Source: Leadbetterella sp. (GTDB lineage: Bacteria; Bacteroidota; Bacteroidia; Cytophagales; Spirosomataceae). Taken from it: a DNA stretch of 64,000 nt. A model generated the notes under the pieces. It was not told where the DNA came from. It did not search any database and saw only the letters and a list, made by a program, of their open reading frames with translations. The stretch lies in assembly GCA_021740125.1 (NCBI GenBank), contig JAIPAJ010000002.1, positions 1 through 64,000 on the forward strand, in the 5' to 3' direction. Numbering within the stretch: position 1 is the first letter of the stretch; each line of letters begins with the position of its first letter. Made by a program: the position numbers and the translations under genes. Below, piece after piece: positions 1-64,000 of this stretch.

Positions 1-417
1 AGTAAGGGACCACCACACCAAACATTGCAAAGTAAATCCCACTTGGGCCGAAAGGCCCCCGTTGGCAAATTTGGCTAAAATCAAGCCTGAAGGAGCCGCA
101 AACAACAAAACAACAAAAACATAAATTTTTCCTAAATTTCGGTGCCATTTCGGATATTTTTCGATAATTCGAGGCAAAAATTGGGGAATTCCAACCAACC
201 AAACCACCAAAGCCGAACTGATGTGCATGTAAAAGCCAATTTTAAAAATGAGCTTAGATGTAACCTCAAATGTTTTGGTACCGAGGAAGCCTTTTCGGGG
301 AGCAAAGTCAAAATAAGGAATTGTATTTTCTGTCATCACCATGGCAAAAACCACCCCAACAATACTGAGCAGAACCAATGGTAAGCTGAAATATTTACGA
401 AAAGACTCTATTTGCAA
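1..417 (-). CDS. DUF2306-like multi-TM membrane protein, 3' end truncated by the window edge
   Basis: Reverse-strand reading frame open from the window edge to a TAA at 420-418: LQIESFRKYFSLPLVLLSIVGVVFAMVMTENTIPYFDFAPRKGFLGTKTFE...FYMHISSALVVWLVGIPQFLPRIIEKYPKWHRNLGKIYVFVVLLFAAPSGLILAKFANGG. Candidate start TTG at 417; first in-frame ATG is internal. Missing from the ORF track. Confidence 0.6.
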   Translation of the reverse strand, partial: MQIESFRKYFSLPLVLLSIVGVVFAMVMTENTIPYFDFAPRKGFLGTKTFEVTSKLIFKIGFYMHISSALVVWLVGIPQFLPRIIEKYPKWHRNLGKIYVFVVLLFAAPSGLILAKFANGGLSAQVGFTLQCLVWWSLT

Positions 418-472
418 TTAGTTTTCTGATTGTAAAGCTACGTTTTTTTACCAAATATTTTTGGGTAAAAAA

Positions 473-500
473 AAGCCACTCCTATGTTAAAGAGTGGCTT
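473..500 (-). terminator. Rho-independent-like terminator downstream of the NIPSNAP gene
   Basis: AAGCCACTC (473-481) / GAGTGGCTT (492-500) stem followed on the minus strand by a T-run. Confidence 0.7.
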
Positions 501-513
501 AACTACATTTTCT

Positions 514-1263
514 CTATTTGATCCTTGAAAAACCCGTTGGTTTCATATAAATAGATTCTACTTTTTCTACAATTTTTCCAGAAACTTCAGAAGCGTCACG
601 TACTTTTATCCAGTCCGGATTGGCTCTGAAATCATCCCAAGATTTCTTGGCGGCCTCTGCGTCTTTGTGAGCAAGAAAATACAGTAATGTTGGTTGTCCT
701 CCATCTTTTTCTATGGTTTCAAAATACATGATGTTTTGCATTCCATGACCTTCAAACAACTTTCTTGTATGGTCTCTGAAACGTGCCACAATGTTTGGAT
801 ATCTTCCGGGCAAGCAGTAGTATGTCCTCATTTCAAACAAACGCTCCGGGTTGGCTTGCTGAAATTTAATTTTCTTAGTGAGTTCAGGGTGTAAAGTCAT
901 AAACTTTGACTCCACCTTGGCAACAATTTTACCACTTTCCTCTGACTTTTTAGCCACCTCTTTCCATTCAGGATCTGCACCAAAAGCTTTCCAAGATGCA
1001 TCTCTGGCCTCTTTACTTGGATAACCTAATACATAATATAGGACATTATTGTCTCCCGTTGTCGGTGTCCAATATCCTATGTTTTCCATACCATGTTTCT
1101 CAAAAATCTTGGTGGTATGATCGGTAAATCTTGTAATCAAATTGGGCAATTTACCTGGATGGCAATAATAAATCCGCAGCTCGTAGTATTTCGATGGCTT
1201 TTTCTTTGCAAAGCTTAAAACAGAAATGGTCATAGCCATCAATAGCAATATTGTTTTTTTCAT
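514..1263 (-). CDS. NIPSNAP family protein, two tandem NIPSNAP-like domains, secreted
   Basis: Signal peptide; two repeats of YYELRIYYCHPGKLPNLITRFTDHT / LFEMRTYYCLPGRYPNIVARFRDHT. Confidence 0.8.
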   Translation of the reverse strand: MKKTILLLMAMTISVLSFAKKKPSKYYELRIYYCHPGKLPNLITRFTDHTTKIFEKHGMENIGYWTPTTGDNNVLYYVLGYPSKEARDASWKAFGADPEWKEVAKKSEESGKIVAKVESKFMTLHPELTKKIKFQQANPERLFEMRTYYCLPGRYPNIVARFRDHTRKLFEGHGMQNIMYFETIEKDGGQPTLLYFLAHKDAEAAKKSWDDFRANPDWIKVRDASEVSGKIVEKVESIYMKPTGFSRIK

Positions 1264-1523
1264 TATGGTTGAATTGTTTTTTTTATCAAATGTAAATCAA
1301 AGTTTGTATTTACCCAAACACAAGATCCATTTGTATAGTCAAGGTTTGCATTGCCAAGTTTGTGTCGGCACACACTTCACTAAATACATTTGAACACTCT
1401 CACAATTATTTTCTTCAAATAAATTAAATATCTTGCATAAAAAACTTACTTTTTTTAAGCCAAAACCTTTGTAGAACTTTGCGTTACTTTGTGTAATAAC
1501 TCTATTCAATATCATAAAAAAAA

Positions 1524-2405
1524 ATGAAAAATTTCAACCTAAAAAGCTTTCAAATAATAGGCAGCGAGAAATTTAATCCTAAAATCCACCCAACCAAAAT
1601 TAAAGATTTTTATGAAGATAAAGTTGATTATGAAGCAATTCTGAAAAGTCTACAAACCGAAATGGACGAGTTGCAAAGCATCATGTATGCCCATTCAAAA
1701 TATGGAGTTTTAGCGGTTTTTCAGGCCATGGACGCTGCAGGAAAAGACGGCACCATGAAGGCCGTTTTCCAAGGAGTACATCCGCTCGGTATGAGTTTTT
1801 ATTCTTTCAAAAGACCTTCTGAAACTGCGCTCAACCACGATTACATGTGGCGTTGTTACAAAGAATTGCCTGAAAGAGGCAAAATGCAAATCTTCAATCG
1901 CTCCTACTACGAAGAAGTATTGGTTGTTAAAGTACATCCTGAAATCTTAGAAAATTACCAAAAAATTCCTGACGAACTTAAGGGCAAAGATGTTTGGAAA
2001 AAACGCTATCAAGACATCAAACATTTTGAGGATTATTTGGCCAACAACGGTATTGTGGTAATAAAGTTTTTCTTGAATGTATCCAAAGAAGAACAAGGCA
2101 ACCGCCTGATAGAAAGGATAGAAGACATTACAAAAAATTGGAAATTTGAAGAAGGTGATATAAAAGAGCGTGGCTTTTGGGATGAATACCAAAAAGCATA
2201 CGAAGAAATGATAAACGAAACCTCAACAGAAAAAAACCCTTGGTATGTAGTTCCTGCCGACGATAAGAAAAATATGCGTCTGATAGTAGCCAAAATAATT
2301 GTTGAGAAACTGAAAGAACTAAAAATGAGCTATCCCGAACCTGACGAAGCTAGGAAACAAACGCTTTTAGGTTTGATTGATACCATTAAGCAACAGAATC
2401 AATAG
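1524..2405 (+). CDS. Polyphosphate kinase 2 (PPK2) family protein
   Basis: Walker-like FQAMDAAGKDGTMKAVFQGV and FNRSYYEEVLVVKVHPE motifs typical of PPK2. Confidence 0.88.
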   Translation: MKNFNLKSFQIIGSEKFNPKIHPTKIKDFYEDKVDYEAILKSLQTEMDELQSIMYAHSKYGVLAVFQAMDAAGKDGTMKAVFQGVHPLGMSFYSFKRPSETALNHDYMWRCYKELPERGKMQIFNRSYYEEVLVVKVHPEILENYQKIPDELKGKDVWKKRYQDIKHFEDYLANNGIVVIKFFLNVSKEEQGNRLIERIEDITKNWKFEEGDIKERGFWDEYQKAYEEMINETSTEKNPWYVVPADDKKNMRLIVAKIIVEKLKELKMSYPEPDEARKQTLLGLIDTIKQQNQ

Positions 2406-2510
2406 TTAAACAATTTTCCCAAATTGTAAGATTTACTAGGCAAAAAAGATGATAAAACTAAAACATTACCAATTCATTCAATTATTTCATTCAATTAATT
2501 TCAACCTAAA

Positions 2511-3326
2511 ATGAAAAGAAATCAATTTATCAAAACCCTCGGATTAAGCTCTTTAGCTTTGTCAACTAAGGCCAATTTCCAACCTTCTGCAGCATTTCAA
2601 GGACTCAAAATCGGTTTGGCTTCTTATACCCTAAGAAAATACTCACTAGATCAAGTCATAGAAATAATGAAACGCTTGGAATTAAAAGATGTTTGTCTAA
2701 AAAGTTTTCATTTGCCATTTGATACTTCGCCAGATCAACTAAAAAGTATTACAAATAAATTGAAATCCAATGGTCTTAATCCATATTCGGCAGGGGTTAT
2801 CTACATGAAAACCAATGAAGAAGTAGAAAAATACTTCAAATATGCCCAAAATGCTGGCCTAAAAATGATTGTAGGAGCTCCCGAGCATCACCTATTAGCA
2901 AAAGTAGAAGAAATGGTGAAAGCCACTGACATCAAAATAGCCATCCATAACCATGGACCTGAGGATAAAATCTTTCCTTCTCCCGCCAGTATTTATGAAA
3001 AAATCAAAAACTTGGACGCCAGAATTGGCCTTTGCATAGATACAGGTCACACTTTTAGACTTAAACAGGATCCCGCAGCCGAATTTAGAAAATACCGTGA
3101 TAGACTTTTTGATATTCACCTCAAGGACCTTAATTCTCAAAAGCCTGATGCCGAAAACATGGAAATTGGAAGAGGTGTTATGAACATTTCGTTATACATA
3201 CAAGTGCTTAAAGAACTCAAATACGACGGCATTATTGGTGTAGAATATGAAAAAGATGCGGATAATGCAGCATACGGACTAACAGAATCAATTGGTTATC
3301 TCCGTGGTATCCTCCGGATGTCTTGA
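2511..3326 (+). CDS. Sugar phosphate isomerase/epimerase (TIM barrel, AP-endonuclease 2-like), exported
   Basis: IAIHNHGPED, IGLCIDTGHTFR, DIHLKDL and GVEYE motifs; N-terminal signal. Confidence 0.8.
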   Translation: MKRNQFIKTLGLSSLALSTKANFQPSAAFQGLKIGLASYTLRKYSLDQVIEIMKRLELKDVCLKSFHLPFDTSPDQLKSITNKLKSNGLNPYSAGVIYMKTNEEVEKYFKYAQNAGLKMIVGAPEHHLLAKVEEMVKATDIKIAIHNHGPEDKIFPSPASIYEKIKNLDARIGLCIDTGHTFRLKQDPAAEFRKYRDRLFDIHLKDLNSQKPDAENMEIGRGVMNISLYIQVLKELKYDGIIGVEYEKDADNAAYGLTESIGYLRGILRMS

Positions 3327-3482
3327 TATTTTAAATCGAAATATCTTTCAAAATCATCTTTCTTAGTATCTTTGTTATAATTTTCAAATATGGCCGATAC
3401 TTTATGGGTCATATAGAGTGCTTTTCAATAAAAATTTTAATCTCGGTAAAGGTCTTTTGATTCATTCAATGGCATTTACCAA

Positions 3483-6400
3483 ATGAACTGGTCACTTTTG
3501 AACGCAGAGGATTTCCTAAAAATATACTCGGAAGATAGTTTTGTGCAGAACATTGTTTTGTCACAAAAATCGCATCCCAATATCCACCTAGAAGGCACTT
3601 CTGGGAGTTTAGATGCTATTTTGGCCGCTGCCATTTATCAGAGTAATCCTCAATCGACTTTAATTGTTCTACCAGATAAAGAAGATGCGTTATATTTTTT
3701 CAACGACCTGCAAAATATTTTTGGTTTCGAAAGCCCCAAAATAGCCTATTTTCCTGCATCCATCAAAAGACTTTATGAATATGAGGAAATAGAAAACGCA
3801 AATGTCATTCAGCGGGCAGAGCTGCTTAATCGCCTGAACAATTCTGCTGACCCTTTGCTTATAGTCAGCTATCCAGAAGCTCTTTCCGAAAAAGTTGTGA
3901 GTAAAAAAACGCTCATAGCCAACACTTTACGCATAAAGGTAGGTGATAAACTAGATTTAAACTTTGTAACAGAACTACTCGTTTCCTACGATTTCGAAAA
4001 GACCGATTTCGTTTACGAACCAGGTCAATTTGCGATTAGAGGTGGTATTTTTGATGTATATTCTTATGCCGCTGATACTCCATTTAGGGTAGAATTGTTT
4101 GGTGACGAAATAGAAAGTATCCGTATTTTTGACACAGAAACGCAGCTTTCTAACAAAACCATGGATGGAATAAGCATTGTGCCCAATATCCATGAAAAAC
4201 TACGTTTTGAAGAAACTGTGCCGATTTTTAGTTTTATTCCCGAAAAAACAATTCTTTGGATAAAAGATTACGTTTTTACGCTGGATAGGGTGGAGGACAA
4301 CCTCAATCGTATTTCCGAAATTTACGATTCCAAAAAAGCCAGTGGTGGAGACATTAATTTAGTATTCAAACCCGACCATTCGTTTTTAGCAAAAAAAGAA
4401 TTTACTCATTTTCTAAAATTCTATCCCACTATAGAATTTGGCAGAAAGAGTTTTCTTAAAGAAACTCATAAAATAAGCTACGATTCTAAATCACAACCCT
4501 CTTTTAATAAAGATTTTACACTTTTAATTAATGACATTGCCGAAAACCAAGCAAACGGGTTTTCGTGTTATATAAGTTCTGATTCGCTTAAACAACTCAA
4601 TCGCCTCGAAACGATTTTTACCGAAATTAACCCCACAATACGGTTTCTTTCTGTTTATGCCAATTTCAGAGAAGGTTTTATAGATTTACAAAACAAAATA
4701 CTGGTTTACACTGACCATCAGATATTTGAGCGGCTCAATCGCTACAAAGTAAAAGACCGTTTCTCAAAGTCGAAAGCACTCACTATAAAGGAACTAAAAA
4801 CCTTACAAACAGGTGATTATGTAACCCATGTGGACTACGGTATCGGGCGTTTTGCAGGTATGGAAACTATTGATGTCGGTGGAAAAAAACAAGAAGCTAT
4901 CAGGTTGGTATACAAAGACAATGATCTTTTGTACATCAATATCCACAGTTTACACAAAATAGCCAAATACTCAGGTAAAGAGGGAGATGCTCCTAACATG
5001 AGTAAGCTCGGCTCTGGCGACTGGGAAAACAAAAAATCAAAAGCAAAACGACAAGTTAAAGACATTGCTAAAGAGCTCATTGCTCTTTATGCCAAACGAA
5101 GAGAAGTGCATGGTTTCGCATTCTCACCCGACAATTATATGCAGATTGAGCTGGAGTCATCGTTTATGTACGAAGACACCCCTGACCAAGCTTCTGCCAC
5201 TGCTAAAGTGAAAGAAGATATGGAAAAACCATATCCTATGGACAGACTAGTTTGTGGTGATGTTGGTTTTGGAAAAACAGAAGTGGCCATTCGTGCGGCC
5301 TTCAAAGCCGTAAATGACTCTAAACAAGTAGCAATTTTGGTTCCAACTACCATTTTGGCCATGCAGCATCACCGAACCTTCTCGGAAAGACTGTCAAAAA
5401 TGCCTGTAAATGTCGATTATCTTAACCGATTTAAGTCAGCAAGTGATACTACAAAAACACTCAAAGCACTCAAAGAAGGTAAAGTGGATATCATTATAGG
5501 TACACACAAATTGCTCAACAAAAACATTGAGTTCAAAAATCTTGGGCTTTTGGTGATAGACGAAGAACAAAAGTTTGGTGTAAAGTCAAAAGACAGAATA
5601 AAAGAATTGAAACTAAACGTGGATGTTTTGACCCTCACCGCCACTCCCATTCCTCGTACCTTACATTTCTCACTCATGGGTGCTCGTGACTTATCGGTAA
5701 TTGCTACACCACCGGCCAACCGCCAACCAGTAACTACTCAAGTTGAAGTTTTTAAAGAAGAAATCATTCGTGATGCCATCAGTTATGAGTTAAATAGGGG
5801 AGGGCAAGTGTTTTTCGTTCATAACAGAGTTGCTGATATTGAATCGATCGCCAATATCATTTACAGATTAGTTCCAGAGGCTAAAATTGGTGTTGCACAT
5901 GGCAAAATGGAAGGTGATAAACTCGAAAAAGTGATGATGCGTTTCATTGAAAACGAGATAAATATCTTGATTTCTACCAATATTATTGAGTCTGGGCTTG
6001 ACATTCCAAACGCCAACACCATCATTATCAATCAAGCTCACATGTTTGGTCTTTCAGATTTGCACCAAATGCGGGGTAGGGTAGGACGTTCAAACAAAAA
6101 AGCCTACTGTTTTCTTTTGGGCCCTCCTAGTTCTGGTCTTACCAAAGATGCCCGAAAACGCCTTCAAACCTTGGAGGAATTCACCGATTTGGGTGATGGC
6201 TTCAAAGTGGCTATGCGAGACTTGGATATCCGTGGAGCTGGCAATTTACTTGGGGCCGAACAAAGTGGTTTTGTGAATGACTTGGGATATGATATGTACC
6301 ACAAAATTTTGGATGAAGCCGTTTCTGAGTTAAAAGAGAACGAATTCAAAAGTCTTTTTGAAGGAGAACTTTCCAAAAAAACCTTCAAAATTGAAGACTG

Positions 6401-6860
6401 TCAAATAGAGACTGACCTACAAATCTTAATTCCAGACCATTACATTGTCAATATGTCTGAAAGACTTTCGGTCTATAATGCTATAGATGATCTAAAAACA
6501 GAGGACGAACTCAATAAATTCACCGTTTCGTTGATTGACCGATTTGGAAAATTACCGATAGAAGTTGAAGAATTATTTAGAATCGTAAAAGTGCGTTGGA
6601 AGGCTGAATACATCGGTTTTGAAAAAATAACGCTGAAAAATAATAACCTTAAAGGATATTTCGTTTCTCAAAAGCATCAAGAATATTATCAAACAGATAA
6701 GTTTGGCAGAATTCTTGATTATATAAAACTGCATCCAAAAGAGTGCAGTTTAAAGCAAATCAAAGACAAATTGATATTTTCGGCCGAAAACACTGTTAAT
6801 ATCAATAAAATCATTGATTTATTCGAAAAAATTGTGGCTTTCATTGATGCCAAACAATGA
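3483..6860 (+). CDS. mfd: Transcription-repair coupling factor Mfd
   Basis: 1125 aa; GDYVTHVDYGIGRFAGM (RNAP-interaction domain), DRLVCGDVGFGKTEVAIRAAFKA, TLTATPIPRTLHFSLMGARDLSVIATPP, TRG motif region. Confidence 0.97.
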   Translation: MNWSLLNAEDFLKIYSEDSFVQNIVLSQKSHPNIHLEGTSGSLDAILAAAIYQSNPQSTLIVLPDKEDALYFFNDLQNIFGFESPKIAYFPASIKRLYEYEEIENANVIQRAELLNRLNNSADPLLIVSYPEALSEKVVSKKTLIANTLRIKVGDKLDLNFVTELLVSYDFEKTDFVYEPGQFAIRGGIFDVYSYAADTPFRVELFGDEIESIRIFDTETQLSNKTMDGISIVPNIHEKLRFEETVPIFSFIPEKTILWIKDYVFTLDRVEDNLNRISEIYDSKKASGGDINLVFKPDHSFLAKKEFTHFLKFYPTIEFGRKSFLKETHKISYDSKSQPSFNKDFTLLINDIAENQANGFSCYISSDSLKQLNRLETIFTEINPTIRFLSVYANFREGFIDLQNKILVYTDHQIFERLNRYKVKDRFSKSKALTIKELKTLQTGDYVTHVDYGIGRFAGMETIDVGGKKQEAIRLVYKDNDLLYINIHSLHKIAKYSGKEGDAPNMSKLGSGDWENKKSKAKRQVKDIAKELIALYAKRREVHGFAFSPDNYMQIELESSFMYEDTPDQASATAKVKEDMEKPYPMDRLVCGDVGFGKTEVAIRAAFKAVNDSKQVAILVPTTILAMQHHRTFSERLSKMPVNVDYLNRFKSASDTTKTLKALKEGKVDIIIGTHKLLNKNIEFKNLGLLVIDEEQKFGVKSKDRIKELKLNVDVLTLTATPIPRTLHFSLMGARDLSVIATPPANRQPVTTQVEVFKEEIIRDAISYELNRGGQVFFVHNRVADIESIANIIYRLVPEAKIGVAHGKMEGDKLEKVMMRFIENEINILISTNIIESGLDIPNANTIIINQAHMFGLSDLHQMRGRVGRSNKKAYCFLLGPPSSGLTKDARKRLQTLEEFTDLGDGFKVAMRDLDIRGAGNLLGAEQSGFVNDLGYDMYHKILDEAVSELKENEFKSLFEGELSKKTFKIEDCQIETDLQILIPDHYIVNMSERLSVYNAIDDLKTEDELNKFTVSLIDRFGKLPIEVEELFRIVKVRWKAEYIGFEKITLKNNNLKGYFVSQKHQEYYQTDKFGRILDYIKLHPKECSLKQIKDKLIFSAENTVNINKIIDLFEKIVAFIDAKQ

Positions 6861-6922
6861 CTTGGTAATATATTTTAAACTATTTTTGTGTTTTAATTCG
6901 CAGAAAACAAAATAAAAAAAGA

Positions 6923-8188
6923 ATGAAGAGACTTATTTATGGTGTAACAATTCTTACACTTTCTCTTTTTGTAGCTACTTCTTGTAGCAAAGGTAAAAAA
7001 GCGTCAAGTTTGAATCCTGGTAAAAAAAGTAGAACCACAGGAGCTGCCTATGCCAAAAAAGGTAAAGAAGGATTCCAAGTAGCTTCTTTTGCTGGTCAAC
7101 CTGCTGGACCCAACATGGTCTTTATCGAAGGTGGTCGTTTTACAATGGGAACCCTTGAAGAGGATGTTACCTACACACGAGACAACATCGAACGTACGGT
7201 TACAGTTGCTTCATTCTACATGGATGAAACAGAAATCGCAAATATCGACTATCTTGAATACATCTATTCTATCAGCCAAGACTCCACACGTGAGTTTGTG
7301 CAAGCAGCTTTGCCTGATACAACAGTTTGGGCTAACGAAATGTCATTCAATGACCAATACGTAGACCAATATCTTCGTTACCCTGGGTTTAGAAATTTCC
7401 CTGTTGTGGGGGTTTCATGGATTCAAGCCAACGACTACTGTAAATGGAGATCGGCCATTGTAAATGCAGGCCTTTCTGAAAAGTATGGTAATGGTTCAAA
7501 GAAAAAAATGGGTTTGCCTTTTGGAAAGAAAAAGAAAGGTGCTGCTGAAGTAGCCTCTGCTCCTAAAGTTACGGGTAGGGTGCCAATCGAAACAGGAATC
7601 AATATTCCAGACTTCAGACTTCCAACAGAGGCTGAATGGGAATATGCTGCAAAAAGTATGATTGGTACACAATACATAGACGAAAATCAGTCGAATCAAA
7701 GAATTTATCCTTGGGATGGCTCAGCTATGCGTAAAGCAAAAGGTAAAAATAAAGGAAACATGATGGCCAACTTCAAAAGAGGTAGAGGTGACTACGCCGG
7801 TATAGCTGGTAAACAAAACGATAAGGCTATCATTACTGAAGAAGTTTACTCTTTTGCCCCTAACGATTTCGGTCTTTATAATATGGCTGGAAACGTGAAC
7901 GAGTGGGTTTATGACCTTTACAGACAAGGTTCTTATCAAGACTTTAGCGATTTGAATCCAATCCGTAGAAGTGACTTCCAAGACGAAGCCAAACTTTATG
8001 ATAAAGAAAACTTCAACTCCCTAATAGACAACAAATTAAGAGTTTTCAAGGGTGGTTCATGGAACGATATCGCTTATTGGTTGTCACCTGGAACGAGAAG
8101 ATATCTGGATCAGGATTCTTCTACCGCTACTATCGGATTTAGATGTGCGATGATTTCAGTAGGTCCAAAAGGCAAGAAGTCTTTGTAA
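6923..8188 (+). CDS. gldJ: GldJ-like gliding motility lipoprotein (SUMF1/FGE-sulfatase domain)
   Basis: Lipobox ATSCSKG; MVFIEGGRFTMG, ALPDTTVWANEMSFND, YPVVGVSWIQA-like segment, FRLPTEAEWEYAA, GGSWND; resembles GldJ more than GldK. Confidence 0.72.
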   Translation: MKRLIYGVTILTLSLFVATSCSKGKKASSLNPGKKSRTTGAAYAKKGKEGFQVASFAGQPAGPNMVFIEGGRFTMGTLEEDVTYTRDNIERTVTVASFYMDETEIANIDYLEYIYSISQDSTREFVQAALPDTTVWANEMSFNDQYVDQYLRYPGFRNFPVVGVSWIQANDYCKWRSAIVNAGLSEKYGNGSKKKMGLPFGKKKKGAAEVASAPKVTGRVPIETGINIPDFRLPTEAEWEYAAKSMIGTQYIDENQSNQRIYPWDGSAMRKAKGKNKGNMMANFKRGRGDYAGIAGKQNDKAIITEEVYSFAPNDFGLYNMAGNVNEWVYDLYRQGSYQDFSDLNPIRRSDFQDEAKLYDKENFNSLIDNKLRVFKGGSWNDIAYWLSPGTRRYLDQDSSTATIGFRCAMISVGPKGKKSL

Positions 8189-8212
8189 GAAATTAAGTTT
8201 TAGAAAATATTT

Positions 8213-8244
8213 AATCGCCTCGGTTTTAATAAGCCGAGGCGATT
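8213..8244. terminator. Bidirectional terminator shared by gldJ-like and comF-like genes
   Basis: 11-bp perfect stem AATCGCCTCGG (8213-8223) / CCGAGGCGATT (8234-8244); overlaps the comF 3' end. Confidence 0.7.
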
Positions 8245-8930
8245 GTTATTATATAGAGTTCAGAACAACCTGAAGCGAGCAATATATTTCCTGCTTCTTC
8301 CAAAGTTGATCCAGTAGTAAGCACATCATCCACCAGTGCAATTCGTTTTCCTTCAATATTTTTAATATTTTTAACTTCAAAAACACCTTCAATGTTTTTA
8401 AACCTTTTAAAACGACTTCCAGTCTTGGTTTGAGAAATAGTAAACGTTTGACGAACCAAAGACTCTTCATCATAGGGTGTTTTTAAGACTTCTGAGAGCC
8501 CCTTAGCAAAAGCATCAGCCTGATTGTAGCCTCTGAGCTTTTGTTTGTCTTTATGGAGTGGAATTCCTATTATTAAGTCGATCTTTTCTTCCAACTGTAT
8601 CGACTTCAAATCATTTGCATACAATTTTCCAATATATTCTGCTAATTCTGGCTTATTTTTGTACTTGAGTGTGTGAAGTATATTTTGAACTTTTCCCTTT
8701 TTCGAAAATTTAAGGAAAGAGTATACCTGTTTCACGTTTAATTTTCCCCAGAACTTTCGCTCTAAGAGTTCAATCGGGTGCAAATGAGAATTGGTTTTGG
8801 GTATTGCTAGGAGGCATTCAATACATAAGTGGTTTTCAGAGCCTAGTATGTTTTTCTCACAACTTACGCAAACTCTTGGGTATATAAAATCCAAAAGTAG
8901 ATTAATGTATCTTTTAAATGTGGTTTTCAT
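8226..8930 (-). CDS. comF: ComF family phosphoribosyltransferase
   Basis: N-terminal Cys pairs CVSCEKNILGSENHLCIEC; GYNQADAFAKGLS; RIALVDDVLTTGSTLEEA PRPP-binding motif. Confidence 0.9.
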   Translation of the reverse strand: MKTTFKRYINLLLDFIYPRVCVSCEKNILGSENHLCIECLLAIPKTNSHLHPIELLERKFWGKLNVKQVYSFLKFSKKGKVQNILHTLKYKNKPELAEYIGKLYANDLKSIQLEEKIDLIIGIPLHKDKQKLRGYNQADAFAKGLSEVLKTPYDEESLVRQTFTISQTKTGSRFKRFKNIEGVFEVKNIKNIEGKRIALVDDVLTTGSTLEEAGNILLASGCSELYIITIASAY

Positions 8931-8936
8931 TATTGT

Positions 8937-9296
8937 ATGTCATTAGAAATCAAAGATAATAAAGAAATATGGGACAATTTAATTCGTTTTTTAAAACAAA
9001 CAACGGGTAAAAAGCCTTCCGACCTAAATGCTGTCCTATTTTTAATTGGGATTCAGGAATTAGGAAAGGGAAATTTGCGTTTTTCTAAAGAAGAAAAACA
9101 GGATTTAATGCATATCGCCATATGCAAAGTGCTAAGCTTTGGTGGTTTTTATGAACTTGAAGGTAAGGACAGTGAAGGTTGGCCACATTGGAAACTCATT
9201 AAACCATTGCCACAATTTGATTTATTGAGTCAGGAACAATTGCTCAAACATTTTGTCATAGAATATTTTAGAAATGATATTGGTTTGCACATATGA
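8937..9296 (+). CDS. Uncharacterised small protein (119 aa)
   Basis: Open frame immediately upstream of and overlapping xth by 4 nt. Confidence 0.7.
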   Translation: MSLEIKDNKEIWDNLIRFLKQTTGKKPSDLNAVLFLIGIQELGKGNLRFSKEEKQDLMHIAICKVLSFGGFYELEGKDSEGWPHWKLIKPLPQFDLLSQEQLLKHFVIEYFRNDIGLHI

Positions 9297-10057
9297 AACT
9301 TACAACATTCAACGTAAATGGAATAAGATCAGCCCTTAACAAAGGTTTAGAAGATTGGTTAAAAAGTCACGATCCCGATGTTTTGTGTTTACAAGAAATT
9401 AAATTATTCGAAACCGAACTTGTTGAGCCCATTTTTGTAAAATTAGGATACCATTGTCATTGGTTTCCTGCTCAAAAAAGAGGATATGCGGGCGTAGCTA
9501 TTCTTAGTAAACAAAAACCTGAAAGGGTGACTTATGGTTGTGGAATAGAGCAATATGATTTGGAAGGACGAACAATTGTTGCAACTTTTGAAAAGTTTCA
9601 CGTTTTATGTGCCTATTTTCCATCAGGAACTATGGGCGACATCAGACAAGACGTAAAAATGGCTTTTCTGGACGATATGTTTGAGTTCATTCATCGATTT
9701 GACAGGGCAGAAAAACCCATATTTGTATGTGGTGACATCAATATTTGTCATAACGAGATTGATATTCATAATCCTAAATCTAACGCTAAGAGCTCTGGTT
9801 TTCTACCTGAAGAGCGGGCTTGGGTTGGCAAGTTTATTGATAGTGGATTTAAAGATTGTTTTAGACTAAAAAACACTGATCCTCAACAGTATACATGGTG
9901 GTCGTACAGAGCAGGAGCAAGGTCAAAAAATTTAGGGTGGAGGATTGATTACATCTTTGTAAATCATGAAGCCCAGGACTTTATATTAGACGCACAAATA
10001 CATGCAGATGTTATTATGTCGGATCATTGTCCTGTTTCAGTAGAATTGATGTTTTAG
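9293..10057 (+). CDS. xth: Exodeoxyribonuclease III (EEP family)
   Basis: TFNVNGIRSALNKGLEDWL, CLQEIKL, GYAGVAILSK, DINICHNEIDIHNPKSN, WRIDYIFV, SDHCPV. Confidence 0.95.
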   Translation: MKLTTFNVNGIRSALNKGLEDWLKSHDPDVLCLQEIKLFETELVEPIFVKLGYHCHWFPAQKRGYAGVAILSKQKPERVTYGCGIEQYDLEGRTIVATFEKFHVLCAYFPSGTMGDIRQDVKMAFLDDMFEFIHRFDRAEKPIFVCGDINICHNEIDIHNPKSNAKSSGFLPEERAWVGKFIDSGFKDCFRLKNTDPQQYTWWSYRAGARSKNLGWRIDYIFVNHEAQDFILDAQIHADVIMSDHCPVSVELMF

Positions 10058-10092
10058 AGTTTTTCAGTTATATTATTGATATTCAATATTTT

Positions 10093-13000
10093 ATGAAAAA
10101 AAATGTGGAGTTCTCGGGCTTAATAGAGAAAATATCTGAGTTTAAAAGCAAGTATTATAAAAACTTACTTTTAAAAGGTGCTTTAATTGGGTTGTCGCTC
10201 ATTTTATTCGCCTATATAATAATCAATTTCTTAGAATACTTTGGAAGGTTTAGTTCTTCTTTTAGGGCAATTCTTCTTATTGGATTCATTGCGGTATCAG
10301 CATACACACTATTTTTCTATATTTTAAAACCCTTGTTTTATTTACTGAACTTCAATAAGCCTATTTCAGACGAAATCGCTGCTCAGCAAATTGGCACATT
10401 CTTTCCCAACATAAAAGATAAGTTACTCAATACGCTCCAGCTGGCAAACGGATTGTCTGATACGGATAATGCCTTGTTGGAAGCGAGTATTGCTCAAAAA
10501 ACAAAAGAATTAAAATTGGTAAAATTTGCTGATGCTATAAACTTAAAAGAAAACAGAAAATATCTAAAATACGCACTTCCACCATTATTGGCCATTTTAT
10601 TGATTTCAGCCATCGCTCCTTCATTTTTCAAAAGTACAGAGCGTATTGTATATTTTAAAAGAAATTTTGCTGAGCCTGCTCCATTTCAGTTCGAAATACT
10701 TAATAAAAATTTACAAGCAGTTAAAAACGAGGACTATCAACTAAATCTTAGATTATTGGGAAACTCCTTGCCTGAAGATGTTTTTTTAGTCTATAACGAC
10801 CGTAAATACAAGATGAATTTTAAAGATTCTAGAAACTTTGACTTTGTTTTTTCTAAAGTGCAAGAGGAAGCAGAGTTCCATTTTCTAGCTGGTGGATTCA
10901 CCTCTAATACCTTTAAATTAGAAATGATAGCCAGACCTAGTTTGCTCTCTTTCAATGTAGAGCTTAAATATCCGGCATACCTAAACAAAACCTCCGAAGA
11001 TTTCGACAACGTTGGGAATCTTATTGTTCCTGAAGGTACTGTTGTGGAATGGAAATTTAAAACAGATGACACAGATTCTTTAAAAGTAATTTTTGAAGGT
11101 AATAAGCCATTGAATATTACCAAAGGATTCATCACTGATTTTAATTTTCAAAAACGATTCGCTAAATCATCAAACTACGAAGTAATTTTAAAAAATGAGA
11201 ACGCTACAACCAATGCCGAAAAAATATCATACTATATCAATGTCATCCCTGATAGGTTTCCACAAATAAGTTTTGAACAAATAAAAGATAGTAGCTTATA
11301 CAATTATATCGGAATAGGAGGGAGTATTTCTGACGATTATGGCTTGTCAGATTTTAAGTTTATATATAGAACCAAGGGCAATACCCCTTTCAAAGCGGTT
11401 GATATTCCTTTTAACAAAACCTCACTTTCTCAAACATTCTTTTATCAGGTAAATATCAACAATCTGGGATTAGAAAAAAGCGATAGACTTGAATATTATC
11501 TTCAAGTTACAGACAATGACGGAGTAAATGGTCATAAATCTACAAAGTCGGGAACTATGAGTTTTGGAATGCCCACCTCCCAGCAATTTGACCAAGAAGT
11601 AGAAAAACAAATTGAAAAAACAGAAGACAAGTTCGAGGATCTTTTACAAAAATCAAAAGAATTTAAGAAAGCCCTAGAAAACTTAGAGTCTGATCTGAAA
11701 AAGAAAAAGGAGATGGACTTTCAAGACAAAAAAGAGTTTGAAGAACTTCTGAAGAAAAAAGATGAAATGATGAAGGAACTCAAGGACCTTCAAAAGCAAC
11801 TTCAAGACCTAAAAGAAAAACAAAATAGATTTGAAAAACAAAGTCCAGAAATGCAGCAGAAAATGGATATGCTCCAAAAAATGCTTGATGAACTCATGAA
11901 AAACGAGGATTCAAAAGCACTCGAAGACTTGAAAAAAATGATGGAGGAGCAGCTCAATGATAAATCTTTGGACAAAATGAATGATTTCAAAAAAGACCAA
12001 AGGAACATTGACAAAGAAATAGATCGCACCATGAAACTCTTTAAGGATCTACAACTAAAACAAAAAGTGGAAGAAACCGTAAAAGAATTAGAAAAACTTG
12101 CTGAAAAACAAGAAGACCTTGCCGATAAAACCGAAAAAGAAAATAAAGATTCTCCAAAAAATGATGATCTGAAAAAAGAACAAGAGAAACTAAACAAAGA
12201 ATTTGAAGAGAAAAAAGAGAAATTAAATGATATAGAAAAGTTAAGTAAAGAACTCAAAAAAGAGGTCGATACCCAAAAAGAAGAGCAGAAGGATGTCTCA
12301 GAAGAGCAGAAAAAGGCTCAAAAAGAGATGGAAAATAAAGACAACAAAGCAGCCAGCAAAGCCCAAAAGAAAGCCTCAAAGTCAATGAAAAAAATGGCTG
12401 CGGAGATGTCAGAAAACATGCAAGGTGCAGAGATGAAACAATTAGACATAGACATAGATGCACTCAGAGACATTTTAGAAAATCTCCTAAAAATATCTCA
12501 TGACCAAGAACGGGTTATGAAAAGCTTTCGGTCTATTTCAGTATCAGACCCTCGCTTTGTTAATCTATCTCAAGAACAATTAAAGATATCTGATGACGCC
12601 AAAGTTGTTGAAGACTCTCTTTATTCACTCGCAAAACGAGTCATGCAAATAGAATCTTTCATAACCAAAGAAGTGACAGATATGAAAAACAGTATTGATG
12701 AATCTGTCAAATTTATTAAAGAACGAAAAACACCACAGGCTGCATCAAAACAACAATTTTCAATGACTTCGATGAACAACTTGGCACTGATGTTAGGCGA
12801 TACCTTCAAACAAATGCAACAAATGATGGCTATGGCCATGCCAGGTTCAGGAAAAGGAGGTAAACAAGGAAATACACCGAGCGAAGGAATGGGTGAAAAA
12901 CAACAGGAGCTAAACAAAAAAATTCAAGGAATGGGGCAATCGGGGATGGGTGGAAAACAATTGTCCGAAGAGTTAGCCAAAATTGCCAATGAACAATCCA

Positions 13001-13389
13001 AAATAAGAAAGCAACTCAAAGACCTTCAAGAACAAATGAATGGTACTGAACAAGGCAAAAAACTTGGAAACAATCTAGATGAATTACAAAAGAAAATGGA
13101 CGAAAGTGAGAATGACTTAGTAAATAAACGTATTACACCCGCATTATTAAAACGTCAAAAAGAAATAGAAATACGCTTACTTGAAGCTGAAAAAGCCATA
13201 AAAGAACAAGAGTTAGACAACAAAAGAAAATCAAATACTGGCGTCACTTTTAACAGGGTGAGTCCACCAGACTTAGAGAAATTCAAGAAAGAGAAAGAAA
13301 AACAACTGGAACTACTACGCACAACTCCTCCAAACTTCACACCTTTTTATAAAAAACAAACAGATAGTTATTTTAAAAGAATCAATTAA
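10093..13389 (+). CDS. DUF4175-like large membrane protein with long Lys/Glu-rich coiled coil
   Basis: Start revised from 10027 to ATG 10093 (MKKNVEFSGLIEK), which removes overlap with xth; N-terminal TM helices, long charged coiled coil. Confidence 0.75.
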   Translation: MKKNVEFSGLIEKISEFKSKYYKNLLLKGALIGLSLILFAYIIINFLEYFGRFSSSFRAILLIGFIAVSAYTLFFYILKPLFYLLNFNKPISDEIAAQQIGTFFPNIKDKLLNTLQLANGLSDTDNALLEASIAQKTKELKLVKFADAINLKENRKYLKYALPPLLAILLISAIAPSFFKSTERIVYFKRNFAEPAPFQFEILNKNLQAVKNEDYQLNLRLLGNSLPEDVFLVYNDRKYKMNFKDSRNFDFVFSKVQEEAEFHFLAGGFTSNTFKLEMIARPSLLSFNVELKYPAYLNKTSEDFDNVGNLIVPEGTVVEWKFKTDDTDSLKVIFEGNKPLNITKGFITDFNFQKRFAKSSNYEVILKNENATTNAEKISYYINVIPDRFPQISFEQIKDSSLYNYIGIGGSISDDYGLSDFKFIYRTKGNTPFKAVDIPFNKTSLSQTFFYQVNINNLGLEKSDRLEYYLQVTDNDGVNGHKSTKSGTMSFGMPTSQQFDQEVEKQIEKTEDKFEDLLQKSKEFKKALENLESDLKKKKEMDFQDKKEFEELLKKKDEMMKELKDLQKQLQDLKEKQNRFEKQSPEMQQKMDMLQKMLDELMKNEDSKALEDLKKMMEEQLNDKSLDKMNDFKKDQRNIDKEIDRTMKLFKDLQLKQKVEETVKELEKLAEKQEDLADKTEKENKDSPKNDDLKKEQEKLNKEFEEKKEKLNDIEKLSKELKKEVDTQKEEQKDVSEEQKKAQKEMENKDNKAASKAQKKASKSMKKMAAEMSENMQGAEMKQLDIDIDALRDILENLLKISHDQERVMKSFRSISVSDPRFVNLSQEQLKISDDAKVVEDSLYSLAKRVMQIESFITKEVTDMKNSIDESVKFIKERKTPQAASKQQFSMTSMNNLALMLGDTFKQMQQMMAMAMPGSGKGGKQGNTPSEGMGEKQQELNKKIQGMGQSGMGGKQLSEELAKIANEQSKIRKQLKDLQEQMNGTEQGKKLGNNLDELQKKMDESENDLVNKRITPALLKRQKEIEIRLLEAEKAIKEQELDNKRKSNTGVTFNRVSPPDLEKFKKEKEKQLELLRTTPPNFTPFYKKQTDSYFKRIN

Positions 13390-13393
13390 ATAT

Positions 13394-13409
13394 TGTTTCA
13401 CGTGAAACA
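13394..13409. promoter_or_regulatory. parS: parS-type centromere site 1
   Basis: Perfect TGTTTCACGTGAAACA, fits the ParB consensus TGTTNCACGTGAAACA. Confidence 0.9.
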
Positions 13410-13418
13410 ATTAAAATT

Positions 13419-13434
13419 TGTTTCACGTGAAACA
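13419..13434. promoter_or_regulatory. parS: parS-type centromere site 2
   Basis: Second perfect TGTTTCACGTGAAACA, 25 bp start-to-start from site 1. Confidence 0.9.
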
Positions 13435-13443
13435 TCAACATAT

Positions 13444-15306
13444 ATGTTCGAACAATACGATGTAATAGTAGTAGGAGCCGGTCACGCAGGATGTGAAGCT
13501 GCACACGCGGCGGCCACAATGGGTTCAAAGGTTTTATTAATCACCATGAACTTGCAAACAATCGCTCAAATGTCTTGTAACCCAGCAATGGGTGGTGTAG
13601 CAAAAGGCCAAATAGTAAGAGAAATAGATGCTTTGGGAGGAATATCAGGAATTGTATCTGACGAAACCATGATTCAATTCAGAATGCTAAATCGTTCAAA
13701 AGGCCCTGCGATGTGGTCGCCTCGTTGTCAATCAGACAGAATGGAGTTTGCTATAAATTGGAGAGATAAGCTTGAAAAAAACCATAATGTGTCCTTCTGG
13801 CAAGAAATGGTAACAGGACTATTGATAGAAAACAATCGCGTTACAGGAGTTAAAACCTCTCTAGGTTTAGACATAAAAGCTAAGTCTGTAGTACTTACCA
13901 ATGGAACATTTCTAAATGGAAAAATACACATAGGCGAAAAAAACTTTGGAGGTGGACGAACAGGGGAGTCGGCAGCTTACGGCATAACTGAGCAATTGGT
14001 AACTTTGGGTTTTGAATCTGGCCGAATGAAAACAGGCACACCACCAAGGGTTGATAGCAGAACAGTTAACTACGAAGCCATGGAAGAACAACTTGGTGAC
14101 GAAAATCCAGAGAAGTTTTCTTATACCAATACACCTACTTTAGGTAAGCAAAATAGTTGTTGGATCAGTTATACAAATCTAGGTGTTCACGATGAATTAA
14201 GAAAGGGTTTCGATAAATCGCCTATGTTCAATGGCCGTATTCAAGGACTTGGTCCAAGATATTGCCCGTCTGTTGAAGACAAAATAAATAGGTTTGCTGA
14301 CAAAGATAGTCATCAAATTTTTCTAGAACCAGAAGGAAGAACAACCATCGAAATGTATGTAAATGGATTTTCTACATCTCTCCCTGAAGATGTACAATAT
14401 GCCGCCTTGAAGAAAATACCGGGATTTGAAAATATAAAAATGCTTCGCCCTGGCTATGCGATTGAATATGATTTCTTTCCACCTACACAATTAAAGCTAA
14501 CTTTAGAAACCCACTTAATAGAAAATCTCTTTTTTGCTGGGCAAATAAACGGTACTACAGGTTATGAAGAAGCAGGAGCACAAGGTTTAATGGCTGGAAT
14601 AAATGCACACAGAAAATGCAAAGAACTGGACGGCTTTATCTTAAAAAGAGACGAAGCATATATTGGTGTTTTGATAGATGATCTTGTAAACAAAGGAACA
14701 GACGAACCCTATAGAATGTTTACATCAAGAGCAGAGTTCAGAACTATCCTAAGGCAAGATAATGCAGACGTAAGATTAACTAAAAAAGGAAACGATATAG
14801 GATTGGCTTCAGACTTAAGATTGGGAAACGTAAATAAGAAAATTGAGAATTCTGAAAAACTATACAAAGTCTTGAGTGAAACCAAAGTTATTCCAGACGA
14901 AATCAATGGTTTCTTAGAAAAGAATAATTCTGCAAACATAAGAGAAAAGGCAACTTTTTATAGTTTATTAAAAAGGCCCGAACTTAGCATAGAAAATCTA
15001 AAACCAGCAAATGATACTTATTATAAAATAATTTCTGAATACTCAAAAGACGAATTGGAGCAAACTGAAATTAAAATAAAGTATGAAAAGTATATAGAAA
15101 AAGAACTTCTTCTGGCGGAAAAACTGACGAAGTTTGATGATCTTAAAATCAATCCTGACTTTGATTACGAGAATCTTAAATCGATATCTATCGAAGCCAG
15201 ACAAAAATTAAAAAAAATAAAACCAATAACATTGGGACAAGCATCAAGAATAAGTGGTGTTTCACCTGCAGATATTTCTGTTATTATGTTACATTTAGGG
15301 AGATGA
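13444..15306 (+). CDS. mnmG: tRNA uridine-5-carboxymethylaminomethyl(34) synthesis enzyme MnmG (GidA)
   Basis: [67 protein letters not shown]; start revised from 13393 to 13444 because the upstream codons are parS DNA. Confidence 0.97.
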
Positions 15307-16877
15307 AATATATTTTATACTGGACGTGCATTTTTATAATGTTTGGTTGTGCTCAATTTGTCCCACCAACCGGTGGGCCTACAGATAAAGACGCACCAAA
15401 ACTTTTGAACTCAAATCCATCCAACAAAACTAAAAACTTCCATGGTAGCTCCATAAGTATGGATTTTGATGAATACATAGATATAACGGCTTTGAAGCAA
15501 GAATTAATTATTGTCCCAGATCCGAACATATTATATCTAATAAAACAAAAGGACAAAAATGTTAAACTGGTCTTTGAAAAACAGTTTCCAGATAGTACCA
15601 CATTCACTTTAAATTTTAGAAATGGGATAAAAGATTTAAGTGAAAGGAACCCATCAAAAAATCTCAAAATAGTCTTCAGCACAGGCCCAGAAATAGACTC
15701 TCTGACACTCAATGGAACCATCATAGACTTACACACAAAGCGGCCTGTTTTAGACGCGTTAGTGGGCCTTTATAAAAAAGATACACTGCCATTAAACAAA
15801 AAAAAGCCTAATTATTTCATGAAAACTGATAGCTCCGGCAAATACCAATTTGAAAATATTAAAGCTGACAAATATTTTGTAATGTCGTTTACTGACAAAA
15901 ATCAAAACTTAATATTTGACCAGAAAAACGAAAATATCGGTTTTATTAAAGATACTGTAATAGTAAACAAAAATACAGTTATGGACACTTTAGAAATCTA
16001 CCCCGCTAACTATACAAAAAACAAAATCAAAAAAAATATCAGTAGAGAAAATGAATTTATAATACAACTAGACAAACCCACAAAATCAGCCAATATTTCA
16101 TTAGACGACAGCTCAATAGTTACTAACTACGATAAACTAAATTTAAATTTTTTTAAAATAAAACAACCAGCAAACGACACACTTCTTGCTAAAATTATCT
16201 TAGTAGATTCATTAAACATATCTGATACTATTTCGCAGAAAATATATTTTACAAACCCTTCTAAAACAAAAAGAAAAGTTCAAAGCTTTCAAATAAATAG
16301 CTCTATAAAAAACAATCAAGAACTTACACGTACTTCCATTTATACTTTTACTTTTCAGTATCCCATTACTAGATTTGATTCCTCCAAAGCAGTTTTTAAA
16401 ACAGACACTGTTGTCTCAGAGAAACCAAAATATACCTGGATAAACAAAAACACACTTAACATTGAAATAAATACCAAAGCCAGAGACAATACACAACTGA
16501 CTTTTCCTTCAAATATATTTGAAAATTACAAAGGGGATACCAACTCATTATTCAGCATCAAAAATCCAATACTCAATAACGATGACCTTGGAAGTATAGA
16601 AGGAAAAACGATTACAAACACTGGAACAAAAATTGCCCAATTGATAAATGAAGACTCAGGAATAATTACCCAAACTCAAACGTTCATTAACAAATTTAGT
16701 TTTAAAAACATTATTCCAGGATCTTACTTTATAAAAATAATATTCGATGAAAATAATAATGGAATTTGGGATCCAGGTAATATCAACACAAAGAAACGGC
16801 CTGAAAAAATATTGATAACCAAAGAATCAATAAGAGTTAGGGCGAATTTTGAACTCAAAGACATTGAAATAAAATAA
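15303..16877 (+). CDS. Ig-like (SbsA-type) domain lipoprotein
   Basis: Lipobox [22 protein letters not shown] motif, Bacteroidota-type Ig-like lipoprotein; ATGA overlap with mnmG. Confidence 0.75.
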
Positions 16878-17251
16878 TATGTGGATAACCAAGTGGATAA
16901 CACAATAATTATGTGGAAAGACCCGTGAATAATAAAAGTTAAAAACATACTTACGAGAATCATAATACCTAAAAGCCTAAATTCATCAGAAAGTCAACGA
17001 AAATGTATTTTAATGAACAGGAAGTAAACAATAAAATAATATTAAATTTATGTTAATTAATTTGAATGATTAATTAACATAAATAATTAAAAATCTCAAA
17101 TTCAATAATTTACATGTGGAAAAGACCAATACTTTTCCACAAAAAAATAGAAGAATAAACAATTAAAAATACAAAAAAAAATACTCCACATATTCACAGA
17201 CATAATAATTAATAACAATAAATTTATATTAATAATCTTCTTTTATATTAT
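16878..17251. other. oriC: Putative chromosomal replication origin (oriC)
   Basis: AT-rich intergenic region with clustered DnaA-box-like 9-mers: TGTGGATAA 16880-16888 (perfect), AGTGGATAA 16892-16900, TGTGGAAAG 16912-16920, TGTGGAAAA 17115-17123, TTTTCCACA 17133-17141, TACTCCACA 17182-17190, ATATTCACA 17190-17198; AT-rich core; near mnmG and two parS sites. Confidence 0.68.
17046..17084. repeat. Perfect 16-bp AT-rich inverted repeat inside putative oriC
   Basis: ATTTATGTTAATTAAT (17046-17061) / ATTAATTAACATAAAT (17069-17084), 7-nt loop TTGAATG. Confidence 0.9.
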
Positions 17252-19057
17252 ATGAATTCCATAATAAGAAAAACGATTTTGATTTGGCTGGCTACCTGTC
17301 TCTTTGTCTTTTCACAAGAGCTGGATTTGGCCAATACATACCTCAAACAAGGAGAATATGATAAAGCTGCTGAGATTTACAAAAAATTGAGTACCAATAA
17401 AGATCAAGCGAGGCTTATACATAATGAGTATTTAGCTACTTTGATAAAGCTAAAAGACTATGTGACTGCAGATAAATTTCTGAGAGCTCAAATAAAGAAC
17501 AATAGCAATCAAATATCTTATAAGGCTGATTTAGCTCAACTTTTTGAAATATCTGGCAATGGGGAAGTTGCCAATCTAGAATATGATAAATTGATTGAAG
17601 AAGCTGCTAAAGTAGATGCATATGTTTACGAACTTCAGAATTTTTTCTATAAAGCCAATAAAATTGATCTAGCCGTAAAATTACTTTTGAGTTCAAGATC
17701 AAAAAGCAAAGACCCTTTTAAATTTGATACACAGCTTGCACGTGCTTATCTATATCTAGACCAGAAGGACAAGATGCTCGAAGAGGTGCTTGGCTTTGGT
17801 CAGAGGAGCAAGAACTACTCATATGTACAGGCAACCATTCAAGACAACATTAAAAGCGATAAGGAGATAGATATGCTAGAAAAAATGCTTTATGCCAAAA
17901 TTCAAGCAGATCGCAATGAGAGCTTCAATACCGAAATATTGATTTGGCATTTTACTCAGAAAGCAGATTATGGCAGAGCCTTTATACAAGCTCGGGCATT
18001 GGACAGAAGATTAAAACTAGCTGGTTTTAAGATGTTCGAACTTGCTGGTCAAAGTTTTAATGCCAAAGATTTCAAAAATTCTTCAAAAATGTACCAGTAC
18101 ATTATGGAAGAATACCCCGACGGCGAATTGTATCCCTATGCCCGTAGATGGTTAATACAAAGTAAAGAAGAACTTGTAAAAACTACATTCCCTATTGATA
18201 ATCAGCAGATTAAGGAATTGATAGGCCAATATCAACAACTTATAGCTGATGTAGGGATAACCCAAAAAACCGTAGATGCTTTGCGTAATATGGCCTTGTT
18301 AAACGCCTTTTATTTGCAAGAACATGATAGAGCCATAGAAATACTACAATCGGCCATTACAGGGGCCGGAAACAACCAAAAATTCAAAGATCAATGCAAA
18401 CTCGACTTGGGAGATATATATATTCTTAAGGATGAACCTTGGGAGTCAACTTTGCTTTACATGCAAGTGGAAAAATCACAAAGAGAAGATAATTTGGGAG
18501 AAATAGCAAAACTTAAAAATGCGAAACTTCAGTATTACACTGGACAATTTGAGCTTTCCAAAGAAATTCTGGATGTATTGAAAAAAGCTACAACCAGAGA
18601 AATATCGAACGATGCCATGCAATTAAGTCTTTTAATTCAAGATAATACCGGATTGGATACTTCAGAAGTGGCCATGGCCGATTTTTCCAAAATAGACTTA
18701 CTTATTTTCCAAAATAGGTACGAAGAAAGTATTGTTAAGTTGGATGCTTTGTTCAATCAGTACAAAAGTCATAGTTTAGCCGATGAAATTTTGTGGTTAA
18801 AAGCCAATACATTGCTGAAAATCAATAGAATAGATGAAGCGGTGACCGATTTAAAAAATATTCTAGAAAACTATAAGTATGATATCTTGGCTGACGATGC
18901 ATTGTTTACCCTTGCGAAAGTAACAGAGGAAAACCTCAAAGACAATGAAAAAGCAATGGAATACTACAGACAGTTGTTAAGAGATTATCCAGGAAGTATA
19001 TTTGGGGCCCAGTCTAGAATACGATTTAGAGAATTGCGTGGAGATGGTGTTAATTAA
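17252..19057 (+). CDS. Tetratricopeptide repeat protein, secreted
   Basis: Signal peptide and multiple TPR-like units (LANTYLKQGEYDKAAEIYKKL; KAMEYYRQLLRDYPGSIFGAQSR). Confidence 0.85.
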   Translation: MNSIIRKTILIWLATCLFVFSQELDLANTYLKQGEYDKAAEIYKKLSTNKDQARLIHNEYLATLIKLKDYVTADKFLRAQIKNNSNQISYKADLAQLFEISGNGEVANLEYDKLIEEAAKVDAYVYELQNFFYKANKIDLAVKLLLSSRSKSKDPFKFDTQLARAYLYLDQKDKMLEEVLGFGQRSKNYSYVQATIQDNIKSDKEIDMLEKMLYAKIQADRNESFNTEILIWHFTQKADYGRAFIQARALDRRLKLAGFKMFELAGQSFNAKDFKNSSKMYQYIMEEYPDGELYPYARRWLIQSKEELVKTTFPIDNQQIKELIGQYQQLIADVGITQKTVDALRNMALLNAFYLQEHDRAIEILQSAITGAGNNQKFKDQCKLDLGDIYILKDEPWESTLLYMQVEKSQREDNLGEIAKLKNAKLQYYTGQFELSKEILDVLKKATTREISNDAMQLSLLIQDNTGLDTSEVAMADFSKIDLLIFQNRYEESIVKLDALFNQYKSHSLADEILWLKANTLLKINRIDEAVTDLKNILENYKYDILADDALFTLAKVTEENLKDNEKAMEYYRQLLRDYPGSIFGAQSRIRFRELRGDGVN

Positions 19058-19200
19058 TTCTTAGTCAATGTTTTGTGTGTGGGTAAGTAAATATATATTA
19101 TGCCAATTTATATATTTATGACCAATTTTTTTGATTTAAAAACGCAATTTTTTAACGACCTATTAAATCCAAGCTTTTCAAACACGATCAGTTTTTTATT

Positions 19201-19208
19201 TATCTTTG
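19201..19208 (+). promoter_or_regulatory. Possible Bacteroidota -7 promoter element TATCTTTG
   Basis: Matches TAnnTTTG, 20 bp upstream of the TTG start at 19229. Confidence 0.4.
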
Positions 19209-19228
19209 AAAAAAAATAACGAATCAAC

Positions 19229-20128
19229 TTGAACAAGTCCTTAAAGATATTTCTAACCCTCTTTTTATTAAGCAATTTCTCATTTGCCCAAAGCAAAGGC
19301 TGTGTAATGACCGAAATGATTTTGACAAAAGGTAATCAGCCCCTCAACAAAATCTTGATGGAATATGATAAATTTGACAATATACTTTCGAGGGAGACTA
19401 TTCAGTTTTTTGATGGCGTTGGCGTAAGTTCAAAGGTACTTTTTGAATACAACTCCAAAAACAAACCTACCAAAACAGAATATTATTTTAGAAATCAACT
19501 CACACGAACGGTCAACAAAACTTTTGATAATGTGGGTAACCTTTTATCCGAATCAGAGTCAAAAGAAAATAAAATAAGCAATAGAACGATAAAGGTTGAC
19601 AATAAACTTGAGCAGATTTTCCTGAATGAAGATGGATCTGTTTCTGCGAAACATGTGTCAGAAATAAATGCTAATACGGAGTTATTCACGAAGTATGATG
19701 CTCAAAACAACATAATTTCTACAGAAAAAAAGATACTATCCACATCTGGAAAAACTGTGGAAAAACAGTCGGAAGACTTTTTGGGAAGGGTAAAAAAGAC
19801 AGAAAAATATCAGTACAATAATAAAAACGAATTGACAAAAAAAGAAGATTTCTTAGATGGTCAGCTGGAAAGTTATACAGTTTTTGAATATACAAACGAC
19901 CTAATATCAAAGGTAACGGCTTACACCAAAAACAATCAAGAAGATTATAGATTAGAATATAAATACGCTGGTTCTAACCAAACAGAAGAGCTAAGTTTTT
20001 ACCGTAACGAGTTGGCCAACAAAAAAGTAAAAGAGTACGACGCAAACAACAATTGTATAAAAGAGACCAGCTATACCAAAGATGGTCAAATCATAAACGT
20101 AGCAACATTTAAATATACTTGTAAATAA
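19229..20128 (+). CDS. Secreted uncharacterised protein with YD/RHS-like or MORN-like short repeats (TTG start)
   Basis: Signal peptide; repetitive [36 protein letters not shown] pattern. Confidence 0.65.
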
Positions 20129-20133
20129 TAAAG

Positions 20134-21078
20134 ATGGATTTTGTAGCAGAGATAAACAGACTAAAAAAAGAGAAAAACGCCGTAATATTAGCACATTATT
20201 ATCAAACAGCAGACATTCAAGATGTAGCGGATTACATTGGTGATAGCTTGGGACTTTCTCAAGAAGCCGCTAAAACGGAGGCTGATTTGATAGTTTTTGC
20301 AGGTGTAAAATTCATGGCAGAAACAGCCAAAATACTTTCTCCAAACAAAAAAGTCGTTTTGCCAGATATCAATGCAGGATGTTCACTCGAAGAATCCGCT
20401 CCTGCTGATAAATTCAAAGCATTCAAAGCAAATTATCCAAATGCTGTGGTGATTTCTTATGTCAATTGTTCTGCAGAACTGAAGACACTTACTGACATCG
20501 TTTGCACGAGTACCAATGCCATCAAAATAGTAGAAAGTGTACCGGCCGACAAGCAAATCATCTTTGCACCAGACAAAAACTTAGGGGGGTATATCAATCG
20601 CGTAACGGGCAGAAACATGATACTTTGGGATGGAGCGTGTATGGTTCATGAGGCTTTTTCAGCGAGAATGTTGAAGGACATGAAAGAAAAATATCCCGAA
20701 GCCTGCGTTATCGCTCACCCCGAATCTGAGAAACCGGTATTAGATCTTGCGGAATACATTGGTTCTACCACAGGATTGCTAAAATATACCATCAATAGCC
20801 CTAAAAAAGAATTCATTGTAGCCACCGAATCGGGCATTTTGCACCAAATGCAGAAAGCTTCGCCAGATAAAGTGTTCCACGTGGCACCAACTTCTAAAGA
20901 CGGTCGTGCTTGCCAAGCTTGTCAGGACTGCCCACACATGAAGCTCAACACCATGGAGAAACTCTACAATTGCTTGAAAGACGAAACCCCAGAGATTATA
21001 TTACCAGAGCAAACCATAAAAGACGCCAGAGCGGCCATAGATCGCATGCTAGAGATATCGGCGAGATTTGGGTTATAA
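20134..21078 (+). CDS. nadA: Quinolinate synthase NadA
   Basis: [65 protein letters not shown]. Confidence 0.97.
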
Positions 21079-21091
21079 AACACAAAAAATC

Positions 21092-21811
21092 ATGTCACAG
21101 ACTCCATTACAACTAAAAAACACACTATTTATCGACATCGAGACAGTGTCGCTTACAGAAAACTTTTCTGAACTGCCTGAAAGGCTTAAAGACCATTGGC
21201 GACGAAAAGCAAGCAAACTTAAAAACGACGGCGTCCTTGAACCCGAGGATTTGTATTTTGAAAGAGCGGCCATCTACGCCGAGTTTGGTAAAGTAATATG
21301 CATTGGGGTAGGAGGATTTTATGAACAAGACACCAAGTTCAGAGCCAAAACACTGGTCAATACCGATGAAAAACTTTTGTTGTTAGAATTCAAAAACCTT
21401 GTTGAAGAACACGCTGCCAAAGGGAATCTGATACTATGTGCACACAACGGCCGAGAGTTTGACTTCCCATACCTATGCAGAAGAATGCTAATAAATGGTA
21501 TAAAATTGCCGGCAGTTTTAGACATTACAGGCAAAAAACCATGGGAAGTAATGCACATTGATACCCTAGAATTCTGGAAGTTTGGTGACTATAAAAACTA
21601 CACCTCCCTTGATCTGCTCGCCTCAGTTTTCGACATCCCCGGATCCAAAAGCCTCATGGATGGCTCAGAAGTAAACACCAACTATTACCACCAAAACAAT
21701 CTTCACAAAATAGCCGAATATTGTCGAGAAGACGTAGTGGTTTTAGCTCAATTGTATCTTAAAATGAATGGGAGGGATATTTTGGAGGAGGGGGATATTC
21801 ATCGGGTTTGA
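21092..21811 (+). CDS. 3'-5' exonuclease, DnaQ/DNA-PolB-exo2-like (PF10108-type)
   Basis: LFIDIETVSLT, LCAHNGREFDFPYLCRR, YCREDVVVLAQLYLK; start revised from 21068. Confidence 0.85.
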   Translation: MSQTPLQLKNTLFIDIETVSLTENFSELPERLKDHWRRKASKLKNDGVLEPEDLYFERAAIYAEFGKVICIGVGGFYEQDTKFRAKTLVNTDEKLLLLEFKNLVEEHAAKGNLILCAHNGREFDFPYLCRRMLINGIKLPAVLDITGKKPWEVMHIDTLEFWKFGDYKNYTSLDLLASVFDIPGSKSLMDGSEVNTNYYHQNNLHKIAEYCREDVVVLAQLYLKMNGRDILEEGDIHRV

Positions 21812-22039
21812 GATTTAAATTTAACCACATAAGGTCAGTACCGCAGGTCGGACCTGAGAACTAAATTTGCAAAACTAATTTCACGCAGTTCAAAGGCCGA
21901 AAAACACACGTACGAAGGTTGGATTGTTCGCACATCAAATATTTTTACACGATACAATCATTTAAATTCAGTATTTTGATAAAAAATTAATACTGCACCA
22001 ATTAGCACAAAGTATTTTTCATTTTAGCAATATAAACCC

Positions 22040-22744
22040 ATGGAATTTTCAAGTAACAATATTCTTAGAAAATATTATTTGGACGTTACGGAATCTATTT
22101 ATTTGGATAGTAATAATTTAGAACTTTGTTACAATACAATTTTGGAAAGGTCTATAAAGATTGTTGTGATAAATAAATACAGAAATTTTCATCTAAAAAC
22201 TCTAGATTTCCTTGATGAAATCGGAAAACATATCAATGGTTTAATTATAGAAACCGACGAATTAACTGATATTTCTTGTTTGGAGAAACAGAATCATTTT
22301 GAAACTATTTTCGTGCATACAGACAGACCATATGAAATTGATTTTGATAATTTTCCATTATTAAAACATCTTAATATTAGAGCCGGAGATAATGTGAAAA
22401 ATATAGAAAATTTAACAAAGCTCCAATTTCTAGCATTTCACCAATCCAAGCGTAAGGAACTTCAATTCATTAAAAATTTTATTCATTTGAAATTTTTGAA
22501 AATTGCTTATTTTAAAAAACTTTCAAATATATCCTTCATCTCAAATTTAAGATCATTGAAATTTTTGGAGCTAATTAATTTGACAACCTTATCCGAAATT
22601 GAAGAAGTTGAAAATTTGAATGAATTGGAACATATCTTTATTATGAAATGCAAAAAAATTCAAACTTTAAATATTGAAAACCTCTCAAAGTTAGTGTTTT
22701 GTAACCTAAATGGGCAAATTTTGAAACGATTAAATAGGGAATAA
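22040..22744 (+). CDS. Degenerate leucine-rich-repeat-like orphan protein
   Basis: Repeated LKFLELINLTTLSEIEEVENLNELEHIFIMKC pattern; very AT-rich. Confidence 0.6.
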   Translation: MEFSSNNILRKYYLDVTESIYLDSNNLELCYNTILERSIKIVVINKYRNFHLKTLDFLDEIGKHINGLIIETDELTDISCLEKQNHFETIFVHTDRPYEIDFDNFPLLKHLNIRAGDNVKNIENLTKLQFLAFHQSKRKELQFIKNFIHLKFLKIAYFKKLSNISFISNLRSLKFLELINLTTLSEIEEVENLNELEHIFIMKCKKIQTLNIENLSKLVFCNLNGQILKRLNRE

Positions 22745-22791
22745 CAATTATTTGTAAAATAAGTGTTTAAGCTTAGCCCCAGTTGTGTTGA

Positions 22792-22893
22792 GGCTATTTC
22801 CTTCGTACGTCCGTTAAGCGGCTGTCAGGAAAGTTTAAGAATTTAAAGCAACCAGCAGTGCGAAGGTTATTTCCTTCGTATGAGCGTAAAGCG
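22792..22893. repeat. Pair of ~29-bp imperfect direct repeats downstream of the LRR-like gene
   Basis: GGCTATTTCCTTCGTACGTCCGTTAAGCG (22792-22820) and GGTTATTTCCTTCGTATGAGCGTAAAGCG (22865-22893), 24/29 identical. Confidence 0.75.
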
Positions 22894-22911
22894 TCCCGAT
22901 ACCTATCGGGA
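22894..22911. repeat. Small palindrome TCCCGATACCTATCGGGA (REP-like)
   Basis: 8-bp arms TCCCGATA/TATCGGGA around CC. Confidence 0.7.
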
Positions 22912-22990
22912 TCACCCGCAGAAAACACAAGTGAAATAGAATAAAATTTAATTCACAGATGATAAAAAATTCCCAAAGATTTAAGTAAAT

Positions 22991-23935
22991 ATGAAACCAA
23001 TAAAAATCCTTCTATTCCTCTCAGTATTCTCCATTACCCCACTATTTGCCCAGCAAAAGCAAGTCTGTTTCAGTATTGATGACCTCCCGGTGGTGAATTA
23101 TGGAATAAATTCGCCAGAATTTCATAATCATATCACAGACAAATTATTAACAGGCTTAAAAAAGCATGAAATACAGGCCATTGGTTTTGTAAACGAGGGT
23201 AAAATGTACGATGCCAAAGGGAAAGTCATAACTTTCCAAAAGGAGAATCTCGAGAAATGGTTGAAATATGGAATGGATTTGGGCAATCATACGTTTCGCC
23301 ACAAAGATTTCAACAATGTGGACTTTAGTGATTATACGGCCGAAATACTAAAAGGGGAGAAAATCACCAAAGCATTACTTCGCAAATACGACAAGGAAAT
23401 GAAATACTTTCGGCATCCGTTTTTGCATGTTGGGTATACCCAAAATCGGGCAGATTCATTAGAAAACTTCCTCAAAAAACACGATTATATTACCGCCCCA
23501 GTTACAATTGACAATGAAGACTATCTCTTTGCCAATGGCTACCAAAAAGCGTTGATAAAGAAAGACACAGTTTTAGCCCAAACGATAGGAAAAGACTATA
23601 TCAGCTATATGGAGCAAAAGATATTTTACTATGAAAAGATGTCTCAAGGGCTTTTTAACAAACAAATTCCGCAAATATTGCTCATTCACGCCAGCCTTTT
23701 AAATGCAGATTATATCCAAGCATTAGCCGAAATATATACCAAAAACGGGTATAAATTTACCTCAATGGATTTAATAATGGCGGATGAAGCCTATAAAACA
23801 CCCATAACAAAATTTGGCAGATACGGCATTTCGTGGCTTGATCGCTGGGCCATTTCTCAAGGCAAAACGGGTGTTTTCTTCAAAGGAGACCCCGAAACGC
23901 CAAAATATGTGGCGGATTTGAGTAATCAGAAATAA
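22991..23935 (+). CDS. Polysaccharide deacetylase family protein, secreted
   Basis: CFSIDDLPVVNYG, MDLGNHTFRHKDFN, FRHPFLHVG, LLIHASLLNAD. Confidence 0.85.
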   Translation: MKPIKILLFLSVFSITPLFAQQKQVCFSIDDLPVVNYGINSPEFHNHITDKLLTGLKKHEIQAIGFVNEGKMYDAKGKVITFQKENLEKWLKYGMDLGNHTFRHKDFNNVDFSDYTAEILKGEKITKALLRKYDKEMKYFRHPFLHVGYTQNRADSLENFLKKHDYITAPVTIDNEDYLFANGYQKALIKKDTVLAQTIGKDYISYMEQKIFYYEKMSQGLFNKQIPQILLIHASLLNADYIQALAEIYTKNGYKFTSMDLIMADEAYKTPITKFGRYGISWLDRWAISQGKTGVFFKGDPETPKYVADLSNQK

Positions 23936-24051
23936 TTCGAGAACTAAGGTCAAAAGTGAAGGATGGACCAGAAAGTAGAAAAAAGTTTACCCGAAAGATT
24001 TTGCGAAGCATGAACTTAAATCAAGTAGGGTCTTCGTTACCGACCAATTGT

Positions 24052-24471
24052 TTAAATTTCTAATGCACGCTGTTTTGGCATATTCAATGCCGGTAAGTTT
24101 TCCATAATGTTGGTTTGGCGGTGTTGTAAGCCCCAGGTTATCATAGACTCCATAACGAGGTGCAGCTCTCTCCCTGATGGTGTTAATTCGTATTCTACAG
24201 TTACTGGTGTTGTATTGTAAACCGTACGGGTCACTATGCCATTTACTTCTAAGTCTTTTAATTCCTGAGAAAGCATTCTGGGTGTAATCTTTCTTACTTC
24301 TCGCTCTATTTCCTTAAATCGTTTCTTGCCAAAAAGCAACGTACCGATGATAGGCATTTTCCATTTTCCATGGAATGCATTTAGGGTATCCTGCAAAGCC
24401 AAAACATAAGATACTGGACACTTTGTGATATTTTCTAGTTTTTCAAAGAATTTCATCTTATTGATAATCAA
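24052..24471 (-). CDS. HxlR family winged-helix transcriptional regulator
   Basis: CPVSYVLALQDTLNAFHGKWKMPIIGTLLFGKKRFKEIEREVRKITPRMLSQELKDLEVNGIVTRTVYNTTPVTVEYELTPSG. Confidence 0.93.
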   Translation of the reverse strand: MIINKMKFFEKLENITKCPVSYVLALQDTLNAFHGKWKMPIIGTLLFGKKRFKEIEREVRKITPRMLSQELKDLEVNGIVTRTVYNTTPVTVEYELTPSGRELHLVMESMITWGLQHRQTNIMENLPALNMPKQRALEI

Positions 24472-24474
24472 ATA

Positions 24475-24508
24475 ACTATACTTTACAATACCACTATACT
24501 TAAGTATA
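24475..24508. promoter_or_regulatory. Candidate HxlR operator
   Basis: Direct repeat ACTATACTT (24475-24483, 24493-24501) and perfect palindrome TATACTTAAGTATA (24495-24508). Confidence 0.6.
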
Positions 24509-24537
24509 CTGATATATTTTATATAGCAAAGGTAATG

Positions 24538-24545
24538 TATTTTTG
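24538..24545 (+). promoter_or_regulatory. -7 promoter element TATTTTTG for the NmrA/QorB-like gene
   Basis: Matches TAnnTTTG, about 26 bp upstream of ATG 24572. Confidence 0.45.
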
Positions 24546-24571
24546 TGCATCAATAATCAAATTTAAAAAAA

Positions 24572-25435
24572 ATGATACTAGTAACAGGAGCGACTGGACA
24601 ATTGGGACAAATTGTTATAGAAAAATTATTAGCAAAAATACCGTCAAATCAAATTGCAGCCTTGGTAAGAGACGCAAACAAGGCAGAACATTTAATTGCA
24701 AAAGGTGTCAATGTTAGAGTAGGAGACTATCAAAATGGCGAGAGTTTATTGGCCGCTTTTCAAGGGGTAGAAAAATTACTTTTGATTTCGTCAAGTGATT
24801 TCAACGACCGACTTGGCCAACACAAAAATGCTATAGACGCTGCAGTAAAAGCAGGTGTTAAGCATGTATTTTACACGTGCGTGACCATGAACGACATCAA
24901 TTCCTCACCTCTGAAACCATTATTGGAAGAACATTTTTTGACAGAAGATTATCTTAAAGCAAGTGGCTTGAGTTATACATTTCTTCAAAATAGCCTTTAT
25001 GCAGAGGTAATTCCAATGTTTTTGGGAGAAAATGTAGTAGAAACGGGTGTTTTCTTTCCTGCAGGAGACGGTGAGGTTGCCTTTGCTTTAAGAGAAGACC
25101 TAGGCGAAGCCACGGCAAACATTTTGGTAAGCGAAGGGCACGAAAACCAAACATATAATTTGACAGGCTCAGAGATTATTTCATTTGCTGAAATAGCAGC
25201 TATATTATCTGAGCTTTCAGATGAATCCGTAAGCTACATAAACCCAGAAAATGAGGTATTTGAAGGAGCATTGAAACAGTTCGGTTTACCAGAAGGTATC
25301 ATTCAAATGTCTGTATTGTTTGCTGCAGGGATCAAAAACAACGACTTCAACAAAACCTATGACAGATTAGAGAAGTTTTTAGGACGTAAGCCAACAAGTA
25401 TAAAAACATATTTGAAGGCTGTTTATAAGCTTTGA
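24572..25435 (+). CDS. NmrA/SDR-family NAD(P)H-binding oxidoreductase (QorB-like)
   Basis: MILVTGATGQLGQIVIEKLL; divergent from an HxlR regulator. Confidence 0.88.
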   Translation: MILVTGATGQLGQIVIEKLLAKIPSNQIAALVRDANKAEHLIAKGVNVRVGDYQNGESLLAAFQGVEKLLLISSSDFNDRLGQHKNAIDAAVKAGVKHVFYTCVTMNDINSSPLKPLLEEHFLTEDYLKASGLSYTFLQNSLYAEVIPMFLGENVVETGVFFPAGDGEVAFALREDLGEATANILVSEGHENQTYNLTGSEIISFAEIAAILSELSDESVSYINPENEVFEGALKQFGLPEGIIQMSVLFAAGIKNNDFNKTYDRLEKFLGRKPTSIKTYLKAVYKL

Positions 25436-25525
25436 TTTTTCTGAAGTTTAGAAACGAGTTCAGGCACATCTAATTTGGATTGCCTGAGCTTTGTTTTTTA
25501 TAAGCAAAATAAAGACGAAATAAAC

Positions 25526-26125
25526 TTAAATAGAAAACCCTAAACTCATACCAAAGATATTAGTTGATCCAGTAATTGGGTTCCAAGAAAAGCTACCTCT
25601 ATAATATTTTGGGGTGTAATGCACTTTAAGGAAAATAACTTTTGGTTTGGGAGGGATATCAAACACCACTTGTTGGCGGAGACCTATTATTCCCGAAAAA
25701 TTATGTCTTGGTTCCGAAACACCATAGAAAACCGGCGTATACGCTGCACCAACTTCAGCAAACCATTCAACTGATATTTTTGAGGGTGTAGATTGACATT
25801 TTAACGAAACCCGCTGTTTAATTCTTCTCTTCAAATTATTCACCAAGATATTCTGTGTTATGGACATAGGCAAAGATAAACCATTGTCAATCCAGCCAAA
25901 CGAACCCTGTTTTTTTGAGCCAGGCACAAAACCAATCCCATACCTAATATCTGTGAATGACTTCATGCGGCGGTTTACAGCATGATCCATGTTAAAAGAA
26001 AAAATAGGACTTACAGCAAAAGTTTCGAGAAACACAGCTCTTTTGTATCTGGTGCGATACGATATTTGTCCGGTTCCTTCAAAAGAAAAAACCAGGATTA
26101 TTAGTGTAAATATGGTTTTCTTCAC
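25526..26125 (-). CDS. Secreted/outer membrane uncharacterised protein
   Basis: Signal peptide, alternating beta-strand-like sequence. Confidence 0.55.
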   Translation of the reverse strand: MKKTIFTLIILVFSFEGTGQISYRTRYKRAVFLETFAVSPIFSFNMDHAVNRRMKSFTDIRYGIGFVPGSKKQGSFGWIDNGLSLPMSITQNILVNNLKRRIKQRVSLKCQSTPSKISVEWFAEVGAAYTPVFYGVSEPRHNFSGIIGLRQQVVFDIPPKPKVIFLKVHYTPKYYRGSFSWNPITGSTNIFGMSLGFSI

Positions 26126-26445
26126 GCAAAATTTATGGGTATTAAAGCACTGTTTCTTCTACAAAACCCATCTTTTTCAAATTTAATTGAATAGAAGAAA
26201 GGTTAAAATTCATTTTTTTTGATATTAAAACGCCAGATTCCAAAACTTATTTTGGCATCTTACGTTTCTATTCCGTCAACAAAATGTATTCTAAAGGTAA
26301 AAGTTTCATTTTAAAATATAGTTGTTTGTTTTGAAAAAAATTAATTTCTTAATAAAATGGCATATATACTGTTCCCCAATATATAAGTTTAGACAAAAAA
26401 ATAGGTAATTTGCGTTATTAAGAATATCAATTTTCAATTTTTTAA

Positions 26446-28068
26446 ATGAGTTATCAAAACGATAAAAAATCTGTTATTTTACCAATTGCGGTAGCGATTT
26501 CACTTGTCTTAGGCATTATTTTAGGGGCCTCTTTTTTTGGCAAAAAAACATTTATTTCTAATAGCAGAGGTACAAACTCAGTTTTTAAAGAAGTACTTAT
26601 GCACATCAACAAAAGCTATGTGGATGAGGTAAACATTGATTCTCTTTCGCAATATGGCATCGAGAAAATGTTAGAAAAACTCGATCCCCATACTGCTTTT
26701 TTACCACCTCAGGATGCAGAATTGGCTAGTGCTGACCTACACAATGGTTTTGACGGAATTGGTGTGGAGTTCAATATTTTTAATGATTCACTTTTTGTGG
26801 TTTCTCCATTGGTTGGTGGCCCTTCGGAGGCTATCGGTATAAAAACAGGAGACATTATTCTCAAAGCAGACACAGTGAATCTTACGGGGAAAAACCTTAA
26901 TTCTAACCTAGTTTTTAAAAGTCTCAGAGGACCAAGAAACTCTATTGTTAAGTTGACAGTAAAAAGAAAAGGCACCAAAAGTCTTTTATCTTTCAATGTT
27001 AAAAGAGATAAAATTCCAACCTATTCTGTAGACGCAGCTTACTTAATGGCTGATAAAAAGACAGGATACATAAAAGTTAACCGTTTTGCTGAAACAACCT
27101 ACGATGAGTTTAAATTGTATTTAGGACAACTCAAAGCCAAAGGCATGACGCAGTTGATGCTGGATCTTAGAGGAAATCCGGGCGGATATATGGATAGAGC
27201 CACAGATATGGTAGATGAATTGGTGGGAGGCAATGATGTGATAGTTTATACCAAAGGCAAAGATCGATCTAACAATTATGAGGTAAAAGCATCAAAATCA
27301 GGTATTTTTGAGAAAGGTAAAATAGTTGTCTTGGTGGATGAAGGCAGTGCCTCGGCCTCTGAAATTGTGAGTGGTTCGCTTCAAGATTTTGACCGTGCCA
27401 CGATAGTAGGCAGAAGAACATTTGGCAAAGGCCTCGTTCAAGCACCCATCCAACTTTCAGACGGTTCAGAGCTTAGACTGACAATTTCAAGATATTATAT
27501 TCCAAGTGGAAGAAGCATTCAGAAACCGTATGAATTGGGCAAATCGGAGGATTATATGGAAGATATGCACAACAGATATACCAGCAAGGAGCTTTTTGTG
27601 AAAGATAGCATAAAGTCAAATCAAAAGCTTAAATTCAAAACCAAAGGTGGTCGAACCGTTTATGGGGGCGGCGGCATAACCCCAGATATTTTTGTACCAC
27701 AAGATACGAGCTATTATACTACCTATTTGGTAGAGATGTTTTCTAAAAATATTTTTAGAGAATATAGCCTCAACTATACAGTAAGCAACACAGGCAAAAT
27801 ACAAGCAATGGGCTTTGAAAATTATCTTAAAAACTTTCAAGTTGACGATAAAATGCTGGCAGACTTAAAATCTCTGGGAACAAAAAATCAAGTGAGGTTT
27901 TCAGATAAAGACTACGCAAAATCAAAAGCATTCATAAAAACCCATGTGAAGGCGTTGATAGCACGAAATATTTGGAAAAACAACGAGAAGAGTGGCTTAA
28001 CCAATGAATTCTATCAGATTATCAATCAAGACGACAGTATGATTAAAATCGGATTGACTAAGTTTTAA
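26446..28068 (+). CDS. S41 family C-terminal processing peptidase with PDZ domain
   Basis: GIGVEFNIFNDSLFVVSPLVGGPSEAIGIKTGD (PDZ), MLDLRGNPGGYMDRATDM, LVDEGSASASEIVSGSLQD, TFGKGLVQ. Confidence 0.93.
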   Translation: MSYQNDKKSVILPIAVAISLVLGIILGASFFGKKTFISNSRGTNSVFKEVLMHINKSYVDEVNIDSLSQYGIEKMLEKLDPHTAFLPPQDAELASADLHNGFDGIGVEFNIFNDSLFVVSPLVGGPSEAIGIKTGDIILKADTVNLTGKNLNSNLVFKSLRGPRNSIVKLTVKRKGTKSLLSFNVKRDKIPTYSVDAAYLMADKKTGYIKVNRFAETTYDEFKLYLGQLKAKGMTQLMLDLRGNPGGYMDRATDMVDELVGGNDVIVYTKGKDRSNNYEVKASKSGIFEKGKIVVLVDEGSASASEIVSGSLQDFDRATIVGRRTFGKGLVQAPIQLSDGSELRLTISRYYIPSGRSIQKPYELGKSEDYMEDMHNRYTSKELFVKDSIKSNQKLKFKTKGGRTVYGGGGITPDIFVPQDTSYYTTYLVEMFSKNIFREYSLNYTVSNTGKIQAMGFENYLKNFQVDDKMLADLKSLGTKNQVRFSDKDYAKSKAFIKTHVKALIARNIWKNNEKSGLTNEFYQIINQDDSMIKIGLTKF

Positions 28069-28075
28069 ATAAGAA

Positions 28076-28462
28076 ATGACAAAAAATAGAGGTGTTAAGG
28101 CTGGAATTTTGATTTTATTTATACTCGTAGTCATATTTCATTTTTTAGTGATTTTTGGAATAATTCCATTTCAAAACGTTTGGGGCGGAAGATTAAAAAC
28201 GCATGAAGAAATGCTAAAGTTTGAGGCATTTTCCATTGTATTAAATTTGATATTTATCGCAGTTGTTTTAGTAAAAGTAGGATTTTGGAAAGTAAAAATA
28301 TCGCCCAAAATCATATCAATACTATTATGGATAATGACCAGTTTGTTTGCCATAAATACCATAGGAAATCTTTTTGCTGTCAATAATTTAGAAAAATATA
28401 TGGCCACACCCATCACGTTTATATTGAGTGTTTTATGCTTTATTTTGGCGAAAGAAAAATAA
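28076..28462 (+). CDS. Four-TM uncharacterised membrane protein
   Basis: Four hydrophobic segments in 128 aa. Confidence 0.6.
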   Translation: MTKNRGVKAGILILFILVVIFHFLVIFGIIPFQNVWGGRLKTHEEMLKFEAFSIVLNLIFIAVVLVKVGFWKVKISPKIISILLWIMTSLFAINTIGNLFAVNNLEKYMATPITFILSVLCFILAKEK

Positions 28463-28478
28463 ACCCCAAACATAGATA

Positions 28479-30017
28479 ATGAAAAAGATATCACTGATTA
28501 TAAATGTATTGATTTTTAGTTTTTGTAATTCACACGCTCAAAGATTTGACTTTGAAAATGCTACAATCGAGTCTGTAGGTAAAGATCTTAGAAAGGGGAA
28601 GTTATCAGTGGTTGACCTTACGCAAATTTACCTAAAACGCATAGATTCTCTAAATCCTCTTGTAAACGCTATGATCGTTATTAATCCCGAAGCATTGGCT
28701 TTGGCGAGAAAAGCAGACTTAGAGCTAAAAGGAGGACTGGATAGAGGTAAATTGCATGGTATACCCGTTATATTAAAAGATAATATTGATACCCATGACA
28801 AAATGCCAACTACTGCAGGCTCTAGGGCACTTGCAAAATCAATAGCCCAAAATGATGCTTTTATTGTAAAAAAACTAAGAGATGCAGGAGCTATAATTTT
28901 AGGAAAAGCAAACTTGAGTGAGTGGGCAAATTTTAGGTCGAGCAAATCCTCAAGTGGGTGGAGCGGCTTGGGAAATCAAACGCATAACCCATACAAACTA
29001 GACTGCAATCCTTGTGGCTCAAGTGCAGGTTCTGGTGTGGCAGTTTCCTCAGATTTTTGCTTGTTGGCCATTGGAACCGAAACCAACGGCTCGATAGTTT
29101 GCCCAGCCAACGCAAACGGTGTGGTAGGATTTAAACCGACAGTTGGCCTTTTGAGCCGATCGGGCATTATTCCCATTTCATATTCACAAGATACACCAGG
29201 TCCAATGACCAGAAATGTCACCGATGCCGCCATAGCCTTGGGTTTCATGACTGGAGTAGATACCAAAGACAGTTTAACGAAAGAATCAATAGGAAAATCG
29301 TACTTTGATTATTCACAATTCTTGCTAAAATCAGGACTAAAAGGCAAAAGATTGGGCATATTTCAACCTCCTTTGGGCAAAATGAAAAGTGTTGATAGTT
29401 TGTTTTTTAGAGCCGTAGGTTATATGAAATCACAAGGTGCGGAGGTTTTTGAAATACCCATCATTGGCACCAAAGAGACCGGCAGAAGTTCTTTTGAGGT
29501 TTTACTTTATGAATTTAAAGACGGTTTGAATAAGTATTTTGCAGAATTGCCAGCCTCCGTAAAAATTAGAAGCATTGACGACTTATTTACTTTCAATGCA
29601 TCTGACCAAATAGAAACAGGTATTTTTGATCAGAAACTGATAGGGGATGCCATAAAAAAAGGACCAATAACCGATCAGGCGTATTTAGCTGCTAAAGCCA
29701 AAATGCATAAAGAAATGAGAGAAGAGGGTATAGATAAGATCATGAATGATTTAAAGCTTGATGCTTTTATCGCTCCAACGGGTAGCCCAGCCTGGAAAAC
29801 AGATTGGCAAAAAGGCGATACCTTTCATTTGGGAAGTTCTTCGCCAGCAGCCATTGCAGGGTATCCAAACATTTCAGTTCCTATGGGCTTTGTTGGAGAA
29901 CTACCCGTAAACATCTCTTTTTTTGGTAAAGCCTATTCCGAACCACAATTGTTAAGTATTGCTTATGCGTATGAACAAGGCACATTACATAGGAAGTCGC
30001 CAAAGTTTTTAAAGTGA
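28479..30017 (+). CDS. Amidase signature family protein, secreted
   Basis: GIPVILKDNIDT, TTAGSRAL, NPCGSSAGSGVAVSSDFCLLAIGTETNGSIVCPA (Ser-cisSer-Lys amidase signature). Confidence 0.93.
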   Translation: MKKISLIINVLIFSFCNSHAQRFDFENATIESVGKDLRKGKLSVVDLTQIYLKRIDSLNPLVNAMIVINPEALALARKADLELKGGLDRGKLHGIPVILKDNIDTHDKMPTTAGSRALAKSIAQNDAFIVKKLRDAGAIILGKANLSEWANFRSSKSSSGWSGLGNQTHNPYKLDCNPCGSSAGSGVAVSSDFCLLAIGTETNGSIVCPANANGVVGFKPTVGLLSRSGIIPISYSQDTPGPMTRNVTDAAIALGFMTGVDTKDSLTKESIGKSYFDYSQFLLKSGLKGKRLGIFQPPLGKMKSVDSLFFRAVGYMKSQGAEVFEIPIIGTKETGRSSFEVLLYEFKDGLNKYFAELPASVKIRSIDDLFTFNASDQIETGIFDQKLIGDAIKKGPITDQAYLAAKAKMHKEMREEGIDKIMNDLKLDAFIAPTGSPAWKTDWQKGDTFHLGSSSPAAIAGYPNISVPMGFVGELPVNISFFGKAYSEPQLLSIAYAYEQGTLHRKSPKFLK

Positions 30018-32078
30018 TTTTGGCATAATTTCTACCCGAACAGCACTAAAAGCAGAATTCCCAGTTAGTTTATCAATAACTTTTTCGTCAGAAAGGTCAT
30101 TAATACTCACACCCGCATATTGCTTCGCAATTTCCTGCTTTGTGCCTATTCTATGATGCCCATAGCCATGTGGAATACTTACTACACCAGACATAATATC
30201 TGAACTAATTTCAATTGGAATTTCCACTTGTCCAACACGTGATTTTATCACGGCTATTTCATTCTCCTTTAAACCTAAAGATTCTGAATCTGCAGGGTTA
30301 ATCAAAAGCGTACACCGGTTTTTGCCTTTCATAAGTTTTGCAGAATTGTGCATCCAAGAGTTGTTGTCCCGTAAATGTCTGCGGCCAATTAACCAAAATT
30401 GTTTAGAATCCGGCACAAAAAATTCATGTTTAGTATCTAGCAGTCGAGAGAGGTCGTTAGCCAATACATCAGGACAAAGATTTATTTTTTGTTGAATGCG
30501 ATTTTCAGCAATGGGTTTCAATGGCCCAAGATCAATTCCATGTGGATTTTGTTTTAAAACATCCATCGAAAGTTGGTATGGCCCGAACTTTAGACCCAAA
30601 TCTATTTTAACTTCGGGCGGAACAATAGCTTGTTTTTCGTCTAAATACAAATTCCGTAATTCTTGAAAAATTTGCCAATCGTATTTTGTTCCTTCGATTT
30701 TTTCAAAAAGTGGAGGACTATATTTGGTGGTGTTTCGAATAGCCAACACATGAAAAGTAAGGTCATAGTGCGGGTTTTCTAGTCCAGTGGCTGGTGGTAG
30801 AATCAAATCTGCATGACAGGTGGTTTCGTTGAGATAGATATCAAATGACACCATAAATTCGAGAGATTCTAGGGCTTTTTCTAGTTGAACACCATTTGAT
30901 GTAGATAAAACAGGGTTTCCACAATTGGTAAACAACATTTTAATTTGCCCCTCGCCCTCGGTCAGTATTTCTTCAGCCAAAGCAGCTACGGGCAATTCTC
31001 CTATAAACTCGGGATAAGCACTCACACGACTTTTCCATCTCGAAAACCTATCTTTGGGTTGGGCATTTCCAATAAAATCTATAGCAGGCAGCGTAAACAT
31101 TGCTCCTCCTTTTTTGTCGAAATTCCCTGAAATGATGTTGATAACATTAATTAACCACAGACAAATACCCCCAAAAGCCTGTGTGGATACGCCCACTCTG
31201 CCATAACAAACCGCAGTTGGCAAACTACAGAAATCATTCGCAATTGTACTTATAGTTTCTTTCGAAATACCCGTTATTTGTTCAATGTCATTCAGGTCAA
31301 AATTGTTTATTTCGGATTTTAGTTTTTCAAAACCTTCAAAAATGTTTTCGTCTAACATTGAATTTTTCAAAACCAAAATTTCCTTAATCAAACTAATTAG
31401 GAAGAAAGCATCGGTATTAGGTTTGATAAAATAATGCTGCGAGGCGTGTTTTGCAGTTTCGGTTTTTCTGGGATCTACAACCACATATTTTCCACCACGA
31501 TTTTTTATAGCTTCAAGTCGGTGGGCTACATCTGGCACACTCATCATACTACCATTTGAGACATGCGGATTGCCACCGATGATGAGCATATAATCGGTAT
31601 GATCAATATCAGGTACTGGCAAAAGCATTGGATGGCCATACATCAGCCACGACGCAAAATGATGTGGGAGTTGGTCTGTTGAAGTAGCCGAATACATATT
31701 TTTGGTCTTCATCAATCTGAAAAACTCCGGAGCAAACATCGTGGTACCAAGGTTGTGAATGCTTGGATTGCCTTGGTAAACCGCTATGGCATCACAGCCA
31801 TATTTTTCCTGAATTTCTTTTGTTTTGCCTACCACCAAACTGTAGGCTTCATCCCAAGAAATCTGTTGCCAGCCGTTTTCGGTCTTTTTTATGGGGAATT
31901 TCAGTCTGTCTTTGTCCAAATAAATATCTTTTAGGCCATTGGCTTTTGGGCAAATATGCCCTCGGCTAAAATTATCCTCAAAGTCACCCTCTATTTTCAG
32001 TATTTCTGAGTTTTCATGGGTAATCTTTAAGCCACACATGGCCTCACAGAGATTGCAAGTTCTGAAATGCGTTTCCAT
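30009..32078 (-). CDS. Molybdopterin-dependent oxidoreductase
   Basis: CNLCEAMCGLKI...HICPKANGL [4Fe-4S] motif; GGNPHVSNGSMMSVPDVAHRL; C-terminal molydopterin dinucleotide-binding region. Confidence 0.9.
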   Translation of the reverse strand: METHFRTCNLCEAMCGLKITHENSEILKIEGDFEDNFSRGHICPKANGLKDIYLDKDRLKFPIKKTENGWQQISWDEAYSLVVGKTKEIQEKYGCDAIAVYQGNPSIHNLGTTMFAPEFFRLMKTKNMYSATSTDQLPHHFASWLMYGHPMLLPVPDIDHTDYMLIIGGNPHVSNGSMMSVPDVAHRLEAIKNRGGKYVVVDPRKTETAKHASQHYFIKPNTDAFFLISLIKEILVLKNSMLDENIFEGFEKLKSEINNFDLNDIEQITGISKETISTIANDFCSLPTAVCYGRVGVSTQAFGGICLWLINVINIISGNFDKKGGAMFTLPAIDFIGNAQPKDRFSRWKSRVSAYPEFIGELPVAALAEEILTEGEGQIKMLFTNCGNPVLSTSNGVQLEKALESLEFMVSFDIYLNETTCHADLILPPATGLENPHYDLTFHVLAIRNTTKYSPPLFEKIEGTKYDWQIFQELRNLYLDEKQAIVPPEVKIDLGLKFGPYQLSMDVLKQNPHGIDLGPLKPIAENRIQQKINLCPDVLANDLSRLLDTKHEFFVPDSKQFWLIGRRHLRDNNSWMHNSAKLMKGKNRCTLLINPADSESLGLKENEIAVIKSRVGQVEIPIEISSDIMSGVVSIPHGYGHHRIGTKQEIAKQYAGVSINDLSDEKVIDKLTGNSAFSAVRVEIMPKSL

Positions 32079-32200
32079 TGATTTTTAGGTTGATTTGTAG
32101 CAAATTAGTTATTTTTTTGTAATTAATAATTTAAAAGAAGATTTCAGCAAAACAAGTGCTTATTTTTCTATAATTTCATGCTTACAATTCAACCCCATAA

Positions 32201-33877
32201 ATGAAAAAAGCAACCTTTATACTTCTTGCCTTGCTATTTGCAAACCTCTGTTTTTCTCAAGTAACTAAAACAATCAACGTCGATTTTAATAAACCAATAG
32301 GCAAAATGTATCCATTTTGGGCTTTTTTTGGTGCAGATGAACCGAACTATGCTTATATGAAAGATGGTAAAAAGTTGCTTTCTGAATTATCTGGATTGAG
32401 TCCTGTTCCTGTGTATTTTCGGGCACACAGCATGCTGAACTCTGGCCATGATACACTTACGTTAAAATGGGGTTCTACCAATGTATATACCGAAGACGCC
32501 AAGGGTAACCCGGTTTACGATTGGACAATAGTCGATAAAATATTTGATACTTACCTGCAAAGAGGCATAAAGCCTTTGGCTCAGTTTAGTTTTATGCCTG
32601 AAGCATTGTCTACCAAACCCCAACCCTACGAACATGGCTGGAAGCCCGGAATGCCCTATAACGATATCTACAAAGGCTGGACTTTTCCTCCAAAAGACTA
32701 TAAAAAATGGGCAGACTTGGTGTACGCTTGGGTGAAACATTCGGTAGAACGCTACGGAAAATCCGAAGTAGAAAGTTGGTATTGGGAGCTGTGGAACGAA
32801 CCCAACATCGGGTATTGGAGCGGAACGGTGCAGGAATATTGTAAATTATACGATTATACTGCAGATGCTGCCAAAAGAGCCTTACCAACTATCTGGATGG
32901 GTGGACCTGAAACCACGGGACCGAGTTGGGTAAAAGCGGCAGACTTTCTGAAATATTTTTTGAATCATTGTAGTACAGGAAAAAATTATGTCACGGGCAA
33001 AATAGGTTCACCCTTAGATTTCATAAGTTTTCATGCCAAGGGTTCACCAAAGATTGTAGATAACCACGTGCAAATGAATATGGGAACCCAACTTCGTGAT
33101 ATTTCGGAAGGATTTAAGATTGTAACGTCCTTTGAGAAATATAAAAAACTTCCAATAATCATTGGTGAGTCTGACCCTGAAGGTTGTGCTGCATGTGGCA
33201 TGAAAACCAATCCACAAAATGCCTACAGAAATGGAACAGTGTATTCGAGCTATACCGCTGCATCTTTTGCCAGAAAATACGCTTTGGCAGATCATTTTAA
33301 AGCCAATCTTTTGGGTGCAGTGAGTTGGTCTTTTGAGTTTGAGAATCAACCTTATTTCTACGGATTCAGAGATTTGGCTACCAATGGCATAGATAAACCT
33401 GTTCTAAATGTTTTCAGGATGTTTGGCCTGATGTCGGGTCAAAGAGTGAACATAAGTGGTAATCAGAGTTATAATTTTGAGATGGTGCGTGACTCGAGCG
33501 TCAGAGGGAAAAATGCCGATATAGATGCCTTGGCGAGTAAAGATATAAATTCAGCAGCAGTGATGCTTTGGCATTATCACGACGATGATGTAAAAGCCCA
33601 AGATGCCACTATTGAAGTAAATTTGTCAGGCTTACCAAACAAAACCATCAATTTGCAACATTACAGGATTGACGATGAAAATAGCAATTCTTATGAAGTT
33701 TGGAAAAAAATGGGTTCGCCAGAAAGCCCAACGAAAGAACAAATTGCTATTCTTGAAAAAGCGGGCCAACTAACACTTTTGACCTCACCAACTTATATAA
33801 AACCCCAAAACGGCATTTTAAAAATGAACGTTATTTTGCCAAGACAAGGCGTTTCTTTATTGAAGCTGGATTGGTAG
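32201..33877 (+). CDS. GH39-like glycoside hydrolase (beta-xylosidase type), secreted
   Basis: SWYWELWNEPNIGYWSG catalytic NEP motif, IIIGESDPEGCAACG second catalytic Glu region. Confidence 0.8.
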   Translation: MKKATFILLALLFANLCFSQVTKTINVDFNKPIGKMYPFWAFFGADEPNYAYMKDGKKLLSELSGLSPVPVYFRAHSMLNSGHDTLTLKWGSTNVYTEDAKGNPVYDWTIVDKIFDTYLQRGIKPLAQFSFMPEALSTKPQPYEHGWKPGMPYNDIYKGWTFPPKDYKKWADLVYAWVKHSVERYGKSEVESWYWELWNEPNIGYWSGTVQEYCKLYDYTADAAKRALPTIWMGGPETTGPSWVKAADFLKYFLNHCSTGKNYVTGKIGSPLDFISFHAKGSPKIVDNHVQMNMGTQLRDISEGFKIVTSFEKYKKLPIIIGESDPEGCAACGMKTNPQNAYRNGTVYSSYTAASFARKYALADHFKANLLGAVSWSFEFENQPYFYGFRDLATNGIDKPVLNVFRMFGLMSGQRVNISGNQSYNFEMVRDSSVRGKNADIDALASKDINSAAVMLWHYHDDDVKAQDATIEVNLSGLPNKTINLQHYRIDDENSNSYEVWKKMGSPESPTKEQIAILEKAGQLTLLTSPTYIKPQNGILKMNVILPRQGVSLLKLDW

Positions 33878-33881
33878 CTTG

Positions 33882-35387
33882 CTATTTGTTCACCTCGCTA
33901 ATATGATATTCCTGAATCAAAGCTGGTTTTTCGGGAGAAAGCGTGAAACTAATTTTAATGTTTGCGTTTTCTCCTTCTAATATAAATGAGCCACGAAGTG
34001 CATTTTCAGGCATCATTTCTCCTACTTGTATAATTCTACCAGCTTTTTGGTAAATGACTTCAGCTTCTTTTTTAAGGCTATTTGTGAAATAATCTAAAAA
34101 GAAGTTTTCGGCAAAAATACCCGATGCTTCGCCTTTTTCCCAAGATGGAAGCAGAGAAACGAGCTGTTTTTGACGTTCTTTTAATACTTCAGTAACAGCC
34201 CAAGAAATAGGCTTTAAGTCGGCCAAAGCGATTAAAGTATCCATAATTTGGGTATTCAAAGCATTAGCAGGGGCATAAGTTCTGTTGGCAAAAGTCACAA
34301 ATCCAATTCCATATTGCGGCAAAATTTTCCAGTTGCTTCCAAACCCAGGTAGTCCACCACTGTGGCCAATATTGATATTGTGTTCACAATCTTGCACCCA
34401 ACGTAGGCCATAGCCATAAGCTTGTACAAAAGGACACGGGTTTCCCTGAGCATTTTTGTTTTCTAAATTCAGCAGAGCAAAATTCCAAGGTTGTTGCATC
34501 TCTCTTAGTGAGCTTCTTTTCAAAACTTTTGATTCTTGTTTGTCAGAAGAAGTGGCTGAAAGGTGAAAAGTCATATATTTTCCAAAATCCTCGATAGTTG
34601 TAAGCATACCGCCCATGGCACCATAGGCTCCGTCTCCTAACATGGGTTGTTCTACCCACTGGTCTTCTACCCAACGGTAGCCTAAGGCCAACTGCTTTTT
34701 GGGAACTTTGGTATAATCCCAATAGGTATCGTTCATGCCCAATGGCTTCAAAATGTTTTTTATAGTGTAGTTTTGGTAGGTTTCTCCAGTTACTTTTTTA
34801 ATTATATAACCCAGCATAGCAAAGCCCATGTTGCTGTATTCATAACTTATTCCCGGTGTATTGGAGAAAGAAATTCCTTTTTTAAACATTTTGAGCATGG
34901 TTTCGTCTGAAATAGCCAATTGCCTGTCGCCCCAAGGATTATCCTCTGGAAAACCAGCTGCATGAGTTAGCAAATGTCTAACCGTGATTTCTGGTGAATC
35001 TATTGAGAACTTCTGTCCTTTTATTTCAGGAATGTATTTGTAAACAGGTTCATCTAATTGTAGTTTTCCAGCATCTCTGAGCTGCAAAATAGCCATCGCA
35101 GTAATGCTTTTTGACATAGAAGCTATTCTATAAACCGATTGTTTGCTTGCTAATATATTTTCAGCGGTGTTGGTTAGACCCAAAGCATTGAAATGTACCA
35201 CTTGGCCATCTACTACCAAGCCATACACCAAGCTAGGCAGATGATTTTTCTCTGCATTTTCTCTGCAAATTTGATCTATGATCGGTAACGCGGATTTTAT
35301 TTTTGCAATTTTTTCGTCGCTAATTTGTCCGAAAACGGATTGAGAAATATAAATGAATGAAATAAAATGAAGGATGAAGTTTTTCAT
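33882..35387 (-). CDS. Serine hydrolase (class C beta-lactamase-like), secreted
   Basis: YRIASMSKSITAMAILQL (SxxK), YEYSNMGFAMLGYII (YSN), GHSGGLPGF (HxG). Confidence 0.92.
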   Translation of the reverse strand: MKNFILHFISFIYISQSVFGQISDEKIAKIKSALPIIDQICRENAEKNHLPSLVYGLVVDGQVVHFNALGLTNTAENILASKQSVYRIASMSKSITAMAILQLRDAGKLQLDEPVYKYIPEIKGQKFSIDSPEITVRHLLTHAAGFPEDNPWGDRQLAISDETMLKMFKKGISFSNTPGISYEYSNMGFAMLGYIIKKVTGETYQNYTIKNILKPLGMNDTYWDYTKVPKKQLALGYRWVEDQWVEQPMLGDGAYGAMGGMLTTIEDFGKYMTFHLSATSSDKQESKVLKRSSLREMQQPWNFALLNLENKNAQGNPCPFVQAYGYGLRWVQDCEHNINIGHSGGLPGFGSNWKILPQYGIGFVTFANRTYAPANALNTQIMDTLIALADLKPISWAVTEVLKERQKQLVSLLPSWEKGEASGIFAENFFLDYFTNSLKKEAEVIYQKAGRIIQVGEMMPENALRGSFILEGENANIKISFTLSPEKPALIQEYHISEVNK

Positions 35388-35433
35388 AGATTCTTTGGTT
35401 TGTTTATCGGAAAATTTAAATATTAAAAGGCCT

Positions 35434-37674
35434 TTAGTTTACACAATTTTTTATTTCTGCTTTAAAAACACCTCCATTGCTTGCCCGAAAACCATTTTCC
35501 AATAGAATTGATTTACCTGCACTTAAGTTTACTCTAGTGCCATTTTGGAGAATATTTGATGCCGAAATAGCTTGGTTGGCATTTAAGTTTAGGGTTGAGT
35601 TTCCCCCTACCACATTAGTCAACTGATAGTTATTAACACAATTTGGGTTTACTTTAATCAAAAAAGTATCTTTTAAGCATTGGCGAGAATCTTCCACAAA
35701 ATAACGCAATCCAATCACAGGGTTAATACTCAATGTTCTAGATGTAATTGAAGAGTTTTCCCAAACGAAATCACCCACCCACGATGCTTGGAGGTTTAAA
35801 CTTGGGGTATTTGGAACAATAAATATCTCAGTGTTTTTATTTACATCCTTCATAATAGTAAATTGATCTGCAACTGTTCCGTTTTCTGAAATCCACTTAG
35901 AGTCTAGCCTATTTCCCTCTATTTCAAGATAAATAGAACCCCCTGTTTCAGAATTAGAATAGATTGTTGCATCGTGCGGATAGTTTCCTTGGGTAGAACT
36001 TGGCCAGCCCGCAGACCCGGCAACCACATAAACAATGCCTTTGTTGGGTAATGTGGAAGATTTAATATATGGACAAGAATCCGATGTACCATCGTAGCGT
36101 GCCGAGGAACTACTTTGATTGTGTGTATTTGCACTAAATGTGCTTTCCAATCCATAGTGCCCTTTTATAAGGCGGGTTCTTTCGTAGTTATGGCTATGAC
36201 CACAAAGAACCAAATCAACGTTGTTTCGTTCAAGAATCGGCAACACCTTTTCTCTGATATATCGAAGTTCAGATTCCGTATCGGAGTTGTGGCTTCCCAT
36301 GGTGTAAGGTGGATGATGCCAATATACAATCGTCCATTTTTGAGTATTTGCAGCCAAATCAGCCTTAAGCCAAGCTATTTGTGGACTATTCAGCGTATCT
36401 GATAATCGATATAAACTGGCGGTTTCTGTTCCATAAGAATCTAGGCGTATAAAATGAATATTGGCGTAATTATAAGAATAATACCCTTCATTGTAAGAAG
36501 GATGGCCACCAATTTCTCCGTTTGTTGGAAGTGTATAGTTTTGAAAATATGCACCACTTCTACTGGCTTGTGAAGAACTGTAATAGTCATGGTTACCTGG
36601 TGCTGGAAATATTGGCGTCTGTTTCATTGTTCGGCTGTTTTGATAGGGCTCAAAAAACAATGTTTGATATTCATAATCGTATCCTGAGCTGTAAGCATTA
36701 TCTCCTAGAAGTAGCCAAAGATCAATATAATTGTTTCCAACGTAGTTCAGAAAGGCATTTTTTACATTGGCTTGAGTGGAGGTTCCCGTTCCGCAATCAC
36801 CCGTGACCCACACTTTGGTTTTTTTTTCTGTACCTACATTTGGTGCTGTGTAAAAGAAATATTGTGCCGAGCTTTGTATTATTTCAGTAGAATTAGCAAT
36901 GTTGTAGTAGTATTTGGTGTTTGGAATAAGATTGATTAAGTTCACTAAATGTTCGCTTTTAGATACATTATCCGAAACCTGAGTATTAAGGTTATTGGGG
37001 TCCGTGCCGTAGTTGATTTTTGAGGTAGTTCCTACATTTGTTCTATACAGAATCTGCATGCTGTTAGAAGTACCCATCTGCAAATATGGCCCTCTCGAAA
37101 TAAAAGTGCTATTCTGACCAATCAACTCAAAATCGAATGTAATATCAGAACTATTAATCTCAGTTTGATGAATTTCTACGGCTATGGTATTTTGGCCAAC
37201 TTGAAGCGTATTGCCAGGTAAAGTAGTACTCAGCCAAATTTGTCCATCGTCAAGAGCATTAGTCGCCAGTGTATTATACAAAATAGGTTCGGTAAGTCCA
37301 TCTTTAAATATTTGTACGCCATTGAAATAAATCGCAACACCATCGTCTCTTTTTCCTCTTAAAATAAAGCTGCTGTAAGTATTCGAAAGTGTAATTACTT
37401 TCCTAAAATAAGTGGTGATGTGCTTTGAATTGGGGTTTCCTCCAAAGTTTACCACAGTTGCCTCGTCGCCTTCTCCATATCCAAACTCAGAGTTTCCAGT
37501 TGACCAAGCAGCATCATTAAATCCAATATTTCGCCAGTTTGTTCCTTGGTCAGAGCCGTTGTCGAGGTATTTCCAAGTATCGCCTGAGGTCACAATTGTA
37601 GATCGTGCCAAAGTAATCGTTATAGAAACAAAAAAGAAAATCAATGATTTTAAAATTGACTTTTTCAAATCCAA
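35434..37674 (-). CDS. Purple-acid-phosphatase-like metallophosphoesterase with C-terminal 3-coathanger-like region
   Basis: VTGDCGTG, LLLGDNAYSSG, APGNHDYY, VYWHHPPYTMGSH, LCGHSHNYER; C-term SILLENGFRASNGGVFKAEIKNC. Confidence 0.88.
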   Translation of the reverse strand: MDLKKSILKSLIFFFVSITITLARSTIVTSGDTWKYLDNGSDQGTNWRNIGFNDAAWSTGNSEFGYGEGDEATVVNFGGNPNSKHITTYFRKVITLSNTYSSFILRGKRDDGVAIYFNGVQIFKDGLTEPILYNTLATNALDDGQIWLSTTLPGNTLQVGQNTIAVEIHQTEINSSDITFDFELIGQNSTFISRGPYLQMGTSNSMQILYRTNVGTTSKINYGTDPNNLNTQVSDNVSKSEHLVNLINLIPNTKYYYNIANSTEIIQSSAQYFFYTAPNVGTEKKTKVWVTGDCGTGTSTQANVKNAFLNYVGNNYIDLWLLLGDNAYSSGYDYEYQTLFFEPYQNSRTMKQTPIFPAPGNHDYYSSSQASRSGAYFQNYTLPTNGEIGGHPSYNEGYYSYNYANIHFIRLDSYGTETASLYRLSDTLNSPQIAWLKADLAANTQKWTIVYWHHPPYTMGSHNSDTESELRYIREKVLPILERNNVDLVLCGHSHNYERTRLIKGHYGLESTFSANTHNQSSSSARYDGTSDSCPYIKSSTLPNKGIVYVVAGSAGWPSSTQGNYPHDATIYSNSETGGSIYLEIEGNRLDSKWISENGTVADQFTIMKDVNKNTEIFIVPNTPSLNLQASWVGDFVWENSSITSRTLSINPVIGLRYFVEDSRQCLKDTFLIKVNPNCVNNYQLTNVVGGNSTLNLNANQAISASNILQNGTRVNLSAGKSILLENGFRASNGGVFKAEIKNCVN

Positions 37675-37777
37675 ATATATTTATTAAATAATATTTCAAA
37701 TTTGTTTTAAGAACGTTTCCAATGCCATTTTAAGAAGAAAAGCATTTCATAAAATCAAATTATCAATTTTTCATGAT

Positions 37778-38863
37778 TTAAAGCTTCACCATACCACCTG
37801 TTTTCACCGATTTATAAATGGCTTCAACGACTTTAATATCCCTCAAACCTTCTTCTCCAGGAACAATCATGGGCTTTTTCTCAATAATCGAAAGAGCGTC
37901 TTCGTCTAATTGTTTAGGTTGTTGGCTGGCCAATGGGAAGTTTATCTGTGTACCGTCTGACATGCTGCCTTTGTTGTTGCCATAGCCACTTTGAGGTTCC
38001 ATTTTTAGCCAACCTTTTTCATAGTTCACTTGCAAATGGTTCATGTTTATCCCGAAACTTGACTGACACGCTGCTCTAGCTCCTGATGGAAACTCCAGCT
38101 GAAACATCATCGTTTCTTCTACTTCTTTGTATATCTCAGGGCGAGTGGTGGAGGCTTGTGCCATTACACTAATCGGCTCCTCGCCAGCAGCCATACGAGC
38201 TCCTTGAAGTGCATAAACTCCCATATCGCCCATTACGCCACCACCCAATGCTTTATTTTGTTTCCAATGTGTAGTTCGGCCATCAAAATATCCTGCGGCA
38301 GAATTTATCATTTTCGGCTTTCCAAATGGTCGTTCTTTTGCCACTTTCATTACTTGTTGTAGGTTGGGGTCGTGTTGACAACGGTAGCCTATGGATAGTT
38401 TCACTTTGTTATTGTTGCAAGCGTCTATCATTGCTTGGCAATCGGCTACAGAGGGGGCCATTGGTTTTTCGCAAAAAATATGCTTGCCCGTAGCAGCTCC
38501 TCTAACCGTAAACTCACGGTGCATAGATGGTGGTAAAATCACATAAATGATATCAATGTCTGGATTATTGGCTATTTGGTCGTAATTGTTGTAATCGTAA
38601 ATGTTTTTATCTACCAGACCGTACTTGTTTTTCCAGATTTCTACTTTTGATGGTGTGCCTGTTACGATACCCTTTAGCTCGCAATGCTCGGTTTTGAGCA
38701 ATGCCGGAGCTATCAAGTCGGTGCTGTAATACCCCAAACCAACCAAGGCAATTCCCAATTTGGTCTTTTGTGGCTGGGTAGCTTTGAGCAAAACATGAGG
38801 TGAAAATACGGCTGATGCGGCTATCAGCCCCGTGCTTTTTAAAAAGTCTCTTCTGTTTTTCAT
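37778..38863 (-). CDS. Gfo/Idh/MocA family oxidoreductase, Tat-like signal
   Basis: MKNRRDFLKSTGLIAASAVF; GIALVGLGYYSTDLIAPAL; HIFCEKPMAPSVADCQAM. Confidence 0.9.
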   Translation of the reverse strand: MKNRRDFLKSTGLIAASAVFSPHVLLKATQPQKTKLGIALVGLGYYSTDLIAPALLKTEHCELKGIVTGTPSKVEIWKNKYGLVDKNIYDYNNYDQIANNPDIDIIYVILPPSMHREFTVRGAATGKHIFCEKPMAPSVADCQAMIDACNNNKVKLSIGYRCQHDPNLQQVMKVAKERPFGKPKMINSAAGYFDGRTTHWKQNKALGGGVMGDMGVYALQGARMAAGEEPISVMAQASTTRPEIYKEVEETMMFQLEFPSGARAACQSSFGINMNHLQVNYEKGWLKMEPQSGYGNNKGSMSDGTQINFPLASQQPKQLDEDALSIIEKKPMIVPGEEGLRDIKVVEAIYKSVKTGGMVKL

Positions 38864-38969
38864 TTTGAGGTTATTTTTGATTGAAATAAATTTCTGATTC
38901 TATAAATTTAGAAAAATCGTTTTTTATTTGCTTGAAATTTCTAATTTGCCAAAAATACAAAATTTCCTC

Positions 38970-39521
38970 ATGAATGAAACACCAAATGCGGGTAAAGTGC
39001 TGATTGCAGAGCCATTTCTTGGAGACCCTAACTTCGAACGTAGCGTGGTGCTCATTTGTGAACACAATGATGAGGGCTCGTTTGGATTGGTACTAAATAA
39101 TGTCTCAAAAAATACGATTGCAGATGTTGTCGACGACATTTATGTAGAATTTCCGCTTTTTATTGGTGGTCCTGTGGAGCAAAACACCCTTCATTTTGTG
39201 CATCGTTTGGGTCATTTGATTGAAGATTCAATCGACTTAGGCAATGGAATTTTCTGGTCGGGAGATTTCGAAACTGTTAAAAGTTTATTGAGTATTGGAA
39301 GTATTAAATCTGAAGATATTCGATTCTTTATTGGCTATTCTGGTTGGGGTGCAGGTCAGTTGGCAAATGAATTGGCACAGAATACGTGGATTCTTTCAGA
39401 TATAAACTCTGATGTGCTGTTTGAAGAATATACCAATCAATTTTGGCGAACTGTTTTAAAACGTATGGGAGGAGACTATAAGGTTTTGGCCAATTATCCA
39501 GTTGATCCTCGATTAAATTGA
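38970..39521 (+). CDS. YqgE/AlgH family protein
   Basis: AGKVLIAEPFLGDPNFERSVVLICEHNDEGSFGLVLN; FIGGPVEQNTLHFVH; FIGYSGWGAGQLANEL; start revised from 38928. Confidence 0.93.
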   Translation: MNETPNAGKVLIAEPFLGDPNFERSVVLICEHNDEGSFGLVLNNVSKNTIADVVDDIYVEFPLFIGGPVEQNTLHFVHRLGHLIEDSIDLGNGIFWSGDFETVKSLLSIGSIKSEDIRFFIGYSGWGAGQLANELAQNTWILSDINSDVLFEEYTNQFWRTVLKRMGGDYKVLANYPVDPRLN

Positions 39522-39597
39522 GCTTCGAGTAGTGAATGTTGACTTGCGAATAATTAGTTCTGTGAATTGAGTTGAAAGTTTTTAATAAATATGCCTT

Positions 39598-41022
39598 ATG
39601 AAAAAAGTTGTCTGTCTTTTTTGTTTGATTTTTGCGGGAAACCTATTTGCTCAAAATGAGATCGTGTCGCATCTCGAACAAAACATTATAAAATATACGC
39701 AAATGTCCGACCAGATATGGCTATGGGCTGAGCCGGGGTATTTAGAAGAAAAAACCTCTTCCTTGTTAATAAAAGAATTGGAAGCCAATGGTTTTTCTGT
39801 AAAAAAAGGTGTTGGAGAAATGACAACGGCTTTTGTGGCCACTTACGGCTCAGGTTATCCGACTATCGGAATTTTGGCCGAAATGGATGCTTTGCCAGGT
39901 CTTTCACAAGAAGCGATTCCGACCAGAAAGGCAAAAGCTCTAAACGGCTATGGGCATGGCTGCGGACATAATTTATTCGGAGTGGGTTCGGTGGCGGCGG
40001 CCATTTCTACCAAAGCATGGATGGAAAAGAACAAAATAAAAGGAACGATAAAACTCATAGGAACACCGGCTGAAGAAGGAGCTGGCGGCGGGAAAACCTA
40101 TTTGGTGCAAGCGGGGGTTTTTAAAGACATAGATGCAGTAATTAATTGGCATCCTGGCGACAATAACAACGCCAGTCCAAACTCATCGTTGGCCTATCGG
40201 GTTACAAACTTTACTTTTGAAGGCCTAGCAGCACACGCTTCGGCGGCTCCAGAAAAAGGAAGGTCAGCATTAGATGCCGTCGAGGCTATGAATTACATGG
40301 TAAACCTCATGAGAGAGCATATCTCGCCTGAAACAAGGATTCATTATGTTATAAAGAACGGTGGCTTAACCTCCAATATCGTACCTGATTATGCCATGGT
40401 TGAATATACCGTTCGACACCCGACAGCCAAGGGCATGGAAGAAGTTTGGAATAGAGTTCAGAAAGCAGCCCAAGCAGCAGCTTTGGGAACAGAGACCAAA
40501 ATGAGTTTCGAGATAATGGCAGGTTTGTATAATCTACTTCCCAATGAAACCTTGGCCAAAGCCATGCAAAAAAACCTTGAAATAGTAGGTGGAGTAAAGT
40601 TTACGCCTGAAGAAAAGAAGTTTGCTGAAGAAATCAGAAAGACCGTTTTTTCAAGTTCTTTATCCACAGTAGAGTCTGCAGATCAAATAAAACCGTATAC
40701 CTCAGGACAAGCTACACCGGCTTCTACGGATGTGGGCGATGTGAGTTGGGTTGTACCTACCGCTGGACTTTCTACGGCCACTTGGGTACCAGGAGTACCT
40801 GCTCACAGCTGGCAGGCAGTGGCTTGTAATGGCATGAGTATTGGTCACAAAGGCATGATAAACGCAGCTAAAACAATGGCATTAACAGCAAAAGATCTGT
40901 TTATGGATACAAGTTTGGTAGAAAAATCTAAAGAAGAACTATATAAAATGCGTGGCGGAAAAGACTTTGATTACAAATCGCTAGCTGGAGATAGAAAACC
41001 ACCATTGGATTATAGAAAATAG
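39598..41022 (+). CDS. M20 family amidohydrolase (AbgB-like), secreted
   Basis: ILAEMDALPGLSQEA, GHGCGHNLFGVGSVAAA, GTPAEEGAGGGKTYLVQAGVF. Confidence 0.9.
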   Translation: MKKVVCLFCLIFAGNLFAQNEIVSHLEQNIIKYTQMSDQIWLWAEPGYLEEKTSSLLIKELEANGFSVKKGVGEMTTAFVATYGSGYPTIGILAEMDALPGLSQEAIPTRKAKALNGYGHGCGHNLFGVGSVAAAISTKAWMEKNKIKGTIKLIGTPAEEGAGGGKTYLVQAGVFKDIDAVINWHPGDNNNASPNSSLAYRVTNFTFEGLAAHASAAPEKGRSALDAVEAMNYMVNLMREHISPETRIHYVIKNGGLTSNIVPDYAMVEYTVRHPTAKGMEEVWNRVQKAAQAAALGTETKMSFEIMAGLYNLLPNETLAKAMQKNLEIVGGVKFTPEEKKFAEEIRKTVFSSSLSTVESADQIKPYTSGQATPASTDVGDVSWVVPTAGLSTATWVPGVPAHSWQAVACNGMSIGHKGMINAAKTMALTAKDLFMDTSLVEKSKEELYKMRGGKDFDYKSLAGDRKPPLDYRK

Positions 41023-41037
41023 CCTTAATACCTTCAT

Positions 41038-41063
41038 GAATGCACGTTTTTATTCGTGCATTC
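41038..41063. terminator. Inverted repeat, probable bidirectional terminator
   Basis: GAATGCACG (41038-41046) / CGTGCATTC (41055-41063) between convergent genes. Confidence 0.55.
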
Positions 41064-41082
41064 GTGGTAAAAATCACAGAAA

Positions 41083-41439
41083 CTATTCAACATTAACGGT
41101 CAAAGTATCCGTTTGAATTGAAGCCACATCTTTTTCCCAAGATCTTTGATAGGTGAATAGTATTTGAGTACTCCCAGCTTTTACCCCTTCTATTTTGTAC
41201 TTGAACTTCGATGGTGTTCCAACCATTCCGTCTTTGTTTTCGTTTACTATTTCCTCCGTTATTTTGACTATTTCTGGATTTTCAACTTTGTATTGCCACG
41301 AATAACCTGTGGTTGGATTACCTTCTAATTCATGTGTAATGATTTCTCCTACTTTGATGGTTGTTCCCATAAGTTTTGGTTTTTGTTGACAGCTCCATGT
41401 CGCGATGATGATGAGGGCGATGGCTAGTATTGTTTTCAT
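41083..41439 (-). CDS. Chagasin-like protease inhibitor (I42 family) lipoprotein
   Basis: Start revised from 41580 to ATG 41439: MKTILAIALIIIATWSCQQ; NPTTGYSWQYKVENPEIVKI; GAGSTQILFTYQRSWE-like end. Confidence 0.78.
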   Translation of the reverse strand: MKTILAIALIIIATWSCQQKPKLMGTTIKVGEIITHELEGNPTTGYSWQYKVENPEIVKITEEIVNENKDGMVGTPSKFKYKIEGVKAGSTQILFTYQRSWEKDVASIQTDTLTVNVE

Positions 41440-41486
41440 TGGTTTTGTTTTTTGGTTTGAGTCGTATTGCTGCTTTGGGATACTTG

Positions 41487-41506
41487 AGCCGCAATGCATT
41501 GCGGCT
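41487..41506. repeat. Perfect 20-bp palindrome AGCCGCAATGCATTGCGGCT
   Basis: Self-complementary, in the arfB / I42-inhibitor intergenic gap; a further GGCGGCTC follows at 41511-41518. Confidence 0.85.
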
Positions 41507-41536
41507 TTACGGCGGCTCCGTTTGAGCCACCCTGCA

Positions 41537-41956
41537 CTAGTGGTGTATGGGCTTTGTTCGCATTGCTTTCTTTTCCGCATTTACTCTCTTGGTTTTTAGT
41601 CTTTTTTCTATTTTTTCGAGTGTTGGCTTGGTGGGTTTTCGCTTCTTTTGAACAGTTAAAGCCAATATCAATAATTCTTTGAATTTCTTTAATGCCAACT
41701 CTTTATTTTTCAGCTGAGACCGACTTTCCTGACAAACTACCAAAAGTTCGTCTTCATGGTTAATCTGGTTTTTGAGTTTTTCTCTAATTTTCACTTTTTC
41801 TGTTTCATCCAAAAGGGAAGAAGCAGTTATATCAAACCTCAATTCTACTTTGGTTTCGACTTTATTTACATTTTGCCCTCCAGCTCCGCTACTTCTCGAA
41901 GTATTAAAAACTACCTCACTAGTAAAATCTATTTTTGCGATATTTTTCATTTCCAA
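41537..41956 (-). CDS. arfB: Alternative ribosome-rescue factor ArfB (YaeJ)
   Basis: SRSSGAGGQNVNKVETKVELRFDI GGQ motif and basic C-terminal tail. Confidence 0.93.
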   Translation of the reverse strand: MEMKNIAKIDFTSEVVFNTSRSSGAGGQNVNKVETKVELRFDITASSLLDETEKVKIREKLKNQINHEDELLVVCQESRSQLKNKELALKKFKELLILALTVQKKRKPTKPTLEKIEKRLKTKRVNAEKKAMRTKPIHH

Positions 41957-41959
41957 AAA

Positions 41960-42676
41960 TTACATATCGACCGCTGCCGCCTTATCAATCCACAACAAAC
42001 CGTTACTGTGTTTTCTCAAAACAGTAGCAGGCAGTTTTTCGTTTATTTCTTCAGACACTAACCTTTTCACAATCTCGGCTTTTGATTCTCCATTGGCCAT
42101 AATCATGGCTTCTTCTGCTTCCAAAAGGTGTTTTATACCTACTGTTATTCCTTTTGTTAATGGCGTTGCCGAATTAAAATATTTCTGTCCAACAGTTGCT
42201 GTAATTTCTTCTAAATCAGTTACTTGACAATATGCATTAAACGACGAACCTGGCTCATTTAGCCCCAGGTGTCCGTTTGTACCCAATCCAACAAGAATAA
42301 AATCAAGACCACCTCGTGCAAAAATTAAGTCGTCTACTCGTTTACATTCTGATTCCAAATCGTCTGTCATTGAATCAAAAAAAGTGTAATTTGATTCAGG
42401 AATAGTTAGAGGTTTGAGCAGGTTTTGCTCCACAATATATCTGCAACTGCCTTCGCTTTCTCCAGAAATACCCACCCATTCGTCTAGACCTATGATGAAA
42501 GTCTGAGCAAAGTCTTCTGTTTTTGCCAATTCTGTTATTTTTTTATAAGCCAAAATGGGCGTATTTCCTGAAGTCAAAACCAAGGTTGCGGTCTGTTTCT
42601 TTCTTACAATTTCTATAATGTGAGTCGCCACTGCATCTGATAGGAACTCGTGGTTTTCGAAAATCTTAGTTTTCAT
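41960..42676 (-). CDS. Glucosamine-6-phosphate deaminase / 6-phosphogluconolactonase family
   Basis: LVLTSGNTPILAYKKI, GLDEWVGIS, DFILVGLGTNGHLGLNEPGSSF, VGIKHLLEAEEAM. Confidence 0.88.
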   Translation of the reverse strand: MKTKIFENHEFLSDAVATHIIEIVRKKQTATLVLTSGNTPILAYKKITELAKTEDFAQTFIIGLDEWVGISGESEGSCRYIVEQNLLKPLTIPESNYTFFDSMTDDLESECKRVDDLIFARGGLDFILVGLGTNGHLGLNEPGSSFNAYCQVTDLEEITATVGQKYFNSATPLTKGITVGIKHLLEAEEAMIMANGESKAEIVKRLVSEEINEKLPATVLRKHSNGLLWIDKAAAVDM

Positions 42677-42730
42677 TTTAACTTAATTTCTGTTTTTATA
42701 TAAAGTCTTGGCAATATTAGCCAAATAAAA

Positions 42731-43555
42731 TCATTTTTTACTAAACGCTTTTACAATCGCTTTTGCAATAATTTCGTTGCCTTGGTCAGAAGGGTGGAGT
42801 CCATCGTAGGTCATAGCAACCGCATCAACAGGATATGGATATTCGTCTTTTTCAGGATTGAAGGCAATTTTGGTGTAGGCGGGATATTTAAATTTCTTGT
42901 TCAAGTCTGTTTCTGGGTCTTTAAGTAATTTGTATTTCACTGCGTTTTTTACTGAAAGCCTTTTGTTGTGATACAAATCCACTACTTGTATATTTTCAGA
43001 TTTTCCTATTGCTTTTATAGTTTCTGCAAATTGTTCCAAAAACTGCCCATTTTTGTCTTTATATGACCCAAAAGCATTGTTTTTCATGTTTGCCAAATAT
43101 ACAAAGTCGCTTCTTTGCATGGGCGTGATTAGGATAATTTTAGCTTCTTTATTAAGGCTTTTTAGTTTGTCAAGAATTACCCTAAAAGCACCATTTAAGG
43201 TACCAATGCCAGTGTTTTTCTCATAATCAGCCAACGATCCGAGTGGTTTTCCGCCCCACCAGTCATTTGTACCAAGAAAAACCGTGTAAATATCTGCTTT
43301 CTCGATTTTTAGGTCTTCTATTTTTTCGGCAATTCTGATGGCTGTCCAGCCATTATGACCTTGGTTGACATAAGTAATATGAGGAAGCTTTTCGTTTACT
43401 CTTGTCATATAGCCTTTTTTCACCCGATTACCAGTTTGTTCGGAGTGGTCGTTTAAATAGGTAATGGAATCGCCAATGGCTACCCATTTTATATTTTGAA
43501 CAGTTGAAGAACTCAGTCCAACAAATAGGACAAGACTAATGAGCAGTTTTTTCAT
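42731..43555 (-). CDS. SGNH/GDSL hydrolase, secreted
   Basis: WVAIGDSITYLNDH, NQGHNGWTAI, VFLGTNDWWGG, YDGLHPSDQGNEIIAK. Confidence 0.9.
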   Translation of the reverse strand: MKKLLISLVLFVGLSSSTVQNIKWVAIGDSITYLNDHSEQTGNRVKKGYMTRVNEKLPHITYVNQGHNGWTAIRIAEKIEDLKIEKADIYTVFLGTNDWWGGKPLGSLADYEKNTGIGTLNGAFRVILDKLKSLNKEAKIILITPMQRSDFVYLANMKNNAFGSYKDKNGQFLEQFAETIKAIGKSENIQVVDLYHNKRLSVKNAVKYKLLKDPETDLNKKFKYPAYTKIAFNPEKDEYPYPVDAVAMTYDGLHPSDQGNEIIAKAIVKAFSKK

Positions 43556-43726
43556 TATAAAGGCTTGAATATTTAAAACGCTATGAAAGGTAATCTTTTG
43601 AGGTTAAATATGGCTAAAAGAAACTATTTTTGTTAATCATTTTGTTTAAAATATAAATAGCTTCGTCAAATTAGAGATTTCAAGAGATTTTTTCTTTTCT
43701 CAAAAATCTTGTATCATTAATATTAC

Positions 43727-45007
43727 ATGAATCCGAACATACCCGAAACTAATCAGAAAAGAGTAATAATAGTGGGAGCGGGCTTTGGTGGCCTAGTTTT
43801 TGCTCAAAAACTCGCCAAGCAAAATTTCCAAATTGTATTAATCGATAAAAATAATTACCACCAATTTCAACCGCTCTTTTATCAAGTGGCTATGGCGGGT
43901 TTGGAGCCAAGTTCTATTTCGTTTCCATTGCGAAAGATATTCCAACACATGTCCAATGTGCATATCAGAATAACGAAAGTTAATGCTGTGGACACTGAAA
44001 AGCAATCTATAACTACGGATCTGGGTGAAATTTCTTACGATTATCTTGTTTTGGGCTTGGGCACAGACACCAACTTTTTTGGAAATCAAAATATGATGGA
44101 CAAGGCCATTCCGATGAAGTCAGTTTCAGAAGCCATTTTTCTAAGAAACCGTGTTTTGCAAAACCTTGAAGATGCTTTAACCACCCAAGATCCTTTAGAA
44201 AGAGAAGGCCTAATGAATATGGTTGTGGTGGGTGGTGGACCCACAGGCGTGGAGGTTTCGGGTACTTTGGCCGAAATGAAAAAGATTATTTTGCCGAAAG
44301 ATTATCCCGAATTGGATTTCAATTTGATGAAAATCTACCTTTTTGAGTCATCGCCCGAAGTTCTGGAGGTTATGTCAGACCAAGCATCGGCCAAAGGGAA
44401 AGAATATCTTGAAAAGCTTGGGGTAATCGTAAAAAATGGTGTTAGAATAGTAGATTTTGATGGAGAATATGCCTACACCAGTACGGATGAAAAAATAAGA
44501 ACCAACAATGTGGTTTGGGCTGCTGGTGTTAAAGCCAATGCAATAACAGGTTTTTCTCCTGAAATTTTTGGGCGTGGCGGAAGAATTAAAGTAAACGAAT
44601 TTAATCAAGTAGAAGGTTTTCAAAACATCTTTGCTTTAGGCGATTTGGCATTAATGACTGCCGATGCTGATTTTCCAAACGGACACCCACAAATGGCTCA
44701 ACCAGCCATTCAGCAAGGCAAACTACTGGCTCAAAATTTCACGAAAATTATCAACAACCAAAGTCCGAAGCCATTCAAATACAAAGACTTAGGTTCTATG
44801 GCCACTATTGGGCGAAACCTAGCTGTAGTGGATTTGCCATTTTGGAAATTTCAAGGCACATTTGCCTGGTATGTATGGATGTTTGTGCATTTGATGTCTA
44901 TTTTGGGCGTAAAAAACAAAATCCTAATTTTCATCAACTGGCTTTGGAATTATATAACCTATGACCAGTCTTTGAGATTGATTATTAAGCCTAAGTTTAA
45001 GGAGTAG
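43727..45007 (+). CDS. ndh: NAD(P)/FAD-dependent oxidoreductase, type II NADH dehydrogenase
   Basis: RVIIVGAGFGGLVFAQKL; NYHQFQPLFYQVAMAGLEPSSISFPLR; VVVGGGPTGVEVSGTLAEM; FALGDLAL. Confidence 0.92.
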   Translation: MNPNIPETNQKRVIIVGAGFGGLVFAQKLAKQNFQIVLIDKNNYHQFQPLFYQVAMAGLEPSSISFPLRKIFQHMSNVHIRITKVNAVDTEKQSITTDLGEISYDYLVLGLGTDTNFFGNQNMMDKAIPMKSVSEAIFLRNRVLQNLEDALTTQDPLEREGLMNMVVVGGGPTGVEVSGTLAEMKKIILPKDYPELDFNLMKIYLFESSPEVLEVMSDQASAKGKEYLEKLGVIVKNGVRIVDFDGEYAYTSTDEKIRTNNVVWAAGVKANAITGFSPEIFGRGGRIKVNEFNQVEGFQNIFALGDLALMTADADFPNGHPQMAQPAIQQGKLLAQNFTKIINNQSPKPFKYKDLGSMATIGRNLAVVDLPFWKFQGTFAWYVWMFVHLMSILGVKNKILIFINWLWNYITYDQSLRLIIKPKFKE

Positions 45008-45059
45008 GGTTTGTTTTTCAAACAATATTAACTGAACAAAATTCTCAGAGTAAGTGACT

Positions 45060-45104
45060 GTTCACTGGGCCGAGTCATGGTCACTGAGCAGAGCCAAAGT
45101 GAAC
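45060..45104. repeat. REP-like palindromic/tandem element at the 3' end of the MocR gene
   Basis: Arms GTTCACT (45060-45066) / AGTGAAC (45098-45104) enclosing two degenerate ~19-bp copies TTCACTGGGCCGAGTCATG / GTCACTGAGCAGAGCCAAA. Confidence 0.65.
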
Positions 45105-46564
45105 TGCACCGAACATTTCAACACCCCAACCGCTTCTCTCAGCTCTTCAACTGTCGACGATGCAAATCCAAGCCTCGTATAGTTTTTAATCTTTCCTTCT
45201 ACATTGTGATGAACGCCATTGGAGAGGTAAAGTCCGTTTTTCAGGGCCACTTCAGCCGTTTTTGGCATATCTATTTCATCAGCAAACTTTACCCAAACAG
45301 ACATTCCGCCTTCAGGTATCTGAAAATCTACAAGATTTCCAAAAACTCTTTTTAGCTCCTCACAGAAAAAATCTCGGCGGTTTTTATATTCTTTAAGCCC
45401 TTTGCGTAAGTGTTTCTGGATTATTCCTTCGTGCAAAAGTTGAGCAATAGCGGTCTCTAGCATATTGTCGCCTTGCCGGTCGATGATTCTTCTGTAATGG
45501 GCCAAATGCTCAATCACATCTTCCGTCACCACCAAATATCCCACCCGGAAAGCAGGAGAAATACATTTGGTAAATGAGCCGGAATACATAACCATGCCCT
45601 GATTATCTGCACTTGCTAATGGCATCAATGGACGACTCTGATAATGAAAATCATAGTCGTAATCGTCCTCGAAGATGATAAACTTGTATTTTTGAGCCAG
45701 TTGCAAAAGTTTAATTCTTCGGTCGGCTTTTAGTGTTACAGTAGTCGGGTAGTTGTGGTGCGAGGTTATATATATCAATCTGATGGTATTACTCTCGCAC
45801 AAATCTTCCAGAGCATCTACAACTAGGCCATTTTCGTCAATCGGTACTTTCAAAAGTTCTGCTCCGGCTTGTAAGAAACTGATATTTGCACTTTGCCAAC
45901 TTGATTCTCCAATGGCTACTTTGTCGCCAGGCTTAATAAAGGCCAAACTGGTTAGATATAGCCCCATTATCGTGCCTCTTACTATCAAAAGATTGTTTTC
46001 GTTTATGTTCAGCCCACGGGTTTCGTTCAGATATTTGGCCAGCTCTTTTCTCAGCCAAAGACTGCCTTTGGTGTCGCTGTAGCCAAGTTTTTGGTACGAG
46101 TTGCCATGTATCAAATTACTGCGATAAGCCCTTGCCAAATCAGCCAGTGGAGCCAAGCGAGGGTCAGGAAAACCGTCATCAAGATGAAGTTTGTCTGTTG
46201 CTTTTATAACTTCTCTGATTAGGAAATCTTTCTTTTCATACACAAACCCAGCATTTTTTGACTTTTGGTTTTTTTGATTTTCTTCCAAAAACTGCGGGAT
46301 TATTTCAGGTAGATTCTGAGCTACGAATGTTCCATTTCCTTGTTTGGTTTCGAGCCAACCCTGGCTTATAAGTTCGTCATAAACTTGAGTAATGGTTTTT
46401 CGATGAACGCCCAAGGCTTCACTTAAGGCCCTAGAGCTGAGCAGTTTTTGACCAAAAGACAGTTTTCCTTCACGTATCAAAACCATCAATTGTTGAGAAA
46501 TCTGCTGATAAATCGGGGTTTTCAAAGATTTATCTATCGTAATATTTGATTTAAAAGGAAACAT
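45062..46564 (-). CDS. MocR/PdxR-type GntR-aminotransferase fusion regulator
   Basis: N-term GntR wHTH (KTPIYQQISQQLMVLIREGKLSFGQKLLSSRALSEALGVHRKTITQVYDEL) + PLP aminotransferase (FEDDYDYDFHY, MYSGSFTKCISPAFRVGYLV). Confidence 0.94.
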   Translation of the reverse strand: MFPFKSNITIDKSLKTPIYQQISQQLMVLIREGKLSFGQKLLSSRALSEALGVHRKTITQVYDELISQGWLETKQGNGTFVAQNLPEIIPQFLEENQKNQKSKNAGFVYEKKDFLIREVIKATDKLHLDDGFPDPRLAPLADLARAYRSNLIHGNSYQKLGYSDTKGSLWLRKELAKYLNETRGLNINENNLLIVRGTIMGLYLTSLAFIKPGDKVAIGESSWQSANISFLQAGAELLKVPIDENGLVVDALEDLCESNTIRLIYITSHHNYPTTVTLKADRRIKLLQLAQKYKFIIFEDDYDYDFHYQSRPLMPLASADNQGMVMYSGSFTKCISPAFRVGYLVVTEDVIEHLAHYRRIIDRQGDNMLETAIAQLLHEGIIQKHLRKGLKEYKNRRDFFCEELKRVFGNLVDFQIPEGGMSVWVKFADEIDMPKTAEVALKNGLYLSNGVHHNVEGKIKNYTRLGFASSTVEELREAVGVLKCSVQFTLALLSDHDSAQ

Positions 46565-46566
46565 AA

Positions 46567-46596
46567 ATTGGACTACTCGTTTTGTAAATATTGGAC
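46567..46596. promoter_or_regulatory. Candidate MocR operator: direct repeat ATTGGAC x2
   Basis: ATTGGAC at 46567-46573 and 46590-46596, 23 bp apart, in the divergent intergenic region. Confidence 0.5.
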
Positions 46597-46599
46597 GAT

Positions 46600-46628
46600 T
46601 TGTGTCAGCCAGTAAAATTATAGTTTTG
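46600..46628 (+). promoter_or_regulatory. Bacteroidota-type promoter for the GNAT gene
   Basis: TTG (46600-46602) and TAGTTTTG (46621-46628), 18-bp spacing, ATG at 46648. Confidence 0.6.
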
Positions 46629-46647
46629 TGAGGTAATAAAAAATACG

Positions 46648-47067
46648 ATGGAAATAAAATTTGCAGATACAGAAGAGGATTTAAAGAAATGCTTGGAAGT
46701 TATTCAGGAATTGCGGCCGCATTTGACGTTGGATCGATTCCTTTCATTGATTCCAGAAATGAAGAAAGAATCCTACCGGCTTGCTTTCATTGAAGAAAAT
46801 GGAAAAGCCGTTTCTGCTTGCGGATTCAGATACATGACTACGCTTTTTGAGGGGAGGTTCATTTACATTGACGATTTGAGTACTTTGCCTGAGGGTAGGG
46901 GTAAAGGTTACGCTGGAGCTTTATTTGATTTTGTCGTAGAAATCGCCCAAAAAGAGGGACTACCGGCAGTTCATTTAGATTCGGGTCATCAACGCTTCGA
47001 TGCTCATCGGCTATATTTAAATAAAGGAATGAAAATTGTTTACCACCATTTTAGATTAGAATTCTAA
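46648..47067 (+). CDS. GNAT family N-acetyltransferase
   Basis: IYIDDLSTLPEGRGKGYAGALFDFVVEIAQKEGLPAVHLDSGHQRFDAHRLYLNKGM. Confidence 0.92.
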   Translation: MEIKFADTEEDLKKCLEVIQELRPHLTLDRFLSLIPEMKKESYRLAFIEENGKAVSACGFRYMTTLFEGRFIYIDDLSTLPEGRGKGYAGALFDFVVEIAQKEGLPAVHLDSGHQRFDAHRLYLNKGMKIVYHHFRLEF

Positions 47068-47119
47068 TTTAAATTTTTGTACTAAAAGAGAATAAACTCT
47101 TTTTAAACCAAAGAAAACC

Positions 47120-47758
47120 ATGATACAACAAACTTCACGTACCAGCACGAGCAGAATGCCGAAGCGTACACAATATGACGAAGAACTCGTTTACGCAATT
47201 TTAGATGAAGCATTGTTTTGTACGATCAGTTATTCTGTAGACAATCAGCCTTATTCAATTCCTACGGCATTTGTCAGGAAAAGGGATAGATTATATATTC
47301 ATGGCTCAGTAGGCAGTCATTTTTTAAGAGGAATAGAATCTGGAATACCTGTTTGTATTTCGGTTATGCTCATGGATTCTTTGGTGGTGGCCAAGTCTGC
47401 TTTTCATCATTCGGTCAATTACAGGTCGGTTGTTCTTTTTTCAAATGCCATAAAACATGAAGATTTTGACGAAAAAGCGTCGTTTTTTCAGGAATTGACA
47501 GAAAAAATAGTACCTAACAGTTGGGATTATCTTCGCCCAATGAAAGCCAATGAAGTAAACAAAACCACGCTTTTGTCTTTTGAAATAACAGAAGCTTCGG
47601 CCCGTATGCGTACAGGCATGCCCAATGACGACGAGGCAGACAAAGAACTACCCATTTGGTCAGGAATTATCCCGATTCCGTGCAAAAGGCAAACTCCACT
47701 TGCTGATGAAAACAGTGTTAATATTCCTTTGCCAGAGCATTTGAATTACTCCATATAA
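47120..47758 (+). CDS. Pyridoxamine 5'-phosphate oxidase-like FMN split-barrel protein
   Basis: LFCTISYSVDNQPYSIPTAFVRKRDRLYIHGSVGSHFLRGI; RSVVLF. Confidence 0.85.
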   Translation: MIQQTSRTSTSRMPKRTQYDEELVYAILDEALFCTISYSVDNQPYSIPTAFVRKRDRLYIHGSVGSHFLRGIESGIPVCISVMLMDSLVVAKSAFHHSVNYRSVVLFSNAIKHEDFDEKASFFQELTEKIVPNSWDYLRPMKANEVNKTTLLSFEITEASARMRTGMPNDDEADKELPIWSGIIPIPCKRQTPLADENSVNIPLPEHLNYSI

Positions 47759-47851
47759 ATCATAAAAACCAATAATTTTCAGAAAGCCAGAAAGCCAAAG
47801 CCATTTGTCGAAAGCAAATATTATATTTGTAAAAAAAACAAAAATCAACAA

Positions 47852-48946
47852 ATGGACGCAAAGAAAATAACCCTTAGTGACTTTCACGAATCAATCGGTG
47901 GCAAAATGGTGCCTTTTGCAGGCTTTTACATGCCCGTTAGATATTCATCTGATAACGAGGAGCACCGTTGTGTGCGTGAAGGCGTGGGCGTATTCGATGT
48001 GTCGCACATGGGTGAGTTTCATTTGAAAGGTGAAAAAGCCTTGAATTTAATTCAATATGTAACTTCAAATGACGCTTCTATTTTGTTTGATGGAAAAATT
48101 CAATATGCTTACTTACCCAATAAAGAGGGTGGCGTAGTAGATGATCTTTTGGTTTACAAAATCCAAGACAACGAATACATGCTGGTCGTGAATGCTGGCA
48201 ATATCGAAAAAGATTGGAACTGGATTTCAAGCCACAACACTTTTGGCGTTGAAATGACCAACCTTTCAGATGATACCAGTTTGTTTGCCGTACAAGGCCC
48301 CAAGGCTACCGAAACGCTCCAAAAGCTGACCAGTATTGATTTGTCTGCAATGGATTATTACACCTTCGTAAAAGGCGAATTTGCAGGTCACCAAAACATT
48401 ACAATTTCAGCTACGGGTTATACAGGAGCGGGCGGGTTCGAGATTTATCTGCCAAATGAAGTTGCCGAAGAAGTTTGGAAGAAAATATTTGAAGCAGGAG
48501 CAGAGTTTGATATCAAACCAATTGGCTTGGGAGCAAGGGATACCTTGAGACTTGAAATGGGCTATTGTCTTTACGGAAATGACATTACAGATACAACTTC
48601 ACCACTCGAGGCAGGCTTAGGTTGGGTAACGAAATTCACAAAGAGTTTTATCAATAGTGAAAATCTTTTAGCCCAAAAACAAGCAGGATTAAAACGCAAA
48701 TTGGTTGGACTAGAGATGATTGACCGTGGAATACCGAGAAGCCATTACGAAATCTGTGATGCAGAAAGAAATACGATTGGCGAAATTTCTTCAGGCACGC
48801 AATCGCCAACTTTAAACAAAGGCATTGCGATGGGCTTTGTAAAAACCGAATTCAACAAAGTAGGAACAGAAATCTTTGTAAAAATCAGAGAAAAATTGGT
48901 GAAAGCACAAGTGGTGAAATTGCCTTTTGTGAAGCCTGGGGTTTAA
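47852..48946 (+). CDS. gcvT: Glycine cleavage system aminomethyltransferase GcvT
   Basis: [71 protein letters not shown]. Confidence 0.96.
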
Positions 48947-49046
48947 TATTATAGCCCAAGTCTGTGTCATTAAAGACTTTTATGTCCCCCAAGTCTATTT
49001 TTTCAATATCTTGGCAAGTTTTTCAAAACATCAACCCTAAAATAAA

Positions 49047-49781
49047 ATGAGATTAAAAAACAAAGTTGCAATAATAACTGGTGGAGCAAGAGGAATAGGC
49101 AAAGCTTCGGCTGAGTTATTCGCCAAAGAAGGGGCAGCTGTCATCATCTGGGATTTACTAGATTCAGGCAAAGAAACAGCTGATGAAATAATAAAAGCAG
49201 GAGGAAACTGTCAGTTCATGAAAGTGGCAGTAACAGACCCTGCGGCTATCGAGATTGCCGTTTCTGCAATCATCAAACAACATCAGAAAATAGACATTTT
49301 GATAAACAATGCTGGTATCACCCGTGACAAAAGCATGCTCAAAATGACACAAGATGAGTGGCAATCGGTGATTGATGTGAATTTAACAGGGGTTTTTAAC
49401 TGCACAAAAGCCGTTGTTCCGTACATGGTAGAGCAAAAGTTTGGTAGAATAATTTGCACCTCGTCAATAGTTGGAATTTCAGGTAATTTTGGTCAAACCA
49501 ATTACGTAGCCACAAAAGCTGCGATAATCGGCATGGTAAAAACTTGGGCCAAGGAATTCGGAAAACACAATATCACAGCAAATGCTGTAGCTCCAGGATT
49601 TATAAAAACTGATATGACAGATCTTATGCCTCAGGAGGTTATAGATAAAATGGTGGCCGAAATACCTTCAAAACGTATGGGTTTACCTATAGACATAGCC
49701 AATGCATATCTGTTTTTGGCATCAGAGGAGGCTTCATTTATCAATGGCCATACCCTTTCGGTGAATGGTGGGATGGTGTAA
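49047..49781 (+). CDS. fabG: 3-oxoacyl-ACP reductase FabG-type SDR
   Basis: AIITGGARGIGKASAELFAKEGA; INNAGITRDKSMLKMTQDEWQSVIDVNLTG; YVATKAAIIGM; VAPGFIKTDMT. Confidence 0.9.
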   Translation: MRLKNKVAIITGGARGIGKASAELFAKEGAAVIIWDLLDSGKETADEIIKAGGNCQFMKVAVTDPAAIEIAVSAIIKQHQKIDILINNAGITRDKSMLKMTQDEWQSVIDVNLTGVFNCTKAVVPYMVEQKFGRIICTSSIVGISGNFGQTNYVATKAAIIGMVKTWAKEFGKHNITANAVAPGFIKTDMTDLMPQEVIDKMVAEIPSKRMGLPIDIANAYLFLASEEASFINGHTLSVNGGMV

Positions 49782-49856
49782 ATGGTTTTGAAATGCTTTT
49801 AAAATGATTTTAATTAGCTTAACGAAATTTTTTCAATCCGTTTCTTATCCATAAAA

Positions 49857-51281
49857 TCACTTCTCAAAAACCATGTTCTCAAATTCAAGAAAATCGTTTT
49901 CCAGTTTCTTCAAAATAGAAGTTTTCAAATGTTCGTCCTCAATAAACGAAAAGCGGATACTATTGAAGACCAATTGTTTGATTTCTGAATAAGATAACTC
50001 GGGATAGCGTTTGGCGAGTAAAACGTATTGCTCAGTCAGGTTGGTCCTTAAAACTCCAGCATCATCGGTAGATATTACGATGGGCACTCCGTGTTGATGA
50101 TATAGCGAAATAGGGTGTTCGTCGTTTTTGACATTCAGAATAAATTCGTTGCTTGTAAGGTTTATTTCTATCGCTATTTGCTCCTCTTTCATTTTTTTCA
50201 AAAGTGAAAACGCATCTTTTTCAAATGGTAAATCTATACCATGCCCAATTCGTTTGGCATGGGCTACAGAAATAGCCTCATTGATGTGCCAAGTAAGCTC
50301 CTCGGGTTTTACCAAGCCAAGGGTCAATTCCCCAGCATGTAGGGCATTTTTGGTATTTGGATATTTTTCATTTAAATATTTATACATCTGCATATGTACC
50401 CAATAATCTTGCATAGATACTTTTCGGTCTTCTTGGCCCACAATGTTCACACCGTTGATAAGCGTGCTGCTCTGGTCAGATAGATAACACACCAACAAAT
50501 CGCCAAAAACCTCTGCTGGTTGTTTTAAACGAAGAATTGCATTTTGGTATCGAAGCGTAAACTCAGAATTATCTATTGCGTTCGAAGTATGAATTCTTTG
50601 CAAGTCTTCATTGTATTTTTGGGCTTGTTTTTGGGCTCCATTTGCCATGAAGAAAGCATACAATTCTTCCAAAATAGTCTTTAGAGTTTGCTCATCCTTA
50701 TTTTGTTGTGCATTTTTTAGTCTGTGATTGAAGGCTTGCATTTTATGAGTATCTCCACCTTTGAAGAAAAGCAAAAACATGGTTTCTATATAGCTTACGT
50801 TTTCTTTAATGGCTCTTTCTTTTAGTTCCAAAAGACCAGTAGCAAGGTTGGGGTCTTTGGCTGGCAGAAAACCATCGAAAGTACTAAAAAAGTGATCATC
50901 TGAAGGGCCTTTTGAAGGGTGAAAGTCTTTACTCGACCATTTCTCTAGAAGTTTCTGTCTGTAGAATTCGAATTGATTTTTCTGAATCAGAGCAGAAATT
51001 TTTCTCCAGTTTTTATCTTTTTGTAAATCAATAGAGACTTCTTTTTGAATTATTAAGGTATTGGTATTAAGCCAAAAATTATTTTTTACAGCAAAATCAA
51101 TAAAAGTTTCGGTATAAATAGAACCGTCGTAATGATGATGCAAGTCTCCGCCTTTAGGCATTGCCGAAAAGAAGGCCCTTAATTGAGCAGTATGATTACG
51201 AATTTGGTCAAATTGAACGTCGAAAGATTGGCTTTTTGCAGAAAAAAAACTGAAAACGAAAAGAACAAATATTTTTTTCAC
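49857..51281 (-). CDS. Adenosine deaminase family protein, secreted
   Basis: GGDLHHHYDGSIY, NALHAGELTLG, RIGHGIDLPF, VVISTDDAGVLRTNLTEQY. Confidence 0.88.
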   Translation of the reverse strand: MKKIFVLFVFSFFSAKSQSFDVQFDQIRNHTAQLRAFFSAMPKGGDLHHHYDGSIYTETFIDFAVKNNFWLNTNTLIIQKEVSIDLQKDKNWRKISALIQKNQFEFYRQKLLEKWSSKDFHPSKGPSDDHFFSTFDGFLPAKDPNLATGLLELKERAIKENVSYIETMFLLFFKGGDTHKMQAFNHRLKNAQQNKDEQTLKTILEELYAFFMANGAQKQAQKYNEDLQRIHTSNAIDNSEFTLRYQNAILRLKQPAEVFGDLLVCYLSDQSSTLINGVNIVGQEDRKVSMQDYWVHMQMYKYLNEKYPNTKNALHAGELTLGLVKPEELTWHINEAISVAHAKRIGHGIDLPFEKDAFSLLKKMKEEQIAIEINLTSNEFILNVKNDEHPISLYHQHGVPIVISTDDAGVLRTNLTEQYVLLAKRYPELSYSEIKQLVFNSIRFSFIEDEHLKTSILKKLENDFLEFENMVFEK

Positions 51282-51389
51282 TTGGCTGGTTGTTGAGTTT
51301 AAACTGTAGTTTAAATTCTCTGCAAGTTACGGATTTTTTTTGGTTCTAGAAAAATGGGTTTCTAGGAGGAAAGGTGAAATTTGCAGGAA

Positions 51390-52271
51390 TCACTTAAATA
51401 CTCCCTTAGGATCGGCTTTTCTTTTCAAAAGCTCGCCCAAAATCTCAACATTTATTTCTTTGGGATTTAGTTCATAGCCTTGATGGAAACTTACCCAAGC
51501 ATCATCTAGTTTATTTTCTATGATACTCACGAGCGTGAGCTGCATGTAGGCAGGTGTATATTTGGGCTGGATTTCTAAGGATTTTATTAGTAGATTTCGA
51601 GCATTCGCTGTTTCAATCATTGAATTTGGATTGTTGAGTGCCGTTTTTATATAAACTGTGGCAAGGTCAGCCATCAGCACATAGTTGGGCTCACTCGGAA
51701 TCTCAAGGCCCTTATTCATTAGTTTTATAGCATTCGAAAAATTCGCTGACTGAAACTCTATAACGCCCAATCCCCAATAGGTCTCTACGTTTTCATTGTT
51801 CAAAAGCCATGAAAGATTGAATCGGTGGATGGCGGTATTTTTGTCTCCTTCTGCCAGATAATCCCAACCCATTTTTGAAAAAAACGCACTAGCTTCAGCT
51901 CGAGACTTAAACTGCTTATCACAATCTGATATAAACATCTGATCATCAATTTCTTGAGATTCTGTTTTTGTAAAACCACCAAAAAGGGGAATGAAGTTGA
52001 TATCTATACCGACAGGTGCCGTTTTATTCACAATCACGACCTCAGCAATGCTCTCAAGTGCAGAAGGGACCTCTTGCTTTGTTTTAAGTACAGTGGAACT
52101 AGAAGTCGTTTTTTTTTCATTAGCCAAATTGTTGCCTTTAACCAAGGAATTGCTTCCTGTGGTTTGAGACTTAAGTACTATTTGTTGAGCAACCCCCACA
52201 ATACTTAAGCATGAACAAATACCGACAATAATTATATTTTTCAACGAGGTCCTATTTTTTCTTAAAAGCAT
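51390..52271 (-). CDS. TPR-like secreted protein
   Basis: Start revised from 52337 to ATG 52271 (MLLRKNRTSLKNIIIVGIC); TPR-like helices (NVETYWGLGVIEFQSANFSNAIKLMNKGLEI). Confidence 0.68.
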   Translation of the reverse strand: MLLRKNRTSLKNIIIVGICSCLSIVGVAQQIVLKSQTTGSNSLVKGNNLANEKKTTSSSTVLKTKQEVPSALESIAEVVIVNKTAPVGIDINFIPLFGGFTKTESQEIDDQMFISDCDKQFKSRAEASAFFSKMGWDYLAEGDKNTAIHRFNLSWLLNNENVETYWGLGVIEFQSANFSNAIKLMNKGLEIPSEPNYVLMADLATVYIKTALNNPNSMIETANARNLLIKSLEIQPKYTPAYMQLTLVSIIENKLDDAWVSFHQGYELNPKEINVEILGELLKRKADPKGVFK

Positions 52272-52396
52272 AAAGTAAACGCTAATATTCAAAAAATATT
52301 TAAAATTTAGTAATAAACTTTGAAAATTTCGTGCCAAGTTTTTTTATTAATAAAATGTATTGATAATGAGAAGGTTAAACGTGTCTAGAAACAAAA

Positions 52397-52422
52397 AAGC
52401 CACTTGGATTTCCAAATGGCTT
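52397..52422 (-). terminator. Terminator of the ABC-F gene
   Basis: AAGCCACTTGG / CCAAATGGCTT stem, T-run on the minus-strand 3' side. Confidence 0.7.
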
Positions 52423-52442
52423 CTTTACAATATGAATTAAAA

Positions 52443-54068
<1,626 letters not shown>

Positions 54069-54282
54069 TTATATTATTGTCTTGAAAAAACGATGTTTCA
54101 AAATCAAGGTGCAAATTTACGAAATTTATAAGTAGTCTGAAAAATATATCACTTCTTCGTGAAAAACAACATTTCTATCATCAGAAATTGACCTTTAAGG
54201 GAGTTTTTATAAGCAGTAAGGGCCAAAAATTTTTAAATCTTTGAGAAATATTGCTTTTTTGTATTTCGAAACCTCTTTATCA

Positions 54283-57252
54283 ATGAAAAAATCCCATTAT
54301 TTTTTTGCAACTATTTCTATATTAATGGGAATTTTGACTCTTTTCACATCTGCTAGCCATCCTTGTAATTTGCAAACCCAAGATTTGAATGCAGAAAAAC
54401 CGATTGATTTTAAGCAAAAACAAATTTTATGGGCAGATAGCGTTTTGGCAACAATGTCGTTAGAACAAAAAATAGGGCAGCTATTTATGATCTCGGTATT
54501 TTCGAATAGAAACGAAAATGACTACCGACGAGTAGAAGAACAAATCAAAAAATATCACTTGGGAGGTCTAATTTTTTTTCAAGGAAATCCTCTAAAACAA
54601 GCTGAATTGACCAATAGATATCAAAACGTTGCTTCGCATCCTATGTTAATTGGTATCGATGGAGAGTGGGGCTTGGGCATGAGGCTGGATGATGCTTTCT
54701 CTTTTCCTAAAGCAATTACTTTAGGAGCAACTGCTGATGCAGAATTAATAGAAAAAATGGCTTTTGAGATAGGTAAACAATGTAAAAGATTGGGTATTCA
54801 CATAAATTTTGCTCCAGATACCGATATTAATTCTAACCCTAAAAATCCGGTTATCAACTTTCGTTCATTTGGAGAGTCGGTGTCTAATGTTACAAATCTT
54901 TCTTTGGCCTATGCCAGAGGACTCCGAAAAGCCAATGTTATGGGCAGTGCAAAACATTTTCCAGGCCATGGAGACACGGGCGAAGATTCTCATTATGCCT
55001 TACCTGTTCTTAATCACACTTTAAAGCACATCAACGAAGTAGAAACCATGCCGTTCAGGGCTCTGATTGAAGATAGCATAGCTAGCGTAATGATAGGACA
55101 TTTACATGTACCACAGCTCGATGACTCGCCGAATACGCCTGCGAGCGTTTCAGGAAAAATCATTAACGAATACCTAAAAAAAGGAATGAATTTTAATGGT
55201 TTGGTTGTAACCGATGCTCTAAACATGAGGGGATTGCTAAAGTATTTTCCAACAGGATTGGCGGAGGTTAAGGCTTTTCAAGCAGGAAATGATTTGCTAT
55301 TACAAACTGGAAATATTGACATTGCCTTTGAAGCTTTACATAAGAAGTTTTTGGATAGCACCTTGTTGGTTAGTGATCTTGATCAAAAGGTGAGAAAAAT
55401 TTTAATGTCTAAATATTGGGTAGGACTTAATAAATATAAGCCAATAGACCTTAGGAACCTACTTGCTGATCTAAACAATCAAAATTCAAAAGATATCACC
55501 CAAAAGTTATTCGACCAAGCCAGCACCATTGTAAAAGATGAAGAAGGCTTGCTTCCATTGGCAAACTCTCCTTATGTCGCTTATGCCTCTTTATCATTAG
55601 CCGGAAAAGCTGATAATGTTTTTCAAAAAACAATGTCAAACTATTCCAATATCGCCAATTATATTATTCCATTCAAACCTTCAAAGTCAAGCGATTGGAC
55701 CTGGGTGGTAGAACAAGCCGCACAAAAAGATTTGGTAATTGTTAGTGTCCATGGAATGCACAATCTGGATAGTAGAAACTTTGGCGTTGTTCCAGAAACT
55801 ATTAAAATCATCAGAGAACTTCAAAAACAAACGAAGGTAATTGTTTGTGTATTTGGAAATCCTTATAGTTTGAAATTATTCGATGAGTTTGAAACGGTAA
55901 TTTGTGGTTTTGAAGACGAATCAGAAGCCCATATTGCAGTGGCCAATATTATTTTTGGTGTTAATGGGGCGAAAGGAAAAATCCCTGTAAATACGCTTGC
56001 TTTGGACGGAAAAGTAGATTTTGGTATAAATACCGAGCCACTAGGTAGGGTTGGTTTGGGCATTGCCTCAGAGGTAGGAATGGATTTTAGTAAGTTGAAT
56101 CAAATTCGTTTAATAGCGAACAATAGTATTTCCAATCAAGAATTTCCTGGTTGTCAAATTTTGGTAGCAAGAAAAGGGAAAGTGGTTTATTATGAGTCTT
56201 TCGGGAATCTTAAATATGGTACTGATGAACCCGTTGATAGCCAAACATTGTTTGACTTGGCGTCTCTTACCAAAGTTACTGCCACCTTGCAAGCAATAAT
56301 GATACTTTATGATCAGAAAAAAATTGATATAAATTTAAAAGCCTCACAATATTTACCAGAATTATCAAAAACAAACAAGAAAGATATAATAATAAAGGAT
56401 ATTCTACTTCATCAGGCAGGTTTAAAAGCATTTATTCCTTTTTATGACAATACAAAAGATAATATCAACAATCTTAACCCAAAGTATTTCAAAAAGGAAA
56501 ACCTGGACAATTCCTTTCTAAAGGTATCGGATAGTCTTTTTGTAAAACCATCAATAAAAGATTCTGTTTTTCAGTGGATTGCCAATAGCGATTTAATTCC
56601 TTCAGGTAGTTCCAAGAAGTTCCTTTATTCAGACTTGGGATTAATTATTTTGCAACACATCGTTGAAAAAATTTCGGGACAAAGTTTGGATACTTATGTT
56701 GATTCTAAAATCTATCTCCCTTTGGGCATGTACAATACAGGCTTTAATATTTTAGAGAAGAAAAAGACGACAAACTTAGCTCCTACAGAAATAACAAAAG
56801 ACTTCAGAAACACTCTATTAAAAGGAACCGTGCATGACCCCAATGCTGCACTTATAGGTGGTGTTGCAGGCCATGCAGGCTTATTTAGTACTGTTTGGGA
56901 CTTGGCGAAGCTTTTTCAAATGAATCTCAATAAGGGAGAATATGAAGACACCCATTTTTTTTCTAAGAATACGATTGACTATTTTGCTGCCAAACAATCG
57001 AGCGTGAGTCATAGAGGTCTTGGTTGGAACAAACCCACAAAAGATGACCCTAGCGTTTCTCAGTATGCATCAGAGTCTACTTATGGCCATACGGGCTTCA
57101 CAGGAACAGCAGCTTGGGTTGACCCAGAAAAAGAACTTATATTTATCTTTTTGTCAAATAGGGTATATCCATCTTCTGAAAATAATAAGCTTATAAAAAA
57201 CAAAACAAGAAAAAGGATTCATGACATTGTCTATGAATCCATAATTGAATAA
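54283..57252 (+). CDS. GH3 (NagZ-like) + C-terminal serine hydrolase/beta-lactamase-like fusion
   Basis: SAKHFPGHGDTGEDSHYALP and GLVVTDALNMRGL (NagZ-type GH3) fused to FDLASLTKVTAT (SxxK), YSDLGLIIL (YxD), GHTGFTG; start revised from TTG 54241. Confidence 0.92.
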   Translation: MKKSHYFFATISILMGILTLFTSASHPCNLQTQDLNAEKPIDFKQKQILWADSVLATMSLEQKIGQLFMISVFSNRNENDYRRVEEQIKKYHLGGLIFFQGNPLKQAELTNRYQNVASHPMLIGIDGEWGLGMRLDDAFSFPKAITLGATADAELIEKMAFEIGKQCKRLGIHINFAPDTDINSNPKNPVINFRSFGESVSNVTNLSLAYARGLRKANVMGSAKHFPGHGDTGEDSHYALPVLNHTLKHINEVETMPFRALIEDSIASVMIGHLHVPQLDDSPNTPASVSGKIINEYLKKGMNFNGLVVTDALNMRGLLKYFPTGLAEVKAFQAGNDLLLQTGNIDIAFEALHKKFLDSTLLVSDLDQKVRKILMSKYWVGLNKYKPIDLRNLLADLNNQNSKDITQKLFDQASTIVKDEEGLLPLANSPYVAYASLSLAGKADNVFQKTMSNYSNIANYIIPFKPSKSSDWTWVVEQAAQKDLVIVSVHGMHNLDSRNFGVVPETIKIIRELQKQTKVIVCVFGNPYSLKLFDEFETVICGFEDESEAHIAVANIIFGVNGAKGKIPVNTLALDGKVDFGINTEPLGRVGLGIASEVGMDFSKLNQIRLIANNSISNQEFPGCQILVARKGKVVYYESFGNLKYGTDEPVDSQTLFDLASLTKVTATLQAIMILYDQKKIDINLKASQYLPELSKTNKKDIIIKDILLHQAGLKAFIPFYDNTKDNINNLNPKYFKKENLDNSFLKVSDSLFVKPSIKDSVFQWIANSDLIPSGSSKKFLYSDLGLIILQHIVEKISGQSLDTYVDSKIYLPLGMYNTGFNILEKKKTTNLAPTEITKDFRNTLLKGTVHDPNAALIGGVAGHAGLFSTVWDLAKLFQMNLNKGEYEDTHFFSKNTIDYFAAKQSSVSHRGLGWNKPTKDDPSVSQYASESTYGHTGFTGTAAWVDPEKELIFIFLSNRVYPSSENNKLIKNKTRKRIHDIVYESIIE

Positions 57253-57276
57253 ATGCTCGGAGGGGTAATAAAGAAA

Positions 57277-57305
57277 AATGAAGCGTCGCACAGCAACGCT
57301 TCATT
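57277..57305. terminator. Bidirectional terminator
   Basis: AATGAAGCGT (57277-57286) / ACGCTTCATT (57296-57305) between convergent genes, T-rich tail on minus strand. Confidence 0.75.
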
Positions 57306-57348
57306 GTTTGTAACCCAAAAAGTAAAAATTAACGTCTAAGTGCTTATT

Positions 57349-57816
57349 TCAAGACACTCTCAGTTTAGTCTTCATCTTTATCGTAGAACTCACGTTTTTA
57401 CCAGAAGCGGTCAAAAAACGCCTATAATGCCTTCTAAAGTCAGCAGCCTTTCTACGAGAGATATTAATAATTTCATTGTCCATAAATAACTCGCCACCGC
57501 GACAGTTGAACAATAGATCTTTAACAAAATCAAAATTAACGATATATGATCTGTGAGGCCGAACAAAATTTGATACACCCTTCAACTCCTCTTCAAATAA
57601 ACCGAGGGTCTTAGAACTTATCACTTCTTTGCCACTTTTAAGCTTGAATATGGTATAGTTTTTTGCACTTTTGAGATAAACTATATCATTCAGGTCAATG
57701 AGCTTTCTTTTGCCGGCAACACGCATTTGCATTTCTGTCTCTGTGGACAGAACTCCTACTGACGGTAATCTCATCGGATTACTTGTCATCAAAGGCTTTG
57801 AGTAAAGTAGTTTCAT
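57349..57816 (-). CDS. Stand-alone LytTR DNA-binding domain protein
   Basis: DLNDIVYLKSAKNYTIFKLKSGKEVISSKTLGLFEEELKGVSNFVRPHRSYIVNFDFV; no receiver domain. Confidence 0.85.
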   Translation of the reverse strand: MKLLYSKPLMTSNPMRLPSVGVLSTETEMQMRVAGKRKLIDLNDIVYLKSAKNYTIFKLKSGKEVISSKTLGLFEEELKGVSNFVRPHRSYIVNFDFVKDLLFNCRGGELFMDNEIINISRRKAADFRRHYRRFLTASGKNVSSTIKMKTKLRVS

Positions 57817-58076
57817 GTTTTTTTCTTGTTTAGCAGGAAAGCTTTCATTTTCATTAGTGATGCAATATTGGTGTTGCTTTTCTTCTAATCATAATGTAAT
57901 TCGATAAATGGCAGAGAATTTAGGATAAGTGACGGTGGTTATTTAAGAAAATCTATTAAACGGTAGCAAATGTGGTTTTGGCCTCTTTCAATAATTATTA
58001 AAAGGATAAACTAGAAAAATAAGAGGGATAATTCGAGGTCAAATAGCGATTAAAGAAATAGAAGAAAGCAAAAAAT

Positions 58077-58625
58077 CTACACTTGATACATATTCTTCAG
58101 GGCAGCCCACAATAATCTTTTTTCATCTTTAAGATTCGATTGAATGGCAGGAAAATCGTCTACTAGAAGATACTTAACATTCTGATGTAGTTGACTTTGA
58201 TAAGGATAAAGCAACAAGTCGTTTCCTAATTTACTCATTCCAATACCGAAGCTGATAATTTCTTTGGCAGAAGGATAATTTGACAGGCGAGTGCCTGGGA
58301 TCTTGGATAATTCAATTATTTCAGCATTTTCAATATGCTTTTTAATAGATATTAATATTTTTGTCAAGAGGTCTCTTTCTGCCTCCGAAAGAGAATTTGT
58401 AATAATAATCAAACTTTTATTAGAATGTACCGCATTAGGTGAAACTGCATTATTACTAGGGGAAACATTTTTTGGGAGTTTAGCAACCACAACATGTTTA
58501 GAGGTTTCTATCACAGATTTAACCGCAGATTCAACAGATACACCTTCGTGGAATGTCGAATCTACAGTTTTTATGCCGAAGATAGTTTCTCCGGCAAATA
58601 AATAACTTGCTAATTGCTTGTTCAT
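58077..58625 (-). CDS. Uncharacterised protein, possible HolD (psi)/UDG-fold-like protein
   Basis: Internal LIIITNSLSEAERDLLTKILISIKK...IIELSKIP and C-terminal LLVDDFPAIQSNLKDEKRLLWAALKNM architecture; coupled to purA. Confidence 0.5.
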   Translation of the reverse strand: MNKQLASYLFAGETIFGIKTVDSTFHEGVSVESAVKSVIETSKHVVVAKLPKNVSPSNNAVSPNAVHSNKSLIIITNSLSEAERDLLTKILISIKKHIENAEIIELSKIPGTRLSNYPSAKEIISFGIGMSKLGNDLLLYPYQSQLHQNVKYLLVDDFPAIQSNLKDEKRLLWAALKNMYQV

Positions 58626-59902
58626 AAACCAGATGCTCTGGTAAGTGTTGCAGTTCTGTCTGGGCCCGTAGAAACATATGTAACAGGAACACCAACTTCT
58701 TTTTCAATATAGGCTGTGTAGGCTTTTAACTCTTGTGGCATATTGTCAAAGTCAGAAATGTTTTCAAGAGAACAATTCCATCCTTTGAAGGTTTTGTAAA
58801 TTGGTTTTACCTCAACATCACAGATATCAAATGGAAGCTCTTCAGTGGTGCTGCCGTCGGGCAATTCATAGTGTGTACAAATACTTATTTCGTCAAAAAT
58901 ATTCAGTACATCAACTTTCATCATAACCAACTGCGTAACTCCATTGAGCATAATGGAATATTTCAGTGCTGGCAAATCCATCCATCCGCATCTGCGTGGA
59001 CGGCCTGTGGTGCTTCCGAACTCCCTTCCTTCCTTACGCATTTTCTCGCCAGTTTCTTCCAATAATTCTGTTGGAAATGGACCCGAACCTACTCTTGTGC
59101 AATAAGCTTTGAAGATTCCATACACTTCGTTTATTTTTGAAGGAGCTACACCCAAGCCAGAGCAAACGCCCGCCGCAGTCGTGCTTGAGCTTGTTACAAA
59201 TGGGTAAGAACCAAAGTCGATATCAAGCAACGAACCTTGTGCTCCTTCTGCCAATACTTTTGTGCCTTTTTCGTCTAATTGGTTGTTTATCAAATATTCG
59301 CCATCAACCAAATTGAATGTTTTGATGAATTCTAAAGCAGCAAAAAACTCTTTTTCTGCCTCTTCAAGTGAATAATCAAACTTGTAATAATCTAAAATTT
59401 GCTTGTGGCTATTTACAAGTTTCTGATATTTCTCTTTGAAATTTACAGAAAGAATATCACCTAGTCTTAACCCCTGACGCGATACCTTGTCAGAGTAAGT
59501 TGGGCCTATTCCTTTCAAAGTAGAACCAATTTTCGCACTTCCTTTGGCTTGCTCATAGGCGGCATCAAGGAGTCTATGGGTAGGTATGATTATGGCTGTT
59601 TTCTTGGAAATAAACAGGTTTTTCTTAAAATCAATGTTGTAAGAAGCCAGACCATCAATTTCCTTTTTGAAAATTATGGGATCCAATACTACGCCGTTTC
59701 CAATAATATTTATACAGTCATCACGAAATATTCCTGACGGAATCTGGTGCAACACATGTTTTTTGCCATCAAATTCAAGGGTATGACCAGCATTTGGACC
59801 GCCTTGAAAACGTGCAACTACTTTATAATCAGGAGCCAAAACGTCCACAATCTTCCCTTTGCCCTCGTCGCCCCATTGAAGTCCCAATAAAATGTCAACC
59901 AT
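58622..59902 (-). CDS. purA: Adenylosuccinate synthase
   Basis: LLGLQWGDEGKGKIVDVLAPDYKVVARFQGGPNAGHTLEF; RRCGWMDL; STGPDRTATL. Confidence 0.97.
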   Translation of the reverse strand: MVDILLGLQWGDEGKGKIVDVLAPDYKVVARFQGGPNAGHTLEFDGKKHVLHQIPSGIFRDDCINIIGNGVVLDPIIFKKEIDGLASYNIDFKKNLFISKKTAIIIPTHRLLDAAYEQAKGSAKIGSTLKGIGPTYSDKVSRQGLRLGDILSVNFKEKYQKLVNSHKQILDYYKFDYSLEEAEKEFFAALEFIKTFNLVDGEYLINNQLDEKGTKVLAEGAQGSLLDIDFGSYPFVTSSSTTAAGVCSGLGVAPSKINEVYGIFKAYCTRVGSGPFPTELLEETGEKMRKEGREFGSTTGRPRRCGWMDLPALKYSIMLNGVTQLVMMKVDVLNIFDEISICTHYELPDGSTTEELPFDICDVEVKPIYKTFKGWNCSLENISDFDNMPQELKAYTAYIEKEVGVPVTYVSTGPDRTATLTRASGL

Positions 59903-59924
59903 TAATTTACGTTATATTTTAGTA

Positions 59925-60395
59925 TTAATTCTTTACTCGATTTTCGCATTCGGTGTTTTTACAGTTTCCATAAAAGATCAAAGAATGATACATAACTTCG
60001 AAATTTAGGAAATCACCTACCATATTTTGGATATTTTGAACCCTTGGGTCGCAAAACTCCTTCACTTTGTTGCAGTCCATACAAATCAAGTGATCGTGCT
60101 GCTTAAACCCATAGGATTTTTCGTATTGGGCGAGGTTTTTACCAAACTGGTGTTTGGTGACCAAGTCGCATTCTACCAACAAATCAAGGGTATTGTACAC
60201 TGTTGCTCTGCTAACTTGGTATTTTTTGTTTTTCATGGAAATATACAAGTCCTCCACATCAAAGTGGTCGCCTCTGTTGTATATTTCTTCAAGAATAGCA
60301 TACCTTTCGGGGGTTTTTCTCAACTGTTTGTTTTCAAGGTAAGCCGTAAAAATCTGCTTAGCCGCTTGAAAATTTTTGTTATTTTCTAATACCAT
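59925..60395 (-). CDS. fur: Fur family transcriptional regulator
   Basis: [74 protein letters not shown]. Confidence 0.9.
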
Positions 60396-60476
60396 AGCGT
60401 TTGTGAGCCCAATTGCGTCTTAGGTAATTTATAAAATGCAAAATTAAGGGTTTTAATGGTAGAAAAAATAAAATTG

Positions 60477-61019
60477 TTAAAAGTTAGCATAAAGACCAAA
60501 GTTTCTGTTGGGTGTTAATCCAAGTTTTAGGTCTAATTCTTTTGACTTTGCTTTACTTTTTAGCTTTTCATTGTAAAGGTCCACAGACTTTGCTTTAAAC
60601 TCGTTGGCATATTCTATCATACAAACTCCTACAGCAAATATGGTTATTCCACTTAATAGCTGTTCTATGGGTCGGACGTAGTAGGTATAAAGTTTTCCAT
60701 CTATTTCAGTTTGCATTTTTGTTCCTTTTATGGCATCATAACCTAAATAAAATCCTCCTAAAACAAGTGGAGGGCCAGCTGGAAGAAAGTATTTTGATTT
60801 TTTGTAAAGTTGAATTGATTTCTTTGCATTATCGTTAATGTAAAAACCGAATATTTCCTTTTGCTTAATTACTCTTCCTAGATATAAGATCTTTGTGTCT
60901 AATATTCCTCTTTTATAAGTCATGGCAGCTACAAAACTCGAATCTTGTGCATTAGCAAACAGGTTAATTGTTACTAAAAGAAAGAGGAGCTGTGCTTTTT
61001 TTATTTTTGATTTATTCAT
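60477..61019 (-). CDS. Uncharacterised secreted protein
   Basis: Start revised from 61052 to ATG 61019, removing overlap with rel; signal peptide. Confidence 0.5.
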   Translation of the reverse strand: MNKSKIKKAQLLFLLVTINLFANAQDSSFVAAMTYKRGILDTKILYLGRVIKQKEIFGFYINDNAKKSIQLYKKSKYFLPAGPPLVLGGFYLGYDAIKGTKMQTEIDGKLYTYYVRPIEQLLSGITIFAVGVCMIEYANEFKAKSVDLYNEKLKSKAKSKELDLKLGLTPNRNFGLYANF

Positions 61020-61026
61020 ACTAAAT

Positions 61027-63303
61027 TTATTCTGTTTGTCCTCTTGATACATTACTTACACCATCTATTTCTTCCAATTTTGACATCAGAATATCCAAAT
61101 GTTTTGTATCAAACACATACACTTTTATTTTTCCCTCAAATATTCCGTCGAAAGTTTCTACAGATAAGCCTCTCATGTTGATGTGCAGCTCTCCCGAAAT
61201 AACTTTTGAAATATCCTGAATCATACCTACTCTGTCTATTCCACTGAGGTCTATTGATACTAAATAAGACTTTTCAATTTGGCTTGCCCATCGAGCTTTT
61301 ATTACCCTGTTTCCATAATTTGAAAGTAATTGCTGAGCATTTGGACAGAGGTTTCGATGAATTTTAATTCCTTCATTTATTGTTAAAAACCCAAAAACGT
61401 CATCCCCAGGTATTGGATTGCAACATCTTGAAAGTGTGAAATCGATGTGCTGCATGTCGTCACCAATTAGTAGTGTGTCGTTACCCTTGGTTTGTTTTAT
61501 TTCTTTTTCAAAACTCTTGGCATCTTTGAAGGCCTTTTCATCTATAACAATTTTTTTCTGGCGATTAACCAAAGCTTCTCTTTCGTGTTTGAACTTCTTT
61601 ATTTCATCAGGTAAAATATAACCTTTTCCGAAGAAGTAAAATAATTCGTTGTAATCTTTCTTATTAAAAAAGGCCCTGAGTTGGTTAAATGTTTCCAGGT
61701 TGTTTTCTAAGCCAAGATGTTTCAGTTTCTTTATTATTAACTCTTTGCCTTCCGTTACATATCCTTTATTGGACTCTTTGAGGGTATCTTTTATTCTTGC
61801 CTTAGCTTTTGAGGTCACCACAAACCTCAGCCAATCTTCAGATGGTTTCTGGTTTTTGGTGGTTAGAATCTCCACTTGGTCGCCATTTTGCAAAACATGA
61901 CTAATGGGCACCAAATGGCTGTTTACCTTTCCTGCCGTACATTTCCTACCGATTTCGGTATGTACGTCAAACGCAAAGTCCAGCACGGTGGCCCCTTTTC
62001 TGAGCACTTTTAGGTCACCTTTTGGCGTAAATACAAATATTTCTTCGTTGAAAAGATTCCCTCTAAAGTCTTCTAAAAATTCAATGGCCGAGCTATCTTT
62101 TGATGCGAGTGTGTCTCGCACCTGATTCAGCCAATTGTCGAGGGGTTTGTCGAGGGAAGTGTCTGCTCCCTTGTATTTCCAATGGGCGGCATAACCTTTT
62201 TCGGCTATTTCATCCATGCGTTCGGTACGGATTTGTACTTCCACCCAAACACCAGCATTGCTCATAACGGTGGTATGCAAGGATTCATAACCATTAGCAC
62301 GAGGAGTAGAAATCCAGTCTTTTAGTCGGTCTGGGTTTGGTCTGTACTCATCTGTGACTATAGAATATGCTTGCCAACAGGCAGCCTTTTCTTTTTCTTT
62401 TTCTTGGGGAGGTATACCTCTAAGGATTATTCGTATCGCAAAAAGGTCGTAAATGTTCTCGAAGGTTACATTTTGGGCATTGAGTTTTTTCCAAATAGAA
62501 TATATGTGTTTGGGTCTACCTTTGATGTAAAAATCAAGTTTAGCTTCTTTAAGTCGCTTTGAAATTGGCCTCATGAAACCGTCTATTAACTTCTTTCTGG
62601 CTGTCTTTGAGGTATTTAGCCTTAAAGAAATGTCTTTGTAAACTTCTGGTTCGGTATATTTCAAGTACAGGTCTTCTAGTTCTGACTTTATTTGATATAA
62701 TCCTAATCTATGGGCTAGAGGAGCATAAATGTAAATAGTTTCATGGGCAATTTTTAGCTGCGAATTGCGAGCCATGCTACCTAGCGTACGCATATTGTGT
62801 AGTCTATCTGCCAGTTTTATCAAAATCACTCGCACATCTTGCGAAAGCGTCAAAAGCATTTTTCTGAAATTCTCAGCTTGAGCAGATTGCGTTTGCTCAA
62901 AGTTTTCAGCAATTTTGGTTAGTCCATCTATAATTTGAGACACTTTGGGCCCAAAGTCCTTTTCTATTTCGGTCAAAGTTATCGCGGTATCTTCAACTAC
63001 ATCATGAAGCAAAGCACATATAATAGACGTAGGTCCAAGCCCGATTTCTTCCACACATATAAAGGCCACCTCAAGTGGATGATAAATATATGGCTCGCCC
63101 GATTTGCGACGCATTTCTTTGTGTGCCTCCATAGAAATGTCCAGGGCCTTTCTTATCAATTTGGTATCACCCTCTTTGATATGCTCCTTGGCTCCACGCA
63201 AGATTTTCTTATACCATTTAGTTATTTCCTTTTTTTCGGCCTCGGTATAGTATTCATGGGGCGACTCAACGGGTAATATGTTTTCTTTGCTTAATCCCAT
63301 CAA
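61027..63303 (-). CDS. rel: Bifunctional (p)ppGpp synthetase/hydrolase (RelA/SpoT homologue)
   Basis: HPLEVAFICVEEIGLGPTSIICALLHDVVEDT (HD), RANGYESLHTTVMSNAGVWVEVQIRTERMDEIAEKGYAAHWKYK, TGS and ACT domains. Confidence 0.97.
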   Translation of the reverse strand: MMGLSKENILPVESPHEYYTEAEKKEITKWYKKILRGAKEHIKEGDTKLIRKALDISMEAHKEMRRKSGEPYIYHPLEVAFICVEEIGLGPTSIICALLHDVVEDTAITLTEIEKDFGPKVSQIIDGLTKIAENFEQTQSAQAENFRKMLLTLSQDVRVILIKLADRLHNMRTLGSMARNSQLKIAHETIYIYAPLAHRLGLYQIKSELEDLYLKYTEPEVYKDISLRLNTSKTARKKLIDGFMRPISKRLKEAKLDFYIKGRPKHIYSIWKKLNAQNVTFENIYDLFAIRIILRGIPPQEKEKEKAACWQAYSIVTDEYRPNPDRLKDWISTPRANGYESLHTTVMSNAGVWVEVQIRTERMDEIAEKGYAAHWKYKGADTSLDKPLDNWLNQVRDTLASKDSSAIEFLEDFRGNLFNEEIFVFTPKGDLKVLRKGATVLDFAFDVHTEIGRKCTAGKVNSHLVPISHVLQNGDQVEILTTKNQKPSEDWLRFVVTSKAKARIKDTLKESNKGYVTEGKELIIKKLKHLGLENNLETFNQLRAFFNKKDYNELFYFFGKGYILPDEIKKFKHEREALVNRQKKIVIDEKAFKDAKSFEKEIKQTKGNDTLLIGDDMQHIDFTLSRCCNPIPGDDVFGFLTINEGIKIHRNLCPNAQQLLSNYGNRVIKARWASQIEKSYLVSIDLSGIDRVGMIQDISKVISGELHINMRGLSVETFDGIFEGKIKVYVFDTKHLDILMSKLEEIDGVSNVSRGQTE

Positions 63304-63436
63304 TTATTTTCCTATTTCTAAACAGATTTAATTTCTGCTAATGTATGCAAAAACTAATATTTTCTAAAACAAAATCGCGTTTAGGTTTGCTCAAAAAGAA
63401 ATTTCATTAAAATTCTTAAAAAACATTTGGGTTTTT

Positions 63437-63466
63437 TTGATTAATAAAAAAATAAATCTAACTTTG
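63437..63466 (+). promoter_or_regulatory. Bacteroidota-type promoter for tRNA-Leu
   Basis: TTG (63437-63439) and TAACTTTG (63459-63466), 19-bp spacing. Confidence 0.7.
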
Positions 63467-63497
63467 CACCCCGAATAATCGAAAGACATATTCATTT

Positions 63498-63579
63498 GCG
63501 GGCGTGGCGGAACTGGTAGACGTGCTAGACTTAGGATCTAGTGCCGCAAGGCGTGGGGGTTCGATTCCCTCCGCCCGTA
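63498..63579 (+). tRNA. tRNA-Leu (anticodon UAG)
   Basis: GCGGGCG...CGCCCGT acceptor, CTAGA CTTAGGA TCTAG anticodon arm, class II variable arm TGCCGCAAGGCGT, GGGGGTTCGATTCCCTC T-arm. Confidence 0.95.
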
Positions 63580-63584
63580 CTTCT

Positions 63585-63620
63585 AACCCTTCAATCCTCA
63601 GAAATGGTTGAAGGGTTTTT
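63585..63620 (+). terminator. Terminator downstream of tRNA-Leu
   Basis: AACCCTTCAA (63585-63594) / TTGAAGGGTT (63608-63617) followed by T-run. Confidence 0.75.
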
Positions 63621-63654
63621 AAATTTTATAGAGTTCGAACAAAAATTCAAGTAA

Positions 63655-64000
63655 ATGCAAACAAAATTTGACAAAGTTTCTTCTACAATAGCCAATCTTA
63701 CAGTAGAAGTTGGCGAAGAAGATTACAAAGGTTTAGTAGATAAAAAACTCAAAGAATACGCTAAAACGGCTCAAGTAAAAGGATTCAGACCAGGACATGT
63801 GCCACTTCAATATATCAAAAGTATTTATGGTAAAGGTGTATTGGTAGATGAGGTTATCAAAATTGCAAGTGATGAGGTAAATAAAACTATCACTGACAAT
63901 AAATTGAATGTGGTAGGTGAGCCTACACCAAAAGAAGACGCATATAAAATAGACTGGTCTGCCCAGAAAGAATTCGTTTTCGAATATGAAATCGGCTTTG
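63655..64000 (+). CDS. tig: Trigger factor, N-terminal part (truncated by window)
   Basis: MQTKFDKVSSTIANLTVEVGEEDYKGLVDKKLKEYAKTAQVKGFRPGHVPLQYIKSIYG; missing from the ORF track because it has no stop in the window. Confidence 0.9.
   Translation, partial: MQTKFDKVSSTIANLTVEVGEEDYKGLVDKKLKEYAKTAQVKGFRPGHVPLQYIKSIYGKGVLVDEVIKIASDEVNKTITDNKLNVVGEPTPKEDAYKIDWSAQKEFVFEYEIGF

Follow-up and report, generated by a model that had tools for sequence, protein, structure and literature searches.

An AT-rich intergenic gap at positions 16878-17251 is, we are highly confident, the oriC (chromosomal origin of replication) of a Lacihabitans species, because the GC-skew turns of its relatives, the conservation of the gap, the dnaA loci without box clusters, and a conserved module of two DnaA boxes followed by DnaA-trio-like triplets all agree. 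An earlier, sequence-only reading of this DNA had proposed a chromosomal origin here, and the relatives' skew turns, the box-rich gap found family-wide, the lack of box clusters at the examined dnaA loci and the box-box-trio module support that proposal. The window, meaning the whole stretch of 64,000 bases that was analysed, comprises bases 1-64000 of a contig of 74754 bases (C86), in an assembly of 267 contigs (3.74 Mb, 77% complete). By its sequence the source is a Lacihabitans species, of the order Cytophagales, since its close relatives by the Big_5 protein of this locus are Lacihabitans sp. CS3-21 (94% identity), Lacihabitans sp. CCS-44 (90%) and L. soyangensis (72%).

DnaA boxes and the right-end module

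The gap extends for 374 bp from the Big_5 stop codon to the ATG of a TPR-repeat gene and has 21% GC, bearing out its first description as an AT-rich intergenic region of that length; 17203-17251 is almost wholly A/T. The gene mnmG, which had been described as near, is close by, but it is one gene off rather than an immediate neighbour, with the Big_5 gene (matched in 56 of the 59 genomes searched) in between. The features are as follows.

13393-15306, plus strand: mnmG (gidA), the upstream landmark (Pfam GIDA, E=7.6e-164); its upstream position is kept in syntenic loci
15303-16877, plus strand: Big_5-domain lipoprotein-like gene between mnmG and the gap (Pfam Big_5, E=9.3e-13)
16878-17251, no strand: predicted oriC, the AT-rich intergenic gap, with box enrichment; in relatives the GC skew switches at the orthologous position
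16880-16888, minus strand: exact DnaA box TTATCCACA, also exact in L002-L004 and diverged in other Lacihabitans
16892-16900, minus strand: DnaA box TTATCCACT, 12 bp from the 16880 box (12 is a common spacing in relatives)
16912-16920, minus strand: weaker DnaA box CTTTCCACA, 20 bp from the 16892 box (20 is the commonest spacing in relatives)
17051-17085, no strand: mid-gap AT-rich inverted repeat TTATGTTAATTAAT-N7-ATTAATTAACATAA, read in the sequence and partly kept in the closest relatives
17115-17123, minus strand: DnaA box TTTTCCACA, by sequence match and comparison with relatives
17133-17141, plus strand: DnaA box TTTTCCACA, by sequence match, with nine NAN triplets 16 bp later
17182-17190, plus strand: DnaA box TACTCCACA, the left member of a tandem pair with one common base; ranked first of 127,928 positions by the profile from other genera
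17190-17198, plus strand: DnaA box ATATTCACA, the right member of that pair, by sequence match, conservation and profile
17201-17221, plus strand: DnaA-trio-like run of seven NAN triplets (CAT AAT AAT TAA TAA CAA TAA), at which the likely unwinding region, reaching to 17251, begins
17252-19057, plus strand: TPR-repeat gene next to the gap (ATG at 17252), which keeps the origin when the family gene order breaks
19078-19086, minus strand: extra DnaA box TTACCCACA, lying 21 bp beyond the end of the TPR gene; in the window only the 17182 site scores higher with the profile

One perfect DnaA box and six near matches had been listed for the gap, and all seven words were located in it: TGTGGATAA at 16880, AGTGGATAA at 16892, TGTGGAAAG at 16912, TGTGGAAAA at 17115, TTTTCCACA at 17133, TACTCCACA at 17182 and ATATTCACA at 17190. 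Several other Lacihabitans have TTATCCACA itself at the position of the 17133 box. Four boxes lie within one mismatch of TTATCCACA, and six within two mismatches with CACA intact; dinucleotide shuffles of the gap average 0.17 and 0.41 such boxes, and none of the 2000 shuffles reached either count. The gap holds an above-chance cluster of DnaA boxes in non-coding DNA and, beside the boxes, the AT-rich DNA characteristic of an unwinding element. Box counts by themselves would not prove an origin, because a stretch within a coding sequence at 30.9-31.2 kb of the window also reaches four boxes at up to one mismatch; conservation is the stronger argument. Genome-wide, the exact 9-mer is not over-represented (43 places, versus 50 for the reversed control). 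A pair of exact boxes on another contig (C106) was rejected as a candidate; it is inside a coding sequence with no surrounding cluster. The 17051-17085 element is a 14-bp inverted repeat made of A and T only, and the TTAATTAACA at either end of it may represent a degenerate DnaA box.

Conservation, within Lacihabitans and its sister genera, is strongest at the right end of the gap, in CCACATATYCACAG followed by ATAATAATTAATAACAAT-like sequence. Here (17182-17221) two DnaA boxes with one common base are followed by a short spacer and then by triplets with a central A. A profile of this tandem-box/trio module, built from 23 sequences from outside Lacihabitans, gave 27.9 bits at 17182, against 13.3 for the second-best site in the window; when the spacer and trio half of the profile was scored alone, the module at 17182 again came out top of the 127,928 positions. 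In the 3.74-Mb assembly a single copy of the module consensus is present, and its reversed control is absent. All three combinations of a box (CACA intact) with at least seven triplets found in the 64 kb are in the gap. By the published search rule for the basal unwinding system (BUS), which asks for three or more NAN triplets no more than 16 bp from a DnaA box (PMC8287927), seven triplets follow the 17190 box and nine the 17133 box. By analogy with such systems, the likely unwinding site is the right end, 17199-17251. The sequence-only reading had described two box clusters flanking an AT-rich core; the boxes are present, but the likely unwinding site is this right end and not the core.

In Dyadobacter, the gaps (L187-L193, L198-L200, L202, L205-L209) carry 9-13 boxes without the overlapping tandem pair of other genera, and the unwinding module may be arranged differently there.

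GC skew and the position of dnaA

Cumulative GC skew and skew at codon position 3 had been proposed as a check, and they were computed for relatives, sampling 7-26% of each genome. The principal case is G007, a single-contig relative of the same genus (4.06 Mb), for which 40 sampled stretches were followed by finer sampling. Its codon-3 skew is negative between about 1.2 and 2.86 Mb; beyond 2.94 Mb, and on across the zero point of the circle to about 0.9 Mb, it is mostly positive. Both measures change sign at about 2.88-2.90 Mb (2.882-2.902 with the finer sampling), and the orthologous gap is at 2.884 Mb, in agreement with the proposed origin. Directly across the circle from the gap, at about 0.85-0.9 Mb, is the skew maximum (terminus). 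The Lacihabitans sp. CS3-21 contig of 307 kb has its skew minimum at about 170 kb and its gap at 178.5 kb. Two single-contig genomes of other genera were sampled as well. The gap of G034 is at 2.786 Mb, inside the 2.531-2.790 Mb interval that holds its clean skew minimum. The gap of G030, at 4.160 Mb, falls inside the 4.055-4.304 Mb interval in which its codon-3 skew switches; G030 is noisy, with several additional switches, but compatible. In the distant relative G046 the skew is too shallow to locate a turn. The window's own 75-kb contig is too short and too weakly skewed to show the switch, and its cumulative minimum is near 5 kb rather than at 16.9 kb; the absence of a turn at the gap reflects the limits of these data, and the hand-counted skew that had been offered around the gap is not usable.

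The gap had also been described as having no adjacent dnaA, and there is none beside it on this contig. The 77%-complete assembly yielded no dnaA, so that the separation is read from this contig and from relatives: dnaA is on contigs other than that of the gap in G001-G006, G008 and G009, and in G007, where it is at 1.2 kb, it is 1.18 Mb from the gap around the circle. The arrangement is that of an origin beside mnmG (here one gene upstream) with dnaA elsewhere. No box clusters were found in the 3.2-kb loci around four dnaA genes, nor in the opening 2.5 kb of the G007 and G030 records, which contain dnaA. The gap of G007 has only two boxes at up to one mismatch. A denser cluster in that genome (five boxes), at 2.890 Mb and 5.8 kb from the gap, is inside the coding sequence of the DUF4175 equivalent and was judged to be chance.

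Proposed mechanism, alternatives and known origins

By analogy with known origins, DnaA encoded elsewhere in the chromosome would bind the left array of three minus-strand boxes (16880, 16892 and 16912), the middle pair (17115 minus, 17133 plus) and the right tandem pair (17182 and 17190, both plus). From the right pair a DnaA filament would spread onto the DnaA-trio-like strand at 17201-17221 and open the AT-rich stretch 17199-17251, up to the TPR start codon; helicase would be loaded at the opened stretch, and two forks would depart in opposite directions.

A possible objection is that the gap is instead a DnaA-titrating or DnaA-reactivating site like datA or DARS, or a promoter through which DnaA regulates the TPR gene, and that the true origin is at some other place in the vicinity. 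Boxes near a start codon could indeed control transcription, and in almost every family member the gap is followed by the TPR gene. Against this, several relatives have their GC-skew minimum at this very place, the window has no second box-trio module and the rest of the assembly no second copy of its consensus, and the order box-box-trio is that of an unwinding element; we regard this explanation as very improbable. We give less credence still to a chance clustering of box-like words in AT-rich DNA. That four boxes also occur in a coding stretch, and that the exact box lacks genome-wide enrichment, might seem to favour chance, but no gap shuffle reached the observed count, the enrichment recurs in every syntenic relative, and the positions of boxes and trios are conserved; this conservation already refutes it.

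Equally negligible, in our judgement, is an origin located at dnaA, the position found in many bacteria and often taken for granted by submitters who rotate a genome to that gene. The records of G007, G030 and G010 do start about 1.2-1.3 kb before the DnaA C-terminal domain, but there is no skew minimum at dnaA in G007 and G034, so that skew already contradicts this placement, and the examined dnaA loci have no box cluster.

The E. coli oriC is near mnmG and away from dnaA, with several DnaA boxes and an AT-rich side, and the oriC proposed here resembles it in each of these respects. The E. coli origin is directly between gidA and mioC (PMC10225481), whereas the Lacihabitans gap is separated from mnmG by the Big_5 gene and is followed by the TPR gene; we claim no homology of origin sequence. 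That oriC is not always near dnaA was noted with Ori-Finder 2022 (PMC10225481). Using that program and GC skew, oriC was placed beside mnmG in the Flavobacteriaceae Mariniflexile litorale (PMC11278836) and Algorimicrobium/Bizionia (PMC12843772), and for Mariniflexile the dnaA position was explicitly at odds with the skew plot (PMC11278836). Since an mnmG-side origin away from dnaA has already been published there, the Lacihabitans oriC is a well-supported further case of a known arrangement. It shares with those predicted origins the proximity to mnmG and the GC-skew support, but belongs to a different class and has the Big_5 gene between mnmG and the origin; compared with those reports, we describe the boxes, the trio module and the TPR neighbour and compare them across a family. 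In a search mainly of the open literature, with most subscription papers and the DoriC tables outside its scope, we found no description of such an oriC for the family of Lacihabitans.

The BUS of Bacillus subtilis and others consists of DnaA boxes and DnaA-trios (PMC6669920, PMC8287927). The Lacihabitans module likewise has tandem DnaA boxes and then at least three NAN triplets within 16 bp, the orientation of boxes to trios being taken from the description in that work. It differs in the one-base overlap of its boxes, which sets them in an 8-bp register, and in triplets that are for the most part TAA/AAT instead of TAG; here, moreover, unwinding is predicted.

Genome records of the group are sometimes rotated to dnaA as the supposed origin. 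A defined oriC with a recognisable unwinding module would give the correct zero point for work on replication timing, growth rate (peak-to-trough) and strand bias in the family. The oriC of Cytophaga hutchinsonii has been used for replicating plasmids (Xu et al. 2012, as cited in PMC5891637), and by that precedent, as cited there, the gap is a candidate fragment for such plasmids.

Conservation and the TPR neighbour

The succession of mnmG, Big_5 lipoprotein, gap and TPR gene is kept across the family, in genera that include Emticicia, Dyadobacter, Jiulongibacter, Larkinella, Arcicella, Persicitalea and Aquirufa. Conservation of the boxes in related Cytophagales had been suggested as a further check, and it held in all 69 of the named loci where a TPR homologue is present: the gap has 4-32 boxes per kb, and the remainder of the locus 0-2 per kb. 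Where Big_5 and TPR genes have parted within the family (G011, G013, G027), the box cluster and module are directly upstream of the TPR gene; in G013 the boxes are with TPR at 6.62 Mb, Big_5 is at 4.32 Mb and dnaA at 0.92 Mb. In G035, the Big_5-TPR gap is enlarged to 1.4 kb, with the module at its TPR end. Because boxes and module stay with TPR when Big_5 separates, the origin, as predicted from these sequences, is tied within the family more to the TPR gene than to mnmG or Big_5. At the level of the order, four genomes have Big_5 and TPR apart; one (G050) retains a box cluster before TPR, and three (G037, G053, G056) have none beside it. Among other order-level relatives, the module is in the Big_5-TPR region in L144-L146, L152 and L158-L160, and is absent from some.

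A second group of boxes follows the TPR gene in the window (19058-19228) and in loci L163-L166 and L213, and L173-L179, L212, L214, L220 and L226. In the window this includes the single minus-strand box at 19078, which is conserved in close Lacihabitans and is TTATCCACA in CS3-21. Emticicia, Larkinella and Arcicella have two to five boxes past the TPR stop; Dyadobacter loci mostly have no boxes there. We tentatively raise the possibility, doubtful as it is, that the origin of the family is bipartite, with the main cluster and module before TPR and a smaller group after it, DnaA complexes cooperating across, and TPR, not mnmG or dnaA, as the fixed partner.

In Emticicia and relatives (L177, L239, L173, L174, L216), three close-set boxes are found about 150-190 bp past the TPR stop; these appear to double as the first codons of the next gene.
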